64,000 bases of DNA from a virus, in IMG/VR virus record IMGVR_UViG_3300045999_010033, positions 64,001-128,000 of that record. One strand, written 5' to 3'. Made by a program: the position numbers and the translations under genes. Every line of letters begins with the position of its first letter. The stretch's first letter is position 1. The notes beneath the pieces were generated by a model. It saw only the letters and a list, made by a program, of their open reading frames with translations. It made no database searches and was not told the DNA's origin. Positions 1 through 64,000 of this stretch are shown piece by piece.

Positions 1-211
1 TGGAGCCGCGTAAGAACCACAGAAGTTCGGTCACCATTGTTTTCCATGCCATCTTCTTTGTAGTGAGAAGTGGAAATCCATCCTTCATAGAATGACGTAT
101 GGTTCTACCAAATACTGATTTAGTTCCAGTACCGGTACGATCTCCTTTAGTGTATCCGTTTTGTAATATGTCTTTGACTAGATCTAAGTATTGTTGCTCT
201 ATGTTACTCAT
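1..211 (-). CDS. thyA: Thymidylate synthase ThyA, N-terminal part (cut by window edge)
   Basis: Reading the minus strand from an ATG at 211 gives about 70 residues that match the start of thymidylate synthase: [16 protein letters not shown], then [23 protein letters not shown] and ELLWFLRG, in the order of the ThyA family. ThyA methylates dUMP to dTMP using methylene-tetrahydrofolate. The catalytic Cys and the rest of the protein lie outside the window. The gene follows the small genes at 225-651 with a 13-base gap. Its presence matters because a second, divergent TS-fold protein lies at 42507-43205, and that one therefore need not supply dTMP. Confidence 0.93.
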
Positions 212-224
212 TTCATTTTGTTTA

Positions 225-452
225 TTAATCTAATACTTCTATTTGTGTTTTACCGCATTTCAAACAGATCCTTTCTTGAACTTCTTCCACATAATCAATA
301 CTTTGTCCTGTTTTAAAGTTAAATTGTCTGCGTTCTCTATCATATCTTTTCCATTTGGTCCATTTATGAAAAAGGAAACAAGAACTCTTTTTCTCATTGT
401 TAAATGTTTGTGCGGTTGTAAACCCAGTCATCATATATTCTGTGTTAGACAT
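225..452 (-). CDS. Small hypothetical protein with a CxxC knuckle
   Basis: A 75-residue protein, basic in the middle ([16 protein letters not shown]), with one CLKCGK motif near the C-terminus that could be half of a zinc site. I do not recognise a family. It overlaps the end of the upstream gene by 8 bases (ATG at 452, preceding stop at 445) and is followed closely by thyA, so it is part of the leftmost operon. Confidence 0.6.
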
Positions 453-651
453 TTTCGTTTTGTTTTATTGACTTATAGTTGATATCAGCATCTTTGTCTA
501 CATAGGTTGTCGCTACACCATCGTTTTCATAAAGGTTATTGTTTTGTTGAGCCTTTAATATATCTTTGTAGTTTGTAAGTTTAGTAAACGTACCATACGA
601 ATCTTTTTCGTAAAATCCTTCTTCTAAGTAGTTACCAAATAGTAGTCCCAT
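445..651 (-). CDS. Small hypothetical protein
   Basis: A 68-residue protein beginning MGLLFGNYLEEGFYEKDSYG, rich in Asn, Asp and Tyr, with no transmembrane segment and no motif I recognise. It lies between two other short genes (3-base gap upstream, 8-base overlap downstream). That spacing is the main support that it is translated. Confidence 0.55.
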   Translation of the reverse strand: MGLLFGNYLEEGFYEKDSYGTFTKLTNYKDILKAQQNNNLYENDGVATTYVDKDADINYKSIKQNENV

Positions 652-654
652 ATG

Positions 655-807
655 TTATTCATTTTCGTTTTGTTTTGACATTTGATTTACAACATCATCA
701 ATACTTTTTATCCATGCACCAATGATATCACGGAAATTAAATATTGACATATGAGCATCCCATATTTCTTTTGGTATTTCTACTTTAATGATCCTTTTGT
801 TATTCAT
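655..807 (-). CDS. Small hypothetical protein, 50 residues
   Basis: The minus strand from an ATG at 807 to a TAA at 655-657 encodes 50 residues beginning MNNKRIIKVEIPKEIWDAHM and ending SKQNENE. It overlaps the stop of the gene at 800-1246 by 8 bases and ends 3 bases before the next ATG, filling exactly what would otherwise be a 148-base hole in the operon. The start (basic strand, then IPKEIWDAHMSIFNF) has the look of a ribbon-helix-helix-like DNA-binding protein, but this is a weak impression. Confidence 0.55.
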   Translation of the reverse strand: MNNKRIIKVEIPKEIWDAHMSIFNFRDIIGAWIKSIDDVVNQMSKQNENE

Positions 808-1246
808 AAACCTTTATAGTTTCTCCGTTATAGATTACAGTGATTTCTTTTGTTGGTGTTGGTTGATAGTATGGGTTATCATAGTCTGGTAATTGTTCAG
901 GATTGAAAAATCTTTCCATACCAGTTTCATAGTTATTGTTGAACCAAATGTTATATCTTCTTTCTTCAGTTAACATTTGTTCTTCAATCTTTAAACCCCA
1001 CTTTTCGGAGAACTCTTGGTCGGTTTTACATTTGTTGATGAACTCATCTTTTGTATAAGCTCTAAGATCATAAGCAAATGACGGATTAGTAGAAAAGTGT
1101 TCATAGAATCCATCAAATTCAACTAAGCATCCATCCATATAACCCGTAATTCTATCTAAGCCTGCTTGTACTCCTATAACTACATGACTCAAATATCCTC
1201 TATGATAAACCTCATCAATGATTTGGTTGTATCTTTCTTTACTCAT
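800..1246 (-). CDS. Hypothetical phage protein
   Basis: A 148-residue soluble, acidic protein (MSKERYNQIIDEVYHRGYLSHVVIG) with many aromatic residues and a C-terminal PTPTKEITVIYNGETIKVYE strand. I do not recognise a family. It starts 3 bases after the stop of the upstream gene at 1250, consistent with a polycistronic mRNA. Confidence 0.6.
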   Translation of the reverse strand: MSKERYNQIIDEVYHRGYLSHVVIGVQAGLDRITGYMDGCLVEFDGFYEHFSTNPSFAYDLRAYTKDEFINKCKTDQEFSEKWGLKIEEQMLTEERRYNIWFNNNYETGMERFFNPEQLPDYDNPYYQPTPTKEITVIYNGETIKVYE

Positions 1247-1249
1247 AAC

Positions 1250-1795
1250 TTAATATCTTTCATAGTAATCAAATACTTCCTCTAATTGAGAAGGATCTTT
1301 AACCCACATAATCCAATCATCTTTCTCTATTTCTTCCTCTATTACATCAACATAGAATGTTTTTGGAGTAAATGGAAATCCTTTAATCCTTACTCTTATT
1401 TGATTCGTACTATTGATTGCATCCTCTCTTGTTAGATATAGCGGGCCTGTCCAAGTTGTACCATTTGGGCATCTCTTTACTATTGCGGTATTATAGGTGC
1501 ACGTTCCATCCGCGTATTTGAATACCGCACTATATCTTTTATTTTGAAGTACATCATCAAATACGTTTGCCCATTCATCATCCGTTCCTTGTACAGGAGA
1601 TAGTGGTTCAAATTTAGCAAGTTTACTAAAAATATGAATAACTCCAGCTGCCGACATCCCGGAGTGCCCTTGTTTGGAAAATACTTCGATTAATTCCATA
1701 ACGGCGTTTCCCGTCATTCCTTCATAGAAATCTCCTTCCTTCGAGAATAGTCCTGCTAATTCTAATTCTGATTTTGCGTGTTCTATTAGTGACAT
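1250..1795 (-). CDS. Conserved phage hypothetical protein
   Basis: A 181-residue protein. Its N-terminal half contains GHSGMSAAGVIHIFSKLAKF followed by PLSPVQGTDDEWANV. I recall this as the pattern of a small protein family widespread in tailed phages and of unknown function (recollection, not a search). The C-terminal half is beta-rich with basic and aromatic patches. It starts 3 bases after the stop codon of the upstream gene. Confidence 0.65.
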   Translation of the reverse strand: MSLIEHAKSELELAGLFSKEGDFYEGMTGNAVMELIEVFSKQGHSGMSAAGVIHIFSKLAKFEPLSPVQGTDDEWANVFDDVLQNKRYSAVFKYADGTCTYNTAIVKRCPNGTTWTGPLYLTREDAINSTNQIRVRIKGFPFTPKTFYVDVIEEEIEKDDWIMWVKDPSQLEEVFDYYERY

Positions 1796-1798
1796 ATA

Positions 1799-2284
1799 TT
1801 ATTTTATTTGTTTTGCTACGTTTTCAAGTGATGCCCAATGTCCAGAAGATTTTGATGATAGTACACCTGCCGCTATACCTTTTCCTCGTGATTGAGTAGT
1901 TCCAACATATATGTTTGTTTTGGGGATATCCGAACCTTCAATGGCTGCTGATAGTTTTGGATTTGGTGCGTATGGTTCTATTATCCATATACGATTTGGA
2001 TCTATTGATTTTCTTTTTAGTATTTGTACCGCGTGTCTACAACCTGCACTAAACAATACCACTTTGGCACTTTTGTTTTTAGTTATTGCGTTTATTATTT
2101 CATTTGAGTTATCATTGTATCTGAACGCCATAACGGATTTATCTTTGCCGAATCCACTTTTGAATATGGTAACTTGCTCATTTAAAGATTTATACCCTGC
2201 TCCATCTAATCCGCCAACGAATATGACATCTATTGGTTGAAAAATGGTTTTGAAAAATAACGTTATAATTAATAGTATTTTCAT
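1799..2284 (-). CDS. Secreted or membrane-anchored protein, possibly alpha/beta-hydrolase-like
   Basis: A 161-residue protein with a hydrophobic N-terminus (KILLIITLFFKTIF) that could be a signal peptide or anchor. It then has a beta-strand and turn (IDVIFVGGLDGAGYKS) and, near the middle, VVLFSAGCRHA, which resembles the nucleophile elbow of alpha/beta hydrolases with Ser followed by Ala-Gly. A later His (SSGHWASL) could complete a triad. The lid and acid residues cannot be assigned by eye, so the hydrolase idea is tentative. If exported, it would act in the periplasm, for example on the envelope late in infection. Confidence 0.5.
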   Translation of the reverse strand: MKILLIITLFFKTIFQPIDVIFVGGLDGAGYKSLNEQVTIFKSGFGKDKSVMAFRYNDNSNEIINAITKNKSAKVVLFSAGCRHAVQILKRKSIDPNRIWIIEPYAPNPKLSAAIEGSDIPKTNIYVGTTQSRGKGIAAGVLSSKSSGHWASLENVAKQIK

Positions 2285-2297
2285 CTGCTTTTATTAA

Positions 2298-2492
2298 TCA
2301 TATGGGTTCATCACTTTTATTAAGCGAACTGCTGATTGTGTGATGTAGTGGCATATATAAAGCATAAATCCCAACCGCTTCGAAGAAGTTTAGGTCGGGA
2401 ATTATATCTATAATCTTTGTAAAATAAGAAATAGCGAGTCCGATAATGGATGTAACGAAGATTACTTGTAGTGCAATTGATATTCCTTTCAT
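2298..2492 (-). CDS. Small membrane protein with two hydrophobic segments
   Basis: A 64-residue protein with one strong transmembrane segment (residues about 5-24, ISIALQVIFVTSIIGLAISYF) and a second, weaker hydrophobic stretch (about 38-52, EAVGIYALYMPLHH), ending in a charged tail. The size and topology are compatible with a holin-like protein, but no other lysis gene was identified beside it. It is the first gene after the promoter-like site at 2516-2546. Confidence 0.55.
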   Translation of the reverse strand: MKGISIALQVIFVTSIIGLAISYFTKIIDIIPDLNFFEAVGIYALYMPLHHTISSSLNKSDEPI

Positions 2493-2515
2493 TTTATATT
2501 GTTTTGTTATTGCAA

Positions 2516-2546
2516 CAATATACGAAAGATTTAGGAATATTCCAAA
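2516..2546 (-). promoter_or_regulatory. Promoter-like site, Bacteroidetes type
   Basis: On the minus strand, TTTG at 2543-2546 is followed after exactly 20 bases by TATATTG at 2516-2522. The -33 box is extended as TTTGGAATATTCC and the bases before the -7 box are TTTCG, as at other sites in this window. It lies between the ParB-like gene and the membrane-protein ATG at 2492. Confidence 0.65.
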
Positions 2547-2548
2547 TT

Positions 2549-3559
2549 TTATTTTGTAATTGGTTGCGGGCCTCCTGCTGCACCGGTATCTGCTGCTTTT
2601 GCACGGATACCCATATCCTCTGCGAATTTGTTTGAACGTTTAACCAATGGAACAATAGGTTCATCAATTACCCTAACGTTCATAGAAATAGGTTTATCTG
2701 GATGTGCCGCGTTATGTGCAACAACCGCTGCCCAACGATGGTGTCCATCCAATACATACCCATCATTCGATATGTAAATAGGTGCAGTTATCTTAGCGTA
2801 TGCAGGATGGTCTGGGTTGTCAAGTACTTTACTCATTCCTGCCACTTTCACTCCAACCAATTCAGATTGTGTTGCTTTCAATCTGTCAGGTGGAACCGCC
2901 ATAGGTTTAGATACTTTGATACCTTTTTTGTTCAACATTTCTTTGAAAAACTCTTCGGTATCTGCTTCACCCGATTCATCCTTTGGAAGTTTATCAGCGG
3001 GCGAACCTGCTACCGGTGTTCCTTTAAATTGGGGCATATCTGCTCTTGGAATACCTTTGTTATCATCACAATAAAGGTTTGTTCCGGGAATACTCACCTG
3101 ACATAGATTGAAGTTTGGTGCTTTTTCTCCTTTCTCTTTTGCTTGCTTACCTAGCTCTGCAAGTTTATCTATGATGGTAGATATCTGCTGCCTTTCTATA
3201 TTAGAAACATCATCCAATCCTTTTTTAGATGTGTCTATTCCTGGTATCAATGATTTCAATTTTGTATCATCAATACCAGTTGTAGAAGTTTTTTCCGCAG
3301 AGCTCTTGAAATCAATATTTGAAGATTTTCCTGCAGGCGTTTGTGGAGTCGCAGTAGTATTTACTTTTGTAGTTTTATCTTTTTTGGAAGGTAATTTGCC
3401 GCCGTTTTTTTCTTTGGCAGTTTCTACTTCATCCGGAGTAGGTTTGTCATGAATATCTGGATTGAACGTTTTAACTTTATAAACGTTTCCTGTTTTCTTA
3501 TTTTTTACAATATCATCCTCATTGATGATATTGTAAAGCTTTCTTTCAATTTTATTCAT
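2549..3559 (-). CDS. Protein with C-terminal ParB-like domain
   Basis: A 336-residue protein. The first half is low-complexity and lysine/threonine/proline rich. The C-terminal third carries VLDGHHRWAAV (residues about 270-279), the signature of ParB/sulfiredoxin-like nucleotide-binding folds, after a strand (PIYISNDGY) in the expected place. Such domains bind CTP or ATP or act as small nucleases, and occur in phage proteins as well as in plasmid partition. No parA partner or parS-like repeat was seen nearby, so partition is not implied. Its start codon shares one base with the stop of the upstream 39-residue gene. Confidence 0.7.
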   Translation of the reverse strand: MNKIERKLYNIINEDDIVKNKKTGNVYKVKTFNPDIHDKPTPDEVETAKEKNGGKLPSKKDKTTKVNTTATPQTPAGKSSNIDFKSSAEKTSTTGIDDTKLKSLIPGIDTSKKGLDDVSNIERQQISTIIDKLAELGKQAKEKGEKAPNFNLCQVSIPGTNLYCDDNKGIPRADMPQFKGTPVAGSPADKLPKDESGEADTEEFFKEMLNKKGIKVSKPMAVPPDRLKATQSELVGVKVAGMSKVLDNPDHPAYAKITAPIYISNDGYVLDGHHRWAAVVAHNAAHPDKPISMNVRVIDEPIVPLVKRSNKFAEDMGIRAKAADTGAAGGPQPITK

Positions 3560-3678
3560 TACCCTTGCCCTCTGTAGTTTTTTTCTTTACGATTGTGCTT
3601 ATTAAAACTCTTTTGAGATTTTCCACGTTTTCTTTTACCGAATGAAATTTTCCTACTATCAGATGAAACTTTTGCCAT
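3559..3678 (-). CDS. Very basic 39-residue protein
   Basis: The minus strand from an ATG at 3678 to a TAA at 3559-3561 encodes 39 residues (MAKVSSDSRKISFGKRKRGK then SQKSFNKHNRKEKNYRGQG). It fits exactly between its neighbours, sharing a TAATG junction on both sides, which strongly suggests translation. About 40 percent of the residues are Lys or Arg, so it probably binds nucleic acid or a capsid-internal partner. Confidence 0.6.
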   Translation of the reverse strand: MAKVSSDSRKISFGKRKRGKSQKSFNKHNRKEKNYRGQG

Positions 3679-3890
3679 TATTTTGTTACTTTTTTAGTTG
3701 AACGTTTTTTAGGCACTTCCGTTGTAACTGCATCCGTTATTTGTGTTTCTACTACTTCTTTTTTAGGAGCCTTTACAATCTTTAGTGGCGTTTCTTTAGC
3801 CGCTTCAAGCACTGCTTTATCAATAGTAATTGGTAACTCTTTGTGTTGCTGCTTTTTGAATAAATTTTTAATAAACGAAAATAGTCCCAT
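3678..3890 (-). CDS. Small lysine-rich protein with amphipathic N-terminus
   Basis: A 70-residue protein. The N-terminus MGLLFSFIKNLFKKQ-like segment (as written MGLFSFIKNLFKK) is an amphipathic, possibly membrane-attached helix. The rest is Lys/Thr/Val rich and ends KKRSTKKVTK. No family is recognised. It lies downstream of the lipoprotein gene with a 34-base AT-rich gap that contains the sequence ATATTTATAT. Confidence 0.5.
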   Translation of the reverse strand: MGLFSFIKNLFKKQQHKELPITIDKAVLEAAKETPLKIVKAPKKEVVETQITDAVTTEVPKKRSTKKVTK

Positions 3891-3924
3891 TTTGTTTTAG
3901 TTTAATATAAATATATAAAAGTTG

Positions 3925-5127
3925 TTAAAATCCTTTATTTGGAAAGCGAGTCCATCCATTTATCCAAATAGGTTTTGAAAATATTTCCATTTCGGATTTT
4001 GTATAAACGACCTCTTTACTTCCTTGTGAAATTGATTTGGTCTTCATTTCAGATGCCGTAAATAAGGCCGAAGTTGACCTGAAATTCAATAGTGGATCGT
4101 ATGCTTGAACTTCATTGTTTTCAAATTTAGAAACACCATCCTTATAAGATTGTGCCGTTTCATTTGATTCAATACTAAAACCACCTTTTTGGTATCCCAA
4201 AATTTTTGAATTGGTTATAGTGAATCGAGTTGCTCTTCTCCATCTTAATCCTAAATTATGGTTTGGTAGGGCGGTTGCATCAAATGGACCGACTAATATC
4301 ATACCTATTAATTTAGGATGTGTAAATGGTTGTGCGGATGAACCCGTTCCATCGTTATCACATTCCACACCATTTCCGGCATCACCATTATCTACAAATT
4401 TTGGGTCTCTTTTTGCTACACCACTTTCAATTGTACCACAATATCCGAAATCAAAATCAAAATCATCATCGGCGGTTGCATATGCATATAGGTTTTTACA
4501 ATTAACAGTACCACCGAAAAATTCAAAAGCATCATCGTTTGCGTAAACCGTTTGCACATTTTCGATGATAGTCCCACTACCTACACCGCCGAGAGTCAAT
4601 CCATTTATTTCCGAATTGGGCATTGCTGCAATACCGGCGTATTCAATTCGGACATACTTTAGAATCCCACTATTGTCTGCATCATTCGTTCCACCATACG
4701 GTCTTCCGATTCCGCCTTCGATTGTAGGTTCAGTAGAGCGGTTTGTTGTTGCTTTACCTAAAATTACAACGCCACCCCAATCGCCGGGTGCTCTTTCTCC
4801 TACGGGTTTGCCCGAAGTGAATACAATCGGTTTTTGGGCCGTTCCTTCTGCTATGATTTGTGCGCCCCTTTCAACAATCAATGCACCTTTTTCTGCTATA
4901 TCGGATACTATGGTAGTACCTGGTTGAATAACCAGTTTTGCTCCATCGGTCACATACACATATCCTTTTAGAGTCCAAGTTTTGTCGGATGTCAATGTAA
5001 TCGTGGTATTGATATTTCCATTCAATGTGGTCGATGTAGGAACATTTGGGGGTGGGTCTCCTCCTCCCAATTCTTTTTTACATCCAAATAATACGATAAT
5101 ACAAATACCTAAAAGTAAATTTTTCAT
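3925..5127 (-). CDS. Outer-membrane lipoprotein with beta-helix-like body, partner of the TonB receptor
   Basis: A 400-residue protein with a lipoprotein signal (IIVLFGC, lipidated Cys at residue 16, followed by KKELGGGDPPP). The body has repeated short strands typical of a right-handed beta-helix, such as GAKLVIQPGTTI, GALIVERGAQI and PGDWGGVVILGKA. This lipoprotein type is common in Bacteroidetes genomes. The ATG overlaps the stop of the upstream TonB-dependent receptor (ATGA), so the two are co-translated, like other receptor/lipoprotein pairs where the lipoprotein caps the receptor and helps capture substrate. Location is expected to be the outer membrane of the infected host. The substrate cannot be told from sequence. 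Confidence 0.8.
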   Translation of the reverse strand: MKNLLLGICIIVLFGCKKELGGGDPPPNVPTSTTLNGNINTTITLTSDKTWTLKGYVYVTDGAKLVIQPGTTIVSDIAEKGALIVERGAQIIAEGTAQKPIVFTSGKPVGERAPGDWGGVVILGKATTNRSTEPTIEGGIGRPYGGTNDADNSGILKYVRIEYAGIAAMPNSEINGLTLGGVGSGTIIENVQTVYANDDAFEFFGGTVNCKNLYAYATADDDFDFDFGYCGTIESGVAKRDPKFVDNGDAGNGVECDNDGTGSSAQPFTHPKLIGMILVGPFDATALPNHNLGLRWRRATRFTITNSKILGYQKGGFSIESNETAQSYKDGVSKFENNEVQAYDPLLNFRSTSALFTASEMKTKSISQGSKEVVYTKSEMEIFSKPIWINGWTRFPNKGF

Positions 5128-7376
5128 AATTTCAAATTTAATGTCAATGAAACGGTTTGTTCGTTGTTTGTTTTTATTAGATTCCTTTTTGTTTGTAACT
5201 TTTGATAATAAACCGATGGTTGTGCTAATATATCACCTATTGCCAATTTAATATCACCTCGTTTGATTTTGCGAAGAAACACTACATCAATAACATCCCT
5301 AGCGTTTTCAAAAATATCTGCGTATCCCTGAAATCCTACTGCTGATATTCTATCTCCAACTCGATTGTAAGATATGTTAAGTGTGTTTTGTTTTCTTTTA
5401 ATGTTTACGCCTGAGTTTATTACATAGTTTGATTGTCCCTGCAATTGTCTTTTTATTTTATTCACATTTACTTCCGAGTTCATAAGAGATGCATTTGTGT
5501 ACACATCTAACCAATCTTTTATTTTCTTCCGAACCTCAACCTCTACTCCAAAAAGTGTAGCCCGATTAGGGTTGGTGTATGTAAGTAAAAGATTAGAAGG
5601 AACTGAACCATCTGCTACAATTTGTTCAATTGGTTTTAGAAAATATTTACCAAATGCCGAAACGGATACACTTTGATTATCTGATATGTAATTCTCCCAT
5701 TTAAGGTCAATGTTATAGATGTCCGATTTTTCTAAATTTGAATTACCCAATATTTGTGCATTCCTTACAAAATCATAATAAGCAAAATTGGCTACCTCTC
5801 TAAATTCAGGCCTGGCTAATGTTTTACTTACCGAAAACCTATACTTTGTTTTCTCTAAATTGTAAGAAAGGTTTACCGATGGGAGTAGGTCTAAATAGTT
5901 TCTATCTACAGTTATCGGTGTACCACTAAAATCGGATGTATTTACTTTGAATGTATTATATTCGGTTCTTAGACCGGTATTGAGTTTCCATTTACCCCAA
6001 GTATTATCATACATCGCATATCCACTTGCTAAGTCAAAATCGGAATTGTATTTATCGGTATTGTTTGTAATTTCATCCAACATATCGGAAGCAGTATATC
6101 TAAATACTCTGGCTTTAAATTCTCTAAACTTTTTAGTATATCCTGCTCCTACTTTAACCCTACCAAAATCTTTATTAAGATTTCCATTAAACGCGTTTTC
6201 ATCCATTATAGACCAAAACCGATATGTATCTCTCCAAGCGATAGTGTATGGTGTATTTACTCCTAATGATTTAGTTATAGGATTTACTCTATAATCCGGT
6301 TGCTCTCTGAATGTAAAATTATACCCTAAATTAAAGTCCCAATCTTTTACCTTTCCATCTAATTGAGAATTGATGATGAATGAGTTAATATGATTTGAAG
6401 CATTACTCAATACATTTTGTACATTATCATAATTATTGCCCACACGCGTAAGATATGAATCATCTTTTTGATAATTCAAAAGGGTCTTCCAACTATAACG
6501 ATTTTTTCCCAAATAAGTTAAATTCAGCAATCCATTGGCTTGAAGCCTTTTTGTGTATAAGGTATCTTTATAATCATATGCCAACTCCGTTGATGATTGG
6601 TAATCCGTTCTTTCAATATAGTTTAACCCATAGGAGTTTCTAATCGTTGAACTCAATATACCATTCCACTTACCTCGCTTATATCCGGCCGAAAAAGAAC
6701 CATTTAAGTTAGAAGGTGAAGTGAATCCTTTTGCAACTGGTGATTCTATCAACTTTGTGAATGCCCTTCTATCTCCATTTGAGCTAGTTCTGAATGCATA
6801 CGTGGATGGAAACCTTTGTGGGAACTCCGTTTCTCTTACTAAAGAGAATGATTTGAATGATGAAACCATTCCCAATCCACTACCTAATGATAGGTTAATG
6901 CTATTATCAAATACATCCTTTGTTGTAATTTGCACCAATCCTCCGGTCCAATCTCCAGGCAAATTAGCCGCAGCCGATTTGGCTATGATAATATTATCAA
7001 CCAACGACGTTGGAATAATATCAAACGAAAACGCCCTTCTATCGGGTTCGGTAGATGGCAGTAATGTTTTATTTAACATTGCGGAATTATATCTGTCTGC
7101 CAATCCCCTTACTAAAACAAACTTATCATTTTGTACCGTTACACCTGAAATTCTTTTTAATGCATCACTAACCGTCCTATCGGGTGTTTTCTTAATAAAT
7201 TCAATTGATAATCCATCTGATACTACATTTGAATTACGAATTGTTTTTATAACGGATATTTCTGTCGTTTTTTGTCCGGTAGTTTTAACTGATATTTCGG
7301 ATAGTGTTTTGTTGAAAACGGTATCCTGACATATTACTCCAATTGGTAGTAGTAGAAATAAAATTATGGATTTCAT
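5124..7376 (-). CDS. TonB-dependent outer-membrane receptor
   Basis: A 750-residue protein: signal peptide (residues 1-16, ending VICQ), then a plug domain with SVSDALKRISGV-type sequence (here TVSDALKRISGVTV) and the receptor motif FVLVRGLADRYNSAMLN, then LPGDWTGGLVQITTKD. About 550 residues of alternating beta-strands follow, ending VSLTLNLKL. This is the layout of TonB-dependent transporters without an N-terminal carboxypeptidase-like domain. These proteins import large scarce solutes (siderophores, cobalamin, glycans) using TonB energy, and they are also common phage receptors. It is full length, with no frameshift seen. It overlaps the following lipoprotein gene by 4 bases. A phage-borne copy is unusual. 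Confidence 0.9.
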   Translation of the reverse strand: MKSIILFLLLPIGVICQDTVFNKTLSEISVKTTGQKTTEISVIKTIRNSNVVSDGLSIEFIKKTPDRTVSDALKRISGVTVQNDKFVLVRGLADRYNSAMLNKTLLPSTEPDRRAFSFDIIPTSLVDNIIIAKSAAANLPGDWTGGLVQITTKDVFDNSINLSLGSGLGMVSSFKSFSLVRETEFPQRFPSTYAFRTSSNGDRRAFTKLIESPVAKGFTSPSNLNGSFSAGYKRGKWNGILSSTIRNSYGLNYIERTDYQSSTELAYDYKDTLYTKRLQANGLLNLTYLGKNRYSWKTLLNYQKDDSYLTRVGNNYDNVQNVLSNASNHINSFIINSQLDGKVKDWDFNLGYNFTFREQPDYRVNPITKSLGVNTPYTIAWRDTYRFWSIMDENAFNGNLNKDFGRVKVGAGYTKKFREFKARVFRYTASDMLDEITNNTDKYNSDFDLASGYAMYDNTWGKWKLNTGLRTEYNTFKVNTSDFSGTPITVDRNYLDLLPSVNLSYNLEKTKYRFSVSKTLARPEFREVANFAYYDFVRNAQILGNSNLEKSDIYNIDLKWENYISDNQSVSVSAFGKYFLKPIEQIVADGSVPSNLLLTYTNPNRATLFGVEVEVRKKIKDWLDVYTNASLMNSEVNVNKIKRQLQGQSNYVINSGVNIKRKQNTLNISYNRVGDRISAVGFQGYADIFENARDVIDVVFLRKIKRGDIKLAIGDILAQPSVYYQKLQTKRNLIKTNNEQTVSLTLNLKL

Positions 7377-7389
7377 AAATTGTTTTTGA

Positions 7390-7641
7390 TTAATCCTCTC
7401 CGTATAGTGAAAATCTTTTTACCGGTTTTTCAACTTCTTGCTCCATTACAACTTCAACTGTTCCTTTACGAGCATCCATATAAAAACGTGTTTCACCAGT
7501 TTGTTGATAGTGTCCTTCCAATGCATCTGTTAATGTTGGATAAACGGAAGAAGATTGGGCAGCATTTACTGCTACCCAACGGTCACCCGGCGGAACTCTT
7601 TTAAGGACAACTCGTTTTTCTTCTTTGATTTCTTTTTCCAT
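7390..7641 (-). CDS. Small hypothetical protein
   Basis: An 83-residue charged protein (MEKEIKEEKRVVLKRVPPGD) whose middle reads RWVAVNAAQSSSVYPTLTDALEGHY, followed by two beta-strands. There is no recognised family. It lies between the DUF4494-like gene (2 bases upstream) and the TonB receptor (13 bases downstream), in the unit that starts at the promoter-like site 7870-7899. Confidence 0.55.
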   Translation of the reverse strand: MEKEIKEEKRVVLKRVPPGDRWVAVNAAQSSSVYPTLTDALEGHYQQTGETRFYMDARKGTVEVVMEQEVEKPVKRFSLYGED

Positions 7642-7642
7642 A

Positions 7643-7849
7643 TCAGATTACTTCAAGTATTTTAGTGTCCGTTACTTTGGTTACTTCAAACTCATTTCTC
7701 ACACCCTCATCTCTGAACTTCTTTACAAGCTTTGCTTCTGCTTCCGTACAAGACATTGCATCAACGAGGTAAAGTTCTTTTACTTTTTTAATCTTTCCTT
7801 TTGCATCTTCGGTTTCCATTGCTACCGTAACTTGATAAAATTTTGTCAT
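7643..7849 (-). CDS. DUF4494-like protein
   Basis: A 68-residue protein whose pattern, YQVTVAMETEDAKGKIKKVK then ELYLVDAMSCTEAEAKLVKK, matches my recollection of DUF4494, a short family found mainly in Bacteroidetes and their phages. Function is unknown. It is the first gene downstream of the promoter-like site at 7870-7899 and is one of the better host-range indicators in the window. Confidence 0.7.
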   Translation of the reverse strand: MTKFYQVTVAMETEDAKGKIKKVKELYLVDAMSCTEAEAKLVKKFRDEGVRNEFEVTKVTDTKILEVI

Positions 7850-7869
7850 AACTTTTAATTTTGTTTACA

Positions 7870-7899
7870 CAATATACGAAATTTATTTAAGTAATCCAA
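7870..7899 (-). promoter_or_regulatory. Promoter-like site upstream of the receptor/lipoprotein unit
   Basis: On the minus strand, TTG at 7897-7899 is followed after 20 bases by TATATTG at 7870-7876, with TTTCG directly before the -7 box as at 2516. It overlaps the last codons of the kinase gene and would start the unit DUF4494, 83-residue protein, TonB receptor, lipoprotein. Confidence 0.55.
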
Positions 7900-8425
7900 T
7901 TATTTTTTTAATGGAATCCGCATCAACCTTTACTGTATGATATGGTATTGAGTTAGCCTGCAGCATTGTTAGTATCTCTTTATCAATACGCAAAGAATCT
8001 TCCATACTTTGAAACCTTCCATTTGGGTCATAAAATTCAGCATTACGTTCTAAGTATATGTTTATAGAATCATAATGCATATGAAGGTCTACAATAAATT
8101 CATCAAACTTGTTGGAGTAAAATATGGCAGGATATTCAGGCACCGCATCATATCTTCCTTTATAAATGAGTCCAAATAGTATTGGAGAGTCTACAATTAC
8201 ATAATCAACTTGTCCGTAAAGTCTTGCTATGTTTCGATGTTGATTTGCGGTAATATATAATTGGTCTTTGATTGCATGAGTATTGTGTTCCCATGCTACA
8301 AGCTTTGGATATTCGTATGGCATTTCAACGTTATATCCCAATCGTTTCATTTCATAAAAAAGACCAGCCGCTTGGGTTGATTTTCCTGCACCTGGTCCTG
8401 AAAATAGATTTATTATCTTTGTCAT
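7883..8425 (-). CDS. P-loop nucleoside/nucleotide kinase-like ATPase
   Basis: A 180-residue protein with an N-terminal Walker A loop (FSGPGAGKST, residues about 8-17), a Walker B-like strand (VDYVIVDSPILFG), a NIYLERN segment typical of the lid region of small-molecule kinases, and RIDKEIL. The order resembles thymidylate or deoxynucleoside kinases and the NadR kinase domain. The likely reaction is ATP-dependent phosphorylation of a small molecule, probably a nucleoside or nucleotide. It lies immediately downstream of the terminator that ends the Oar-like receptor gene, with the DUF4494 unit following. Confidence 0.65.
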   Translation of the reverse strand: MTKIINLFSGPGAGKSTQAAGLFYEMKRLGYNVEMPYEYPKLVAWEHNTHAIKDQLYITANQHRNIARLYGQVDYVIVDSPILFGLIYKGRYDAVPEYPAIFYSNKFDEFIVDLHMHYDSINIYLERNAEFYDPNGRFQSMEDSLRIDKEILTMLQANSIPYHTVKVDADSIKKIIGLLK

Positions 8426-8430
8426 AAAAT

Positions 8431-8462
8431 AAAAAAAGGGAGAGAGTGTTTAACTCCCTCCC
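8431..8462 (-). terminator. Intrinsic terminator after the Oar-like receptor gene
   Basis: On the minus strand the sequence folds into a 9-base-pair stem, GGGAGGGAG pairing with CTCTCTCCC (one G-T pair), with a 7-base loop and a run of seven T directly after it. It begins 12 bases past the receptor stop codon. It is the only textbook rho-independent terminator I found in the window. Confidence 0.9.
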
Positions 8463-8473
8463 ATTTTATTAGG

Positions 8474-11400
8474 TTATTTACCAAAAATGTATCGTACACC
8501 CAATTGTGCTGTCCACACATCAAATACGGATGAGTTTCTTTGATAAGTATCACGTGCGAGAATTGTTGAACCATCAGGGTTTCTTTGAGTAGAAAGCCTA
8601 TATGTTGGTTCTCCAGCTGCGTTATAACTTACAAAGTTCAATAGAGCCGGTGCGGTTGCTCTTTGAGAAACACCCCATTTATCATTCATTAGATTTCCTG
8701 CGTTAAGAATATCAAACCTAACTTGGAATGTATTCTTTTGGTCTTTTACTTTTACATAAAAGTCCTGCATCACAGAGAAATCGAACCTATGAAGGAATGG
8801 AAGTACAAATCCGTTTCTTTCAGCGTATTGTCCACGACGACCACTAAGATATGGGTCTTGCAAAATGAATGCATCAAATGCTGTCTGTTGTTCTACTTCG
8901 GTGTAAGTCTTACTACCAACGGTGAGTGGTGCGAACTTAACTTCTGCTGCTGCTTTTGGTACATATACCAATTCATTATCACGAACCCTGTCACCATTAA
9001 GGTCACCGGCTACAAAGTAAGAGAATGGATTAGATTTTGCACCTACATAACCCAATGTTACGGTCGTTGCTCCACCAAACTTTCCACCATACTCTTTACG
9101 ATATCCGATAAGACCTACGATTCTATGTGGAAGGTTATTATCTGAAAGAGATAGTCCGAGGTTGTTATTACCATTTACGGAACGAGCACTTTGCCAGCTA
9201 CCACTTGCGATAGAACCTGCACTCATGTAATCTCTTGCTTCAGAAAGAGTATATGCTACTGAACCCCAAAGACCTTTAGCGTAAGGCTTTTCCAACTTAA
9301 CAATCATTGCTTTATGGTAAGGGCCATCCTTTGATGTCAATACCGCTGCCATTGATACGTTATCGTTGATACGAGTACCAGGGTCATTGTTGGCAAACTT
9401 TGCTCTATTATCAGAGCCACTCAAAGTTCCAACGGGTGATTCCAAATTAGCGTTGTAGTAATGAACTGCGTTAAGTGATTTATTATAAAATACTTCTGCA
9501 GATGCTACGAGTCCGAACCAAGGCAATTTTTGATCAACTGCCAAGTTACTACGCCATACTTGCGGAAACTTATAGTTCGGGTCGGTGAATGCCAAGTCAA
9601 ATGTAGTAGGAAGCGTTGGTGTTATCGGAGTGAAATACTGCGCCGGGTTGGCGGTGAATCCATAACCTGCAGCTGCTGCTCCACTTACATCAATAAATCC
9701 AGTGAGTACACCATTGTTTCCAACCTGATTAGAGATGAATACATACGGAGGGCGACCGGTGAAGATACCAGTACCACCACGAACTTGTGTGGCTTTCTTT
9801 CCTTCAACATCCCAGTTGAAACCGAACCGAGGCTCCCATAGGATTTGAGTTTCAGGCATTACCCCGGTATTGAATTTTTCACCATTAGCGAATGCCATAG
9901 CAGATACTGCTTTGTTTTCAAGTGCCGTATTTCCGATACCGATAACTGCTGCACGAAGACCAAAAGTTAATTTAAGATCTTTGCGGATATCCCACGCATC
10001 TTGTCCATATACATCAAATCGTGTGGTTTCCAAAACTTGCATTGGTTCTGCTCCACCCGATAGAGCGGAATATCTCATTTGAAAACGAGCAGGTGCAAGT
10101 GTTGAAGGTTTGCCACCATTTGCCAACGATTGATTTGCTGCGTTGTAAAAATCTGCCAAGCTATTAAAGATGTAAACACCATTAGAAGCGGGATAGAATA
10201 GATTATTAGATTTATATGCTTCGAAATTTACACCACCAGTAAAGGTATGTTTGTCAGCATATTTCGTAAGGTTGTTCGTAATGTGGAATGTACCATAGTT
10301 CAATTTGTTACCCGGAGTGAATGGGTCGAATCCTACGGAAGTGTAGGTTGCTGAACCTTCACGAATATCGATTGTGGGGAACATTTGAGAAAGATATGCA
10401 CGGTCTTCAATTTGCCTATCATATCCTACGATGAAATTGTTATGGAGTGTATTTGTGAACTTTGAGTTAAGTTCAACCACTGCTGAACGAGTGTTATCCA
10501 TAATAATATAACCACTATTCTTAAACGACATTGCGTTGAATTGTGTGGTTCGGTTTCCTGCACCAGCTGATTGAGAGTTTGAAATGTTAATCTCTGCTGA
10601 TGAATTATGATGTACATAACGTGCAGTCAATTTGTGTTTTGGATTAATATTCCAGTCAACCCTTACAAGAAACTTATTAGATTCGTTTGTATTAGAGTAA
10701 CCTTCCCAGGCGCCGGTTTCGTAATTGAATTTAGATTTCATAAATTCCGAAAGGGTCTTCATATCGGAATACTTAACACGACTTACTTGCGAACCTGTGA
10801 GTGGTGATCCTTCGGAAATCCAAGTGGTGCCGGGTTCGGTTCTTTCAAGTGTTTCATAGTTACCAAAGATAAAAAGTTTGTTCTTAATGATTGGTGCTCC
10901 CATACGGAATCCCCAAACCTTTTCATCAAACTTTGCCGCCGTTACAGGTACTCCATATGCACTATTTCCAACAAATTTGGAAGAGTTGTCACGGGTGAAT
11001 CCATATACCGAACCTTCGATATTGTTAGTACCACTACGCGTTACTGCGTTAATACCTGCACCAGTGAATCCGCTTTGACGAACATCATAGGGTGCTACGT
11101 TTACTTGCAATTGCTCAATGGCATCCAATGAAATTGCAGATGCTCCAGTTCTACCACCCGCTTGTGCAGATGAACCCAAACCGAAGTTATTATTGAATTG
11201 TGAACCATCAATCGTAAAGTTATTCATACGAGAGTCTTGCGCTCCGAATGATGCTCCATTACCAAATGGTGTGTATTTTGTTACACCATCAATAGTCCTT
11301 GCACCCGTAATGGGTACGCTTTGCAATTCTCTCCTTCCAAATTGTTGGGAGGCACCGGTTCTATCTTTTGAAAAGATTGGATTTCTTGTTCCCGTCACAA

Positions 11401-11749
11401 CGATTTCATTGAGTGAAGATGCGACATCAATGAGAACAAAATCAACGTTTGTGGTAAGACCCAATTGTGTGTTTACATCCTTAATCTCACCTTTGTTAAA
11501 TCCAACAAATGAAGCATGAATTGTGTATGGTCCTCCGACTCTTGCAGCGGGAATTACATACACACCGGATTTGTTAGTGTTAGTAAAGTATTCAGTACCG
11601 GTAGGTGTGTGTGTTACATGGACACTTGCACCACTTAATACTTCACCTTTTGAGTTTTTTACAACACCGGAAATCGTTGATGTTGTAATTTGGCTAAAAC
11701 CCAACAAACTTGCTGCTACTAAAAGTAGCGTCATCATTGTTTTTTTCAT
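8474..11749 (-). CDS. Oar-like TonB-dependent outer-membrane protein
   Basis: A 1091-residue protein: signal peptide (residues 1-19, LLGFSQ end), a carboxypeptidase-regulatory-like domain (about 22-108, ISGVVKNSKGEVLSGASVHV), then NEIVVTGTRNP, a plug (RMNNFTIDGSQFNNNFGLG and QLQVNVAPYDVRQSGFTGAG) and a long beta-barrel ending QLGVRYIFGK. This is the order of Oar/TonB-dependent receptors abundant in Bacteroidetes. It is full length. It has its own promoter-like site (11799-11829) and a strong terminator, unlike the surrounding phage operons. Sampled 60-base lines are about 40-43 percent G+C against 15-18 percent in parts of the glycan block, which suggests recent acquisition from a host. The role could be nutrient uptake, adhesion or receptor replacement. 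Confidence 0.9.
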   Translation of the reverse strand: MKKTMMTLLLVAASLLGFSQITTSTISGVVKNSKGEVLSGASVHVTHTPTGTEYFTNTNKSGVYVIPAARVGGPYTIHASFVGFNKGEIKDVNTQLGLTTNVDFVLIDVASSLNEIVVTGTRNPIFSKDRTGASQQFGRRELQSVPITGARTIDGVTKYTPFGNGASFGAQDSRMNNFTIDGSQFNNNFGLGSSAQAGGRTGASAISLDAIEQLQVNVAPYDVRQSGFTGAGINAVTRSGTNNIEGSVYGFTRDNSSKFVGNSAYGVPVTAAKFDEKVWGFRMGAPIIKNKLFIFGNYETLERTEPGTTWISEGSPLTGSQVSRVKYSDMKTLSEFMKSKFNYETGAWEGYSNTNESNKFLVRVDWNINPKHKLTARYVHHNSSAEINISNSQSAGAGNRTTQFNAMSFKNSGYIIMDNTRSAVVELNSKFTNTLHNNFIVGYDRQIEDRAYLSQMFPTIDIREGSATYTSVGFDPFTPGNKLNYGTFHITNNLTKYADKHTFTGGVNFEAYKSNNLFYPASNGVYIFNSLADFYNAANQSLANGGKPSTLAPARFQMRYSALSGGAEPMQVLETTRFDVYGQDAWDIRKDLKLTFGLRAAVIGIGNTALENKAVSAMAFANGEKFNTGVMPETQILWEPRFGFNWDVEGKKATQVRGGTGIFTGRPPYVFISNQVGNNGVLTGFIDVSGAAAAGYGFTANPAQYFTPITPTLPTTFDLAFTDPNYKFPQVWRSNLAVDQKLPWFGLVASAEVFYNKSLNAVHYYNANLESPVGTLSGSDNRAKFANNDPGTRINDNVSMAAVLTSKDGPYHKAMIVKLEKPYAKGLWGSVAYTLSEARDYMSAGSIASGSWQSARSVNGNNNLGLSLSDNNLPHRIVGLIGYRKEYGGKFGGATTVTLGYVGAKSNPFSYFVAGDLNGDRVRDNELVYVPKAAAEVKFAPLTVGSKTYTEVEQQTAFDAFILQDPYLSGRRGQYAERNGFVLPFLHRFDFSVMQDFYVKVKDQKNTFQVRFDILNAGNLMNDKWGVSQRATAPALLNFVSYNAAGEPTYRLSTQRNPDGSTILARDTYQRNSSVFDVWTAQLGVRYIFGK

Positions 11750-11798
11750 ACATTTTGTTTAGTTAAAAAATATGCATCTTTTTCTTTTTGATGCTATC

Positions 11799-11829
11799 TA
11801 AAGATAAGGAAAGTTTTTAACATTCCCAA
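11799..11829 (-). promoter_or_regulatory. Promoter-like site for the Oar-like receptor
   Basis: On the minus strand, TTG at 11827-11829 (context ATTGGGAATGTT) is followed after 20 bases by TATCTTTA at 11799-11806, with TTTCCT before the -7 box. A roughly 45-base leader with a weak GCATC/GATGC inverted repeat precedes the ATG at 11749. Confidence 0.55.
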
Positions 11830-11830
11830 T

Positions 11831-12370
11831 TTATAGTTCTTCATTGGATTTGGGCTCATAGTGCTTTTCGTTACGATTGCCTACTAATAGGAAAAAGCAA
11901 TTGAAGCATAGAGGTCTAATGTTGTCTAATATACGATTATTTAAATCACCATCCAAAAAATCTAATAACAATGGATATTTACCATCCGTTATTCGCGCTT
12001 CACTAAACCCGCAACAGCTGCAGACACGTGGTATGTATCCGCTATCAAACATTTTATTTTTGAATCGGTGTAGAGGATACTTTGGATGTTTTCCGTTAAT
12101 GAGGTCTTCAATGTGATATGAGCGATTCCGAATGTGTTTTTTTCTATCAATACCTATCCCTGCGGGGTTTTTTAGACGCTCCATGATTCCATACATTTTA
12201 GCATACTTTTTGTATGTATTGTATGATATTCCGAGTGTACGAGCTGCTTCTGCTGCCGATTTTGATTTTTCTTGGGCAGCGAGTATTTGTGATTCTAAAA
12301 TGGGCCTTGCGCCTAATCCCGGCTTTGTAATTCTAGTAATAACCGGCTTGTCTTGATTGGAATCCTCCAT
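11831..12370 (-). CDS. HTH plus zinc-knuckle protein, degenerate HNH-like
   Basis: A 179-residue protein. Residues about 38-62 (SAAEAARTLGISYNTYKKYA) form a helix-turn-helix. The C-terminal half has CSCCGF and, 30 residues later, CFNC, flanking LLLDFLDGDLNNRILDNIRP. That spacing is the HNH endonuclease layout, where the segment usually reads HHIDGDxxNN. Here the catalytic His positions are Leu/Asp/Phe and the final CxxCH His is Phe, so the zinc scaffold is kept and the nuclease centre seems lost. It is probably a DNA-binding regulator derived from a homing endonuclease. Confidence 0.65.
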   Translation of the reverse strand: MEDSNQDKPVITRITKPGLGARPILESQILAAQEKSKSAAEAARTLGISYNTYKKYAKMYGIMERLKNPAGIGIDRKKHIRNRSYHIEDLINGKHPKYPLHRFKNKMFDSGYIPRVCSCCGFSEARITDGKYPLLLDFLDGDLNNRILDNIRPLCFNCFFLLVGNRNEKHYEPKSNEEL

Positions 12371-12377
12371 AGACGTG

Positions 12378-12794
12378 TTAAATAAGTAACCTTAATAATT
12401 TTTTAAATGTTGTATCCAAATCGGTAGTTGTATCTAAATCGGCGAAGTTTTCAATGGGGGGTTCGTATTCAGTATTAATCCCTCTACCCTGCCTTGCCTT
12501 TGTATGACAATAAACCTCAAGCATTTTACTTTCCGATTTAAATCGTTCACGCTCATCTCGTTTTGGAGATTGTATAGAAACAATTACATCATCACCTTTA
12601 TCGGATAAATATCTAGCTATGTAAAACGCTATATTTGCGTATGATTCTTCTGTAAACTTATCTTTTAAGTCCGATTCATCAATAACGTGAACCGACTTTC
12701 TCCAATTGCGTTTTTCCGCAGATAACCAAATTTTAAGTTTTTGAGCAATTGCAGTTTTGCCACTACCGCTCTGTCCAGTGAACCAGTATATCAT
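12378..12794 (-). CDS. APS-kinase-like P-loop kinase
   Basis: A 138-residue protein starting MIYWFTGQSGSGKTAIAQKL with a Walker A loop GQSGSGKT. Later come IDESDLKD, a YARYLSDKGDDVIVSIQSP-like strand (as written IARYLSDKGDDVIVSIQSP), EVYCHTKA and YEPP followed by DLDTT. This is the motif order of adenylylsulfate kinase and related small kinases, where YEPP and the final D-T segment close the active site. The protein is short for the family (about 170-200). The substrate is unknown; in some phages such kinases act on modified nucleobases in DNA, which is only a possibility here. Confidence 0.65.
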   Translation of the reverse strand: MIYWFTGQSGSGKTAIAQKLKIWLSAEKRNWRKSVHVIDESDLKDKFTEESYANIAFYIARYLSDKGDDVIVSIQSPKRDERERFKSESKMLEVYCHTKARQGRGINTEYEPPIENFADLDTTTDLDTTFKKLLRLLI

Positions 12795-12810
12795 AACCTT
12801 TTAGTCTATT

Positions 12811-13047
12811 TTAAGAAAGTACATAAACAGAGCCCGCGGTAACGGATACACTAGTCATATAGCATGGAAAGGGTACACCTGGCGTAATATCTGCTATTTG
12901 AATAGTACCACCACCTTCTAAGTTTATGGAGCCAGATGCGACGGATGCTCGCATTACTCCCCACGCAGATATAGATCCGGATAAATTATAACTACCAGAT
13001 TGACCGGATGTGAGTGTTGTACTTTTATATGCTCTGTAATTTATCAT
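12811..13047 (-). CDS. Small beta-rich hypothetical protein
   Basis: A 78-residue protein, Ser/Gly rich and beta-strand dominated (LTSGQSGSYNLSGSISAWGV, VTAGSVYVLS end), with no cysteine knuckle, charge cluster or signal peptide. Composition suggests a minor virion or decoration component. No family is recognised. Confidence 0.5.
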   Translation of the reverse strand: MINYRAYKSTTLTSGQSGSYNLSGSISAWGVMRASVASGSINLEGGGTIQIADITPGVPFPCYMTSVSVTAGSVYVLS

Positions 13048-13075
13048 TTTACTATCTTTTATTATATATATAGTA

Positions 13076-13789
13076 TTATTTATTTTTTGGAATCAATGTT
13101 TTCAAAGATTTTATACTTTCGTTTCGATTAAATGTAGCGGGTGTTTTTGGAACTTCATGATTTACATGCTGAACTCTTAATTTGATATTTGGATATTTTT
13201 TCTTTAATGCATTTACTGCTTGTACATTTTTGTGAGAATCATCTATAAAAAATACATCGTTATATCCCGTCCGTATTTTATCTTCAATCCAGTCAGCTTT
13301 CTTTTGCGGATCACCGTCACCCAATGCTACGACATATATTCCTGGCAATCCAATTCCGGCTAAATAATCCTTTACGGGTTTATATGCACTTCTAGCGGTT
13401 AGGATAACTATCTTTCTTTCACCTTCAGATTTAGCAAAACGCCTTAGTAGTTTTGTTACACCTTTTATTTCTTGTGGTTCTATTACTTTACTAAATTCAG
13501 AGAAGTCAAATTTATCTCCCGGCTTTGGTTCGTATATTGCGTATTCCGCCGGAGTCAATGTTTTAATATCACCATCTTTGCTTTGCAAATATATCTTTGA
13601 ATTGGATTTGACAAGAGTATCGTCAAAGTCAAAGATCCTAAGCTTTTTACCAGATATATCTTCCCCTATTGGCGAGAATGCTCTATGAGAAAATCCGGTA
13701 TAAACTTTCCCAATTTCAATTTCCATACCATTCCACATTGCTTTGGTTGGTTTTGAAAATGATTCTTTAAGTAACGACCTTAAATTCAT
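13076..13789 (-). CDS. HAD-family phosphatase
   Basis: A 237-residue protein with the HAD motif I LRIFDFDDTLVKS (nucleophile Asp about residue 53), motif II IVILTARSAY, motif III region with Lys (QKKADWIEDKI), and motif IV DVFFIDDSHKN. All four catalytic motifs are visible, so it should be an active phosphohydrolase, similar to phage polynucleotide 3-prime phosphatase or nucleotidase domains. The first 45 residues are an extra, Lys/Ser-rich segment. The substrate cannot be assigned. Confidence 0.75.
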   Translation of the reverse strand: MNLRSLLKESFSKPTKAMWNGMEIEIGKVYTGFSHRAFSPIGEDISGKKLRIFDFDDTLVKSNSKIYLQSKDGDIKTLTPAEYAIYEPKPGDKFDFSEFSKVIEPQEIKGVTKLLRRFAKSEGERKIVILTARSAYKPVKDYLAGIGLPGIYVVALGDGDPQKKADWIEDKIRTGYNDVFFIDDSHKNVQAVNALKKKYPNIKLRVQHVNHEVPKTPATFNRNESIKSLKTLIPKNK

Positions 13790-13790
13790 T

Positions 13791-14090
13791 TTAACCGTTT
13801 AATTGTATTCTTTTTTCAAGTGTTTCACGCTCTTTAGTAAGAAATTCAACTTTAACCCTAAGTTCGGATACTTGTGCGGTAAGCTCTAATATGGTTTTTC
13901 TCATTTCATCTTTTTCGTGAGAACTCTCAAGCAGTAACTTTTCCAATTTGGCAATTCTGTCTCTGCAATCGTCTCTCATAAAATTTTCGTCATTACGTTT
14001 GGCTTCTAATTTTTTTTCATAAAATCTCCAAGCGCTCGCTGATCCTAATACGGTTACTGCTGTAATTAATACGGTATATACTGAATCCAT
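13791..14090 (-). CDS. Membrane-anchored coiled-coil protein
   Basis: A 99-residue protein: N-terminal transmembrane helix (residues about 4-22, VYTVLITAVTVLGSASAWRF) followed by a long charged helix with heptad pattern (KLEKLLLESSHEKDEMRKTI, LTAQVSELRVKVEFLTKERE). The layout resembles small phage inner-membrane proteins, such as Rz-like i-spanins or antiholin-like factors. No partner outer-membrane lipoprotein gene overlaps it, so the spanin idea stays open. Confidence 0.6.
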   Translation of the reverse strand: MDSVYTVLITAVTVLGSASAWRFYEKKLEAKRNDENFMRDDCRDRIAKLEKLLLESSHEKDEMRKTILELTAQVSELRVKVEFLTKERETLEKRIQLNG

Positions 14091-14104
14091 CGTTTTTAAT
14101 AGGT

Positions 14105-14467
14105 TTAGTATTCGTGATAGTTAGTGTTGGCCTGTTCAATATTGTTTGATGCAACCGATATGTGATCTTGTATCCACGCCGGAACATTCTTTTCTGAATT
14201 TCCGAGCTTTTGTTTTAATTCTTGTGCGTTTTTTATAATATTATCGAGAGTGTTTTGGCCCATTGAAACTTCATGGTCTTCACCTTCGGCTTCATTTATT
14301 TTATATTTAAGAAGTTCGGTCATTTTATTAAATACCTGCTCTCCTTTGTTTTCTCCCAAACGATATGCGCCTCCAAGTTTTTCGTAAATTTTAATACGTT
14401 CTTGCATTCGCAATTTCCTTTCGGCAATTTTATTCCAAATTTTGGGATGGGTCAATTCAAACTTCAT
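14105..14467 (-). CDS. Hypothetical helical protein
   Basis: A 120-residue, mostly helical and highly charged protein (MKFELTHPKIWNKIAERKLR, EGEDHEVSMGQNTLDNIIKN). No family is recognised. The upstream gap of 59 bases is AT-rich and holds an exact TATATTTG and the recurrent ATATTTATAT, but no TTTG at the usual 19-20 base spacing. Confidence 0.55.
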   Translation of the reverse strand: MKFELTHPKIWNKIAERKLRMQERIKIYEKLGGAYRLGENKGEQVFNKMTELLKYKINEAEGEDHEVSMGQNTLDNIIKNAQELKQKLGNSEKNVPAWIQDHISVASNNIEQANTNYHEY

Positions 14468-14526
14468 AGATAAATATTTTTATACAAATATAAATATCAA
14501 ACCCTATAAGATATTTCAATTTTTTG

Positions 14527-15399
14527 TTAAAATATTTCGTATTCAATTTCGGTATCTTTGAACCCCCAATTTTCATCGTTTTGAGATTCCGAAAACAATT
14601 CCACCCAATACCAAGCATCATTATACATAGGTGCTTTTGTTTCGGCTATTTCATGTAAATCTTCCACATTTCCTCCTTGTGGTAAGTGATTTTTATGAGA
14701 CATATGATACATTGGAATATCGTATATCGCTTTTAAGTTGTATCCATTAATAGCTACTTTTTTTTGAATATTCGTATCTACAAAGCAATTATATATCATA
14801 CCTTCTTCTGCTCCTTTGATACTTATCCATATTTTTTTAGAAGCTAATTGAAAATCTCCACAACAATTTATTATACTATAATTATCGTTTGGAGTTACTT
14901 TTGCAGAAAAATACCTTGCAGTTGTCACATTTCTTAAATATTCTCTATACTCTGATAAATTATCTATATTTTTAACCACCTCACTATATTCTATATCCCT
15001 TCTACTAAACGTATAAAATACATTTTCATCACTTCTTTTTATAAGTTCATCTAATTCCTTTTTTGTTGGAGGTATGTTATCAGTTGTTGTAACCGCAATC
15101 CAATCGGCATTCGTTCTTCTTAACGCTAAATTGATTGATAAGTTCGCAGATACATTAGGAACATTCGAATAATCATTGAATATAGTATTATGCACATTTG
15201 ATGATATAACAAAATGCTTTATTTTACCTTCGTGTGGTAACTCATCTATTACTTCATATAACAAACTGTGTGATGGTGAGTTCCAATCAATGTAATTAAC
15301 TTCATCAAATGTATCCAACAAAGCTTTCATATGAATTAAAAACCTTTCTTTTTCTTTATATCCATCGTTTCTACTAAATGTTATAACCGAAGTTTTCAT
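14527..15399 (-). CDS. Probable glycosyltransferase, GT-A-like
   Basis: A 290-residue protein beginning MKTSVITFSRNDGYKEKERF, a typical first strand of GT-A transferases, with IDWNSPSHSLLYEV and a central segment NADWIAVTTTDNIPPTKKEL, where the DN pair is where a DxD-like metal site would sit. A C-terminal YHMSHKNHLPQGG matches the acceptor-side loops seen in galactosyltransferase-type enzymes. It is the last gene of the 31.4-14.5 kb glycan block, which supports the call. Donor and acceptor are unknown. Confidence 0.6.
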   Translation of the reverse strand: MKTSVITFSRNDGYKEKERFLIHMKALLDTFDEVNYIDWNSPSHSLLYEVIDELPHEGKIKHFVISSNVHNTIFNDYSNVPNVSANLSINLALRRTNADWIAVTTTDNIPPTKKELDELIKRSDENVFYTFSRRDIEYSEVVKNIDNLSEYREYLRNVTTARYFSAKVTPNDNYSIINCCGDFQLASKKIWISIKGAEEGMIYNCFVDTNIQKKVAINGYNLKAIYDIPMYHMSHKNHLPQGGNVEDLHEIAETKAPMYNDAWYWVELFSESQNDENWGFKDTEIEYEIF

Positions 15400-15411
15400 T
15401 TTAATTTTTTA

Positions 15412-16194
15412 TTATATTGTTGATACACCTGGCTTTTGAACCACTATTGTTGCACATTCTTGCGCGAATTTAATTGCACTTTCTATATTAGAAGATAAAA
15501 TATATTCACAAACTAATCCAGATACAAAGGTATCACCTGCACCCGAAACATCTTTTATCTGAACTTTTTCAACTGGGTATATTTTTCCTTTATGCTGACA
15601 CCCCTTACTTGATAGTGTTATGATTAATTTATCTTCAATATCTAATTCTTTCAAAGAATATTCGGTGTGCTCATACTCCACATGATTTATCTTAATGTAT
15701 GTAGCACTTTTACACCAAGATCCTAATATTTTTTTTGTGTCTATAAACACATTTATATTGTTTTCACATATGAACCTAATATCTTCTTCTTCTAAAAACC
15801 CTTTATCATAATCACTAATAATAATTGCATCTATTTTAGTATCATTATAGATGTTGTTATTTATTTTTTTTAATGTTGAAGAATTTATCGGTGTGGCTTT
15901 ATCGTTAAAATCTACTCTAAGTAATATTTGTCCCGACCTTTCATCAACATATCTTTTTTTAATTATTTTGTTATCATTTTTAATAAAGATAACACTTACA
16001 CCCAGCGCTTCTAAATTGGAAACAACATTTCCTGCCATTCCATCATTCGAAGTTGTGTTGGTTGGATTGAATACTGGAACCGGCGCTTCGGGTGCCAATC
16101 TGATTGCAGTTCCATATACAAATTCATCTACTCCATAATCTCCTATAACCAATATACTGAAATCTTTAAATTTTTCCTTTTTCAAATTTTTCAT
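15412..16194 (-). CDS. PfkB-family sugar kinase, HldA/HldE N-domain-like
   Basis: A 260-residue kinase. The N-terminal ILVIGDYGVDEFVYGTAIRL then APEAPVPVFNP closely follows the heptose-7-phosphate kinase domain of HldE/RfaE (GDxxxDxYxxG, RISPEAPVPV), with GMAGNVVSNLEALG in the substrate loop. The C-terminal DVSGAGDTFVSGL carries the catalytic Asp and anion hole of ribokinase-fold enzymes. The bacterial enzyme phosphorylates heptose-7-phosphate at C1. The matching nucleotidyltransferase half is a separate gene at 26805-27218. It overlaps the end of the nucleosidase gene by 29 bases. The exact sugar is not certain. Confidence 0.82.
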   Translation of the reverse strand: MKNLKKEKFKDFSILVIGDYGVDEFVYGTAIRLAPEAPVPVFNPTNTTSNDGMAGNVVSNLEALGVSVIFIKNDNKIIKKRYVDERSGQILLRVDFNDKATPINSSTLKKINNNIYNDTKIDAIIISDYDKGFLEEEDIRFICENNINVFIDTKKILGSWCKSATYIKINHVEYEHTEYSLKELDIEDKLIITLSSKGCQHKGKIYPVEKVQIKDVSGAGDTFVSGLVCEYILSSNIESAIKFAQECATIVVQKPGVSTI

Positions 16195-16744
16195 TTATTA
16201 TTTCCTTTGTTTTTTTGAATCCTATTTCACAATTCGTTTTCCAATGAGAGTGGTCGCCACCATCTGAAACCCATTTATACGCACTAAATTTAACACCATA
16301 TCTTTTACATACTTTTGCAATTGCAAAACACTCCATATCAATTATGGAACACCGCTTTATCATTTCCAAATAATATGGTGAATATTTTATTTTCTGATTT
16401 TCATCGTAAAAATAATCGGTTGTAAAACAACTAATATTAGATTTTGAATCTAAAACTATTTGTTTAGATATTGATTCAAATGGAGTTTTACCATACTCAT
16501 CTAATGGGGTAGTATCTATATCTTGATAAACCAATCCAACTTTGACCACGTCTCCAATGGGCAAAGATAACGATCCACATGAACCGATGTTTATTATTTC
16601 ATCATACCCCAAACTAAATGCCATAGTCGCGGTCATAGCGGCGTTTATTTTACCAACACCACTAAACATTACCGGATATCCTAAAATATTTCCTTGAATA
16701 CCTACTTCATCGGGAACTGCTACTATAAAAACCTTTTTATTCAT
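16166..16744 (-). CDS. MTA/SAH nucleosidase-like phosphorylase-fold enzyme
   Basis: A 192-residue protein of the purine-nucleoside phosphorylase/hydrolase fold. Glu13 in VAVPDEV matches the catalytic Glu12 of MTA/SAH nucleosidase, IINIGSCGSL is the glycine-rich loop, DMECFAIAKVCKRYG carries the ribose-binding Met-Glu, and KWVSDGGD holds the catalytic Asp. All key residues are present though it is shorter than the usual 230. Such enzymes split methylthioadenosine, S-adenosylhomocysteine and 5-prime-deoxyadenosine to adenine plus a ribose. It overlaps the adenine phosphoribosyltransferase gene by 8 bases, which would recapture that adenine. Confidence 0.78.
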   Translation of the reverse strand: MNKKVFIVAVPDEVGIQGNILGYPVMFSGVGKINAAMTATMAFSLGYDEIINIGSCGSLSLPIGDVVKVGLVYQDIDTTPLDEYGKTPFESISKQIVLDSKSNISCFTTDYFYDENQKIKYSPYYLEMIKRCSIIDMECFAIAKVCKRYGVKFSAYKWVSDGGDHSHWKTNCEIGFKKTKEIINEKFEKGKI

Positions 16745-17213
16745 ATTTAATTAAACTCTTAACATTTGTTGGTTTGTGTAAAAATGTTAAATCAATTAAC
16801 ACTAATTTATCTACCACTTCGTAACCCGCCTTTTTACATAGTATTTCAACCGCCTCCATAGTTCCACCTGTCGCATACACATCATCAACTATAACTACCT
16901 TCCCACTTCCTGGTTGCATTTCTAATATATCCTCACCATATTCCAAAGTGTATGTTTGTTGAATTACCGGTGGTGGTAGTTTTCCTTTTTTTCTACACAT
17001 AATCAAACCACCATTTTTAGTAGATAACGCCGAAGCGAATATAAATCCTCTAGCATCAATACCTACCCAATAATCGGGTTGATTAACTAAATTTCTCATT
17101 TCTTCAATTACCTTTGGAAATAAAGATGATTTTAAAAGTGGAGAAACATCTTTGAACGATATTCCAGTTTTTGGAAAATCGGGTACTTCATTTACAAGTT
17201 CTTTCCAATTCAT
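16737..17213 (-). CDS. apt: Adenine phosphoribosyltransferase
   Basis: A 158-residue protein with DFPKTGISFKDVSPLL (the APRT N-terminal hallmark), a GIDARGFIFASAL loop, GEDILEMQPGSGK and the PRPP-binding motif VVIVDDVYATGGT. APRT joins adenine and PRPP to give AMP. Size is close to the usual 170-180. Together with the overlapping nucleosidase gene it would recycle adenine released from spent S-adenosylmethionine products. These arise from the several methyltransferases and the radical-SAM protein encoded in this window. Confidence 0.88.
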   Translation of the reverse strand: MNWKELVNEVPDFPKTGISFKDVSPLLKSSLFPKVIEEMRNLVNQPDYWVGIDARGFIFASALSTKNGGLIMCRKKGKLPPPVIQQTYTLEYGEDILEMQPGSGKVVIVDDVYATGGTMEAVEILCKKAGYEVVDKLVLIDLTFLHKPTNVKSLIKYE

Positions 17214-17218
17214 TTTTT

Positions 17219-17698
17219 TTAATTTTTATCTCTTTGTGAAAGTATAGGAGTTTCGGTTGGCCAATTTATATTAATTTTTGAATCTTTCCAATTTAAACTG
17301 AATTGGTTTTCAACATCAGGGTATTCCCCTTCGTATGCCCATTTATAAAAAAATACAGCGTTATCACTTAACACTAAATGTCCATTTCCAAATCCAGGTG
17401 GGATTAATATTTGTTTTTTGTTTGCACCACTTAAAATTATACTATCCCATTTTAAATAAGTTGGGGATGTGGGTCTATTATCTACAACTACAAAATATAT
17501 TTCACCATGTAGACAACTTATTAATTTAGTAGCTTTGAAATCTCCATGAATTCCTCTTAACACATTTTTCTTTGAAACCGCAACTTTATCGTGATTAAAA
17601 AATAATTCGTGTTCACTTTGATTAAATACGGTGTACAATTCGCCCCTATAATCTTCAAACGAATCGGGCTGAAATATTTTAATTTCAGAAAATATCAT
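17219..17698 (-). CDS. RmlC-like sugar 3,5-epimerase, cupin fold
   Basis: A 159-residue protein with DSFEDYRGELYTVFNQ, VLRGIHGDFKATKLISCLHG and YFVVVDNRPTSPTYLKW, then IPPGFGNGHLVLSD. This is the motif order of dTDP-4-dehydrorhamnose 3,5-epimerases, including the catalytic His in LRGIHG. The second His/Tyr pair near the C-terminus reads HLVLSD and YKWAYEGEY. It probably epimerises a nucleotide-linked 4-keto-6-deoxysugar. The start overlaps the end of the ColD-like gene by 14 bases. Confidence 0.82.
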   Translation of the reverse strand: MIFSEIKIFQPDSFEDYRGELYTVFNQSEHELFFNHDKVAVSKKNVLRGIHGDFKATKLISCLHGEIYFVVVDNRPTSPTYLKWDSIILSGANKKQILIPPGFGNGHLVLSDNAVFFYKWAYEGEYPDVENQFSLNWKDSKININWPTETPILSQRDKN

Positions 17699-18860
17699 TG
17701 TTAAGTATGTTTATTAATTTATCAATTTTTTCTTCCTCCAACGTGGGATAGTTCCCAATGTACCAACCAAAATGATGGACGTGGTCTACATTTTTAAATT
17801 CATCATAATTAAACTTTCCTTTGAAAAACGGTTGTCTAATTTGATTTCCTCCACCTGATAATCCTCTCCTAAATTCGATTTTGTTATCGCTAAGAACTTT
17901 TTCAAGTTTATTTCTAATTTCGTATGAAGGTTCTTTTAAAATTACTATAAAAGCATAATTACATTGTCCCTCTACTTCTAAATTAGTTATATATTTTGTA
18001 GAATCTAATCTTTCTATAAAGTGATTGAAATTTCTAATTCTATTTATATTATTGTTATCGAGTTTTTTAAGTTGAGATAATCCGATAACTGCATTTAATT
18101 CGGTACTTCTGAAATTATGAGAAGGTCTAATGAATATGAAATCTTTATTTAAATCGGGATTTTCATTAATTATTTTTTGTTTAAATTCTTCATTACTCAT
18201 TTCTCGCATCATACCATGAGAACGTAGTGCTCTACATATTTGATAAAAATGCTCATCGTTAGTACATATCATTCCACCTTCTATTGTACTCATATGGTGC
18301 GCAAAGTAAAAACTAAAATTAGAAGCAAATCCAATTGAACCTACCTTTTGTCCTTTGAAAGTTGTACCATGTGATTCACAAACATCTTCAATTAATAATA
18401 TATTTCTTTCTTTACACAATTCAATTATGTCATCTGTCAATGCGTTTATTCCAAGCACGTGTGTAAGAAATATTGCTTTTGTTTTGGGATTTATTGCTGC
18501 TTTTAATTTATCCAAATCAAATGATAGATTTTTTAAATTAATATCAACAAACACCGGTTGAAATCCTGCAAACATTACCGATGCTACATCCGAAATCCAA
18601 GTTAATGGTGGAACTATAATTTCACCTTCACCATGAATGTAATTTAAAGCTAACATAGTTAATTCATTTGCCGATGCCCCTGAATTAACCATTAGATTGT
18701 ATTTTGTCCCTAACCAATCTCCCCATTTATTTTCAAACTCAATAACTTTTGGACCATTGGTTAATTTAGGAATTGGAGTTTGATTTAAAAAAGAAATCAG
18801 AGATTCAATATCCTCTTTATCTATATTATCACTCATTAATGGTAAGTAAAACTGATTCAT
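17685..18860 (-). CDS. ColD/DdhC-like PLP-dependent sugar 3-dehydratase
   Basis: About 391 residues of the DegT/DnrJ/EryC1 aminotransferase fold (MVNSGASANELTMLAL, VPPLTWISDVASVMFAG, LIEDVCESHGTTF). The position of the PLP-binding Lys reads SFYFAHHMSTIEGG: it is His (residue 188 or 189), as in ColD and in CDP-sugar dehydratase DdhC, which remove the C3 hydroxyl instead of transaminating. This is therefore probably a 3-deoxysugar enzyme, not an aminotransferase. I place the start at ATG 18860, 7 bases after the previous stop; ATG 18881 is also possible, and the longer frame to 18899 would need a TTG start. Neighbours are an RmlC-like epimerase and a split thiamine enzyme. Confidence 0.82.
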   Translation of the reverse strand: MNQFYLPLMSDNIDKEDIESLISFLNQTPIPKLTNGPKVIEFENKWGDWLGTKYNLMVNSGASANELTMLALNYIHGEGEIIVPPLTWISDVASVMFAGFQPVFVDINLKNLSFDLDKLKAAINPKTKAIFLTHVLGINALTDDIIELCKERNILLIEDVCESHGTTFKGQKVGSIGFASNFSFYFAHHMSTIEGGMICTNDEHFYQICRALRSHGMMREMSNEEFKQKIINENPDLNKDFIFIRPSHNFRSTELNAVIGLSQLKKLDNNNINRIRNFNHFIERLDSTKYITNLEVEGQCNYAFIVILKEPSYEIRNKLEKVLSDNKIEFRRGLSGGGNQIRQPFFKGKFNYDEFKNVDHVHHFGWYIGNYPTLEEEKIDKLINILNNDIF

Positions 18861-18867
18861 ATTTATT

Positions 18868-19404
18868 TTATTTTTCTCCATAATAATCACCCCATTCAAC
18901 TAAAATGGTAGGGCGGTTGTCCGTTCTTTCATACGCGTACTGAAATGATTCAAATATCTGATGTGGTTCATCTAATCGTATTATATCAACCCAATCACAC
19001 ATTGCCTTAAATCCACCAGTAAAATCTGCTATGTGCTGATGTTGTGGGTGCAATGGTCTCTGAGACCCAATAGAAGTTCTAATGATTATTTTTGGTGTGT
19101 ATCCACCATCGGACATTATTTTAATTTTATCTAAATGATTAACCAACTGATTTGCTGCTAATAATAAAAAATTCCAACGTGGATAAATTGAAATGGGTAC
19201 AGTGCCATTCAGAGCCATACCTATGCTCATACCCATTTGCATATCTTCGTTAACCGGCATTTCTAACATTTTGTGAGGAGAAACATCTTTAAGAGTGTTT
19301 GTCATAGCAGTACCCGCGTATGTTACTGCTTGTCCTATAAAATATGTGTTTGGTTTTTCATTTAACCAATCCATTGATCTCTTTAGTTCATCAAAGTATT
19401 TCAT
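18868..19404 (-). CDS. Thiamine-diphosphate enzyme, beta-like (pyrimidine-binding) subunit
   Basis: A 178-residue protein resembling the N-terminal domain of transketolase C-part or pyruvate dehydrogenase E1-beta: MLEMPVNEDMQMGMSIGMALNG carries the conserved Glu that activates the thiamine pyrimidine ring, followed by IKIMSDGGYTPKIIIRTSIG and a loop with HPQHQH. It lacks the usual C-terminal E1-beta domain. The partner, TPP-phosphate-binding half is the next gene upstream (19407-20012), 2 bases away. Together they would form a heterodimeric carbon-carbon lyase or ligase, perhaps attaching a two-carbon branch to a keto-sugar. Confidence 0.78.
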   Translation of the reverse strand: MKYFDELKRSMDWLNEKPNTYFIGQAVTYAGTAMTNTLKDVSPHKMLEMPVNEDMQMGMSIGMALNGTVPISIYPRWNFLLLAANQLVNHLDKIKIMSDGGYTPKIIIRTSIGSQRPLHPQHQHIADFTGGFKAMCDWVDIIRLDEPHQIFESFQYAYERTDNRPTILVEWGDYYGEK

Positions 19405-19406
19405 AA

Positions 19407-20012
19407 TTAAAATTGTATTCTTTTACCTGCACCGGCGTGTGGATATTTTGTTTCGTATTGATAATATATTATTTTTCTAGTTTCATTTTTGAAGTATAAT
19501 TCACTATTCCATACTTCTTTTGTAAGAGTACACACCGATTTGCCATTATCTTCTATAACATAAGTTATTGGTAAATCGTGATTAACCGCATACTTCCAAT
19601 TTTCAAAGAATGTGCCGGTTTCGGATGTCATATCTCCTACAAAGCACCAAACATGATTTGCTTGTCCTTTACGTTTGATATCCAACGCCATACCGGTTGC
19701 GATAGGAATGTTGCCGGTTACAATGGCGGAGGAATAAATATTGTATTGTGGATAGCAAAGCGTAATAGATTTACCTTCTAAAATATCTTTCTTTACTTGT
19801 TCTTTAGGTACACCTTTGAGTAAACATTGATAATGAGAACGCCAAGTACAAAATACCCAATCGTCTGATTTTACATTTTGAAATATATTAATCATTTGAT
19901 CTTCATTTCCATAATATAAATGAATGGGAGATTTAATCATAGCATTGTTGAAACAATCCGCTATATCATCTTCAAAGGAAATTAATTCATCTTTAGTTAA
20001 AAGATTTCTCAT
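19407..20012 (-). CDS. Thiamine-diphosphate enzyme, alpha-like (TPP-binding) subunit
   Basis: A 201-residue protein with the TPP/Mg motif GDMTSETGTFFENWKYAVNH and then LPITYVIEDNGKSV, the GDG(x)25-30N pattern of transketolase and E1-alpha proteins (here GDM in place of GDG). Upstream residues FCTWRSHYQCLLKG correspond to the RxH(G)xxL stretch of E1-alpha, and GNIPIATGMALDIK matches GxQxPxAxGxA. It is shorter than housekeeping E1-alpha (about 330 or more) and lies next to its beta-like partner. It overlaps the radical-SAM gene by 4 bases. Confidence 0.78.
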   Translation of the reverse strand: MRNLLTKDELISFEDDIADCFNNAMIKSPIHLYYGNEDQMINIFQNVKSDDWVFCTWRSHYQCLLKGVPKEQVKKDILEGKSITLCYPQYNIYSSAIVTGNIPIATGMALDIKRKGQANHVWCFVGDMTSETGTFFENWKYAVNHDLPITYVIEDNGKSVCTLTKEVWNSELYFKNETRKIIYYQYETKYPHAGAGKRIQF

Positions 20013-21538
20013 TTTTGTATTATTTTTCTTTTCAATTTAACTTCTAGCATTTTATTAATATTATCAACTGCTACTTGTCCAAATTTAGATTTTATTTTTT
20101 GCAAAAAAGGTGGATAGGAATGATATTCTTCAAACGCTTTATCTCTAAATTCCAATATCTCTGCGGCATCTAATGTTTCGGTTGGTAGTGGTAATGTATC
20201 ATATCCGTGAAACGAATATCCTTCGTATGTATTTGGTAGGGGGATTCCATTCATAATTGCGTTTTTATATAGTTGACTTCCCGGTAATGCCATAGCTGCG
20301 TATGCATTCCATCCAAATGTACACAATTCTTTTGAAAAATCCAAAGTTTTTTGCATTGATTCTTTTGTATCTCCCGGTAATCCGAATATGTAGTTTGCCA
20401 TTACTTCAATATCGGCATCATGTACTTGCTGAATAACTTGTGATATATCTACATCTTCAAATTTTCCTTTAGATACTTCCAAACGAACCGTCTTATCTGC
20501 ACTTTCAATGCCGAGTGCCAACCACTTGATACCTGCTTCTCTTACCAATTTCAATAAATCAGGTCTTCTGACAGTATCAACTCTTGAATACGCCCACATT
20601 CTTAAAAATTTACCATATCCACGTTCCTTTAATAGTTCACACAATGGAACATAATATTTTCTATTCAATAAGAACATTTCATCTGTTATTTTAATAGTAT
20701 GAACTCCCAATTGAACGAGTTTATCAAACTCTTTAATAATAAATTCGGGGGACCAATATCGCATATTGCTGTAGTTGCCTGCGACACCTATCTCATCTTC
20801 ATCGTTTCTATTTAAAATGTTTATCATACAAAATTCACACGCAAATTGACAACCTAAAGATGTTTGAATGGCAGCGTATGGTGAACGTTTAGTTTGGTCG
20901 TATTCGGCGTGCCACATTGGAGCCCTATACAAATCAAGTGGGGTTTCTTTGTATGGGAGTAAATCCCACGCATATCCGGGTAAATCAGTATCCATTTTTT
21001 CATTGGGAACTATTTTTTCAGGTGGGTTTATTTTAATACCATCTTTACTTCTCCAAACTATACCTTTAATGTTCTCTAAATTATCTAAATCAATTTTCTC
21101 TTGAGATAAAACATTCAACAAAGCATAAACGCCTTCATTTGTAAATCCGAAATCTATCGAAGGTTCATCTTTTAAAGTTTTAACTGGAACTGCTTGTATA
21201 TAAGACCCTATGTATGAAATTGGAATTTGTAATTTTTTCTCTTTAAGAAAATTTGAAATATAAACTGCTCCACTCATGTTTACTGTCCCTGCATTCACAT
21301 TTTGACCATATACTACAAAGCATATTAACCTTGGATTTATGATTTTAATTCTATCAAAAATTTGTTCTCTATTTAATTTTTCAGCGTTTGCATCAATTAG
21401 TGATACGGTATATCCTTTGGCTCGGCACGCTTCTGCCAAAAGTAACGCCCAAGTTGGTGGCTCAATTGCCGCATAATCATTTGCCAAATCTTGGTATATA
21501 CCGGTTGCATTTCCCGGTGATATCAATAATACATCCAT
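20009..21538 (-). CDS. B12-binding-domain radical SAM protein
   Basis: A 509-residue protein with an N-terminal Rossmann-like cobalamin-binding-type domain (MDVLLISPGNATG, WALLLAEACRAKGY, ISYIGSYIQAVP) and a radical SAM barrel. Cys230, Cys234 and Cys237 in GCQFACEFC form the CxxxCxxC cluster motif, and GIKWLALGIESAD and NYIFGLPGDT are typical barrel strands. No DxHxxG is seen, as in many members of this class. The family performs methylations, ring rearrangements and sugar modifications. In this position it probably alters a nucleotide sugar or lipid-linked glycan. The 5-prime-deoxyadenosine it would release can be handled by the nucleosidase at 16166-16744. Confidence 0.85.
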   Translation of the reverse strand: MDVLLISPGNATGIYQDLANDYAAIEPPTWALLLAEACRAKGYTVSLIDANAEKLNREQIFDRIKIINPRLICFVVYGQNVNAGTVNMSGAVYISNFLKEKKLQIPISYIGSYIQAVPVKTLKDEPSIDFGFTNEGVYALLNVLSQEKIDLDNLENIKGIVWRSKDGIKINPPEKIVPNEKMDTDLPGYAWDLLPYKETPLDLYRAPMWHAEYDQTKRSPYAAIQTSLGCQFACEFCMINILNRNDEDEIGVAGNYSNMRYWSPEFIIKEFDKLVQLGVHTIKITDEMFLLNRKYYVPLCELLKERGYGKFLRMWAYSRVDTVRRPDLLKLVREAGIKWLALGIESADKTVRLEVSKGKFEDVDISQVIQQVHDADIEVMANYIFGLPGDTKESMQKTLDFSKELCTFGWNAYAAMALPGSQLYKNAIMNGIPLPNTYEGYSFHGYDTLPLPTETLDAAEILEFRDKAFEEYHSYPPFLQKIKSKFGQVAVDNINKMLEVKLKRKIIQK

Positions 21539-21545
21539 AATTTTT

Positions 21546-22487
21546 TTATAAATTTGTAAAATCTTTATTTTTAAATTTATTAATTAACTGATAACCTTTT
21601 ATTAGTTCCTGAATGCCATCTTCAAGTGTAAATGCAGGTTGCCATCCAAATGATTCTAGCTTAGAATTTGATACCATATAATTTCTTTGATCAAAATCTT
21701 GTTTAAAATTATTTTCAACTATTACTAAATCGGGAATAAATTTTTGAATTTTTTTAGCTAAATCTAATTTAGTACAATTAGCAGATGTCAAACCAACATT
21801 AAACGCATTATTGTTACATTTTTCATAGTTTTCAATCATAAACAAAAATGTATTTGCAATATCTCTGATATGAATGTAGTTGCGGATAAAGTGTGATTCA
21901 AAAAGAACCAAATATCCGTCGGTTAGTGCTTTATAAACAAAATCATTAACAAGTAAATCCATTCTCATTCTATAAGACATTCCAAACACGGTTGCCAATC
22001 TTAACGCAATACCATTACCCGAATCTAATACCGCCTTTTCTGCGTCACATTTTGTTTCTGCGTATAATGAAAGTGGTTTAAATGGAGATTCTTCAGTAAT
22101 AATTTCAGTTGAAGATCCATATTGAGAGTTAGTGTTTGGTATCAATACCATTTGATCATTGGTAATCCATTTAGTTATATTTTTTACTTGCTCATAATTA
22201 ACTTTAACTGTCAATTCGGGTTGTGCTTTACACGCAGGCATGCCCACTATGGCCGCCAATGGTATGATTATATCGTGGGAATTAACTAATGGTTTTAAAG
22301 TTGATACATCGGTTACATCCCCTAAAATAAAATTAAAATTTTGATGATACGCGAAGGGTGCGACCGATGTTTGTTTATAAATTAAATTATCAACAATTGT
22401 TACCACATATCCTTTATTCAATAAAACTTCTGTTAAAACAGACCCCAAATACCCCGCTCCTCCTGTAATTAATACTTTTTTCATCAT
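21546..22487 (-). CDS. NAD-dependent nucleotide-sugar epimerase/dehydratase
   Basis: A 313-residue extended short-chain dehydrogenase: VLITGGAGYLGSVLTEVLLN (NAD-binding GxxGxxG), ILGDVTDVSTL, IIPLAAIVG, and the catalytic pair in SLYAETKCDAEKAV (Tyr-x-x-x-Lys), with SQYGSS supplying the catalytic Ser/Thr region. Typical products are 4-keto or epimerised UDP-, GDP- or CDP-sugars. The C-terminal FGWQPAFTLEDGIQELI is the standard family ending. It lies between the radical-SAM and methyltransferase genes in the glycan block. Confidence 0.85.
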   Translation of the reverse strand: MMKKVLITGGAGYLGSVLTEVLLNKGYVVTIVDNLIYKQTSVAPFAYHQNFNFILGDVTDVSTLKPLVNSHDIIIPLAAIVGMPACKAQPELTVKVNYEQVKNITKWITNDQMVLIPNTNSQYGSSTEIITEESPFKPLSLYAETKCDAEKAVLDSGNGIALRLATVFGMSYRMRMDLLVNDFVYKALTDGYLVLFESHFIRNYIHIRDIANTFLFMIENYEKCNNNAFNVGLTSANCTKLDLAKKIQKFIPDLVIVENNFKQDFDQRNYMVSNSKLESFGWQPAFTLEDGIQELIKGYQLINKFKNKDFTNL

Positions 22488-22490
22488 ATA

Positions 22491-23225
22491 TTATTTATAT
22501 AAAACTAACATTCTAAGATTTCCATTTAATCCGGTATATTTGTAATCGTGTTTAGCATCAACAAAAATTATATTTGAATAATGTTTACGAAACGGCTCTA
22601 TTGCCTCTGCAAACTCTTCTTCTGAGTAATCCCCGAATCCTCTATTATCTTTATTTTTTACAATTGGGTACACATCCTCTATTATTAGAATTCCACCGGG
22701 ATTAATATATGGATGTATCGTTTCTATAACATTTATTTGAGTTTGTAAAATATGACAACTATCCTCAATTACAATATCGAACCCATCTCCTGATTCATCC
22801 AATGCATTGATAATTGAACTTTTATCGTATACATTTATATAATGATAATAAACGTTAGAAAGAGTTTCCGATTTAGCACTATCTATAAATGGACGAACCC
22901 AGTCAAACCCATGAATTTCTGCATTAGGAAACCAATCCCTCCATCCTCTGATTGAATGATTTTCATGAACTCCAATTTCACCAAATTTTATTTTTTTATT
23001 TTTAAAAGGAGATAATAAAAAACTATAAACTCCGGTGTATGCGTGTGCGTATGCTCTTGGTGCATAGTGGTAACCATCTAATTTACTCACCGACCCATCG
23101 TTGTTAATACTTCCAAGGAGAGGACTTACTAATGGGGATTTATCGGTTGAATGAAATGCCATCGTGTGACATAAATCGGTAGTACATTGTGTAGTGTCAA
23201 TAACTAATTTGTTAATTGGTGTCAT
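22491..23225 (-). CDS. Class I SAM-dependent methyltransferase
   Basis: A 244-residue protein: FGEIGVHENHSIRGWRDWFP is motif I followed by the acidic loop AEIHGFDWVRPF, with FDIVIEDSCHILQTQI and PYINPGGILIIEDVY as motifs IV and V. The pattern is like macrolide or sugar O-methyltransferases that work on hydroxyls of deoxysugars (mycinamicin-type). An O-methyl group on one of the phage-made sugars is a plausible product. It starts a new gene run after a 33-base AT-rich gap containing ATATTTATAT. Confidence 0.7.
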   Translation of the reverse strand: MTPINKLVIDTTQCTTDLCHTMAFHSTDKSPLVSPLLGSINNDGSVSKLDGYHYAPRAYAHAYTGVYSFLLSPFKNKKIKFGEIGVHENHSIRGWRDWFPNAEIHGFDWVRPFIDSAKSETLSNVYYHYINVYDKSSIINALDESGDGFDIVIEDSCHILQTQINVIETIHPYINPGGILIIEDVYPIVKNKDNRGFGDYSEEEFAEAIEPFRKHYSNIIFVDAKHDYKYTGLNGNLRMLVLYK

Positions 23226-23258
23226 AATAACTGATTTAAGTGTGTATATAAATATATA

Positions 23259-24152
23259 TTATAGTTTGTTAATTTTCGTTACTTCTTCTAAAAACGAATC
23301 CAATTTATTTTGAAAAGAATCTTGCATTGCGATTTCATAATTATAATCCACATATGGTTTCATATCATAGTATTTTTGTGGTGTTAAAGAGTTTAGTATT
23401 TCTAATAAGTTTTCAATAGAATCAAACGTAATTATTCCTCTTTCATCATAAAAATCGCCAATATTTGGACACCCCCAATATATAGGAATTGTTTTAGTAC
23501 AAAGCGCTTCTCCTATTTTTTCGGTATACCAATTATTATGTTTTACATTTTCTACACATACATGAAACATTGATTCATCATAACAAATTCTTTTTCCAAA
23601 AACTTGTGGATTAAGTTTTAAATGATCTGGAATGTGAGAAAGATTTTTTGTATAATTTCCATATCCTGGTCTAACTCCTGCGTGTGTATCAAAATCATCT
23701 AAAACGTGAAACCATTTTTTAGGAATAGTAATATCATCTTTAATTGAATAAATATTATTTCGTAAAATGTGTCCTTGTGTTATAGTTTTTATTCCACTTA
23801 AAAACGATACTTCAAATTTTTTATTTTTTTCTTTAAAAGAAGAATAATATTCCAAAGAATCTTGTTGATAGTTACAAGTAAATGGATACGCGTTATGGCA
23901 TGTATTTAAAATATCATCATTCCATGTCAATATCACATCAAATAAATCATGATTATTTTTAACCCAATTATGTATTCCAAAAAACTCATTTGGTTCGTGG
24001 ACCATTATAAAGTTATATGGATTTAATTGTAATTCTTGTATATTAGTGGGTACATAATCATAAAAAAAAGTGATGGGTTTATTTTGATATTTTCGCAGCA
24101 CATCAAAATACGCATCATTTTCTAATCTAAAATTAGTAAATATCTTTAACAT
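23259..24152 (-). CDS. GT10-family (fucosyltransferase-like) glycosyltransferase
   Basis: A 297-residue protein. Its C-terminal half contains VCVENVKHNNWYTEKIGEAL, then TIPIYWGCPNIGDFYDERGI and ITFDSIENLLEIL. This is the diagnostic donor-binding stretch of family GT10 alpha-1,3-fucosyltransferases. The N-terminal half (FIMVHEPNEFFGIHNWV) is the variable acceptor part. GT10 enzymes use GDP-sugars, typically GDP-fucose. The gene overlaps the next upstream one by one base (ATG/TAA sharing at 24152). Confidence 0.82.
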   Translation of the reverse strand: MLKIFTNFRLENDAYFDVLRKYQNKPITFFYDYVPTNIQELQLNPYNFIMVHEPNEFFGIHNWVKNNHDLFDVILTWNDDILNTCHNAYPFTCNYQQDSLEYYSSFKEKNKKFEVSFLSGIKTITQGHILRNNIYSIKDDITIPKKWFHVLDDFDTHAGVRPGYGNYTKNLSHIPDHLKLNPQVFGKRICYDESMFHVCVENVKHNNWYTEKIGEALCTKTIPIYWGCPNIGDFYDERGIITFDSIENLLEILNSLTPQKYYDMKPYVDYNYEIAMQDSFQNKLDSFLEEVTKINKL

Positions 24153-25027
24153 TATATCTTTATTAAGAAATCATTGACAGATGTTACAAAATTACTTTTA
24201 GCTATGTGTATGAAGTCATCTTTCCTGTCTATATTGATTAGATAATTTTTATATGGATTATATCTAAATAAATTATTTTCTATAATGACTTCATTATTTA
24301 TTAGATATTGATTTGCGTTAAATCCTCTCATCTTTCCAAGTCTACAGCATTCCATTATAAAAGTATCGTCCATATAATATGCACCCATCTTATTTGGGAT
24401 ATCTACTTTTTTTACCAATTCAGTAGATAAAAGTGTAAACCAACCACTGGCAAATTTAAATTGGTCTATTTTTGTAATTGAAGGGTCTCCCACCAAACCG
24501 GTACTCATATATGGGTCTCTTGAAAAATAATTATTATGAGATGCATCTTCGATTAATGCGTTTTCATTTGTAATAACATCCCATGTCGTATCCCATAATC
24601 TAGTTGTTTCAGGTGTTATTATAAAGTACTTTTCTTTATCTTTTATTATTTTATGAGCTTCCACAATATTGTATAATAAAGTATCGCTGAAAATTATATC
24701 TACATCTAACCATATAAACGCATCAGGTGAATACATCCTTCCTGACCTTCTATGTAAATCGGTACATCCAAGAATTTCTTCATTTTGCGAAACCCAAAAG
24801 TTTGGAGTTGCCCAACTTTGAGTTAAGTGTTCGTAGTTTTTAAGTTTATTAATAAAAAATTGTTTATCAATTTTGCTGTTCTCCCAATCAGTTAAATTAC
24901 AATTTAATACAACTTCAACTGAAAATTGTTCATCGGAAATATATTTACTACTTTTTTTCAATTGAATCAACGTTTGCTCCAATTGATCAATTTCTTGTGG
25001 TAATATATGAATTAATATGTTTATCAT
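24152..25027 (-). CDS. Probable glycosyltransferase
   Basis: A 291-residue protein: a beta strand and helix start (INILIHILPQEIDQLEQTLI), a central DAFIWLDVDIIFSDTLLY where Asp-x-Asp is a likely metal site, and later GAYYMDDTFIMECCRLGKMR, an acidic segment typical of GT-A catalytic bases. No exact family is recognised. Context between a GT10 gene and an oxidoreductase supports a glycan role. Very low G+C, like its neighbours. Confidence 0.6.
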   Translation of the reverse strand: MINILIHILPQEIDQLEQTLIQLKKSSKYISDEQFSVEVVLNCNLTDWENSKIDKQFFINKLKNYEHLTQSWATPNFWVSQNEEILGCTDLHRRSGRMYSPDAFIWLDVDIIFSDTLLYNIVEAHKIIKDKEKYFIITPETTRLWDTTWDVITNENALIEDASHNNYFSRDPYMSTGLVGDPSITKIDQFKFASGWFTLLSTELVKKVDIPNKMGAYYMDDTFIMECCRLGKMRGFNANQYLINNEVIIENNLFRYNPYKNYLINIDRKDDFIHIAKSNFVTSVNDFLIKI

Positions 25028-25728
25028 AAAAAAAATTCAAATAGTTTAGATGCTAATAATGTAATTTTATGATTTTGTTTTAAGTTAAATTGATTATTCA
25101 AAAACATATCAATAGAATCTTTTAGAGCATCATTACATGGAGTAGATAGTTCTAGTAAAATGTCATCATCTATTTTAATTTTTTTACATTTTGGCCCAGA
25201 CCAGTTTCTATCATAGAAAACATGAACATCTACATTTCCATATTTAAAGATTAAAGATAATGAATTTTTTGTTTTATTCAAAATTTTTATATCACTAATA
25301 TCACAATCTCCCAACAAATGTATTAAGATGTATAAATCGTGATACAATAAATCATTAATTAAATTATCTTTAAATGGACCATTTTTTAACCAAATAAATT
25401 CAATAGTTTGTTTGGGTACTGAATTGATATTTTTAATTTCATTTCTTTCTAAGAAGATATTATCTATATATAACGCCACGTTTTGTTGATACGATAGCTG
25501 TATTAATTCTTTTGAAGAAGAATAATTTAATGTTAAAGGTTTTTCACAAAATACATTTGTTTTTTTTAATAAAGCAGATTTGACAATATGATAGTGTTGT
25601 GGTGGTGGTGTCGTCACAAATAAGAAATCAATATCATCGTATGAATTTGGATTTATTATAGGTTTAACGTTGAGTTTTGATTCAATTATTTTTCCCCAAT
25701 AGCCGTACCCTACTATACCGATTTTCAT
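25024..25728 (-). CDS. Gfo/Idh/MocA-type oxidoreductase, short
   Basis: A 234-residue protein with a Rossmann start MKIGIVGYGYWGKIIESKL, the loop DFLFVTTPPPQHYHIV and NVFCEKPLTLN, which contains the conserved Glu-Lys-Pro of this family. The usual proteins are 320-380 residues, so the C-terminal substrate domain is reduced. It overlaps both neighbours by 4 bases. A likely role is NAD(P)-dependent oxidation or reduction of a sugar nucleotide. Confidence 0.75.
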   Translation of the reverse strand: MKIGIVGYGYWGKIIESKLNVKPIINPNSYDDIDFLFVTTPPPQHYHIVKSALLKKTNVFCEKPLTLNYSSSKELIQLSYQQNVALYIDNIFLERNEIKNINSVPKQTIEFIWLKNGPFKDNLINDLLYHDLYILIHLLGDCDISDIKILNKTKNSLSLIFKYGNVDVHVFYDRNWSGPKCKKIKIDDDILLELSTPCNDALKDSIDMFLNNQFNLKQNHKITLLASKLFEFFL

Positions 25729-26741
25729 GTGGAAATTAATTTTTCTTTTACTTCTCTTGCCACATCAACGCAAGTTGTAATTTTTCCAGAAAAAATAGTT
25801 ATGAGTTTCGGATATGATTTTGATATCATAACTTTTGATAATCGCTCATCGTTTGTAGTTATCGGCAACGCTCTTATAGTTTGCCAATAATCAACAAAAC
25901 TTACATTATTTAAAAACGGAAAATAATTAATAGAATCATTTATTAAATGCTGTAGATTATCTTTTACATCTTTAGCACAACTTAATTCATTTTCATAAGT
26001 TTCTTTTAAAATAGAATATTTGGCATGATACAATAAAAATGTATTAGATGTATTTCCTTTTGGCATTATACTACAAAATGGGCCATCCATCACTGTAATT
26101 CCTATTTTAGGAGAATTATATGTAAATATGGGAACAATAACATCTTGCAATTTAAATTCAATACATTCTGCTCCTAAAAATTTATTAATTACATTTATAT
26201 TTGCGTATGAACAATTTATAATATAATCATAATCAGTATGATTAACAGAAAAAAAAGATGTATTTAATTTTAATTTAATGTTTGTTTTACTTATTTTTTT
26301 CTCTATTAACTCTTTAAATATTTCCCAATCAAAAATTGGTTCATTTACTTTAAACGAAGTATCTATTAAATTATTGTTTAAATAAAGTGAATTAGGAAAT
26401 TCAGATTTATATTCTATATTTGCATTGTTACAAAATTGTATGTAATCATACGACGATACATGACTACCATGTTTAGCTATTGCATAATAATTTGGAAAAT
26501 TTTTAACAATACACTCGGAATAATTTTCTAAAAAAGAATTTAATCCATCTAAACTTTGTAGAGCAGTTTCTAAACTTCTGGGATAATGATATCCATAATG
26601 GATTCTATTATGATTGTTTTTGGATGCTCCCATCATTATTGATGAATTAGTTTCAATTAGCGTTACATCAAAATTACAATTAAATAGTTCCAAAGCAATA
26701 GAGCACCCAAACGCACCTGCACCAACAACTAAAACTTTCAT
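25725..26741 (-). CDS. FAD-dependent oxidoreductase, DAO family
   Basis: A 338-residue protein. VLVVGAGAFGCSIALELFNC followed by VTLIETNSSI is the FAD-binding dinucleotide fold, and the HNRIHYGYHYPRS segment is typical of the DAO/glycine-oxidase superfamily. IINCSYANINV forms the second nucleotide-contact strand, and IFSGKITTCVDVAREV near the C-terminus is the closing FAD contact. The substrate is unknown; in a glycan cluster, oxidation of an amino-sugar or hydroxyl group would fit. Extremely AT-rich: one sampled 60-base line (26221-26280) has only 9 G or C. Confidence 0.75.
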   Translation of the reverse strand: MKVLVVGAGAFGCSIALELFNCNFDVTLIETNSSIMMGASKNNHNRIHYGYHYPRSLETALQSLDGLNSFLENYSECIVKNFPNYYAIAKHGSHVSSYDYIQFCNNANIEYKSEFPNSLYLNNNLIDTSFKVNEPIFDWEIFKELIEKKISKTNIKLKLNTSFFSVNHTDYDYIINCSYANINVINKFLGAECIEFKLQDVIVPIFTYNSPKIGITVMDGPFCSIMPKGNTSNTFLLYHAKYSILKETYENELSCAKDVKDNLQHLINDSINYFPFLNNVSFVDYWQTIRALPITTNDERLSKVMISKSYPKLITIFSGKITTCVDVAREVKEKLIST

Positions 26742-26758
26742 TATTTTTAACTTTACAA

Positions 26759-26836
26759 TTAATTGTTTTTGATAGTTAACTCTTCTTGCAATCCTTTCGT
26801 AATTTTAAATTCCCGATAGATGTTTTGTTTTATCAT
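26759..26836 (-). CDS. Possible 25-residue mini-ORF
   Basis: The minus strand from an ATG at 26836 to a TAA at 26759-26761 encodes 25 residues (MIKQNIYREFKITKGLQEEL, then TIKNN). It overlaps the end of the nucleotidyltransferase gene in another frame and fills the only gap of that size in this operon. The composition looks protein-like, but so short an ORF has little support; it could equally be a remnant. Confidence 0.25.
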   Translation of the reverse strand: MIKQNIYREFKITKGLQEELTIKNN

Positions 26837-27218
26837 AATTTAAAATTTGACTAGTTGATTTGTTTGGTACTCTGGAAAAATAAAATATATTAGGAATATA
26901 ATATCGCCCTATTATATTTTTATTTTTATAATCATCTCCTATAACCATTATATCCGGTGTGTATTCTTTTATTCTATCTATAAGTTCATTATCGGATGAA
27001 AATGTTACAATAGAATCTACATATTTAATTGAAGATAAGAATTTTATTCTATCTTTCAAAATATTATATGGACGATTTTCTCCTTTTTTTTCTTTAATTC
27101 TTTCATCGGTATCTAATCCAACTCTTACGTTTCCCAACGAATTAGCGTATTCAAGTAAGTTAATGTGTCCAATATGAAGAACATCAAACGAACCATTTAC
27201 CCAAACACGTTTTACCAT
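26805..27218 (-). CDS. Nucleotidyltransferase, HldC/HldE C-domain-like
   Basis: About 137 residues of the HIGH nucleotidyltransferase fold: WVNGSFDVLHIGHINLLEYA, GLDTDERIKEKKGENRPYN, DRIKFLSSIKYVDSIVTF and IMVIGDDYKNKNIIG. These match the second domain of HldE, which makes ADP-heptose from heptose-1-phosphate, and related glycerol-3-phosphate cytidylyltransferases. The HldE-like kinase is a separate gene at 15412-16194. The longer frame to 27230 would start with TTG; I use ATG 27218, which overlaps the upstream stop by 7 bases. Confidence 0.8.
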   Translation of the reverse strand: MVKRVWVNGSFDVLHIGHINLLEYANSLGNVRVGLDTDERIKEKKGENRPYNILKDRIKFLSSIKYVDSIVTFSSDNELIDRIKEYTPDIMVIGDDYKNKNIIGRYYIPNIFYFSRVPNKSTSQILNYDKTKHLSGI

Positions 27219-27610
27219 GATATTTCCCAATCTTTAAAATCTGCAGCCAAACAATCAATCTTATAATCCTTTCTGCCTCCCATAACTTCTTGAATTTTGT
27301 TTTTAGCAGTATTACGAATGCCATTCAATCCATGTGTTAGTTCAAGATTATTACCATCTTTAATTCCTTTACGATAGTTGGATTCGTTGTGCCAAATATG
27401 AAGATTCATTTGTGATAAAACCACTATTGCTCGGATTGTTTCGGCTGTAATTGGTTCTTTTGTTTCATTCAAATATAATTGAATATCGTGCACAATATCT
27501 GCAATTTCTTTTGCATACTCATCTTTGTGTTCGGCAATAAACACTTCTTTCAATTGAATAATAGATAATCTATCTATTAGTTCACTTAATGTTGGTAAAT
27601 ACTTTCTCAT
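27212..27610 (-). CDS. DUF4254-like helical protein
   Basis: A 132-residue helical protein, PTLSELIDRLSIIQLKEVF, MNLHIWHNESNYRKGIKDG, ending LAADFKDWEISW. The pattern of LxDRLxIxxLK followed by a conserved Trp-His segment resembles DUF4254, a family often found beside Bacteroidetes glycosyltransferases. The call is from memory. It overlaps genes on both sides by 4-7 bases. Confidence 0.55.
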   Translation of the reverse strand: MRKYLPTLSELIDRLSIIQLKEVFIAEHKDEYAKEIADIVHDIQLYLNETKEPITAETIRAIVVLSQMNLHIWHNESNYRKGIKDGNNLELTHGLNGIRNTAKNKIQEVMGGRKDYKIDCLAADFKDWEISW

Positions 27611-28233
27611 AATGTTTCGTAATAAGAGTTTTGTTTTTCTTGTCTTTTTATATCCTTATCGTGCTTTATGCAGAATAATGGTTCTGCGGGGAAGTTGCTG
27701 TATTTTTGATAACCGTATACCCTTTCATGTACTTTGTTTTTCCAAAGTATTTCATCCTTTCTTTTATATAATCGGGTTTGATAATCTGGAAAATTGACCC
27801 ACCCACGTTCGTTTACATTCCATCCCCATTTTTTTATATGGTAATCGGTAAGACCGGTTACCGTATTAATACGTGGAATAAAAAATAGGTCAACATCATC
27901 ATTATCATTTAGGATATCCTCTAAATTAACCATCAATTCGGCATCAATCATTTCATCTGCATCTATTTGATAAATCCAATCACCCTTACAATGTGAATTG
28001 AGAAAGTTTTTCCAAGATGAAAAATCTCCATTAAATTCAGAAATGATAAGAGTAAAATCGTCTTTACCATCTGCGCATATCATCAAAAATTCCTCTAACT
28101 CTTTTGGTGCTTTTGGTGAATCCAATAGAACAACTATTTCCGCGTTATCTCCCTTATAGTTTTTAAGGTGATTGATTAATCTAATCGTTTCATCAAATTC
28201 ATTTGAAACTGTGATAGCGTAACTTATTTTCAT
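27607..28233 (-). CDS. GT2-family glycosyltransferase
   Basis: A 208-residue protein: MKISYAITVSNEFDETIRLI and AEIVVLLDSPKAPKE form the nucleotide-binding half, GDWIYQIDADEMID carries the DxD metal motif, and YQTRLYKRKDEILWKNKVHE is the typical acceptor-side segment of the WaaE/KdtX-like GT2 group. It is a compact single-domain enzyme that would act at the cytoplasmic side on lipid-linked glycan or LPS core. Its ATG lies 6 bases past the stop of the upstream gene. Confidence 0.82.
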   Translation of the reverse strand: MKISYAITVSNEFDETIRLINHLKNYKGDNAEIVVLLDSPKAPKELEEFLMICADGKDDFTLIISEFNGDFSSWKNFLNSHCKGDWIYQIDADEMIDAELMVNLEDILNDNDDVDLFFIPRINTVTGLTDYHIKKWGWNVNERGWVNFPDYQTRLYKRKDEILWKNKVHERVYGYQKYSNFPAEPLFCIKHDKDIKRQEKQNSYYETL

Positions 28234-28239
28234 TAAAAC

Positions 28240-28722
28240 TTATTTTTTACTTTTAGGTTCTACTTTTGGCTTTGGTTTTGCCTTTTGAATTAATTTTGAT
28301 TTAGGCACTATTTTTTCTACTTCCATTTTTAATTCTAAAATACGTGTAATTCCACTCAATTTATAAGTTCTATATGCATTATTATTAATTGATGGTACTT
28401 TTTTTACAGAATCATTATACGTGTTTCTCGCACTTCCTTTTATTTCTAATTTTTCAGTTTGTTCGTTATATAATTTGCCAAACATTCTTTTAACTATATT
28501 GGGACTAACATTGGATACTTTTACACAATGGACTATATCTTTTGTTTTTGATACAAACAATGTGTAAACAATTGGTGCTTCCATATCCCGATATTTTACT
28601 CTATCTCCATCGGTGTATTTATATTCTTTAATAAGATAAAATTTATTTCGTTCCATTTTTTGTGGAAGAATGATGTTTTTATCATTTATAAATGGTTTAT
28701 ATTTTAGATTATATTCCGACAT
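28240..28722 (-). CDS. Hypothetical lysine-rich protein
   Basis: A 160-residue protein with an ordered N-terminal half (YLIKEYKYTDGDRVKYRDME, VYTLFVSKTKDIVHCVKVSN) and a basic, disordered C-terminal tail (KLIQKAKPKPKVEPKSKK). It may bind nucleic acid or act as a small virion component. No family is recognised. It lies between two glycosyltransferase genes with gaps of 2 and 6 bases. Confidence 0.55.
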   Translation of the reverse strand: MSEYNLKYKPFINDKNIILPQKMERNKFYLIKEYKYTDGDRVKYRDMEAPIVYTLFVSKTKDIVHCVKVSNVSPNIVKRMFGKLYNEQTEKLEIKGSARNTYNDSVKKVPSINNNAYRTYKLSGITRILELKMEVEKIVPKSKLIQKAKPKPKVEPKSKK

Positions 28723-28724
28723 TT

Positions 28725-30038
28725 TTAAGAATCAATTTTTGGCAATTCTAATTTTTTAAGTTTTGGTAGTTCTATTTTTTTGAGATTAGGTAGTTGTAGC
28801 TTTACAGCTTTCGGCTCTACACTCCTGTCATAAATAGAATATTTTTTGAATATTCCGTCCAATTCTTGTGTCATTTTTGAAAGGGTAAAATTTGCTCTAT
28901 TGTATTCTCCCAACTTTTCAGAATCCTTTTTATACTTTTCGTAATTCTTATATACATCTTTTAGTTTGATAGTCGCGTTAGAAACATTTACATTAAACCA
29001 GCTTGATTCTTTTAAAAGAAAATCATCTGCGGCAGATTCGTGCACGTTTTTCAATTCCCCTTCAAGTAAAACTGCTCCTTCTTTTAAGAAATCTAAATGC
29101 CCACTCCAATTTGATGCAATTACGGGTTTGCCAGTTAAAGAAAACTCTAAAAGTGGGCGACCAAATCCTTCACCTTTTGTGAAAGATACCATTGCTTTTA
29201 TTTTTTTATGATTATAAAGTCCGTTCATTTGTTTTGCCGAAAGGTCACCATGTAACAAATACACTGGAACTTTACCATAATCAGAACCTAACGCGTTTTT
29301 AATACTACGAACAATGTGCTCCCTATCCCGCACACTAAATGATGCGGTTGATGTTTTCAAAATTAACGCAGGTTTTACCTTTTCATTTTTAAATGCTAAA
29401 GAAAAAGTTTTAAGTAGTATTCCTACATTTTTACGATCTTCACCCACATTACCTTTCAACCAATGTCCTACGAATAAAAAAGCAAAATCTTCTTTTATTT
29501 CATCCAATTCAGAAACTTTTTGTATATCTTTTGTGGCAAAATCATTTTCATCGTAACCTTCAAAAAGAATTTCAACTGGCTTTTCTATTTGATGATTTCT
29601 TATAAATTGTTGTGTATCACGATTATGTTCGGAGTATATACTTTCGATTAGTGAACGCTTTGAATGTTCCGAAACTGTGATTATCAAATCCATTCGATTA
29701 CATCCTTGTATCCAACTTAGTGGGGATATAGTGGTTTCTATTGCCGCAGTTACACCAATATTATAATGACCTATTGGTTGAAATTCATTTGGAACTGTCA
29801 TTTGTATGAAGATATCCGGTTTTCTTTCTGGTGCAGGTACTACATTATCTATAATCCATTTGTGAAAGGCATTTTCATATGAAAGTGCATCCATTGGGGT
29901 TTGTCCCCACCTAGTAGAAATAATCTTTACTTCAAATTTATCCAATTTCCAAATGGAATGTAATAAATCTCGTGCATGGTCTCCATACCCGCTGCGTGTC
30001 GCTATTGGTGCTTGATATAACAATGTTGGTTTACTCAT
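28725..30038 (-). CDS. GT4-family glycosyltransferase with C-terminal LPK repeats
   Basis: A 437-residue GT-B transferase: GYGDHARDLLHSIW in the N-domain, DLIITVSEHSKRSLIES, FAFLFVGHWLKGN, and the C-domain donor site AMVSFTKGEGFGRPLLEFSL with GKPVIASNWSGHLDFL, which contains the E-x7-E motif. After about residue 410 the chain repeats a short unit (LPNLKKIELPKLKKLELPK), an amphipathic or positively charged tail that could attach to membrane or partner proteins. ATG/stop overlap of 4 bases with the upstream GT4 gene. Confidence 0.85.
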   Translation of the reverse strand: MSKPTLLYQAPIATRSGYGDHARDLLHSIWKLDKFEVKIISTRWGQTPMDALSYENAFHKWIIDNVVPAPERKPDIFIQMTVPNEFQPIGHYNIGVTAAIETTISPLSWIQGCNRMDLIITVSEHSKRSLIESIYSEHNRDTQQFIRNHQIEKPVEILFEGYDENDFATKDIQKVSELDEIKEDFAFLFVGHWLKGNVGEDRKNVGILLKTFSLAFKNEKVKPALILKTSTASFSVRDREHIVRSIKNALGSDYGKVPVYLLHGDLSAKQMNGLYNHKKIKAMVSFTKGEGFGRPLLEFSLTGKPVIASNWSGHLDFLKEGAVLLEGELKNVHESAADDFLLKESSWFNVNVSNATIKLKDVYKNYEKYKKDSEKLGEYNRANFTLSKMTQELDGIFKKYSIYDRSVEPKAVKLQLPNLKKIELPKLKKLELPKIDS

Positions 30039-31417
30039 ATACTATACAATTCAAATTTTTTCTTTGGTTTCCAATTTTCAAATGTAGATTCGATTCCATC
30101 AATAAGTGTTTGGCACATATTTTGTGTGCTCAATCCACCATCACCCATCATCCATTCTCTGCCATTCAATCCCCATGCTTTCCTTTGCCATTTGGGCATT
30201 AAATACCAATAACGAATAAGTGGTGCCACATCATCAAAATCTACTTTATCATCAAAAATATATGGTGTTGGTACGGATCCATTTACAGAACGAGTTGGCC
30301 ATACCGGTGTTACCCATTCTCCCCAAGTTACTGCTGATTCATAATTCTTTTTATCATGCAAAGACCCAATCTTTACATAGTCTTCTGCCGTTAGATACTT
30401 ATCGGTCCCTTTTAATTTAAAACCACATTGGTCTTGCAATCCACCAGTAACGTTTACAATGATAGGAGTTCCGGCCATTACCGATTCTGCGGTTGCTAAT
30501 CCAAATCCTTCATTAGATGCTAAATTGATTGTTACATCCGCAATATTGTATAGATAATTGAGCTCGGTTTCTGTCCATCTCCCATCATCAAAGATTACAT
30601 GGGCATCCGGCATACAATGTTGTACCATTGTTGGTAAATCAGTTCCATTTTCATCAACTGGCTGAGTGTGCATCAACATACATACTCTATCTCTTTTTTC
30701 TTCAGGTAATCCTAATCTGAATTGTTCGAATGCAAGTAACGCATCCATTGGTTGCTTTCTTCTAATGTTTCTATTATTCCAATACAATATAAAATCGTAT
30801 TCTTTATCTCCTAAAATCTTTTTTCTAAATTCTTCAGGAACATCAATCGGCTTGTATAAATCGGGATTAATACCATGCGGCACATAACTAACTTGCCAAT
30901 CTTTTGGTTGCTTCCATTGTGATTGTGCATCCCATCCCCACACACGACGTGTTATACCATATGTTTGCTTTGAAATACATCCAATCCAATCACAACTTTC
31001 ATAGTAATCACGATTATATTTTGGATCTGGCAAATCATCCCAAATATGATAAAACAACAATGGAACTGATTGGCGAATTTCATGTTCAATATCATACAAC
31101 CATATCCAATATCGTGGGTCAGTAAAGTGTAGAATGGCATCTGGCTTTTCTCGCATCAATAACGCACGAATTATATCCGCGTTACCGTAACCATCACACG
31201 GATACAACTTTACATTAGCATCCTGTACCCCAGTTACATCACGTACACTTTGGGTTAAATCCATTATTTGACCTTGCTCTGGGTGTTGTATCGCTGCTCC
31301 CAATTGAACCCAATCATATTTATCGACCGTACCTAAAACCAATTGTTTTGAAATGTTAGCAATGCCAGATGGCATTCTTAAATCATCGGAAAGTAACAAA
31401 ATTTTCTTTTTAGCCAT
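30035..31417 (-). CDS. GT4-family glycosyltransferase
   Basis: A 460-residue GT-B protein: KKILLLSDDLRMPSGIANIS at the start, DWIGCISKQTYGI, VSYVPHGINPDLYKPIDVPE, FILYWNNRNIRRKQPMDALL, and NLASNEGFGLATAESVMAGT with PIIVNVTGGLQDQ, the donor-binding region with its conserved Glu pair. It is the first gene of the glycan block in transcription order and is co-translated with the next GT4 gene (4-base overlap). Donor and acceptor are unknown. Confidence 0.85.
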   Translation of the reverse strand: MAKKKILLLSDDLRMPSGIANISKQLVLGTVDKYDWVQLGAAIQHPEQGQIMDLTQSVRDVTGVQDANVKLYPCDGYGNADIIRALLMREKPDAILHFTDPRYWIWLYDIEHEIRQSVPLLFYHIWDDLPDPKYNRDYYESCDWIGCISKQTYGITRRVWGWDAQSQWKQPKDWQVSYVPHGINPDLYKPIDVPEEFRKKILGDKEYDFILYWNNRNIRRKQPMDALLAFEQFRLGLPEEKRDRVCMLMHTQPVDENGTDLPTMVQHCMPDAHVIFDDGRWTETELNYLYNIADVTINLASNEGFGLATAESVMAGTPIIVNVTGGLQDQCGFKLKGTDKYLTAEDYVKIGSLHDKKNYESAVTWGEWVTPVWPTRSVNGSVPTPYIFDDKVDFDDVAPLIRYWYLMPKWQRKAWGLNGREWMMGDGGLSTQNMCQTLIDGIESTFENWKPKKKFELYSI

Positions 31418-31421
31418 AATT

Positions 31422-31619
31422 TTACAATTGTGAACCGCTTATTTGTAATCCAGTGTAAGTGTTAATTTGTTTTCTAAAATCATCATTTTTTGTGTAAAGA
31501 TCCATTGACCTATTGACAAGTTTTTGAAAGTTTATGCCGTCACGAATGATGAACATTTTAAACTCTTTATCATATAAGTCTTCCAAAACCTTTACTGTTG
31601 TCAGTTTTAATTTTGCCAT
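31422..31619 (-). CDS. Small protein, possibly ribbon-helix-helix
   Basis: From ATG 31619 about 65 residues: MAKLKLTTVKVLEDLYDKEF, then INFQKLVNRSMDLYTKNDDF. A basic beta-strand followed by two helices fits a ribbon-helix-helix DNA-binding protein, perhaps regulating the glycan block it precedes. The longer frame to 31649 adds MYILIYKQKY, which looks non-coding. The 33 bases upstream have a weak TTG-N19-TATATACT. Confidence 0.5.
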   Translation of the reverse strand: MAKLKLTTVKVLEDLYDKEFKMFIIRDGINFQKLVNRSMDLYTKNDDFRKQINTYTGLQISGSQL

Positions 31620-31652
31620 ATACTTTTGTTTATATATAAGTATATACAAAAT

Positions 31653-32513
31653 TTATTTTCCATCACAATGCTTACCAAAAAATTCACACCATTCACATAA
31701 TTTAGATGGTTTCTTTGGATACGTAATATCGGTTCTTCTATTTCCATTTTCATCAAAGACGGTATTTACAAAATCCATAAACCCGGCCCAAGCTCTATTA
31801 ACACTTGGCTTACCATTGGCAGGAACATGCTTTGATACTCTTGGAATTGGATATTCAGTATCCGCCGGTATTTTTCTTTTTAAGATAATAAATTCAACAT
31901 CTATCATATCTTGCGATACGCTAAATAACTCCGAGTAGAATTTTTTGTAAATTAATATTTGTGAATTTTTAACTTCATCTTTTTTGTGGTAAGAAGACCA
32001 TCCTTTTGTAGATGTTTTGAAATCTATTATACGATACTTACCATTAAATGAATCCTTAATAACCAAATCAATAAACCCGATAAAATTTACATTATCTTTT
32101 ACCTTTGTATTTAGGGGTTGCTCTATGGCTATTACTTCATCATATTTTAAATCAAAAAATTTGTTGAAGTGTTTTGATTTTTGAAATTGTTCTAAAATAA
32201 GAATACCATCGTTTAGATGCTCAACCAATTCATCTTTTGTGCAAATATCTTCTTTACACTTTTCAGATTCTTTCTGATATCCATCTCGCATCTTTTCTGT
32301 AAGTAATTGTTTCAAATTCATAGAACGGTCTGCCTGCGATTTCGATAATCGCAAGCAGACGTCTATGTAAGATTGAAGCACTTCGTGCATTGCCGTTCCG
32401 AATATTAGGCTTACATTGGATTTAGATTCCGAAAGTTCATCTATGTAATTTAACTTATACTGATTCGGACAATTTTTCCAAGTTGAATATTGGGAAAACG
32501 AAACTCGTGCCAC
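31653..32513 (-). CDS. Cas4/RecB-like PD-(D/E)XK nuclease with predicted iron-sulfur cluster
   Basis: A 286-residue protein: SFSQYSTWKNCPNQYKLNYI (first cluster Cys), FGTAMHEVLQSYID, then GFIDLVI and YRIIDFKTSTKG, which supply the Asp and Glu/Lys (D-x-K) of the nuclease centre. Three Cys follow at the C-terminus (CEWCEFFGKHC). One N-terminal plus three C-terminal Cys is the 4Fe-4S arrangement of Cas4 and AddB. In phages such nucleases occur in replication/recombination modules. No CRISPR array was seen, so an adaptation role is not implied. A 14-base-pair hairpin lies inside the gene (32328-32360). Confidence 0.83.
   Translation of the reverse strand: MARVSFSQYSTWKNCPNQYKLNYIDELSESKSNVSLIFGTAMHEVLQSYIDVCLRLSKSQADRSMNLKQLLTEKMRDGYQKESEKCKEDICTKDELVEHLNDGILILEQFQKSKHFNKFFDLKYDEVIAIEQPLNTKVKDNVNFIGFIDLVIKDSFNGKYRIIDFKTSTKGWSSYHKKDEVKNSQILIYKKFYSELFSVSQDMIDVEFIILKRKIPADTEYPIPRVSKHVPANGKPSVNRAWAGFMDFVNTVFDENGNRRTDITYPKKPSKLCEWCEFFGKHCDGK
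32328..32360 (-). repeat. Intragenic hairpin, 14-bp stem
   Basis: On the coding strand GTCTGCTTGCGATT pairs with AATCGCAGGCAGAC (one T-G pair) around a 5-base loop ATCGA. The arms lie at 32328-32341 and 32347-32360, inside the Cas4-like gene. No T-run follows, so it is not a terminator. Confidence 0.8.
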
Positions 32514-32962
32514 TATACTTTAAGTTTTAATTTAGTTATTAATTTTTTCTCTATACCATATCTCTCACAAATGTACTTGATGTTTTCACGTCCTTCTTTG
32601 GTAGAATATAAAATATCCAAATAGTCATTTGCTTGGTTTATTGAACATTGATATTCACGTACAATCAACTCAACTATAAAATCTTCGTAGCTTGATTCTT
32701 TTTTACCTTTAACATAATTCAAAAAGTATTTTCCTTTTGGAATTACATTAATATAAACTTTATACATATCCTGCGGACGAAGTGTTTGAGTTAAAGGTAA
32801 AAGCGTTGCTACCAATTCTACCCAATCGGGGTTCATTGAAAGGAACCTGTTAATCATAAAGTTCGACCAACTCTTTAAGTCCTCATCAGCCAGCTTATCA
32901 AAGTAATTTGGGTCTTGCTCTGAAGTTATGGCTTTGATATGTTCAAACAAAGATTTCGCCAT
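32513..32962 (-). CDS. Clamp-loader small subunit, gp62-like
   Basis: A 149-residue helical protein. LFEHIKAITSEQDPNYFDKL, SWSNFMINRFLSMNPDWVEL and YKVYINVIPKGKYFLNYVKG match the pattern of T4 gp62-like clamp-loader subunits, notably the NRFLSM segment. It partners the gp44-like ATPase two genes upstream (33460-34407), loading the sliding clamp on primed DNA. Its stop shares a base with the ATG of the Cas4-like gene. Confidence 0.8.
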   Translation of the reverse strand: MAKSLFEHIKAITSEQDPNYFDKLADEDLKSWSNFMINRFLSMNPDWVELVATLLPLTQTLRPQDMYKVYINVIPKGKYFLNYVKGKKESSYEDFIVELIVREYQCSINQANDYLDILYSTKEGRENIKYICERYGIEKKLITKLKLKV

Positions 32963-33219
32963 TATTGTAATTGTATTTTAGGAGATTGCCCTTCTTCTTT
33001 TAGTTCAGCTGGGAGTAGTTCATTGAGAGGTTTTCCACACGCCGTGCATAGGAACAATTCAATCGGAAGGATAGAATCGTTTGGCTGTCCAGTCAATAAT
33101 CTACTAAATTTTTTAAATCTGAATCCTGGCATAAAGATTCGGTTTCCACATTCACATGGTACATCTCTACCATCATTTAGGGACATATTAGCCTGTACTG
33201 GTTGCGGTTGTTGCTGCAT
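32962..33219 (-). CDS. Small zinc-ribbon protein
   Basis: An 85-residue protein with CECGNRIF and, about 37 residues later, CTACGKPL, so four Cys that probably hold one zinc (C-x-C and C-x-x-C). The N-terminus is Gln/Pro rich, the C-terminus acidic. It lies between the two clamp-loader genes. In T4-like phages small zinc proteins in such places can be transcription or replication accessory factors, but I cannot assign one. Confidence 0.6.
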   Translation of the reverse strand: MQQQPQPVQANMSLNDGRDVPCECGNRIFMPGFRFKKFSRLLTGQPNDSILPIELFLCTACGKPLNELLPAELKEEGQSPKIQLQ

Positions 33220-33230
33220 TTTTATTTATT

Positions 33231-33455
33231 TTATAATGTTAAGTATTTGTATGATTTTATTTTTTCTATTTCTTTTGTCAATTCACTACATATTTCATAT
33301 TCTTCTATGTTAGAGAAATATGGAAGAATATGCTGTATCATCTCAATCTTTTGAATTGCTCTGTAACCTTCAAATGTAAAATTATCATTTTTCATTACAC
33401 TATACATATTCCACATAGATTTATGTAAAATTTCCGTTTTTAAGGTTTCTTGCAT
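33231..33455 (-). CDS. Small helical protein in the clamp-loader operon
   Basis: A 74-residue, mainly helical protein (KSMWNMYSVMKNDNFTFEGY, CSELTKEIEKIKSYKYL). No family is recognised. It lies 4 bases after the gp44-like gene stop and 11 bases before the zinc-ribbon gene. Confidence 0.5.
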   Translation of the reverse strand: MQETLKTEILHKSMWNMYSVMKNDNFTFEGYRAIQKIEMIQHILPYFSNIEEYEICSELTKEIEKIKSYKYLTL

Positions 33456-33459
33456 AATT

Positions 33460-34407
33460 TTATTTTATAATATTAAGTATTTGAATCATAGTAGATGCAA
33501 ATACAATTTCTTTGTCCACTACCAAAGCATCTTTCGACATCCCATCTGCTATGGTTAGAATAACATTAGCCGTATTGCCTGCAGCATATTCATCAACTTT
33601 ATCATAAAGCATAGTATAGATTTCCGAATAATCATTTAGTTTATTATCTGCAACTGCTTGTCTTATTGACATGAACATATTACGTTTGTCCAAATCTGAT
33701 TTAAGAATCTCTACTAATTTTGTCTGAAAGTTTGATTCCACCATTATTTGGTGGTCTACTTTCAATTCACCTCTTGCCGATTGAAGTTGGCATGTATTAG
33801 TTATCTTACGAATATCGGGATAGTATGAATTGATAATATCAACCAAATTCTTTGGGTCAAATTTAATACCTTCTGCATTTAGAATATTAGACATTTGTAC
33901 TGCCACATCCTTTTTAGTCGGAGGAGTTATTGCGAAAGATTGACACCGGCTTTGAATCGGGTCAATAATTTTCTCAATGTAATTACACGTCAAAATGAAT
34001 CGGCAATGCTTACTGAATGTTTCCATTAGGTTACGAAGGATTGCCTGCGCGTTTGGAGTCATATAATCAAACTCATCAAGTATAATCACTTTGAATCCTG
34101 CGAATCCAACGGACGATGCAAAATTCTTTACTTTTGTTCTTACCGTCTCCACATTGTTTTCATCCGAAGCGTTTATAATCATACTATCACATTTAATAGT
34201 ATTAACAATCAGCTTTGCCAATGTGGTCTTACCGGTGCCCGGTTTTCCATAGAAAAGCAGATGTGGAATATCATTGGCAGTAAGATAATGCTGTATTGTT
34301 TCTTTTACCATTTGATTACCTACGTACTCCGAAAGGTTTGTAGGACGGTATTTTTCACACCAAAGACTGTGTTCTCTTTTATTTATATCATTTGCGAAAA
34401 AACTCAT
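33460..34407 (-). CDS. Clamp-loader AAA+ ATPase, gp44-like
   Basis: A 315-residue AAA+ protein: LWCEKYRPTNLSEYVGNQ, Walker A LFYGKPGTGKTTLA (about residue 51), Walker B KVIILDEFDYM, sensor 1 RFILTCNYIEKI and the arginine finger SRCQSF. This is the motif order of T4 gp44 and archaeal or eukaryotic RFC small subunits. It forms the ATPase of the loader that opens the gp45-like clamp (35148-35861); the gp62-like partner is two genes downstream. Confidence 0.92.
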   Translation of the reverse strand: MSFFANDINKREHSLWCEKYRPTNLSEYVGNQMVKETIQHYLTANDIPHLLFYGKPGTGKTTLAKLIVNTIKCDSMIINASDENNVETVRTKVKNFASSVGFAGFKVIILDEFDYMTPNAQAILRNLMETFSKHCRFILTCNYIEKIIDPIQSRCQSFAITPPTKKDVAVQMSNILNAEGIKFDPKNLVDIINSYYPDIRKITNTCQLQSARGELKVDHQIMVESNFQTKLVEILKSDLDKRNMFMSIRQAVADNKLNDYSEIYTMLYDKVDEYAAGNTANVILTIADGMSKDALVVDKEIVFASTMIQILNIIK

Positions 34408-34415
34408 ATATTTTT

Positions 34416-34841
34416 TTATTTTCCAGTTGAACCAAATCCACCTTCACCACGTTCTGTATCTGATAATTCTGTAACTTCTTTAACTATAAATTGTGGACAA
34501 GCTACTATCACAAGTTGCGCAATTTTATCACCAACATTGTATGATGATAACATTGGGTTATTTACTTTATTAAACACACACATAATCTGTCCACGATATC
34601 CACTATCTATAACTCCAACCGAATTCGCCAAACTCAAATTTGTTTTAGAAACCGATGAACGTGGAAACAATAGCCCCACATAACCTTCGGGTATTTCTAC
34701 TGCGATTCCAGTCCCATATTTTATTTGTTGCATGGATTCTTCCAATACTTCCGTCGCAACCAAATCCAAACCGGCGTCACCCGGTTTGGCGTATGATGGT
34801 ATAATTGCAGTATCGTTTAGCTTTTTAAACTTTAAAACCAT
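34416..34841 (-). CDS. dut: dUTPase
   Basis: About 141 residues with all five trimeric dUTPase motifs: PGDAGLDLVA (1), FPRSSVS (2), GVIDSGYRGQI (3, with the catalytic Asp), DKIAQLVI (4) and RGEGGFGSTG (5). It hydrolyses dUTP to dUMP, feeding ThyA and keeping uracil out of DNA. The frame extends to 34862 with a TTG; I use ATG 34841, which leaves a 10-base gap to the upstream stop. Motif 1 codons form a perfect 9-base-pair inverted repeat (34766-34789). Confidence 0.94.
   Translation of the reverse strand: MVLKFKKLNDTAIIPSYAKPGDAGLDLVATEVLEESMQQIKYGTGIAVEIPEGYVGLLFPRSSVSKTNLSLANSVGVIDSGYRGQIMCVFNKVNNPMLSSYNVGDKIAQLVIVACPQFIVKEVTELSDTERGEGGFGSTGK
34766..34789 (-). repeat. Intragenic hairpin, perfect 9-bp stem
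   Basis: CCAAACCGG at 34766-34774 is the perfect reverse complement of CCGGTTTGG at 34781-34789, with a 6-base loop. It lies within the dUTPase motif 1 codons near the 5-prime end of the gene. Both arms are unusually G+C-rich for this genome. Confidence 0.8.
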
Positions 34842-34851
34842 ATTGTTTATT

Positions 34852-35136
34852 TTAATTTTCAAGTCGTTTCTTCTCCCTTTCTAATCGAGTGGTTTCACTC
34901 ATTGGTCTAGCGAACAATTTAAATATCATACCTTTATCCGAAAATGATACGCTAGAATTGGATGTAGGTTCAATTCTTAAAATCAATTCGCCGGCATCTT
35001 CATCAGTATCAGACCATGCAAAAACCACCGGCTCGTTATCAAAAAATTGAAAACACCATTCTGCTTGCTGAAATTGTTCAGTTTGTTGTACTTGTTGTTC
35101 TTCTATTGGAAAAAGTTCTAATTGTGTAGATTCCAT
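34852..35136 (-). CDS. Small acidic hypothetical protein
   Basis: From ATG 35136, 94 residues: MESTQLELFPIEEQQVQQTE with a Gln/Glu-rich start, then WCFQFFDNEPVVFAWSDTDE and ILRIEPTSNSSVSFSDKGMI, a beta-rich core, and a charged helical tail. The longer frame to 35181 would overlap the clamp gene and adds unlikely sequence. No family is recognised; its place between the clamp and dUTPase genes suggests early expression. Confidence 0.6.
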   Translation of the reverse strand: MESTQLELFPIEEQQVQQTEQFQQAEWCFQFFDNEPVVFAWSDTDEDAGELILRIEPTSNSSVSFSDKGMIFKLFARPMSETTRLEREKKRLEN

Positions 35137-35147
35137 AATTTTATTTT

Positions 35148-35861
35148 TTAGTTTGAAATTTCGACAAGATAATAACGACAATCAAATTCATCAATTTTGA
35201 ATTGAATATGCGCGAGTCCATTGGCAGATACCATAAGTTTTGCTGCAGATGCTTCTTTATTTGCTGTCAAAATTTCTTTCAAATATTTTGCCGAAAATGA
35301 AATTGGTTGCACTTCGGTTGCATATGATTTTTCACATACAAAAGTAACGCGATTTGTAGAAATTGAACTATAACCAATCGCCATCTTTAAATCTCCATCT
35401 TCAGTAAATACTGTAAAGGTATCAACATCACTCAGAGCACCTTTTGCTTTGATAAATTTATCAATCATCATTGGTGTCATTTCAATTGTGATATCAAAAT
35501 CGGGAAGTGTTTTCAAATCAGGAACCGTAGGAATTACCCCCAAATCTGCAAGTTGATAGCTAGTTTCAGTATTATCTGAACTCAATTTGAGTGATACGGC
35601 TTTATCGTTTTGTGTATCAACTTTTAGTGCAACATCGTTATCCAAAATGCCTAAAAGGTTTTTTAGAAGTGATGTTGTGTAAATTCCAATGTTAAATTCG
35701 GGTTCAGTAAATTTACCCAAATCCACTTCACCTAACATTGTTTTATCATCCGAAATAAAACGTACTGAAAGTTTTTGTTCTTCTGATTTCCATGCAACCG
35801 ATTCAATCAATCCACCCAATGCATACTTTTGAATGAAACGTGTCAAATTTTGTTTGTTCAT
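35148..35861 (-). CDS. DNA polymerase sliding clamp, gp45-like
   Basis: A 237-residue protein with two similar alpha/beta halves: LTRFIQKYALGGLIESVAWK and DKFIKAKGALSDVDTFTVFT both follow the PCNA-like helix-strand pattern, and it ends FKIDEFDCRYYLVEIS. The length is close to T4 gp45 (228). It is expected to form a trimeric ring around DNA that tethers the polymerase and, in T4, activates late transcription. It is the first gene after the promoter-like site at 35891-35920, directly ahead of the loader genes. Confidence 0.85.
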   Translation of the reverse strand: MNKQNLTRFIQKYALGGLIESVAWKSEEQKLSVRFISDDKTMLGEVDLGKFTEPEFNIGIYTTSLLKNLLGILDNDVALKVDTQNDKAVSLKLSSDNTETSYQLADLGVIPTVPDLKTLPDFDITIEMTPMMIDKFIKAKGALSDVDTFTVFTEDGDLKMAIGYSSISTNRVTFVCEKSYATEVQPISFSAKYLKEILTANKEASAAKLMVSANGLAHIQFKIDEFDCRYYLVEISN

Positions 35862-35890
35862 AATTTTTTTTTTTAAGATTTATGTTTTTA

Positions 35891-35920
35891 CAATATAAGG
35901 AAAATTTATCAAAATTCAAA
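35891..35920 (-). promoter_or_regulatory. Promoter-like site for the clamp/loader operon
   Basis: On the minus strand TTTG (35917-35920) is followed after 19 bases by TATATTG (35891-35897), with TTTTCCT before the -7 box. It overlaps the 3-prime end of the polymerase gene and leaves a leader of about 25 bases before the clamp ATG at 35861. Confidence 0.65.
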
Positions 35921-38461
35921 AAATTTCTTAGCCTTTTGCGTTTCAGGAGTTGGTTTCGTCCATTTTAGTGCGTTATAGAAATCATCAATTTTATTATCCA
36001 ATTCTGCTTTATAAATACCCTCTCTATCAATATAGTTGGTTATAAAATCCATTATCTCCTGCGGGTCATTATAATCTCTAAAAGCCACTGCTTCGAGCCC
36101 TAATGGGTTTGTTTTAAGGTACACCCACTTAACTTTATCACCATCACGTATTGGTTCGTGTTTGAATGGGCAGTTGAAAAATTTAAGAAGTCTATTGTAG
36201 GATATTCCTGCTTTTACGTGAGCAGGTGTTCCTTTTTCAAAGTTTGCTACCGTATCTCCTTTTTTCCATCCGGCATCATATTTACTCAATTCTTTAACTG
36301 CTCCACCTTTTGCTATTTTATTTACAGGAACATTGATTAGGTTTTTTTTAAACTCCATAAGTTCACCATCAATATGTTCTTTGGACTTACCCATTAGGAT
36401 TTCTTTTAACATCTTTGCCATAAAATCCTGAAACGCTTTCGGAAACGATGAACGAACCACATCCAATCCTTTAACATCAAGTTTATCACATTTGATTCCA
36501 TTTTTTAGAACCATCCATTGAGCGTAACGTTTCTTTGCTACCCAAAATCCAGCCTTACTAATATATTCCTTTTTAATTTCGAAGCGATGCTTTTCTTTTG
36601 GAATGAAAAAGAATTTCTCTGCAAATATATCGTAAAACTTATTTAGGAATGCCTGCGTTTCTTCTGCAACGGTATTGACTTCTTGTGCCATCCTTTGTTC
36701 ATCAAACTCTTTGTATTCTGGATATCTATGTTTAATCAATGGCTCTGCCATCATATAGATAGAGTCGGTATCAATATAAACATTGTAATCATCTTTTGTT
36801 CCGAGTTCTTTCCAATATTTGATGTTTGCCATTTCCGCCGTTTTCTTAATAACAGTTTGGCCCGTAACAGTAACTGCCTCCGCATTATCAATATCGTAAA
36901 ACCGAAAGGCAGGAAGACCAAGAACACCATACATAGAATTAAGAAGGATTTTCTGAACCAGCTGCCTTTTAGCATAAAATTCATATTTTTCCGTATCGCC
37001 CGCATCACCATACTGCTTTTCTAATTTTCTAAATTCAACACGTTTTTCAAACCAGTCATTTAGAATATCTGCAATAAGGCCCGGTGAATCTTGAGAGTAT
37101 AGAACTCCATTTGCAGCAACACCTAAATTACCATCTATAATTACTTCATTTAATTCTTTTCTATTGTATTCATATTGGCTACCATCTTTTCCAACTAATT
37201 TATAAATCTGGTCTTCACCTTTAATCCATTTCTCTGGATTCCAATTTTGAATTTTACCAACCTTTGTTTCGGGGCTGATATTTAGTGTCATAATGATTGA
37301 TGGGTACAGAGATGTCAAATCCAAGTCATAAATCCAGTCATACTTACCAACGATGGGTTCTTTAACATATGCTCCAATGAACTTTTCCTCATTATTATCT
37401 CGTAGTGCTTGCATCCTTTCTTTTCGGTCCTTTGGTTTGTTGGATGCAACCAGCCCTTTCTTTTTAAGATAAGCAAGACAAGCACCTTCCAACCACTTTG
37501 ATGAAAATATGTAATCTTCATATGGGACAAATCCTGCATGACATACTGCCCTACACAATTCAATGAACTGAAGTTTTTCATCCATTGCTACAATCAATTC
37601 TACATCCACAATGTTATACTCAATAAACTTTTCCAAATCCTTTTCAAAAAGCTCATCAAGATTGCCACCATATTCTACCTTACCTCTGCCAATTTCTTTT
37701 TTAGCTATATAATCCAAAGTGTAACTCGGTTCAAGTGTGTATGTGTAGGTTTTATATAGATTAAGATAATCTAATATATTCACCCCACCGAATGAATACT
37801 TTTGTCTATAAGGTGACCAAAAACATTGACCGATATGTGATAATCTATCTGCGTTTTGTTTACCACAAACGTTTTTAATTCGATTGTAAAGATATGGTAC
37901 ATCAAAAAAATCTATGTTCCAACCAGTTATGATCGTTGGACAAACTTCCTCGTAATAATTAAGGAAAGCAAGTAGGAGATTTTTCTCGTTATCAAAAACG
38001 TGGACGTTAGCCGCCTTATCATTTCTAACAAATTTTTTATTATCATTTTTTATAATTCGGTTTTTATCTAACACAAAAACATCATATTCACCTGCCATTG
38101 AATCGTGTGCGGCAATTGATGTTATTTCATTCATCGCTTGTTCGGTAGAAGGTAATCCCGTATTCATTTCAACTTCAATATCAAACGCCATTATCCGATG
38201 GCCGGTAGAAGGTAAATCCGAATCGTAAATATCTACAAGCACTCTAGTGGTTTCGGGAATATCCGCCTCAAAAAGTTCATCGGTATCATCTTTATCCCAA
38301 CTATGGATACGCGTTAATCTATCACCATACATTGAAAGGTGTTGCCCACGTGGGTCTTTTCTGTATGCATATTTTCTATATGGCATAGTAAAATACCCTT
38401 TTTGGTCATCCCAAATATGCATTGTATTTTTATGACGTTCGTAATATATATTTTGATACAT
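35909..38461 (-). CDS. Family B DNA polymerase, gp43-like
   Basis: An 850-residue replicative polymerase. The proofreading exonuclease motifs are MAFDIEVEMNTG (Exo I, Asp and Glu), GWNIDFFDVPYLYNR (Exo II) and YNIVDVELI (Exo III). Polymerase motif A is DLTSLYPSII, motif B KILLNSMYGVLG and motif C VYIDTDSIYM, all with catalytic Asp residues intact. The C-terminus ends KAKKFFEF, compatible with a clamp-binding tail. It works with the clamp, loader, helicase, SSB and exonuclease found in this window. A separate short family A polymerase is encoded at 59087-60328. Confidence 0.96.
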   Translation of the reverse strand: MYQNIYYERHKNTMHIWDDQKGYFTMPYRKYAYRKDPRGQHLSMYGDRLTRIHSWDKDDTDELFEADIPETTRVLVDIYDSDLPSTGHRIMAFDIEVEMNTGLPSTEQAMNEITSIAAHDSMAGEYDVFVLDKNRIIKNDNKKFVRNDKAANVHVFDNEKNLLLAFLNYYEEVCPTIITGWNIDFFDVPYLYNRIKNVCGKQNADRLSHIGQCFWSPYRQKYSFGGVNILDYLNLYKTYTYTLEPSYTLDYIAKKEIGRGKVEYGGNLDELFEKDLEKFIEYNIVDVELIVAMDEKLQFIELCRAVCHAGFVPYEDYIFSSKWLEGACLAYLKKKGLVASNKPKDRKERMQALRDNNEEKFIGAYVKEPIVGKYDWIYDLDLTSLYPSIIMTLNISPETKVGKIQNWNPEKWIKGEDQIYKLVGKDGSQYEYNRKELNEVIIDGNLGVAANGVLYSQDSPGLIADILNDWFEKRVEFRKLEKQYGDAGDTEKYEFYAKRQLVQKILLNSMYGVLGLPAFRFYDIDNAEAVTVTGQTVIKKTAEMANIKYWKELGTKDDYNVYIDTDSIYMMAEPLIKHRYPEYKEFDEQRMAQEVNTVAEETQAFLNKFYDIFAEKFFFIPKEKHRFEIKKEYISKAGFWVAKKRYAQWMVLKNGIKCDKLDVKGLDVVRSSFPKAFQDFMAKMLKEILMGKSKEHIDGELMEFKKNLINVPVNKIAKGGAVKELSKYDAGWKKGDTVANFEKGTPAHVKAGISYNRLLKFFNCPFKHEPIRDGDKVKWVYLKTNPLGLEAVAFRDYNDPQEIMDFITNYIDREGIYKAELDNKIDDFYNALKWTKPTPETQKAKKFFEF

Positions 38462-38465
38462 TTAA

Positions 38466-40106
38466 TTAAATTAAGTTTTGGTTTGTATAAACAATTGTTG
38501 CGTTCATCCAACCATTTGGTATAAACAAGTCTGCTTTGTGAATTACTTGTATTTTTTCAATTTCATTTAAATTCAATTTACCACTTTTTAAAATACTTTC
38601 CAATTTTTTTGCAAGATTATCACTATTTCCACCATGAACCCAAGTTATAGTTTTAAACTTATGTGGCATAATAATTCTTGCACACAATTCGGTAAGGTGT
38701 TCATCATCCATTTGATTGGATTGCCATTCTTGTAAATGTTTATCGGAAAATGTTAAATCCAATTTGAATAGATACGTGCTATCATCATTTTGAGTTATCT
38801 TATACGAATCAAGATTATTATCGTTTAATAGTTTGTGTGTGTTTAGTATAGTAACCGCGTGTGATACGTGTGATGTATCTTTTAGAATGTTTTTATAATT
38901 TTCAATTTCCGCATCTTCATTCTTTTTGAGTCTAACATTGGATGTATCGGCTAATAAATTATGAAATTTGGCAATCTTTTTAACCAAATCTCTTAACGCG
39001 ATTGGAAACGTCGTATTTCTAAATTTAACTTTTAATCTAGCAAAAGGTATCATCGATTCTGGAGTTAAAACAAATATCCATTTTCTGTTATTATATTCCG
39101 CCGGCCATTGACTAGAATTCGGCCACAAATAAATGGTTGCAATATAAGTACCATCGGGTGATACTACATCTACTGTTGGTTTATCTAACTCTGACAAGTG
39201 TAATGGATGAATGTTTTGTTGCCCATTTGACATTCTATATAGAGTTTGTAATTTGTCAGTTTGAGATTTTCTAATAGTTTCATATGTGAATAAGTTTCCC
39301 ATATATTTTTCACCATCTAAATCAATTATATGCAACATATCACCATCATCAGCCGAGACCTGCTTCATATCAATATAATGCCTTATCAAATTTCCACAAT
39401 TTGATGGAAAATAATAATGTGAAAGTTTATTACTTTGTACAATTTCATCATTTTCAATCAGTTCATATTTCAATTGTTTCCCTATTCTATATTGATATCT
39501 AACTCTAGAAAACTCAATTAGCCCATAATAATCTATTTTAAATGGTAATCCTTTAAATAATTTAGATTTACTATACCAACCATTATAACTTTTCCCTAAC
39601 CCATGCTTTTCAATAAATTCATCAAATTCAACTTCATAAACATCCACAATTATTTTAACCAACGATTTTGTAAATTGTGTGGGTGTTAATGCCTCAATTG
39701 GATCTGTTGTTTCATAATTATATTTAGCAATACGATACTTGTTATCCGGAGTGACGTAGCCTATTTCTTCAAAATAGGAAAAATTATGTGGTGCGATTGA
39801 ACCACCTAATTGCGCCTGACCTACTGATTCACTTGTATTTCTTTTAATTTTACCTAAAGTTTTACCTATAAACTTTGTTTTGAAATCCTCATCGCTGCAC
39901 CTACTACTATTATTTGCTCGTAGTATATAGTAATCACCATCTTTATTTTTTACAATTTGGTTAATAACCATATTACCACCATAGCCTATGGAATTATCAT
40001 CCCATTCACTTAAAAAATTTTGACCGTTTATACCATGCTCATTTGGTTGATTTGCGATAAGAAAAGTTAAATCTTTTGAAAAGGTTTCAGAATACAATTT
40101 TTGCAT
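38466..40106 (-). CDS. Unknown protein with a possible GHKL-type ATPase N-terminus
   Basis: A 546-residue protein. Near the N-terminus, NFLSEWDDNSIGYGGNMVIN could be the N-box (Glu plus Asn) of GHKL ATPases such as gyrase B, MutL or MORC. It is followed by YYILRANNSSRCSDEDFKTK (where DNGxGM normally lies) and GKTLGKIKRNTSESVGQAQL then GGSIAPHNF (where the G2 lid lies). The match is imperfect. The C-terminal two thirds are strand-rich with no recognised domain (WIFVLTPESMIPFARLKVKF). It lies directly upstream of the polymerase gene (4 bases) and has its own promoter-like site. DNA topology, chaperone or defence roles are all possible. Confidence 0.4.
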   Translation of the reverse strand: MQKLYSETFSKDLTFLIANQPNEHGINGQNFLSEWDDNSIGYGGNMVINQIVKNKDGDYYILRANNSSRCSDEDFKTKFIGKTLGKIKRNTSESVGQAQLGGSIAPHNFSYFEEIGYVTPDNKYRIAKYNYETTDPIEALTPTQFTKSLVKIIVDVYEVEFDEFIEKHGLGKSYNGWYSKSKLFKGLPFKIDYYGLIEFSRVRYQYRIGKQLKYELIENDEIVQSNKLSHYYFPSNCGNLIRHYIDMKQVSADDGDMLHIIDLDGEKYMGNLFTYETIRKSQTDKLQTLYRMSNGQQNIHPLHLSELDKPTVDVVSPDGTYIATIYLWPNSSQWPAEYNNRKWIFVLTPESMIPFARLKVKFRNTTFPIALRDLVKKIAKFHNLLADTSNVRLKKNEDAEIENYKNILKDTSHVSHAVTILNTHKLLNDNNLDSYKITQNDDSTYLFKLDLTFSDKHLQEWQSNQMDDEHLTELCARIIMPHKFKTITWVHGGNSDNLAKKLESILKSGKLNLNEIEKIQVIHKADLFIPNGWMNATIVYTNQNLI

Positions 40107-40132
40107 ATTTTATGTTTTAAACTTTGATAAGT

Positions 40133-40164
40133 CTAATATACACAAATTATTTCATATTTCCAAA
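40133..40164 (-). promoter_or_regulatory. Promoter-like site upstream of the GHKL-like/polymerase unit
   Basis: On the minus strand TTTG (40161-40164, extended TTTGGAAATATG) is followed after 20 bases by TATATTAG (40133-40140). The gap between the PLP gene and the ATG at 40106 contains no ORF, in keeping with a regulatory role. Confidence 0.6.
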
Positions 40165-40169
40165 AGGCG

Positions 40170-41009
40170 TTAGAACTTGTAAAGTCCCCCAATATTCCAA
40201 AATAATATAGTACCCTCCAAAGTATCAATGTTTTCTTCTAACCATTTCCATTGCTTAATATCCCAAAATTGATTACATGGAAATGGTGCGGAGTACCCAT
40301 TTAGTCTATTTTCAAAAGGATATTCGGATTTTCGAACATTTATGGGTATGTGTATTCCACTTTTTTTAAGTGTTTTATTAATTGAATGAACCGATGATAC
40401 ACACGTTGACCAAACCTTCTTATTAGTTTTTGGAAAAAAATCTTTTAGTTCTTCTCTATAAAATCCCCTCACTAATCCCGATAGTGTTACGCCACTACCA
40501 CTTGAAACTACTAAATTATCAAAATGTGAAAATGGTAATATCCTATCTGCTAAATAATCCTTATAGTAATCGTGATCAAATGCGTATGGTAACATTTGCC
40601 ATTCGTTTTTATTGGCATCCCTTTTTAAGGAATTATACATTACCTGCATCATGTTTGGTTTAATAGGATTTAAGTGCGTTTTAGGATATGAATTTTTAAT
40701 AAAATCAATATACTCTTTTGATATTTTTTTAGAATCAGGATATGATGCATAAAATTCAATATCCAATTCCTCACATATTGCCGCCAATACCCACGCCGTC
40801 CAACTGCCATCTACTGAAAGATGTGTCAGTGGTCTATCTTTCTTTATATATTTTTTAACCAATTCATACACCGCGGCAGTTTTGCCCCAAGGTGGTAAAA
40901 TTGTACCATCTCCCATTAAATCATCTCTTTTTACCCAAACATCTCTTCCTTTTACTTTATACAATTCCAAAGGTGTGTTCTCATTAAGACCGTTTAATTT
41001 TATGTCCAT
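40170..41009 (-). CDS. PLP-dependent enzyme of the ACC deaminase/D-cysteine desulfhydrase type
   Basis: A 279-residue fold-type II PLP enzyme. DVWVKRDDLMGDG is the family start, Lys43 in PPWGKTAAVYEL matches the Schiff-base Lys (NKxRK in relatives), LSVDGSWTAWVLAAICEELD covers the Asn/Ser loop that stacks on PLP, and VVSSGSGVTLSGLVRGF is the phosphate-binding glycine loop. The end ILFWNIGGLYKF corresponds to the LFIHTGG ending, so the protein looks complete though short (usual 320-340). The substrate would be an amino acid or amino-acid-like group. It overlaps the AsnB-like gene by 10 bases, tying their functions together. Confidence 0.82.
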   Translation of the reverse strand: MDIKLNGLNENTPLELYKVKGRDVWVKRDDLMGDGTILPPWGKTAAVYELVKKYIKKDRPLTHLSVDGSWTAWVLAAICEELDIEFYASYPDSKKISKEYIDFIKNSYPKTHLNPIKPNMMQVMYNSLKRDANKNEWQMLPYAFDHDYYKDYLADRILPFSHFDNLVVSSGSGVTLSGLVRGFYREELKDFFPKTNKKVWSTCVSSVHSINKTLKKSGIHIPINVRKSEYPFENRLNGYSAPFPCNQFWDIKQWKWLEENIDTLEGTILFWNIGGLYKF

Positions 41010-42505
41010 TTGTAGATTCCTTTATCGTTATTAAATAATTCATCACGCATATGTTTGGGTGAGAATCCATATATTTTCTCAAAATTATCCGATATGACAT
41101 ATGTCAAGTTTTTACGATTTTTAAAATTAATTATAGGGTCGTTGATAATAATATCTTCAATATATGTTTTAAAGTTTGTACCTTTTTGAAAGGCCCGCTT
41201 TTCTTGATCTAATATTTCGTCAGGTAGTTTTCCTCTAAACGCGTTTGCCAGAGGTAATTTCCATTGATTTCCTACCGAAAGAAATTCATTTGGTAAGTTT
41301 GTAGTATAATTTAAAAAATCTACATCAAAAAATGGACAACGCAATTCAATTGTACCGTAATTCATAAAGATTGTATTTCCTCTCAATAAGTTACCGTAGT
41401 ATTGTTTTTCAAACAACTTTTTTCGAATATCACTCCAATCGGGTTTTTTGCTAAACATTCTGAACATACCATATGATCCGTACGCCTCATCTGAGCCTTC
41501 ACCACTAAACGCAACTTTGATGCCATCCTTTGCCATTTGTTCGGCAATAAATGATTGTAAAACTCCCACTTCCATCTGAACCGTTGATGGGTATTCAATA
41601 ACTTTTATAGATTCAAGAAACCTTTGCTTTATTATAGCATCATCTTTCGGTACAAAAACTTCAACAAGTTCTATCCCCAAATATTTGGCACAAACTCTTG
41701 CTTTTTGCAAATCTTTTGATGATTGGTCAAACGCAATCGTATATGCTTTAAGATTTGGTATCCGCTTAGATAATAGGTAAGTAATTACTGCAGAATCGAT
41801 TCCACCACTCAGAGAAGTTGCAATCGGGACATCCGATAATAATCTCTTATCTACTGCAGTTTCCAATAACTTAAATGTTGTTTCCGAAACGTCTTCGTGT
41901 GATGTTGCTTCGGTTGGTGTTTCTGAAAAAGAAAAATAGTAATCACTGCATACTTTTAATTTATTTGTATCAAGATTAATTTCTACAAGAGAATTTTTTG
42001 GTACAAATTTAATTTCAGAACTTCTATATTTTGTTGCGATTGCCTTTATTTCACTTGCAATTATATATTCGTTTTTGTTCAGGATATATAATGGTAGTTT
42101 CCCAACCCAATCTCTAGATAAAATCAATTTATTTTTATCGTAAATAACAAAAGAAAACATACCAGTTAACCTGCGTAGTTCGTTTTCTTTATATAAAAAC
42201 AATATTATTTCCGAATCTGAATTTGATTTAAACGTATATCCTCTCTTTTCATATTCTAATCTGAGTTCCGGATAATTCCATATTTCTCCATTTACTATTA
42301 ACCAAGTATTTTCATATTGCATTGGTTGGTTACCCGATTCGGATATATCATTTATAGACAATCGATTGTGTCCTAATATTATTTTTTTATCTTTGTATGT
42401 AAATTCTTGAATACCTCTATTATCTTTGCCACGATGCTCAATCTCGTTAAGCATTGTGTTTACATCATCTTTACTACAACCAATTGTTGCAACAATTCCA
42501 CACAT
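41000..42505 (-). CDS. Asparagine-synthetase-like glutamine amidotransferase
   Basis: A 501-residue protein with MCGIVATIG at the start (Cys2 is the glutaminase nucleophile), LGHNRLSINDIS and LIVNGEIWNYPELR in the class II amidotransferase domain. A synthetase domain follows, with the ATP-pyrophosphatase loop SLSGGIDSAVITYLLSKR and FSGEGSDEAYGSYGMF. All key residues are present, so it should transfer glutamine-derived ammonia onto an adenylylated carboxylate. Asparagine itself seems an odd product for a phage. Relatives of AsnB amidate other substrates, and its position between a TS-fold protein and a PLP enzyme suggests a role in making a modified nucleotide. Confidence 0.88.
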   Translation of the reverse strand: MCGIVATIGCSKDDVNTMLNEIEHRGKDNRGIQEFTYKDKKIILGHNRLSINDISESGNQPMQYENTWLIVNGEIWNYPELRLEYEKRGYTFKSNSDSEIILFLYKENELRRLTGMFSFVIYDKNKLILSRDWVGKLPLYILNKNEYIIASEIKAIATKYRSSEIKFVPKNSLVEINLDTNKLKVCSDYYFSFSETPTEATSHEDVSETTFKLLETAVDKRLLSDVPIATSLSGGIDSAVITYLLSKRIPNLKAYTIAFDQSSKDLQKARVCAKYLGIELVEVFVPKDDAIIKQRFLESIKVIEYPSTVQMEVGVLQSFIAEQMAKDGIKVAFSGEGSDEAYGSYGMFRMFSKKPDWSDIRKKLFEKQYYGNLLRGNTIFMNYGTIELRCPFFDVDFLNYTTNLPNEFLSVGNQWKLPLANAFRGKLPDEILDQEKRAFQKGTNFKTYIEDIIINDPIINFKNRKNLTYVISDNFEKIYGFSPKHMRDELFNNDKGIYKWT

Positions 42506-42506
42506 A

Positions 42507-43205
42507 TTATTTATTTAATATTTTTAGTAACTCTATGGTTTTTTTCTTTTCGTCGTTCATAGTTCCTATGTGGCAGGAACATGCCAATACTGATACTTTT
42601 TCTAAAGTCAATCCACTTTCTCTAGCTAAGAATTTTCCCATACTTACTAATGCAGAATAATCTGCGTATCCACTTTTAGATACTCGGTTTGAACGTAATA
42701 TTGATGTCAAATATAACTTTCCATTTCTTGGTTTAAGATCAATTGCAATCATACATGGTTGTGAATATTGATTTTTTGCATCACGAAGTGGTTCGTAAAT
42801 GATTAATTCACACCTTTTTACTGCCTTGCCAGTTTTTAATATTTTGATTACATTTTCTACTTGATTAAAAGCACCATTCCAAGATACCATTCTTCCCCAA
42901 TAGCTATCGTACCATTTATCTTTTATAAAAGAATATTCAAGTCCTTCTTCTTCACTGAAGAACTGATTATCGGATTTTTTCATTTGTGGTTCTACAAATG
43001 TTACTGATGAGGCAAAATCAATTCTATCATCTCCCATTATTTGCCTGAAGTGTGGGTCAAACCAATCATCGTTTTGAAATGTGGTTATCTCTGTCATAAC
43101 ATTTAGCTCTTCGGTCAAATCACCTACTTTAATTCCATTTTCTAAAAGATGCTTGGATACTTTTACCCATGCATCGCCAGGAGAAACTGCTTGAATAACT
43201 GTCAT
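42507..43205 (-). CDS. Thymidylate-synthase-fold protein, candidate dCMP (hydroxy)methylase
   Basis: A 232-residue protein. SQPCMIAIDLKPRNGKLYLT aligns with the TS active-site strand (Cys151 = catalytic Cys), ILRSNRV with the phosphate-binding RSxDV, YADYSALVSMGKFLARESGL with [20 protein letters not shown] of E. coli TS without gaps, and His212 with the conserved His. At the position of TS Asn177, which reads uracil, it has Asp182. T4 dCMP hydroxymethylase also has Asp here (RNDYAW versus YADYSA). This points to a deoxycytidylate substrate. The N-terminal 90 residues are divergent. A normal ThyA is encoded at the left edge, so this protein probably has another job, such as making 5-hydroxymethyl-dCMP. 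Confidence 0.75.
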   Translation of the reverse strand: MTVIQAVSPGDAWVKVSKHLLENGIKVGDLTEELNVMTEITTFQNDDWFDPHFRQIMGDDRIDFASSVTFVEPQMKKSDNQFFSEEEGLEYSFIKDKWYDSYWGRMVSWNGAFNQVENVIKILKTGKAVKRCELIIYEPLRDAKNQYSQPCMIAIDLKPRNGKLYLTSILRSNRVSKSGYADYSALVSMGKFLARESGLTLEKVSVLACSCHIGTMNDEKKKTIELLKILNK

Positions 43206-43210
43206 TTTGT

Positions 43211-44782
43211 TTATGGTTTATAAAATACAAAAATAGGTTCGTATTTGTATGATTGTCCTTCTATTTGCATACTATTTTTTGCTTTAGATAAATCCATACC
43301 TGTCATAGGACTCATTGTCATTTTTATTTTACCCCGATATTCACACCCCAATTCGGTAAGAATGTTAATACTATCTTGTTCAAGTGGATACCATTTATCG
43401 GGTCCTACTTTTATATCTGCAATGTTCCAACAAATATATCTATCATTTCTCAAATATTCAAAAGCGGTAGTTAACGTGGGTTTCAAAAATCCATCTCTCC
43501 AACTTTCATAGTTGTTAAATTTCTTAAATGATTGGGTATCATCATCGGAATATCTTTCTCTATCAAAATATGGTGGAGATGTAAAAACAAAATCCAATTT
43601 GCCTTTATATTTTTGAAATCTTACTTCATTGTGAATTATTTCAGACCCGGTTGTAAAAATATCATAGGTATTCGCGTGACCCCAAAATGAGTTAGCTGCT
43701 CCAGGTACTTTGTTATTAAAAAACTCCGCAAGGTATTCATATCTTGTTTTTCCTATTTCAGGAATCCAATTTTCGGTATTAGGGTCGTTTCCAATATAGT
43801 GGATATTTCTATCATCAATAGAAAGAGCACCCAATATTCTTCCACCCCATCCTGCCGACGGGTCGTAGATGTTAATAACTTTTTGATTTTTTATATGGGT
43901 TGTGAATCTTTGATATAAATATTTTGCAGTAAGTGGTGGAAAGTTTACCACCGCTTGTGTTCCCATTCCAATACGAAATGCGGCAGTGGCTTCAGGAAAT
44001 ATTCTTTGCCCTAATGGATAGATTTTTATTTGAATTGGTTGCTTTGGTAAATCAACCAAATTATCTATATTTTCACCCCAGTCGGCGGTTCTAAGTGATG
44101 AAATATTTTCATATTTTAAGATACCCTCCTTATAAAGTTCTTTTACCTCTTGCGCGGTGATTGGTGCAGATGGCACTTTACTATCTGCTTGTGAAAGGCA
44201 AAACCCATAACCTTCTTTTTTATCCCCATTCGCCCATTTTATTATCCATTCTTTGCCACTTTGAATATGAGAGTTATGGAATTCGGGATTATTAATATGT
44301 AGTGTTTTTGAAAACCTATACATACCATCTTGGCGGGTCAACCTTCTCATTTGTTTAATGAATTCTGGCAAGTAAGTATCATCTGAAAATACATCGTATA
44401 TCGATGGTTTTGGCTTTTCGTAAGTAGAACCACCAATTCCAGTTTTATACATTGCTGGAAAAAATTGATTTACCGGTGTAGCAAATTTATTAAAGTTAAA
44501 AATTACTTCATCGCCATTATCATCTTTTTCTTCAAACTCATTTACTTTGTAAGTTTGTAGTTTTGAAAATTGTTCAATCATTTCTGATTCATCTACCCCA
44601 ATCCGAGGAGGTGCACCGGTTTCATTCCATTTTCTTACTGCCAATTCTCTGAAAAATGCTACCCATTCTTCAAATTGTTTGAATGGCATTTTAAGAACAT
44701 CTTCATAAAGTAAGTTTACTTCAGGTTCGTACAACCAATCATTTTTTTCGTAAAAATATTTTTTTGAATAATTGAAGCCCAT
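43211..44782 (-). CDS. DNA methyltransferase, TSPPYF family, largest copy
   Basis: A 523-residue protein with SAM motif I INIYDPSAGWGGRILGAL (about residue 307-315), an acidic YIGNDPNTENW loop, and catalytic motif IV VFTSPPYFDRERYSDDDTQS (about 401). The order I then IV with T-S-P-P-Y is typical of amino-methyltransferases; S-P-P-Y/F favours N4-cytosine over N6-adenine. About 300 N-terminal residues precede the catalytic domain and may recognise the target. It is the first gene after the promoter-like site at 44799-44830 and leads the TS-fold/AsnB/PLP operon. No restriction endonuclease is beside it. Confidence 0.82.
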   Translation of the reverse strand: MGFNYSKKYFYEKNDWLYEPEVNLLYEDVLKMPFKQFEEWVAFFRELAVRKWNETGAPPRIGVDESEMIEQFSKLQTYKVNEFEEKDDNGDEVIFNFNKFATPVNQFFPAMYKTGIGGSTYEKPKPSIYDVFSDDTYLPEFIKQMRRLTRQDGMYRFSKTLHINNPEFHNSHIQSGKEWIIKWANGDKKEGYGFCLSQADSKVPSAPITAQEVKELYKEGILKYENISSLRTADWGENIDNLVDLPKQPIQIKIYPLGQRIFPEATAAFRIGMGTQAVVNFPPLTAKYLYQRFTTHIKNQKVINIYDPSAGWGGRILGALSIDDRNIHYIGNDPNTENWIPEIGKTRYEYLAEFFNNKVPGAANSFWGHANTYDIFTTGSEIIHNEVRFQKYKGKLDFVFTSPPYFDRERYSDDDTQSFKKFNNYESWRDGFLKPTLTTAFEYLRNDRYICWNIADIKVGPDKWYPLEQDSINILTELGCEYRGKIKMTMSPMTGMDLSKAKNSMQIEGQSYKYEPIFVFYKP

Positions 44783-44798
44783 GTTGATTAATTATAAT

Positions 44799-44830
44799 TA
44801 AATATATGATTTATTATTGTATTTTACAAA
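44799..44830 (-). promoter_or_regulatory. Promoter-like site for the modification operon
   Basis: On the minus strand TTTG (44827-44830) is followed after 20 bases by TATATTTA (44799-44806), in the 48-base gap between two methyltransferase genes. It would drive the 523-residue methyltransferase, the TS-fold protein, the AsnB-like protein and the PLP enzyme as one message. Confidence 0.6.
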
Positions 44831-46063
44831 TCATTTTTGCCAAATCCATATGGGTTCACCAAAGGCATGATTTTTTGTTTGTTCTGCTTTTTCTTTAAAT
44901 TCATCTGAAAAATAATCAGAAGCGGCTGTGCCTGCTCCACCACTATTTGGTCGTTTTGTCATTTCCATGCCTATACATCCCCTATAAGTAAGCCCTTTTG
45001 ATTCCAAAAAATCATTCATGGGGTTTACGATGGGAACATATCCTTTATCAGGAGATGAATATACATCGGATATGTTTATTGCCAAAATTCCATTTGTTTT
45101 TATTGTTGGTATGATTTTGTCAAGTGTTTTGTGTAAAAAATTTTTATTCCAATCATCAACTGATTTATATCTAACCCAGCTTTGGGTATCATCGTATGAA
45201 TATTTTTCAGTATTGAAATATGGTGGTGAAGTAAAAACTGTATCAAAAAAGTTTTCAAATCTAGAATAGTCTAAGTCTTCCGCAGGAGATTCTATCATTT
45301 CTGCAGTTTTTTCATTTTCAAAAAAAGTTTTATTCTTTTTATAAAATTCAATTTGTTTTTTATAACCTTCGGTGTTTGTCTTATTTGGATCTATTCCAAC
45401 ATAATTCTTTCCATATTCACTTGCAAAAAATCCACAAAGTCTATCTCCCCATCCTGCCGAAAAATCTAATATATTTTCAGATTTAAAGTAATCATAAAAC
45501 GCCTTTGCAATAGCCGGTTTAAATTGAGCAGGTACATACTTTCTCATCTGAATGGCTAATATGATATTTTTTTTATTTACCATATCTAAACTTTGTTCAA
45601 GTGTAAAGAACGCCCGAACAACAGTTCGTATACCTTTTGGTGTTTGCCATGTTTTCCACGGAGAGGGCATTCTAATCCAATCAACTTTGTGTCTGGTTTG
45701 AATATGAAATATATTAGATGCCTTATTACCGGTAATTGTTTTTTTAAAAAACATTGGTTTACCACCGAATGTTAAATCATATGCTGAATTATTTTCGTTT
45801 CTTGGAAACCATTCACCTTCTACAAGGATGTCTGGCCACCATGTCCCTTTTAATTTTCTAAAATCCTCCAATACTTCATCGGCGGTTAGTTCAGGAAATG
45901 GATATGGATATGTAAACAACACTTCTGAAATCTCTTCTACTATTTCTTCTTTTTCCCAAGTTTTTTTTATCCAATCCCATTCTTCCTTTTCAATGGTAAG
46001 ATATGGGTGCATCCCATAAAACTTTTTGAAATAATCTTTTATTGTAACTTTTTGAGAAGACAT
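44831..46063 (-). CDS. DNA methyltransferase, TSPPYF family, second copy
   Basis: A 410-residue protein with motif I NILDFSAGWGDRLCGFF (about residue 200), YVGIDPNKTNTEG, and motif IV VFTSPPYFNTEKYSYDDTQS (about 278), the same extended signature as its two relatives at 43211 and 49476. The N-terminal part (YPYPFPELTADEVLEDFRKL) resembles that of the 523-residue copy only loosely, suggesting a different recognition region. It lies 9 bases after a small helix-turn-helix gene whose promoter may drive it. Confidence 0.82.
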   Translation of the reverse strand: MSSQKVTIKDYFKKFYGMHPYLTIEKEEWDWIKKTWEKEEIVEEISEVLFTYPYPFPELTADEVLEDFRKLKGTWWPDILVEGEWFPRNENNSAYDLTFGGKPMFFKKTITGNKASNIFHIQTRHKVDWIRMPSPWKTWQTPKGIRTVVRAFFTLEQSLDMVNKKNIILAIQMRKYVPAQFKPAIAKAFYDYFKSENILDFSAGWGDRLCGFFASEYGKNYVGIDPNKTNTEGYKKQIEFYKKNKTFFENEKTAEMIESPAEDLDYSRFENFFDTVFTSPPYFNTEKYSYDDTQSWVRYKSVDDWNKNFLHKTLDKIIPTIKTNGILAINISDVYSSPDKGYVPIVNPMNDFLESKGLTYRGCIGMEMTKRPNSGGAGTAASDYFSDEFKEKAEQTKNHAFGEPIWIWQK

Positions 46064-46072
46064 ATGTAATTT

Positions 46073-46273
46073 TTATTTTTGAAAATCAGTAGGCCAAGAT
46101 AGAATATGAGTCCAAGTTTTGTTTGTAACTATTTTTTTAATGTTAGCAGGCGAAACCCTATGATTTCTAGCCAATACTTTTACATTTCTATGTCCAACTC
46201 TCCATAAAGCACGTATATTCTCTACCTCTTTTTCGGTAAGTTTGTGCATGGGATGTAATTCTCCTCTTAACAT
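46073..46273 (-). CDS. Small helix-turn-helix protein, homing-endonuclease-associated type
   Basis: From ATG 46273, 66 residues: MLRGELHPMHKLTEKEVENI then RALWRVGHRNVKVLARNHRV and SPANIKKIVTNKTWTHI. This is the DNA-binding module often found at the end of HNH homing endonucleases (GExHxxxKLTExxVxxIR with a final KTW), here standing alone without a nuclease. A remnant or a regulator are both possible. Only 3 bases separate its ATG from a promoter-like -7 box, so its mRNA would be almost leaderless. The frame to 46279 starts with TTG. Confidence 0.65.
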   Translation of the reverse strand: MLRGELHPMHKLTEKEVENIRALWRVGHRNVKVLARNHRVSPANIKKIVTNKTWTHILSWPTDFQK

Positions 46274-46276
46274 AAC

Positions 46277-46308
46277 CAAATATACAAATAATTTTTGAGA
46301 ATTACAAA
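46277..46308 (-). promoter_or_regulatory. Promoter-like site, nearly leaderless
   Basis: On the minus strand TTTG (46305-46308) is followed after 20 bases by a perfect TATATTTG (46277-46284), then GTT and the ATG at 46273. The -7 box is 3 bases from the start codon, so transcription would begin at or near the A of ATG. Confidence 0.65.
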
Positions 46309-46575
46309 TTAACTTATCGCTTCGGTTATTGCGTTGGCGTATGCTAATTTACTTTGTACACCTGTAAATCTTTGCAATTCTACACCATCTTTAACAATAA
46401 TCACAGTAGGTACGGATGTTACTCCGTACTTTGTGGTTTCTGTTGGATTTGCATCTACATCAATATCTTCGAATTTAACTCCACTAAATTGTGGTTTTAC
46501 TTGCTCATTGAACATTGGCGCCAACATTCGGCACGGGCCACACCATGTTGCACTGAACTTCTTAACTGTTATCAT
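46309..46575 (-). CDS. Thioredoxin
   Basis: An 88-residue thioredoxin with the active site SATWCGPCRMLAP (CGPC), the cis-Pro segment GVTSVPTVIIVKDG and VDANPTETTKYG. It lacks the first strand and helix of full thioredoxins (about 105 residues), as phage versions often do. It probably reduces the C-terminal disulfide of the ribonucleotide reductase encoded at 47460-49322. It follows the PhoH gene directly. Confidence 0.92.
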   Translation of the reverse strand: MITVKKFSATWCGPCRMLAPMFNEQVKPQFSGVKFEDIDVDANPTETTKYGVTSVPTVIIVKDGVELQRFTGVQSKLAYANAITEAIS

Positions 46576-46576
46576 A

Positions 46577-47459
<883 letters not shown>

Positions 47460-49322
47460 TTACATAGTTGTAACAACACACGCGCCACCTGCACATGCTG
47501 CTTCCCCATTTAAATCCGTATTATCATCTAATTCAATAATCTGACGTAAATCAATAGAGCTCAATGTTTGCAATAATCTTTCATATTCTTCTTTAGTACA
47601 ATCTTCAAAAGGAGCTTGAATATAGCTACCACCATCATATGGTAAAACTGATAAACCATTGTACGCATCTTTGTTTTCCCACATCCATTCTCCAACTGCT
47701 TTCCATTCATGCTCTCTGATTGATACCGTTGCAGATACATTGTGCGTGTTATTACCAGTTCGATGTCCTGGTTTAATCCATTCATTATGGACGCGTTTTA
47801 CTCTTTCCAATAGTTGAATTGGAGATTCGGTTCTAAATATTGCGGTTTCAGGTGCCTTTTGTGGAATTGAAATTACTGCAGTATCGTGTGGGCGGAAATA
47901 TTCATCTTCAATTAATTCGGGATGGTTCAATAGTAGGTATTGATAAATTGCTTCATTTTTACCCACTCTCACTCTACGAATATAATAATCATTGTGCCAA
48001 GCATGAATACCTGATGATGTTCCTAATGTCAATGATGTAGTTCCTGCAGGTTTAACTGTCGTGGTTCTTGCCGAGTGATTTATTCCTAACAAATCTGCTA
48101 TTCTAGCATTTTCATCTTTTACAACCTTTGCGGCCTCTTTCATATTAAATTTTAAAACAGCTCCGCTGCCAATTCCTGTCATAGATACACCAATAAGCGC
48201 ATCTTTTTCTGTCGTTCTTTGCCAAATTGGACGAAGGTAGTGGAAATCAGTGTAGCCGGCTTGTAGTGTTCCAATAAACGCGGCAGCCTTAACTCGTTCA
48301 TTTAACTCTTCTTGCGTTTGAACATCCGATACATTTACTTCACAAAGGTTACAAAATTGGAAAGGTCTAAGAGCGATTTCACAACAAGGGTTTGTCCCCC
48401 AATCCTTATCGTTACTTAAATAAATACCCGGCTCACCTGCTCCACTTGCTTCAATACGTTTCCACAAATCCATAAAGTATTCCTTTGTGATTTTGTGTCT
48501 CATTAAAACTGCTGAATTGTTTGCACGTCCACGTTGTGAATTTTGTTCCCACCATGCACCACTTTTACAACTAATCATTTCATCATCAGTCGCAGAAAAC
48601 AACGAAATCAATGCGGCTCTACGAATGCCACCTGCCAATACTGCATCTGCAATATGACAAACTATATCATGCACTTCTATGGGTCTGAGTTTATCTCCAT
48701 CATTTTTGGCATCGAGAATGCCTTCTAATTTAATTAAGCATTCTTTTAGTGGTTGAGGGCCGGGGGCTTTACCACCTGAAGTAATTAATCTTGCACCTTT
48801 TGGACGAATATCTCTAAAATCAAATAGAGGTTTACTACCACCGAAAAAGTATGCTTTAACTAATATAGATACTGCATCTGCCCATCCTTCAATGGAATCA
48901 CCGATAAGAAATCTTCTAGTCTTATCCGGATTTGGTTTTCTGATTTCTGGAAGTTGATCTACATGGTGTTTTTGAACTGAGTAACCTACTCCGGTCCCAC
49001 CTAATAGTAAGAACATGATTTCTGAAAATACTCGGTAATCATCAACCGGTGCATACGCACAATTATAAATGCGATTAGGACTTATTTCAATTGGCTTTCC
49101 TGCAAATTGCATAGAACGCATTGATGGTAAAACTTTTTTATCATACACAAATTTATAAGTAGAACGTATTTCAGATTCTAATTGTGGATATTTTTTAATG
49201 TGCATATCCATGTTGCGTGTAACCAATTCTTCCCAAGTTTCTCTGCGGGAAAATTCAGGAATGTATTTGGCGTATTTCATATACACCGTAATATCCGATA
49301 AAATTTGTGTTGAGATATCCAT
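47460..49322 (-). CDS. Adenosylcobalamin-dependent (class II) ribonucleotide reductase
   Basis: A 620-residue protein. RIYNCAYAPVDDYRVFSEIM (first active-site Cys), LLGGTGVGYSVQKHHVDQLP, NPCCEIALRPFQFCNLCEVN (thiyl-radical Cys and Glu), VKPAGTTSLTLGTSSGIHAW and a C-terminal CAGGACVVTTM (CxxxxC reductant pair) match monomeric B12-dependent ribonucleoside-triphosphate reductases. There is no ATP-cone and no NrdB partner. At 620 residues it is shorter than the Lactobacillus type (739). It makes deoxynucleotides from host ribonucleotides and needs adenosylcobalamin from the host. Thioredoxin, its usual reductant, is encoded 0.9 kb downstream. Confidence 0.92.
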   Translation of the reverse strand: MDISTQILSDITVYMKYAKYIPEFSRRETWEELVTRNMDMHIKKYPQLESEIRSTYKFVYDKKVLPSMRSMQFAGKPIEISPNRIYNCAYAPVDDYRVFSEIMFLLLGGTGVGYSVQKHHVDQLPEIRKPNPDKTRRFLIGDSIEGWADAVSILVKAYFFGGSKPLFDFRDIRPKGARLITSGGKAPGPQPLKECLIKLEGILDAKNDGDKLRPIEVHDIVCHIADAVLAGGIRRAALISLFSATDDEMISCKSGAWWEQNSQRGRANNSAVLMRHKITKEYFMDLWKRIEASGAGEPGIYLSNDKDWGTNPCCEIALRPFQFCNLCEVNVSDVQTQEELNERVKAAAFIGTLQAGYTDFHYLRPIWQRTTEKDALIGVSMTGIGSGAVLKFNMKEAAKVVKDENARIADLLGINHSARTTTVKPAGTTSLTLGTSSGIHAWHNDYYIRRVRVGKNEAIYQYLLLNHPELIEDEYFRPHDTAVISIPQKAPETAIFRTESPIQLLERVKRVHNEWIKPGHRTGNNTHNVSATVSIREHEWKAVGEWMWENKDAYNGLSVLPYDGGSYIQAPFEDCTKEEYERLLQTLSSIDLRQIIELDDNTDLNGEAACAGGACVVTTM

Positions 49323-49475
49323 AATCTTTTTTTTTAGAATTGTTAATATAATAATTTTTTTTGAAAAAACCTCATTTTTTGATAAAAAAATAATGAAGTA
49401 TGAACATAGATATTAAATTTGAAGACTAAAAATAATGTTTTTCTAAAAAATTATTTTTTTGTTTTTTGATATTTA
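49323..49475 (-). other. AT-rich intergenic region ahead of the reductase gene
   Basis: These 153 bases, the longest gap in the window, are nearly all A and T. I see no ORF above 12 codons, no TTTG-N19/20-TANNTTTG site, and only a weak all-AT inverted repeat (AAAAATAAT/ATTATTTTT) next to the methyltransferase stop. A promoter for the reductase gene probably lies here but cannot be pinpointed. Confidence 0.5.
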
Positions 49476-50534
49476 TTACACTTTCTTATCAAAAACAAAT
49501 ATGGGCTCCAATTTAATTCCATTACCCGAAACCGATGATAACACCAAATACAAAATATCAGTTTTAATAAATCCCACCGCTTCTGCCATGTTGATTGTTT
49601 CTGCTTCAATACCAACATATTTGGGTGTATTTGCAATATTTATCATCATTTTTCCGGTAGGTTTTAATCCTTTATGACAATTTATCATGGTTTGTTTTAA
49701 GAACCCATTCATCCAATCCCTTTGATTTGGAAATTTTTTATATGACTGTGTATCTTCATCCGAATACTTTTCAGTATCAAAATACGGTGGAGATGTGAAG
49801 CATAAATCTAAACTCTCGGTATCGGGTACAAATTCTTCAGATCCAATTTTATGCAGTAATATCTGCTTATTAAAGAGGTTTAATTCATCTCGTAGTGATA
49901 CTAACCCTTCGTATGTTTTAGTTGAAGGATCAGTTCCTATATAGGTTTTACATCTACTTGTAAGAAATCCTGTCAATCTGCCACCCCATCCACAACTCAT
50001 ATCCCAAACAATCTCACCACCATAGGTATTATATATCCATTTAGCCACCGATGGTCTGAAATTACTGACGGACTGGTTTCCTCCATATATCTTAAAATTT
50101 TGCCTCAATCGATTTAAGGTAAATTTTCCATTACCATGTTTCAATTGCCAAGTCCAAGTTTTTTTAATTATTTCTTTTAATTTATCATCATTGTTCCAAT
50201 ATTCAATCGGTTTCATTTTACTTGAACCACATATAACATCAACCCAATGTGGAAAATAAGACCAAGCAAGAGATAGACAGTGCATGGTTTGCTGTAATTG
50301 ATTCCCCTTACAAATAGTAGATTCATCAAACGAAATCAAAGATTTTAGTTGATTCAGTTTTTCATGCTTTGGTACATTGTAGTGTGGAAATCCTCTACGC
50401 CTATGATATCTAAATATCACATCTTCTGCGTAATCCCTATCGGTTATAGAAAATATATCCGATATGATTCGGTGATATTCCAATTCCAATTCATCAACAT
50501 CCACAAATTTTGAAAAAGCAGTGTAGTTTATCAT
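49476..50534 (-). CDS. DNA methyltransferase, TSPPYF family, third copy
   Basis: A 352-residue protein with motif I IVWDMSCGWGGRLTGFL (about 177-190), YIGTDPSTKTYEG, and motif IV CFTSPPYFDTEKYSDEDTQS (about 247), then KMMINIANT. It is a paralogue of the copies at 43211 and 44831, separated from them by the reductase module. The N-terminal 150 residues are different again. Its ATG shares a base with the stop of the helicase gene. The likely reaction is SAM-dependent methylation of a base amino group in DNA, N4-cytosine favoured by the S-P-P-Y motif. Confidence 0.8.
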   Translation of the reverse strand: MINYTAFSKFVDVDELELEYHRIISDIFSITDRDYAEDVIFRYHRRRGFPHYNVPKHEKLNQLKSLISFDESTICKGNQLQQTMHCLSLAWSYFPHWVDVICGSSKMKPIEYWNNDDKLKEIIKKTWTWQLKHGNGKFTLNRLRQNFKIYGGNQSVSNFRPSVAKWIYNTYGGEIVWDMSCGWGGRLTGFLTSRCKTYIGTDPSTKTYEGLVSLRDELNLFNKQILLHKIGSEEFVPDTESLDLCFTSPPYFDTEKYSDEDTQSYKKFPNQRDWMNGFLKQTMINCHKGLKPTGKMMINIANTPKYVGIEAETINMAEAVGFIKTDILYLVLSSVSGNGIKLEPIFVFDKKV

Positions 50535-51892
50535 TAACCCATGTTTTCTACGTACTTCTTATGCAGTAGTTTTTTCTCTAACGCCTCTCCACTTTTACTT
50601 TCCTTTGTTGCGATGATACCATTTGGCGAGTTTTCGGCGTAAACTTCCATAAGACCGTGATATGTATCAATTTTCGCAGGGAATGTTATTCCATCTGGTC
50701 CAAATCGATTCTTAACAATATGGATACGACCTGTCTGCGATAGTTTATCTTTTGTCTTACGGCTTACACTCATAATGAAATCCGCAGTTTGCACTTTCTT
50801 ATATGAGTCACCTACACTATCCGCTTGAATTACTTCGTGGTCTATTGCCGACCTATTCGTTTGTGTAGCGGTCCAAATGGGACAACCTACCATGCCACTC
50901 AATCCACGAAGCTCCTCGTAAATACCTCCTAATTCGGCGTAGAGTCCATCCTTACTTCTATCTGCGGAATTAAGTAAATCAGCATAATCAATGATAATTA
51001 CATCGGGATTAAAACCGGTTGCTTTAACTTTATCAATATGAGCAGATAATGTTTTAGCGGAAGCAAATCGTGGTGGATAATATTTAATCCTAACCCGTCC
51101 TTTGACGGATTTAATCTTACGTATTATTTCTTCTCGCTTTTGTGAATGTTCAGATGTCTGAATTCCGGTAATAATTGTTGTATATCTTTGTCCTACATAA
51201 TTTTCGGATAATTCCAAGGTGTAATGTAATACATTTAATCCAATTTTAGCAGCTGAGCACGCTATCTTTGATAAAAACCAACTTTTACCGATACCGGATG
51301 GCGCCATTACCACCCCCAACTCGCCTGGTCCTAATCCACCATCCATAAGGTCATCGACAACTTCCCATCCAGTAGGAACTGAATTTCGTTTGACCTCCTC
51401 AATGATGGATTCAAATTCCTCAATGTAATCTATACCCAAATCATTTTCAATTCCAACTTTTGATGCAGCCGTCATTGTATCAATGATTTTTTCATATTGA
51501 CCGGTTTTAAGATAATCCACCGATTTTAAAAGTGCATCTTTTATTTTTTGGTTTTTAGCAAAAGTTATAAACTCTTTTTTAACATAGGGCAGGTCTTCTG
51601 CACCAATGTTTTGATAAATGTTTCGTAGTTGGTCTACAACTGTTTGTTTTAGGATGCGGTCTTCAATTGTATCCACTTTTATTTTGAATACTTCCAATGT
51701 GGGGCACGTTCTAAACTCATTAAAATAATTGAGTACTTCCGTTACAATCCACCGATTTGCATCCGATTCAAAAAAAGATGGGTTAGTTATTTCGGAAATC
51801 TGCTCTAAAAATTTACAATCAGTAACTAGCGAAGTAACCACTTTTGTTTGATACGATGTTCCGTATTTTACTAGCGTATCTACTGCTTCCAT
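50534..51892 (-). CDS. Replicative DNA helicase, DnaB/gp41-like
   Basis: A 452-residue protein with an N-terminal helical domain (about 1-150), a linker, and a RecA-type motor. SVPTGWEVVDDLMDGGLGPG, Walker A VVMAPSGIGKSWFLSKIA, LHYTLELSENYVGQRY, Walker B PDVIIIDYADLLNS and IWTATQTNRSA are the DnaB-family motifs in order. It should form a hexamer moving 5-prime to 3-prime on the lagging strand. No primase gene was found in the window. It overlaps the 68-residue gene upstream by one base. Confidence 0.92.
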   Translation of the reverse strand: MEAVDTLVKYGTSYQTKVVTSLVTDCKFLEQISEITNPSFFESDANRWIVTEVLNYFNEFRTCPTLEVFKIKVDTIEDRILKQTVVDQLRNIYQNIGAEDLPYVKKEFITFAKNQKIKDALLKSVDYLKTGQYEKIIDTMTAASKVGIENDLGIDYIEEFESIIEEVKRNSVPTGWEVVDDLMDGGLGPGELGVVMAPSGIGKSWFLSKIACSAAKIGLNVLHYTLELSENYVGQRYTTIITGIQTSEHSQKREEIIRKIKSVKGRVRIKYYPPRFASAKTLSAHIDKVKATGFNPDVIIIDYADLLNSADRSKDGLYAELGGIYEELRGLSGMVGCPIWTATQTNRSAIDHEVIQADSVGDSYKKVQTADFIMSVSRKTKDKLSQTGRIHIVKNRFGPDGITFPAKIDTYHGLMEVYAENSPNGIIATKESKSGEALEKKLLHKKYVENMG

Positions 51893-52098
51893 TACTTTTT
51901 GTTTTTCTTTCTACTAATCTGTTTTTCAGAGATTGTTTTTGGTTCTTCTACGATTACTTCTTCTTTTACTACCTTTCGTGTAGCAGATTTCCATTCTGCT
52001 TTTGATACATAGCTCCACGTTGAGCCAACCATTTGACGTGCTTGCACATCATCTACTCTAATAATGTTTCCTGTCTGAAAATTTTTAATACACTTCAT
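51892..52098 (-). CDS. Small basic protein next to the helicase
   Basis: A 68-residue protein: an ordered start (CIKNFQTGNIIRVDDVQARQ, TWSYVSKAEWKSAT) and a very basic end (KQISRKKNKK). The first part looks like a short SH3-like or phage structural fold seen in many small phage proteins with SYVxKxEWK, but no function is known. It is co-translated with the helicase. Confidence 0.55.
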   Translation of the reverse strand: MKCIKNFQTGNIIRVDDVQARQMVGSTWSYVSKAEWKSATRKVVKEEVIVEEPKTISEKQISRKKNKK

Positions 52099-52115
52099 TG
52101 TGAACCTCCATGTTT

Positions 52116-53171
52116 TTAATTGTATCTGTTTAAATTACTAAATGTGCTGTTTAACCAATCGGTTACGTTACCGAAAGAATCAAGTATTTTGTATTTCATA
52201 CCGGTTTTCATAAACTCAAATCGGTCAAATCTTGGTGTTTCATCGTTCCATTGATCAACTATTTTAAGTTTTAGTTGTCCACTAAATTCCAATTCGGATA
52301 ATGACATCAATCTACGATTTCTTTCGCAAATATCCAAATTAGAAAGAAAGTTTGTATGTGCGGAAGTTTGTTTGGGCTGATTTTTTACCCAATCCGCCAA
52401 TTGTTCAATCGTAAAATGAATTTCTTCGGTAAGTGGTTTGAAGTTTTTAATGATGGTTTTTATACCTAATCCCTTAACGCCGGATATACTATCCGATGCA
52501 TCTCCATCCATTATTCTAAAATTGATAAAATTATGAGGGTGAATACCAAACTCATCAACTACTTCGGATATAGTGTAAATTTTTTTCTTCGTTGGTGAAT
52601 AAACCTGAATATTCTTTTTAACTAATTGAAGAAAATCTTTATCAGACGACATGATTTGTAGACTCATATCTTCTTTAATAATTTCAGTTGCTATATAACC
52701 AATAACATCATCTGCCTCAATACCATCGTACATCATTACGGTAACAGGTAAGGTTGTCAAGATATCTCCCAAAGCGGCGATTTGTCTACGTAAAGAAATT
52801 TGTTCATCTTCCCGATTCATCATATCAGTATACGCTCGGTTTAGACGTAGTTTATTTTTGGCTCTATCTTCTTTGTATGATGAATAAATTTTCTGTCGGT
52901 TTTTTGCACCACCTTTACCATCAAATACGACTATTACACGTGTTGGATTGAGAGTACGAATAGCATAGCCGATACTCTTTAGAGTACCGACTATACCACC
53001 AATATGGTCACCATCATCGTTTAAGTTAGGAGCAGTAGACCAAGAACGAATAAATGTGTTCAGCCCATCAATAATTAGAACCTTTGAGTTCCTATGATAG
53101 TTTCCTGATTCGGTATGTTCTCTATCTATTTCGTTGAGTATATCTAAATACTTTTTCTTAATCTGACTCAT
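52116..53171 (-). CDS. 5-prime to 3-prime exonuclease (FEN/RNase H type)
   Basis: About 351 residues: VLIIDGLNTFIRSW (first metal Asp), VIVVFDGKGGAKNRQKIYSS then YKEDR, DGIEADDVIGYIATEI and MSSDKDFLQLVKKN (acidic cluster), and VKGLGIKTIIKNF (helix-hairpin-helix-like DNA-binding H3TH). These are the complete motifs of the T4 RNase H/FEN family, which removes Okazaki primers and flaps. I favour ATG 53171; ATG 53180 is also open. It overlaps the uvsX stop by 14 bases, so the genes are translationally coupled. Confidence 0.88.
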   Translation of the reverse strand: MSQIKKKYLDILNEIDREHTESGNYHRNSKVLIIDGLNTFIRSWSTAPNLNDDGDHIGGIVGTLKSIGYAIRTLNPTRVIVVFDGKGGAKNRQKIYSSYKEDRAKNKLRLNRAYTDMMNREDEQISLRRQIAALGDILTTLPVTVMMYDGIEADDVIGYIATEIIKEDMSLQIMSSDKDFLQLVKKNIQVYSPTKKKIYTISEVVDEFGIHPHNFINFRIMDGDASDSISGVKGLGIKTIIKNFKPLTEEIHFTIEQLADWVKNQPKQTSAHTNFLSNLDICERNRRLMSLSELEFSGQLKLKIVDQWNDETPRFDRFEFMKTGMKYKILDSFGNVTDWLNSTFSNLNRYN

Positions 53172-54276
53172 ATGCTTCATCCGTTGTTATTTCAACTTCC
53201 TCTGATGCTGAACTTTTGTATTTTAAAATTGTTGCTTCGCAAATTCTGCGATATATTTGGTCTTTCAAATCTGAATTTCCATCTAATAATTCGGAAAAAT
53301 CTTTTGATTGAAACTTCATAACCTCACCACTATCGGTATCAATGTATTCGTACCACGCTCCACCCTGCTTTACTAATTTATTTTCTTTCATAGATTCTAA
53401 CCAACTACCATAGTTATCAATTCCTCTATCAAAATAGATAGTAAAGTCGGCGTGTCTAAGTGGTGGCCCTAATCGGTTTTTTATAACTTGTGCTCTTACT
53501 TTAATACCTACTATCTTTTCAGAACCTTTTGGCCCAGCTTTTACCTGCCCCATTGATTTTAATCTCAATCTAACAGATGAATGGAATGCAAGTGCCTTTC
53601 CACCCGAAGTGGTCCAAGGGTCTGAAAACGCCATTGCGTTCATCTTTTGACGTAATTGATTAGTGAATACTAAACAAATACTTTGTCTGCCAATCATATT
53701 AGTAATCTTTCTCATTGCTTTAGAGATAATGATTGCTTTGTCTGTAGCATATCCATCTTTGTCGTAATCTGCTTCAAGCTCTTTTTTGGTAGATGCCGCG
53801 GCAACTGAATCTACAACGATAGTTACTAATCTATTTTTATCCGATGTTCTAATTTTTTCAATGATTGTTTCACATGCTTCAAATATCGCTTCAACTGTAT
53901 CAACTGATACATAAAGTAATTTTGAAATATCAATACCAATCGCTTCTAAAAATTCCCTATTTACTGCCGTTTCCGTATCAATAAGAACAGCAACTCCACC
54001 TTTCTTTTGGGTCTCTGCTAGCAGATGGGCAGAGAGCAGAGATTTTCCACTCTGCTCTAAGCCAGTTAATTCTGCTATACGGCCGACAGGTAATCCACCA
54101 TACGGACGGTTTGAGATTGCAACATCTAACAGAGCATTTCCCGTAGATAACCAATCTTTAACATTTGTAGGAGCATCACCCCCATCATCTGTCAGAAAGT
54201 ATGCAATTCTACCGTCTTTATTGGATTTGTTGAGTGAATCGGCAAGTACGCTTGCCAAATCTTCTTGTCTAGCCAT
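53158..54276 (-). CDS. uvsX: RecA/UvsX-type recombinase
   Basis: About 372 residues: IAELTGLEQSGKSLLSAHLL (Walker A, EQSGKS), VAVLIDTETAVNREFLEAIG, TIVVDSVAAASTK (Walker B), and FTNQLRQKMNAMAFSDPWTT then SGGKALAFHSSVRLRL (L2-type loop). This order matches RecA and T4 UvsX. It pairs homologous DNA for recombination-dependent replication and repair, with the gp32-like SSB directly upstream. The frame to 54288 begins with TTG; ATG 54276 is used. Its Walker A codons form a perfect 9-base-pair inverted repeat (54033-54058). Confidence 0.9.
   Translation of the reverse strand: MARQEDLASVLADSLNKSNKDGRIAYFLTDDGGDAPTNVKDWLSTGNALLDVAISNRPYGGLPVGRIAELTGLEQSGKSLLSAHLLAETQKKGGVAVLIDTETAVNREFLEAIGIDISKLLYVSVDTVEAIFEACETIIEKIRTSDKNRLVTIVVDSVAAASTKKELEADYDKDGYATDKAIIISKAMRKITNMIGRQSICLVFTNQLRQKMNAMAFSDPWTTSGGKALAFHSSVRLRLKSMGQVKAGPKGSEKIVGIKVRAQVIKNRLGPPLRHADFTIYFDRGIDNYGSWLESMKENKLVKQGGAWYEYIDTDSGEVMKFQSKDFSELLDGNSDLKDQIYRRICEATILKYKSSASEEVEITTDEAYESD
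54033..54058 (-). repeat. Intragenic hairpin over the UvsX Walker A codons
   Basis: AGAGCAGAG at 54033-54041 is the perfect reverse complement of CTCTGCTCT at 54050-54058, with an 8-base loop. The arms include the codons of GLEQSGKSLL. No T-run follows. Confidence 0.75.
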
Positions 54277-54291
54277 AAATGTAACCAATTA

Positions 54292-55122
54292 TTAATTAAA
54301 TAAATCATCAAATGCCGATGCTACTTCATCCTTTACGGATTGTGTCTTTTGTGCGGGCTTTTCCCAAGGGAGGTCACCTGGTCCTTCATCTTCTTCATCT
54401 GAAGTTTTCTGATTTCTTTTAGAAGATGGACTTGCCAATTCACCTACTACATTAGATGCCACTGCAGATTGCTTTTCGGAAGATGGATTCAACCAATTCT
54501 CAAGAACGGATTTAAGTTCCGTATAAGACATTTCCTCATAAAGTTCAGTAATATCTTTTTGTTCTTGTAGAGCCTTTTTTACAATATCGACATCTTCTGA
54601 AATTTTTGATTGCTTTGGTTTAATACGAATAGTAGTGGTTGGGTAAGTTTTACCTACTTCTTGCGAAACTTCAAGCACAATATCACGACCATTCAATGGG
54701 TCAGTAATATCACCATAATCGGGGTCAGCGATGTATGCCAAAATGTCCTGATAAACAGTCTTACCAAATCCCCAAAACTTTACTCCTTCGTGCTCTTTAC
54801 CACGAACGATAACCGGCGCAAATGTACGAAGCTTTGGCTCCATATTCTTACCTGCTTTCCAATCATCCTTGTCGCCAGTACGTTTAAGTTTATCTGCAAA
54901 CTCAACGATTGGGTCAGGTCTACCGAAAGATACTGGACTCAGATAACTCTTGTTGTTAATGTTGTAGTGGAAAAAGAGTTCAATAAAAGGATTGTCTTTG
55001 TTGAACTTGTAAGGAACGATACGAATGATTGATTGTCCTTTTTCGGGTTTCCAAATGAAATCTGATTTTTTTGTGTTGTTTTGAAGCGATTGAAAACGCT
55101 TGAGGGCCAATGAAATGTCCAT
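54292..55122 (-). CDS. Single-stranded DNA-binding protein, gp32-like
   Basis: A 276-residue protein: an N-terminal helical arm (ISLALKRFQSLQNN), an OB-fold core (FIWKPEKGQSIIRIVPYKFN, VKFWGFGKTVYQDILAYI, GRDIVLEVSQEVGK) and an acidic tail rich in Asp/Glu and Ser that ends KDEVASAFDDLFN. This is the layout of phage gp32, in which the acidic tail recruits replication partners. T4 gp32 holds a structural zinc through Cys/His, but this protein has no cysteine at all, so the zinc site is absent. It is first in its unit, after a near-perfect promoter-like site at 55221-55252 and a 98-base leader. Confidence 0.8.
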   Translation of the reverse strand: MDISLALKRFQSLQNNTKKSDFIWKPEKGQSIIRIVPYKFNKDNPFIELFFHYNINNKSYLSPVSFGRPDPIVEFADKLKRTGDKDDWKAGKNMEPKLRTFAPVIVRGKEHEGVKFWGFGKTVYQDILAYIADPDYGDITDPLNGRDIVLEVSQEVGKTYPTTTIRIKPKQSKISEDVDIVKKALQEQKDITELYEEMSYTELKSVLENWLNPSSEKQSAVASNVVGELASPSSKRNQKTSDEEDEGPGDLPWEKPAQKTQSVKDEVASAFDDLFN

Positions 55123-55220
55123 TTTGTTTTAATTTTTAAGGTTTAAAAAAGTGTTTAAAATTTAAGGTTTTATCGCGATATCCTATATATCTAAATATAA
55201 CCTTTTTTCGTTTTGTATAT

Positions 55221-55252
55221 CAAATATAGGAAAAATTTCCGAATATTCCAAA
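55221..55252 (-). promoter_or_regulatory. Strong promoter-like site for gp32/uvsX
   Basis: On the minus strand TTTG (55249-55252, extended TTTGGAATATTCG) is followed after 20 bases by a perfect TATATTTG (55221-55228), with TTTTTCC before the -7 box. The leader to the ATG at 55122 is about 90 bases and contains two copies of an AAACCTTAAA-type repeat. Confidence 0.75.
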
Positions 55253-55253
55253 T

Positions 55254-55481
55254 CTATTTTTGGAGATTTTCTATCTTTCTGTTGAGATAGAATTGGGCCT
55301 TTTTAAGGTCTTCCAATTCTTTTTGGGGGTCTTTTTTTCCTGCTCTTGCAACGTATTTTACCACATTAAAGAGGTATGCATCTTTATCTAATTCCCATGC
55401 CTCACATACTTTTATTACTTCGTAAGGATTATCTTTTCCTCCATAATGTTGAGGACCATTAACCATTTCTTTTAATTCCAT
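55254..55481 (-). CDS. DUF3310-like protein
   Basis: A 75-residue protein with HYGGKDNPYEVIKVCEAWEL and VVKYVARAGKKDPQKELEDL, then KKAQFYLNRKI. This is the DUF3310 pattern (PxHY...EVIxxxEAW...NVxKYxxRxGKK) found in many phages of both Gram types, sometimes called a nucleotide kinase-like or SaV protein; its function is not settled. It overlaps the upstream gene by 10 bases. Confidence 0.85.
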   Translation of the reverse strand: MELKEMVNGPQHYGGKDNPYEVIKVCEAWELDKDAYLFNVVKYVARAGKKDPQKELEDLKKAQFYLNRKIENLQK

Positions 55482-55783
55482 AACTTATTTAGTATATTTT
55501 TCCAAAATAACCACCATTTGTTTTTTTCAACTTTTACGTTTTTTGAAAACATATTATCTTTAATAGAAACCGTATCTAAATATTTTGCTGTAAAAAAGTT
55601 CAAAAAAACTTCGTGATATTCTTCGGGAATTTGTTCAAAATCTGCTTCAATTTTTACATCGAGATTAAAACTCTCTTTTTCAGTTTTTAATATCAATAAA
55701 TTTCTTGTAAAAACCAATTTTTTAGTTTTTACATAAGTTGTAGACCCTGCCCCGAACGATATTTCAGTTTTTTCATCTTTCAT
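55472..55783 (-). CDS. Hypothetical beta-rich protein
   Basis: A 103-residue protein with a strand-rich first half (EISFGAGSTTYVKTKKLVFT, LDVKIEADFEQIPEEYHEVF) and a basic aromatic C-terminus (VEKNKWWLFWKNILNKLWN) that could contact membrane or DNA. No family is recognised. It shares 4 bases with the upstream gene. Confidence 0.55.
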   Translation of the reverse strand: MKDEKTEISFGAGSTTYVKTKKLVFTRNLLILKTEKESFNLDVKIEADFEQIPEEYHEVFLNFFTAKYLDTVSIKDNMFSKNVKVEKNKWWLFWKNILNKLWN

Positions 55784-56100
55784 GTTGTAGATATTTCTAC
55801 TTGTTCACCTACGAGTTCTTTTTTTAGTTTAACTCCAAGCGCACAAGTTTCATACTCTTCAAATTCTATTAAATTTTCAATATTTTGATCTAAAACATCT
55901 ACGTATTCTTTATGATTTACAGATAAAGATACACACACAATTCCATTAATAAAAACTTTAGCAAAAAGAACTTGCTTTTTTTTATTTTTTACACCATAAT
56001 CTACTGCTTCAATTATTTTTTTGGATATTTCCTTTTTATATTCATCAAAAACGTTTTGTGGATTTGATGTTTCTAATTCTATTGGTTTAAATCTTTTCAT
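55780..56100 (-). CDS. Hypothetical protein
   Basis: From ATG 56100, 106 residues: MKRFKPIELETSNPQNVFDE, then VLFAKVFINGIVCVSLSVNH and a Glu-rich C-terminal third. It is a small alpha/beta protein of unknown function. The frame to 56115 begins with TTG. A promoter-like -7 box ends 4 bases before the ATG, so its mRNA may be nearly leaderless. Confidence 0.55.
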   Translation of the reverse strand: MKRFKPIELETSNPQNVFDEYKKEISKKIIEAVDYGVKNKKKQVLFAKVFINGIVCVSLSVNHKEYVDVLDQNIENLIEFEEYETCALGVKLKKELVGEQVEISTT

Positions 56101-56104
56101 AACA

Positions 56105-56135
56105 CAATTATACAAAAAATATTTTACAATTCAAA
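56105..56135 (-). promoter_or_regulatory. Promoter-like site, nearly leaderless
   Basis: On the minus strand TTTG (56132-56135) is followed after 19 bases by TATAATTG (56105-56112), then TGTT and the ATG at 56100. It overlaps the 3-prime end of the upstream gene. Confidence 0.6.
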
Positions 56136-56531
56136 ATTATCAATCCTAATATTTTTAAATACCTTTGTTGGTATCTTTTTGTATCCACTTTGTGATGTTG
56201 TAAGTATACAGTTTTTAAACTCATCCCAATCTATTATGAATGTGGTATCCAATTGCCCTCCAGTTTTGGATTTAACTACCTCGTTGAGTGCATTTATAGT
56301 GTATATAGTATTAGATTGCTTCTTTCTATGCACCAATATAGTTTTCCATTCTGAATCAATTGCACCTGATCCACGTTCTACATTAAATGTAATAAATAAA
56401 TCTGAAGGTTTTATACGACTTTCTAATATAAAAATATTTGGGTTTGTTAGTTTATAGTTTCCTATAATGAAATTATAAGAACTTTCTAATACCTCCTTTG
56501 TCGTAAATAGGCAAAGTAATTGTGTGTTCAT
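56124..56531 (-). CDS. Hypothetical protein
   Basis: A 135-residue alpha/beta protein (LLCLFTTKEVLESSYNFIIG, TIYTINALNEVVKSKTGGQL, FIIDWDEFKNCILTTSQSGY). No signal peptide, no metal motif and no family are recognised. It shares 4 bases with the preceding 838-residue gene and may be its partner. Confidence 0.55.
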   Translation of the reverse strand: MNTQLLCLFTTKEVLESSYNFIIGNYKLTNPNIFILESRIKPSDLFITFNVERGSGAIDSEWKTILVHRKKQSNTIYTINALNEVVKSKTGGQLDTTFIIDWDEFKNCILTTSQSGYKKIPTKVFKNIRIDNFEL

Positions 56532-59044
56532 GTATTATTTTTTGAATCAAAACATTCTTGCATTTCTTCTGACCACGCTAATGTATTTGCAGTTTTTGCT
56601 TGTGGTCCTTGTTTGGGTCTGAATACTTTTGGTGATATTTCTCTACGTTTACCTTCTTTATCAACTAAATAGATAGCAATCGTTTTACCTGTTATAAAAC
56701 CTTGTTCGTTTTTAATAAATTTATCAGTACTAAAATCAACAACGAAGTTTTTTTCTAAATCTTTAAGATTTGTTACACCTAAACATTCTCGTATTGTTTT
56801 TGGAGATACACGTATACCTTCCATTGTAAGATTTGTACTTCTCTTTAAAATTTGATGAAAATCTCCATCATCTTTTGGTAACTCTATTTTATCCAAATGT
56901 AAAGCAGATACTACATCTCTAAATCCTAATGCAGCGGCGGCGGTTGTTGTATCACCTGACATAGTTCTAGCAGGTATTTTACTTAATTTTTCAAAAATAC
57001 CTCTTTGGGCATCAAACGCTTGCTTTCTCATACTTTCTAAAGCGGCTTGAGTATCCAACGTTTTAGGCATTTTTTGTCCAGATGATTTTAATCTTTCTCT
57101 CTCCGATACCGCTACTCTATCTATAATTTTTCGTTCATTATCACTAACAACACTTGGCATTTTTATTTGAACATTGTTTAATATTCTAAATGAACTTAGA
57201 GATTTAATAGATGCTTTATTTTTTTTATCTACTAACCATTCATTATTAAACCATTTCATGTATTCATCTCTACCTTTTTTTCCGGCATCTATTGCTTTTA
57301 ATATTTGTTTTTTTGTGTTACCATCTAAATCCGGATTTTTTAATAAAGTTGCTACATCATCTTCTTCGTATTTGTCAAGTACATCTTCTATAAATTGATC
57401 AGCAGCTAACTCATCTTTTGATTTTTTTCTTTTTACACCACATATTTCTTCAGCTATGGTAACATTTTTTGCAGTTGATTTTCCTTGTCCTGCCGCAACT
57501 GCATCTACATTTTCTTTCCATTTTTTATAGTGTTTTTTGGTATCGGAATTATTAGCCGCAGTTTCCTCTAATTTTTTGAAATCGTTTTCCGGTAGACTTA
57601 AATGATATTTGGAATGATTACTTGATATCGTACTATATCCTTTCTCAATTAATTTAATTTCATTTGCTCCATCATCTATAATTTGTCTTGATTTTGTTGC
57701 ATCTGCATCTTTGATTTGCCCACCTTTTATCATTTCATCTACTCTTAACCCGGATTGTACCATATCATTATATAATGTTCCGTTTGCTTGTAAATCTGCT
57801 AACGTTTTTTTATCACTCCATCCATCATATAATAAATTACCATTTATATCTTTTGTAAGAACGACGGTATCTGCGGCGTTTTCTCCACCACCTGAACTTT
57901 TTATCCAAGTTGTTAAATAATCTTTAGGTACTTTGTATACCTTACCAGTTTCATCATCGTAAATATAACAATTGTTTGCGCTATTTACTTCTGATATCAT
58001 ATTATCTCTATCGGTTTCAACTTCTTTCGGTGTACTTTCTTTTTTAGAAGTTCCACCATATCCGGTCACACTACTAACTTCTCCAAATCCAACTTGTTGT
58101 TTACAAGCAGCCGCACCTGTAGCTGCCCTATCGTATTTTGCTTTTCCACTTCTGGCAGCGATAACACAATTTTTATATAAGATTTGATCTTCTTTTGAAA
58201 AATCTGGTGGTACTTGTATTTTATTTTTAGATTTTATTACAGGATTAGCTTGTTGACTTGCCAATACGGTTCCTTTTGTTTTATTAAAAATGACTCTTGC
58301 CAAAGTTTCTTCATCTAAATTTGGATTAACTTTAAGAATAGAAGTTGCTTCATTAGACATATTTTCGTTAAAATTAGAACCAGCATTGCCGGGCGCTACC
58401 CACCATTCACCTTCAGTATATCCATTTTGTAATGCAGCATCTGATGTTGTTGAATTTTGCAAAAGACGACCTTTGTTATTTTTTCCATATAATTTTTCAG
58501 ATTCTACTCTTGCATCAGATTCTACTTTTGTCCAATTTATTTCTTTTTTTGATTTTTGATTTTTTTCTTTCTTTTTTTCCGGTTCAGAAAATACCGACGC
58601 TCCTTTTCCGGTTTTTCCAAAGACATTCGTAGTCTTAGGTTTAGGTTTTTCTTCATCCTCCGGCTCGGCATCTACAATTTCAATATCTTTTGAGGAAAAA
58701 TTCTTTGACGTTAATCTAGCCATAGCCGGCTTATATGCAGGGTGTGTTTTTCCATATCCTAACGCAGTGGAAATTTGTATATCTTCACCTGTTTTTGGAT
58801 TTTTAATTTTTTGTTTCAATAAATTTTCAAGTTCTTTTTGCCTTTTTGCATCATATTCTTGCTTTTCTTGCAATTGTAAGAAGTACACTGCTACTTTTTC
58901 TGATATTTCTTTTGAATTACTTACTCCACTACGTTTGAGTAATTCTTGTAATTTATCAACTTGATCCTTTTTAGTTAAATCAACAATTCCATTTTTTGAA
59001 TGGTATTCCAATTCGGAAAGTATTTTATCAATATTTTTAACCAT
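56528..59044 (-). CDS. Large hypothetical protein, possibly virion-associated
   Basis: An 838-residue, highly charged protein. Residues 1-90 are helical (IDKILSELEYHSKNGIVDLT, KEISEKVAVYFLQLQEKQEY), with KIKNPKTGEDIQISTALGYG after; 120-170 is a Lys/Glu/Pro-rich disordered stretch; the middle and C-terminal parts are mixed helical (YKNCVIAARSGKAKYDRAAT, NVTIAEEICGVKRKKSKDEL). I recognise no enzyme motif. Its size and the NPKTG segment, also seen in the ParB-like protein at 2549 (KKTGNVYKV), suggest a structural or injected protein. It has a 42-base gap upstream with ATATTTATAT. Confidence 0.6.
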   Translation of the reverse strand: MVKNIDKILSELEYHSKNGIVDLTKKDQVDKLQELLKRSGVSNSKEISEKVAVYFLQLQEKQEYDAKRQKELENLLKQKIKNPKTGEDIQISTALGYGKTHPAYKPAMARLTSKNFSSKDIEIVDAEPEDEEKPKPKTTNVFGKTGKGASVFSEPEKKKEKNQKSKKEINWTKVESDARVESEKLYGKNNKGRLLQNSTTSDAALQNGYTEGEWWVAPGNAGSNFNENMSNEATSILKVNPNLDEETLARVIFNKTKGTVLASQQANPVIKSKNKIQVPPDFSKEDQILYKNCVIAARSGKAKYDRAATGAAACKQQVGFGEVSSVTGYGGTSKKESTPKEVETDRDNMISEVNSANNCYIYDDETGKVYKVPKDYLTTWIKSSGGGENAADTVVLTKDINGNLLYDGWSDKKTLADLQANGTLYNDMVQSGLRVDEMIKGGQIKDADATKSRQIIDDGANEIKLIEKGYSTISSNHSKYHLSLPENDFKKLEETAANNSDTKKHYKKWKENVDAVAAGQGKSTAKNVTIAEEICGVKRKKSKDELAADQFIEDVLDKYEEDDVATLLKNPDLDGNTKKQILKAIDAGKKGRDEYMKWFNNEWLVDKKNKASIKSLSSFRILNNVQIKMPSVVSDNERKIIDRVAVSERERLKSSGQKMPKTLDTQAALESMRKQAFDAQRGIFEKLSKIPARTMSGDTTTAAAALGFRDVVSALHLDKIELPKDDGDFHQILKRSTNLTMEGIRVSPKTIRECLGVTNLKDLEKNFVVDFSTDKFIKNEQGFITGKTIAIYLVDKEGKRREISPKVFRPKQGPQAKTANTLAWSEEMQECFDSKNNT

Positions 59045-59086
59045 TTTTTTATCTTTGAGTTTATAATATAGATATAAATATAATTA

Positions 59087-60328
59087 TTATCCGATTAAAT
59101 CCATTTTATCATAATTAATACCCTCATATATTCTGACAGGGAATCCACCACGATTGAGAGTGCTTGAAATCGTATTAATCAATTTACGTTCATCGAAATG
59201 CAAATCTATTAGAACTGCATCATAAGTATATAATATCAGTTTAGATTTTTTTGTAGAAAGAATATCCATAACATCCTTCAACTTCTTATAGTTCACTTCG
59301 GTTTCCAACGCCTGAAGTAAATAATTGAATACTTTTTGTTGCGATGGTTCTTCTATACGTTTGAAACCGATTCGGCGTTTGAATATTGGTGTTTCAATAT
59401 ATCCTCGTATAACAAAGTCATTCCACATTTTTTCCATCCATTCATTTACTTTCCTAAAGAATGGTATTTCCAACGCTACCGCATCCATACCACCATATAG
59501 GTAACGAAATGTAATACGTTTTGCTTCTTCGTACTCCACATCATAAAGTTCAGCAAAGTATTGGTGTGCGGTTTTATCGGTAGGCAATTCGTAACCTATA
59601 AGTTTTGCAATAAGTCGTATGTGATATGATTCAAAATCCATACTGATTAGTGTACCTCCTTCCCATCTAGAAACGATTCCCGAACGTGTCCCATCCGATT
59701 TGTTCAACGCACCCCAATTAGTTCCTGCGTGTCGATTTGATGGACGACCAGTAATTGTGTATGGATTATACTTTGAATACACTATCCCATTTTCATGTTT
59801 AGTATTAAACTTAATAGGGTCAATATGGATACCGGACATTTCAATTGCACCGAGTGTATTTATGGCTTTTGAATATGGTAAATACCATTCTTGCATTCTA
59901 ACTGGCACCGGTAATGTAGATAATTTTTCCATCCATTTTGTGAGTGGAATACAATCATTTATGTGCGAGTACCCTCTATTTTGATTGTGATATAGAGATT
60001 CACTAAAATCGTTAAACCTGAAGGGAAGTCCCCATTCTTCAAAATATGCCCATTCGTAATCTATTCCACACGTTTGTAAGTAACGATTTCCATATACGAA
60101 TGTATCTAACTTTACCCAATCTGAAATTTCAATCGAAAGACACGTATTGGCATCTATATGATTTTGGTTAATAATATATTCGTTACATTCAGTTCTAACG
60201 TAGTAAAATGATATAGTTGTATTAAGTTCATGTTCAGTAGATGAAGACCATACTGGTACTATTAACTTTATTTTTTCTTTACTATCTGCTAACTGCTGCA
60301 GCTGTGTATTTGATTCAATTAAAAACAT
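59087..60328 (-). CDS. Short family A DNA polymerase
   Basis: About 413 residues. In order: ITGRPSNRHAGTNWGALNKS (TGRxSS region), LISMDFESYHIRLIAKLIGY (motif A, first catalytic Asp), EEAKRITFRYLYGGM (motif B, AKxxxFxxxYG) and KLILYTYDAVLIDL (motif C, second Asp). So the polymerase palm and fingers of PolA are recognisable and both metal-binding Asp are kept. Motif B lacks the Arg four residues before Lys, motif C reads YDA in place of HDE, and there is no 3-prime exonuclease domain. The frame to 60334 begins with TTG. It is a second polymerase beside the family B enzyme, perhaps for repair, primer processing or modified bases. Confidence 0.78.
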   Translation of the reverse strand: MFLIESNTQLQQLADSKEKIKLIVPVWSSSTEHELNTTISFYYVRTECNEYIINQNHIDANTCLSIEISDWVKLDTFVYGNRYLQTCGIDYEWAYFEEWGLPFRFNDFSESLYHNQNRGYSHINDCIPLTKWMEKLSTLPVPVRMQEWYLPYSKAINTLGAIEMSGIHIDPIKFNTKHENGIVYSKYNPYTITGRPSNRHAGTNWGALNKSDGTRSGIVSRWEGGTLISMDFESYHIRLIAKLIGYELPTDKTAHQYFAELYDVEYEEAKRITFRYLYGGMDAVALEIPFFRKVNEWMEKMWNDFVIRGYIETPIFKRRIGFKRIEEPSQQKVFNYLLQALETEVNYKKLKDVMDILSTKKSKLILYTYDAVLIDLHFDERKLINTISSTLNRGGFPVRIYEGINYDKMDLIG

Positions 60329-60331
60329 AAC

Positions 60332-60363
60332 CAATTCTACAAAAAATTTTCGAATTTTCCAAA
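60332..60363 (-). promoter_or_regulatory. Promoter-like site, nearly leaderless
   Basis: On the minus strand TTTG (60360-60363, extended TTTGGAAAATTCG) is followed after 20 bases by TAGAATTG (60332-60339), then GTT and the ATG at 60328. Most bases agree with the gp32 site at 55221, and the GTT-ATG junction is identical to the site at 46277. Confidence 0.6.
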
Positions 60364-60738
60364 TTACCCTTTGTGAAACTGTAAAAGGTTTGGCAAATAT
60401 AAGGAAATATTTTTTAATTGAGAACTCGCTATCGATATTGATGATTTGTTTGATGCAATCACACCTCTATCCGATAATTCCCCATCTTTGTATATGGATT
60501 CAGTTGGTCCGGATATTCTCCATTGTATTTGCAATACTTTCCAAAATGGATTTGTTTCATAAATTGTAAATTCATTTTCTGAAACTTCGAATATAAATGA
60601 GTTTTCATCGTTTGCTTTTTGAATGAAAAAACGATTTATAAACCCAATAGAGTAATCATCATCGGTTGGATTTGGTACAATGGTTTTTGGTACTTTTAAA
60701 GTAAAATTTTCAATATTTTTTGCTATATTTTTGTACAT
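60364..60738 (-). CDS. Tail-region hypothetical protein
   Basis: A 124-residue beta-rich protein (NIENFTLKVPKTIVPNPTDD, FEVSENEFTIYETNPFWKVL, QWRISGPTESIYKDG). The P-x-P-x-x-D and G-P-T loops and its position one base after the baseplate-hub-like gene suggest a virion tail component. No family is recognised. Confidence 0.55.
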   Translation of the reverse strand: MYKNIAKNIENFTLKVPKTIVPNPTDDDYSIGFINRFFIQKANDENSFIFEVSENEFTIYETNPFWKVLQIQWRISGPTESIYKDGELSDRGVIASNKSSISIASSQLKNISLYLPNLLQFHKG

Positions 60739-60739
60739 A

Positions 60740-63124
60740 TTAATTTGTAATTAACCATTGTGCAGTTAGTTCTGTCGACCATCCATCCGATGATATATTG
60801 TGCTTTATATTCGTTATTTGAAATACCCCATCTCTATTATATGTTTCGGGGACACCATCTATTTTAAAATACTCACCCGCCGTAAATCCACTAATTCCAT
60901 CAATCGTAACCGTTACTTCTATCGGTGTTAAAAAACTTTTAGTACCGGTAATTTCGGTTTTTTGACTAATTAATCCTTCAATTTTAGATTTGTATAAATA
61001 AATTAATGATGCTAAATTTTTATCGGAAGGTTTTAATTTAAAATTAATTTGTTTTGATTTTATCAATTTTACAAATGGTGTTTGTTCTTCTTCTGATGAT
61101 TCTGTATTTTTGTTTTTGTTCGCTTCATTTCTCGCAATGCCTTCATTATAATCGCGAATTAGTTTTTCTTTATTTGCTTTTAATTTTTCAACATCTATAT
61201 GGTTTATAGAATACCATCCATCCGCAGTTGTGTATTGAGAAAAATCAACAGACAAGTATGTATTTTTTTCTAATTGATTAAACCACTCATTTGCTGTGGG
61301 TTGTTGTGGTTGATTGTTTGCGGTTGCTTTTGATGATTTACTATTTTTAGAATTAGTGGAAATAATGGCGTTTTTTATTAAAACATAATTATTAAATACG
61401 GATTGTCCCGCAACCAAATCATCAAGTTCTTGAGTAAACTTAAACTCCTTTACAATCGAAGCAACGCTAAATGGTTTGAATCTATAATCTTTTGCATTAC
61501 AATTTTCTTGTAATCTTTTTTCTTCTTTACTTCTAATTTTAAAATCTAATAATCCAATTGGCTTTCCTTCTTTTGAAGATGCATTATGCAATTCAAACAA
61601 ACCCAATGAATTATCGTTCAATAATGATTTAATTTGATTTATAAAATCCAATCTTGAAAATGTTCTATTCCAAATTTTTACAACTTCTTCATATAGAATA
61701 AATATATTTAATGCATTCCCTAATTTATAACCTTTATCTGTATCTTTTAATATAATTTCTACTTTTTCATTTTTCTCATTATATCTGTATACTTGTTTTG
61801 AATCATAAAAACTATATCCATTTATTGGATAATTTTCTATTTTTTTAAATATAATTTCATTCTTATCTTTATCAGAAACATCAAATGTAGGAACACTTCC
61901 GGGAAATATAACGGATTTGCTAGTAGAAATTAAATATTCGTGAGAACGTACCGGTATATATTCGATATCTTTACCATCAACATTGTATTTATCAACATTA
62001 TACTCTAAACCCGGCACCGCAGTTGTAGAATAGTTCATTAAAATTTTTACTATAAATCTTAATGAAACGTATCTATCCAACGATATCACTTCTCCTTTTT
62101 GTTCTTTGTTTTCCACTCCCCAATTAAAAAAATCATCTTTCCAATCAGGTTTACCATTTGGTAAAACTCCGGTTATTAACTTGTTAAATATATCAGGATT
62201 CAAATCTAAATCGGATATCATTTGATTTTTTGCTATGTTGAAGAAATCTTCGGCAGTTTTAGGAGGTGATTTGGTTTTACCTTTTTTTGGAATAGATGCT
62301 TGACTTTTTTGGGATGGTTTAAGTTTTGAGATTGCTAAATTATATTGATTTCCTTGAGATATTTCTAACATAACCGAATATACTCCACCTTCTTCGGACG
62401 TGAGTGAATAATCGGTTACCGTTCCTAAACTATTTTCATATGTTCCTAAACTTTTTTCTGCTTTTTCATAATAATTTTTAGTATAATTTTCTTCTCCAAT
62501 GGATGCACTAATATATGTTTGTGTAAAATTATCCCAAGATGTGTTGTTTGTAATTAGGGCCTGTTCGGGTTTACTAAAATATTTTGCGTTACCATCATTT
62601 ACTTTTTTTGAAAGTAAACTACTATCACCGAATTCAACTAATAAATGCATACCTGGTCTTAGGAAAAAAACCTCAAACATTTCTAATTGTTTTAAGGAAA
62701 AGCATTTTACATTTACTCTAGTTGTTTTAAGAGTATTATTTGCACCATCGGTATCAATTTCAATACTTTCTATTATAGGTGTACTAATTCTACGATTTAC
62801 TTCCCCGTCAATTGTTATAGGTTTACCTTCCAAATCATACCCCAATAGGGTTTCTCTTAATTGATAATTTTCTTTTATTGAAGTTTTATTGGATATTACA
62901 CATCCACGATATATTTCTTTGTTGTTAGTGTTACCTGCTATTAAAGATTCTAATTCCTTTACTCTATCTTCGTTTTTATCTTTACGTTCACCCTTTACAA
63001 CTACTGCAGTAGATACTAAAATTGCATAAGGCATTTTAAATGTAAGAAGATTTGGGTTTTTTTCTCTTTCTTCTAAAACATTAACTACCCAACATTTTAG
63101 TGGAGTTACATATGGAAATGGCAT
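60740..63124 (-). CDS. Baseplate/tail hub-like structural protein
   Basis: A 794-residue protein. The N-terminal KMPYAILVSTAVVVKGERKD and the segment ESIEIDTDGANNTLKTTRVN then FEVFFLRPGMHLLVEFGDSS look like the beta-barrel hub domains of contractile tails (gp27/gp44-type), and the C-terminal FKIDGVPETYNRDGVFQITN then HNISSDGWSTELTAQWLI is typical of late-control-D-like hub proteins. The middle is Lys/Asn rich. It lies beside a LysM-type baseplate gene. Confidence 0.7.
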   Translation of the reverse strand: MPFPYVTPLKCWVVNVLEEREKNPNLLTFKMPYAILVSTAVVVKGERKDKNEDRVKELESLIAGNTNNKEIYRGCVISNKTSIKENYQLRETLLGYDLEGKPITIDGEVNRRISTPIIESIEIDTDGANNTLKTTRVNVKCFSLKQLEMFEVFFLRPGMHLLVEFGDSSLLSKKVNDGNAKYFSKPEQALITNNTSWDNFTQTYISASIGEENYTKNYYEKAEKSLGTYENSLGTVTDYSLTSEEGGVYSVMLEISQGNQYNLAISKLKPSQKSQASIPKKGKTKSPPKTAEDFFNIAKNQMISDLDLNPDIFNKLITGVLPNGKPDWKDDFFNWGVENKEQKGEVISLDRYVSLRFIVKILMNYSTTAVPGLEYNVDKYNVDGKDIEYIPVRSHEYLISTSKSVIFPGSVPTFDVSDKDKNEIIFKKIENYPINGYSFYDSKQVYRYNEKNEKVEIILKDTDKGYKLGNALNIFILYEEVVKIWNRTFSRLDFINQIKSLLNDNSLGLFELHNASSKEGKPIGLLDFKIRSKEEKRLQENCNAKDYRFKPFSVASIVKEFKFTQELDDLVAGQSVFNNYVLIKNAIISTNSKNSKSSKATANNQPQQPTANEWFNQLEKNTYLSVDFSQYTTADGWYSINHIDVEKLKANKEKLIRDYNEGIARNEANKNKNTESSEEEQTPFVKLIKSKQINFKLKPSDKNLASLIYLYKSKIEGLISQKTEITGTKSFLTPIEVTVTIDGISGFTAGEYFKIDGVPETYNRDGVFQITNIKHNISSDGWSTELTAQWLITN

Positions 63125-63127
63125 AAA

Positions 63128-63430
63128 CTATTTATTAATTTTTTCTAAGTTATTTATAATCAAAGATGTATTTGTTGGTATTCTCAACTGCCTGCCCGGT
63201 TCTACTGCTAACGTTGCATCATTTAAGTTGTTAGCGTTTGCAATAATCCACCACATACGAGTATCACCATAATATTTGCTGGCGAGTAAATCTAATCGGT
63301 CTCCTTGTCCACTTATTATATAGATATCATCATCGGTTGGTAATACTTTAGGATAAATAGTTGATTCAAAATATTTAGTTTTTGTTTCTTTTTGCTCCTT
63401 TGAATTTGTGTATATGTATCTGCTGGCCAT
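63128..63430 (-). CDS. LysM-domain baseplate protein, gp53-like
   Basis: A 100-residue protein. IISGQGDRLDLLASKYYGDT followed by RMWWIIANANNLNDATLAVE and PGRQLRIPTN is a LysM-type fold as found in small tail proteins (gpX, gp53) that clamp the baseplate hub to the tube. It starts 13 bases after the upstream stop and ends 3 bases before the hub gene. Confidence 0.8.
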   Translation of the reverse strand: MASRYIYTNSKEQKETKTKYFESTIYPKVLPTDDDIYIISGQGDRLDLLASKYYGDTRMWWIIANANNLNDATLAVEPGRQLRIPTNTSLIINNLEKINK

Positions 63431-63443
63431 TTATATTATTTTT

Positions 63444-63995
63444 TTATCTTGTTACAAATTCAGTTCTATTTGATGTTTGTGTTCTAAATGGTGCGTTCGG
63501 TTGCGAATTTTGAGAATTTGCCATTACATAATTTTTTTCAGAAGTTTTTTCTGTTTTTGCTTGGTTCACTTTGGGGTCAGGACGTGGGTAGTCTGATTCT
63601 ATTTCATCAATATTACCACCATTTGTAAAATTATAATTGTATCTATACACGTTTGGTGTACTTTGATCTTTTGTAATTCCAAAATTTGGAATAATTTTAA
63701 ATCCTAAGCTAACGTCAATTACAGTTGGATATGGTGCATCGTTATTTTTTTCAAAACTAGTGAATTCATCATTTTTTCTATCTCTATCATATTGCACTCC
63801 CCAACTGATATTATCATCTATTGTGAATGATAATTCTTCTATGTATGCAAAAAGATTATTGTACAATCCAGTTATTGTAAAATATACTAAATTTGGTGAA
63901 AATGCCAATGAATTAATTTGATTACCATAAGATACTGCAGATAATTCTTCATTAGGAAAGACCCACTGCCTTAAAGCATTTAAATTATCTATCAT
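63444..63995 (-). CDS. Virion tail/baseplate protein, possibly 5-prime incomplete
   Basis: A 183-residue frame beginning at ATG 63995: MIDNLNALRQWVFPNEELSA, VYFTITGLYNNLFAYIEELS and FTIDDNISWGVQYDRD, then VIDVSLGFKIIPNFG and a Gln/Asn/Ser-rich tail. The strand pattern and gene order suggest a tail-tube-cap or baseplate component (gp48/gp54 type). The frame is open upstream to the window edge, so the real start may lie outside and the protein may be longer. Confidence 0.6.
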   Translation of the reverse strand: MIDNLNALRQWVFPNEELSAVSYGNQINSLAFSPNLVYFTITGLYNNLFAYIEELSFTIDDNISWGVQYDRDRKNDEFTSFEKNNDAPYPTVIDVSLGFKIIPNFGITKDQSTPNVYRYNYNFTNGGNIDEIESDYPRPDPKVNQAKTEKTSEKNYVMANSQNSQPNAPFRTQTSNRTEFVTR

Positions 63996-64000
63996 TGTGG

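Follow-up and report, generated by a model that had tools for sequence, protein, structure and literature searches.

A TonB-dependent receptor and beta-helix lipoprotein carried by phages as a probable phosphorus-import module for Bacteroidota hosts

The window analysed here is a 64,000-bp stretch (bases 64001-128000) of the 221,095-bp virus record IMGVR_UViG_3300045999_010033 and carries, on the minus strand, a gene for a TonB-dependent receptor (TBDR) of 750 aa (5124..7376) followed by a gene for an outer-membrane lipoprotein of 400 aa (3925..5127), with the receptor stop and the lipoprotein start sharing the four bases ATGA (5124..5127, minus strand). The two reading frames and their overlap are as given in a preliminary description of the window, which was also right in placing the pair in a real phage: both genes are co-oriented with phage genes of the record, and because the record encodes a terminase (G000:181477-182073), a tail sheath (G000:134334-134792), a DNA polymerase and PhoH (46577-47335 in the window, minus strand), it derives from a contractile-tailed phage.

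The receptor comprises a signal peptide, the TonB-box-like sequence LSEISV, a plug and a beta-barrel. Two domain models, PF07715 (Plug) and PF14905 (OMP_b-brl_3), score above their cut-offs in it, and TIGR01782 scores below its own. Structure prediction (pLDDT 81) gives a barrel filled by a plug, and the top solved matches are TonB-dependent transporters such as PhuR, FecA and BtuB. The receptors of related phages (loci L002-L092) fall into two size classes split by an N-terminal CarboxypepD_reg-like domain (PF13715), which is absent from the window receptor and the ~750-aa class, is retained in the ~825-aa class and in bacterial relatives, and has changed status about four times along the phage receptor tree. 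The strict TonB-box pattern LxE[VIF]x[VI] occurs in 55 of 73 phage receptors, that of the window included, with degenerate forms in most others. The lipoprotein carries a signal peptide together with the lipobox LFGC, which is followed by KKELGG; a Cx[KR][DE] motif at this position is conserved in 64 of 82 lipoproteins and resembles the surface-export signal of Bacteroidota lipoproteins. Its model is a right-handed beta-helix (pLDDT 89) with a fold similar to that of polysaccharide lyases. Domain-profile searches found no SusD family match, searches of PHROGs and NCBIfam returned zero matches, and a lipoprotein profile had no match among PDB sequences; the protein is homologous to bacterial lipoproteins, with identity of up to 60%.

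The pair lies between conserved phage genes, all on the minus strand. Upstream is a backbone gene of 83 aa (7390..7641; 65-69% identical in four relatives), and downstream are a small gene of 70 aa (3678..3890) and a gene of 336 aa (2549..3559; phrog_2859, 69-74% identity across four relatives). An AAA_28/thymidylate-kinase-like gene (7883-8425) and a small gene (7643-7849), together spanning 7643..8425, form the start of the transcription unit in which the pair now lies. Just upstream, a terminator-like hairpin (8438..8462, minus strand) sets this unit apart from a second, Oar-like TBDR of 1091 aa (8474-11749, minus strand; PF13620 and PF25183) that is unrelated to the receptor of the pair. 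Hairpin and second receptor are both missing from the preliminary description. The Oar-like receptor has 81 relatives in viral contigs, most of them 70-76% identical and many in large phages, and seems to belong to the backbone of this group of phages. Gene order (14105, 13791, 13076, 12378, 11831, the Oar-like receptor, 7643/7390, 3678, 2549, 2298) is largely kept in related phages, and what varies is the site between 7390 and 3678/2549: it holds the pair in the window, is empty in the relative G363, and is filled by cupin-, nucleotidyltransferase- or ferredoxin-like genes in G362, G364 and the L081 contig. The pair is found at another location in both G363 and the L081 contig, and two of 21 other long related records have it. 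Because the pair sits at differing places, and the site is empty or otherwise filled in relatives, we regard the pair as mobile accessory cargo. As a side observation, genes for IscU/IscA-like iron-sulphur assembly proteins, GroEL-like and ferredoxin-like proteins occur within or close to this cargo region in related phages (L415 13030-13769; L417 9045-10664; L418 11641-13290; L416 11664-11972).

Scanning the IMG/VR viral contigs with patterns from the two window proteins yielded 83 distinct contigs, and in 77 of these receptor and lipoprotein genes are adjacent (both complete in 64). Of the 77 phage pairs, 74 have the exact 4-bp overlap, which none of the bacterial pairs has; these are mostly 15-200 bp apart. 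A terminase and/or a sheath was found, with those two models alone, in half of the 50 longest records. Among the 40 commonest gene families of the phage loci, only thymidylate synthase is shared with bacterial loci besides the pair itself, and none of the other phosphate genes sought (pit, DUF47, pstS, phoU, phoBR, porin O/P) is present in the fetched phage loci. A quick tree of 90 receptors groups all 48 receptors of this phage set in a single clade, which has full SH-aLRT support and sits on a long stem; because the set was retrieved with patterns from the window proteins, other captures that resemble bacterial versions more closely would escape it. Both phage proteins have been kept functional, as median dN/dS between close phage pairs is 0.10 for the receptor and 0.09 for the lipoprotein.

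These data also bear on the concern, raised in the preliminary description, that bacterial DNA might have been joined onto a phage contig by misassembly or that the pair might be absent from all related phages. The GC content of the pair segment is slightly above that of the neighbouring phage DNA, and the two junctions of the pair in the window were not seen in any other contig. Against this stand the phage-only clade, the phage-specific overlap, the conserved backbone flanks with a site that is empty or otherwise filled in relatives, the occurrence of the pair in contigs with terminase or sheath, and the result of the same type of scan over 84,980 species genomes, which gave no cellular match above 37% identity. 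Misassembly is refuted for the phage pair family, and for the window we consider it exceedingly improbable.

A second phage lineage has a comparable pair. The 634,780-bp uncultured phage LR745206 encodes a receptor and a beta-helix lipoprotein (L142, LR745206.1 62559-94751, reversed) that branch among bacterial sequences, and because of this grouping the pair was probably captured separately. Short faecal records annotated as 'Bacteriophage sp.' (MT838075, MT837092) were left out as possible bacterial fragments. Among the papers searched there was no account of such a phage-borne pair, in line with the statement in the preliminary description that it knew of no established case in a lytic phage, and nothing relevant on phage TonB receptors.

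The bacterial relatives provide the clue to the substrate. In 297 sampled Bacteroidota genomes, a lipoprotein homologue occurs in 200 and a receptor homologue in 223, and in the fetched bacterial loci the two genes lie side by side, repeatedly in the company of phosphate genes: PhoU-PhoB-PhoR above NCBIfam cut-offs (L129), Pit-DUF47-porin O/P of the OprO/P type (L234, among the nearest relatives), DUF47-Pit (L244), PhoB-PhoU-PstS-type binding protein (L238), and PhoB/PhoR near the pair (L245, L248, L249). A phosphorus-related gene is no more than four genes away in 24 of 39 and in 7 of 20 bacterial loci, counts in which 'PhoB' matches include any similar response regulator. In flavobacterial loci the order glycosyltransferase-PhoR-PhoB-TBDR-lipoprotein, and the domains, are as published for Fjoh_0541-0546 of Flavobacterium johnsoniae (compared by description). 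The phoBR cluster of F. johnsoniae holds Fjoh_0545, a TonB-dependent transporter, and Fjoh_0546, the pectin-lyase-like lipoprotein FII (Lidbury et al. 2020, PMC8115612). Pi depletion induced both strongly, with fold-change values of 8.0 for the transporter and 9.9 for the lipoprotein (Table 1), and neither was induced when N or Fe was limiting; the authors named the pair PUSIV and predicted a role in organic phosphorus use (PMC8115612).

The window pair is a relative of this PUSIV-type receptor/FII pair by fold, partner and homology, and its lipoprotein is related to the Pi-inducible FII lipoprotein family. Both systems combine a plug and a Bacteroidota barrel in the receptor (PF07715 and PF14905 in the window protein, as in Fjoh_0545) with an adjacent downstream gene for a beta-helix (IPR011050) lipoprotein (PMC8115612). 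The phage copies differ in being virus-encoded, in their 4-bp overlap, in forming their own clade, in having no phoBR and in the large fraction without the CarboxypepD_reg-like domain; because the window receptor lacks this domain, it is a shortened PUSIV relative and not a textbook member.

The preliminary description had proposed nutrient import as one possible role, which is the best-supported one, and cobalamin as the nutrient; given the Pho-linked relatives and the beta-helix lipoprotein, the nutrient is most probably phosphorus. Uptake of cobalamin for the phage reductase, of iron or of a glycan has several points in its favour, in that TBDRs import many ligands, the lipoprotein fold recalls polysaccharide lyases, the barrel matches FecA/PhuR-type receptors and a B. 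theta B12 transporter (a likeness of shared fold), and the phage ribonucleotide reductase (47460-49322, minus strand) indeed matches the B12-dependent (class II) insertion domain PF21995. Nothing ties the pair to B12, however, and the Pho neighbourhoods of the bacterial relatives, the induction of the F. johnsoniae pair by Pi depletion only (PMC8115612), the beta-helix lipoprotein and an arrangement other than SusC/SusD are at odds with such substrates. With no linked gene for any of them, we dropped cobalamin, iron and glycan as first choice and consider import of another nutrient quite improbable.

The promoters provide a further link to phosphate. PUSIV-type bacterial pairs bear the same promoter motif as many phage pairs, namely tandem 11-bp repeats with the consensus TTAACATTnnn. 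Training a matrix on 20 bacterial pair promoters and applying it to phage promoters gave, in a first scoring, a median of 5.2 for pair promoters, as against -4.1 for 877 upstream regions from elsewhere in the phages. For 29 non-redundant phage promoters (receptors below 90% identity) the median was 5.3, as compared to -4.6 for 274 intergenic controls (p=7.7e-12, a value that assumes more independence than these related phages provide), and about one third of these promoters do not exceed the 95th percentile of the controls. The phage signal has its optimum at 11-bp spacing. Each of four bacterial genomes has 3-7 sites for the pattern TAACATTnnnnTAACATT with one mismatch allowed, as compared to 2-4 for a reversed-pattern control; because this is not many more than in the control, it is the location of the sites that counts. 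Among them are pair promoters in three of the four genomes and DUF47-Pit operons in two, and further sites lie at a PlcP-like phosphoesterase gene with a glycosyltransferase gene and at a diacylglycerol-kinase-type gene. The 11-bp period and the TTAA core fit known Pho boxes, such as the TTAACA repeat of Bacillus. The cyanobacterial Pho box has been given as PyTTAAPyPyT/A (quoted in PMC10976474); our literature search on a Bacteroidota Pho box found nothing relevant. From these sequence patterns, we propose that the tandem motif is probably the Bacteroidota Pho box.

The candidate box is absent before the pair of the window and its upstream genes, and before the LR745206 pair. It is also mostly missing from phage promoters of the Oar-like receptor (4 of 49 above the 99th percentile of the controls), and we therefore dropped the idea that this receptor is part of the same Pho system.

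Altogether, these observations support a model whereby the phage pair is a phosphorus-acquisition module captured from bacteria, mostly under control of host PhoB, that supplies the infected cell, a reading of the genomic evidence that we consider likely. In the model, the lipoprotein would reside at the outer membrane, with probable surface exposure, and bind or present phosphate or a phosphorus-containing compound, which the receptor would then import in a TonB-driven manner. Made during infection, the pair may thus supply phosphorus for phage DNA synthesis while host genes are shut down. In most pair-carrying phages, the tandem 11-bp box would place the pair under host PhoB, so that it should be made in a phosphate-starved host. 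In the window phage, the pair appears to have moved into another operon with loss of the box; because it now lies behind the phage genes at 7390-8425, the phage itself has probably taken over control, with expression on its own schedule. We also think it reasonably probable that phosphorus import by TonB-dependent systems is a recurrent cargo of Bacteroidota phages, wired to PhoB via the Pho box, captured at least twice and maintained under purifying selection.

The preliminary description had also suggested that a phage-made surface pair might displace or cover a protein used by competing phages, thereby causing superinfection exclusion. TBDRs commonly serve as phage receptors, and the Lc porin of phage PA-2 and the T5 lipoprotein Llp, which blocks FhuA, are precedents. 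Receptor swapping or masking leaves unexplained, however, why the promoters have a Pho box, why the bacterial relatives are Pho-linked, why both partners are kept together in nearly all contigs, and why most receptors have a TonB-box-like motif and dN/dS is about 0.1 over the whole proteins. It is less likely than phosphorus import, and on balance we regard it as unlikely.

The phosphorus-import model has parallels in other phages. Cyanophage pstS and other phosphorus genes have a Pho box that lets host PhoBR switch them on in starved cells (PMC10976474), and the phage family described here, if not the window copy, has in common with them a phage-borne, here probable, function in phosphorus acquisition behind a Pho box, in this case a candidate one. 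While the pstS product is a periplasmic phosphate-binding protein, the pair of Bacteroidota phages encodes a putative outer-membrane TonB-dependent importer and a lipoprotein. Thus, if the model is correct, a phage would contribute import at the outer membrane, whereas pstS, the phage phosphorus-uptake gene already described, acts inside the cell envelope, and the hijacking of the phosphate-starvation response would extend from cyanophages to phages of Bacteroidota, a major phylum of freshwater and marine heterotrophs.

Among bacterial systems, SusCD and the Pi-regulated PusCD likewise join a TonB-dependent transporter to a lipoprotein partner; the phage lipoprotein is a beta-helix and not SusD-like. 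In B12 uptake by B. thetaiotaomicron, the partner of BtuB is BtuG, a beta-propeller. The BtuB-BtuG system (8bmx) is similar to the phage pair in combining a TBDR with a surface lipoprotein, and the barrels align with a TM of about 0.6-0.7, whereas the phage partner is a beta-helix and the bacterial neighbourhoods are of Pho type, with no cobalamin genes seen. The Lc porin and Llp are phage products in the host outer membrane as well, with neither TonB import nor a Pho link. The phage pairs also offer a testable model of the Bacteroidota Pho box and a handle on the poorly understood FII lipoprotein family.

Finally, a further conserved element, close to TA(A/G)TTATTGGGGAACTAAC, lies ~15-35 nt ahead of the start codon in many phage pairs (such as those of L081, L003 and L016) and is perhaps a promoter -7 element and leader.
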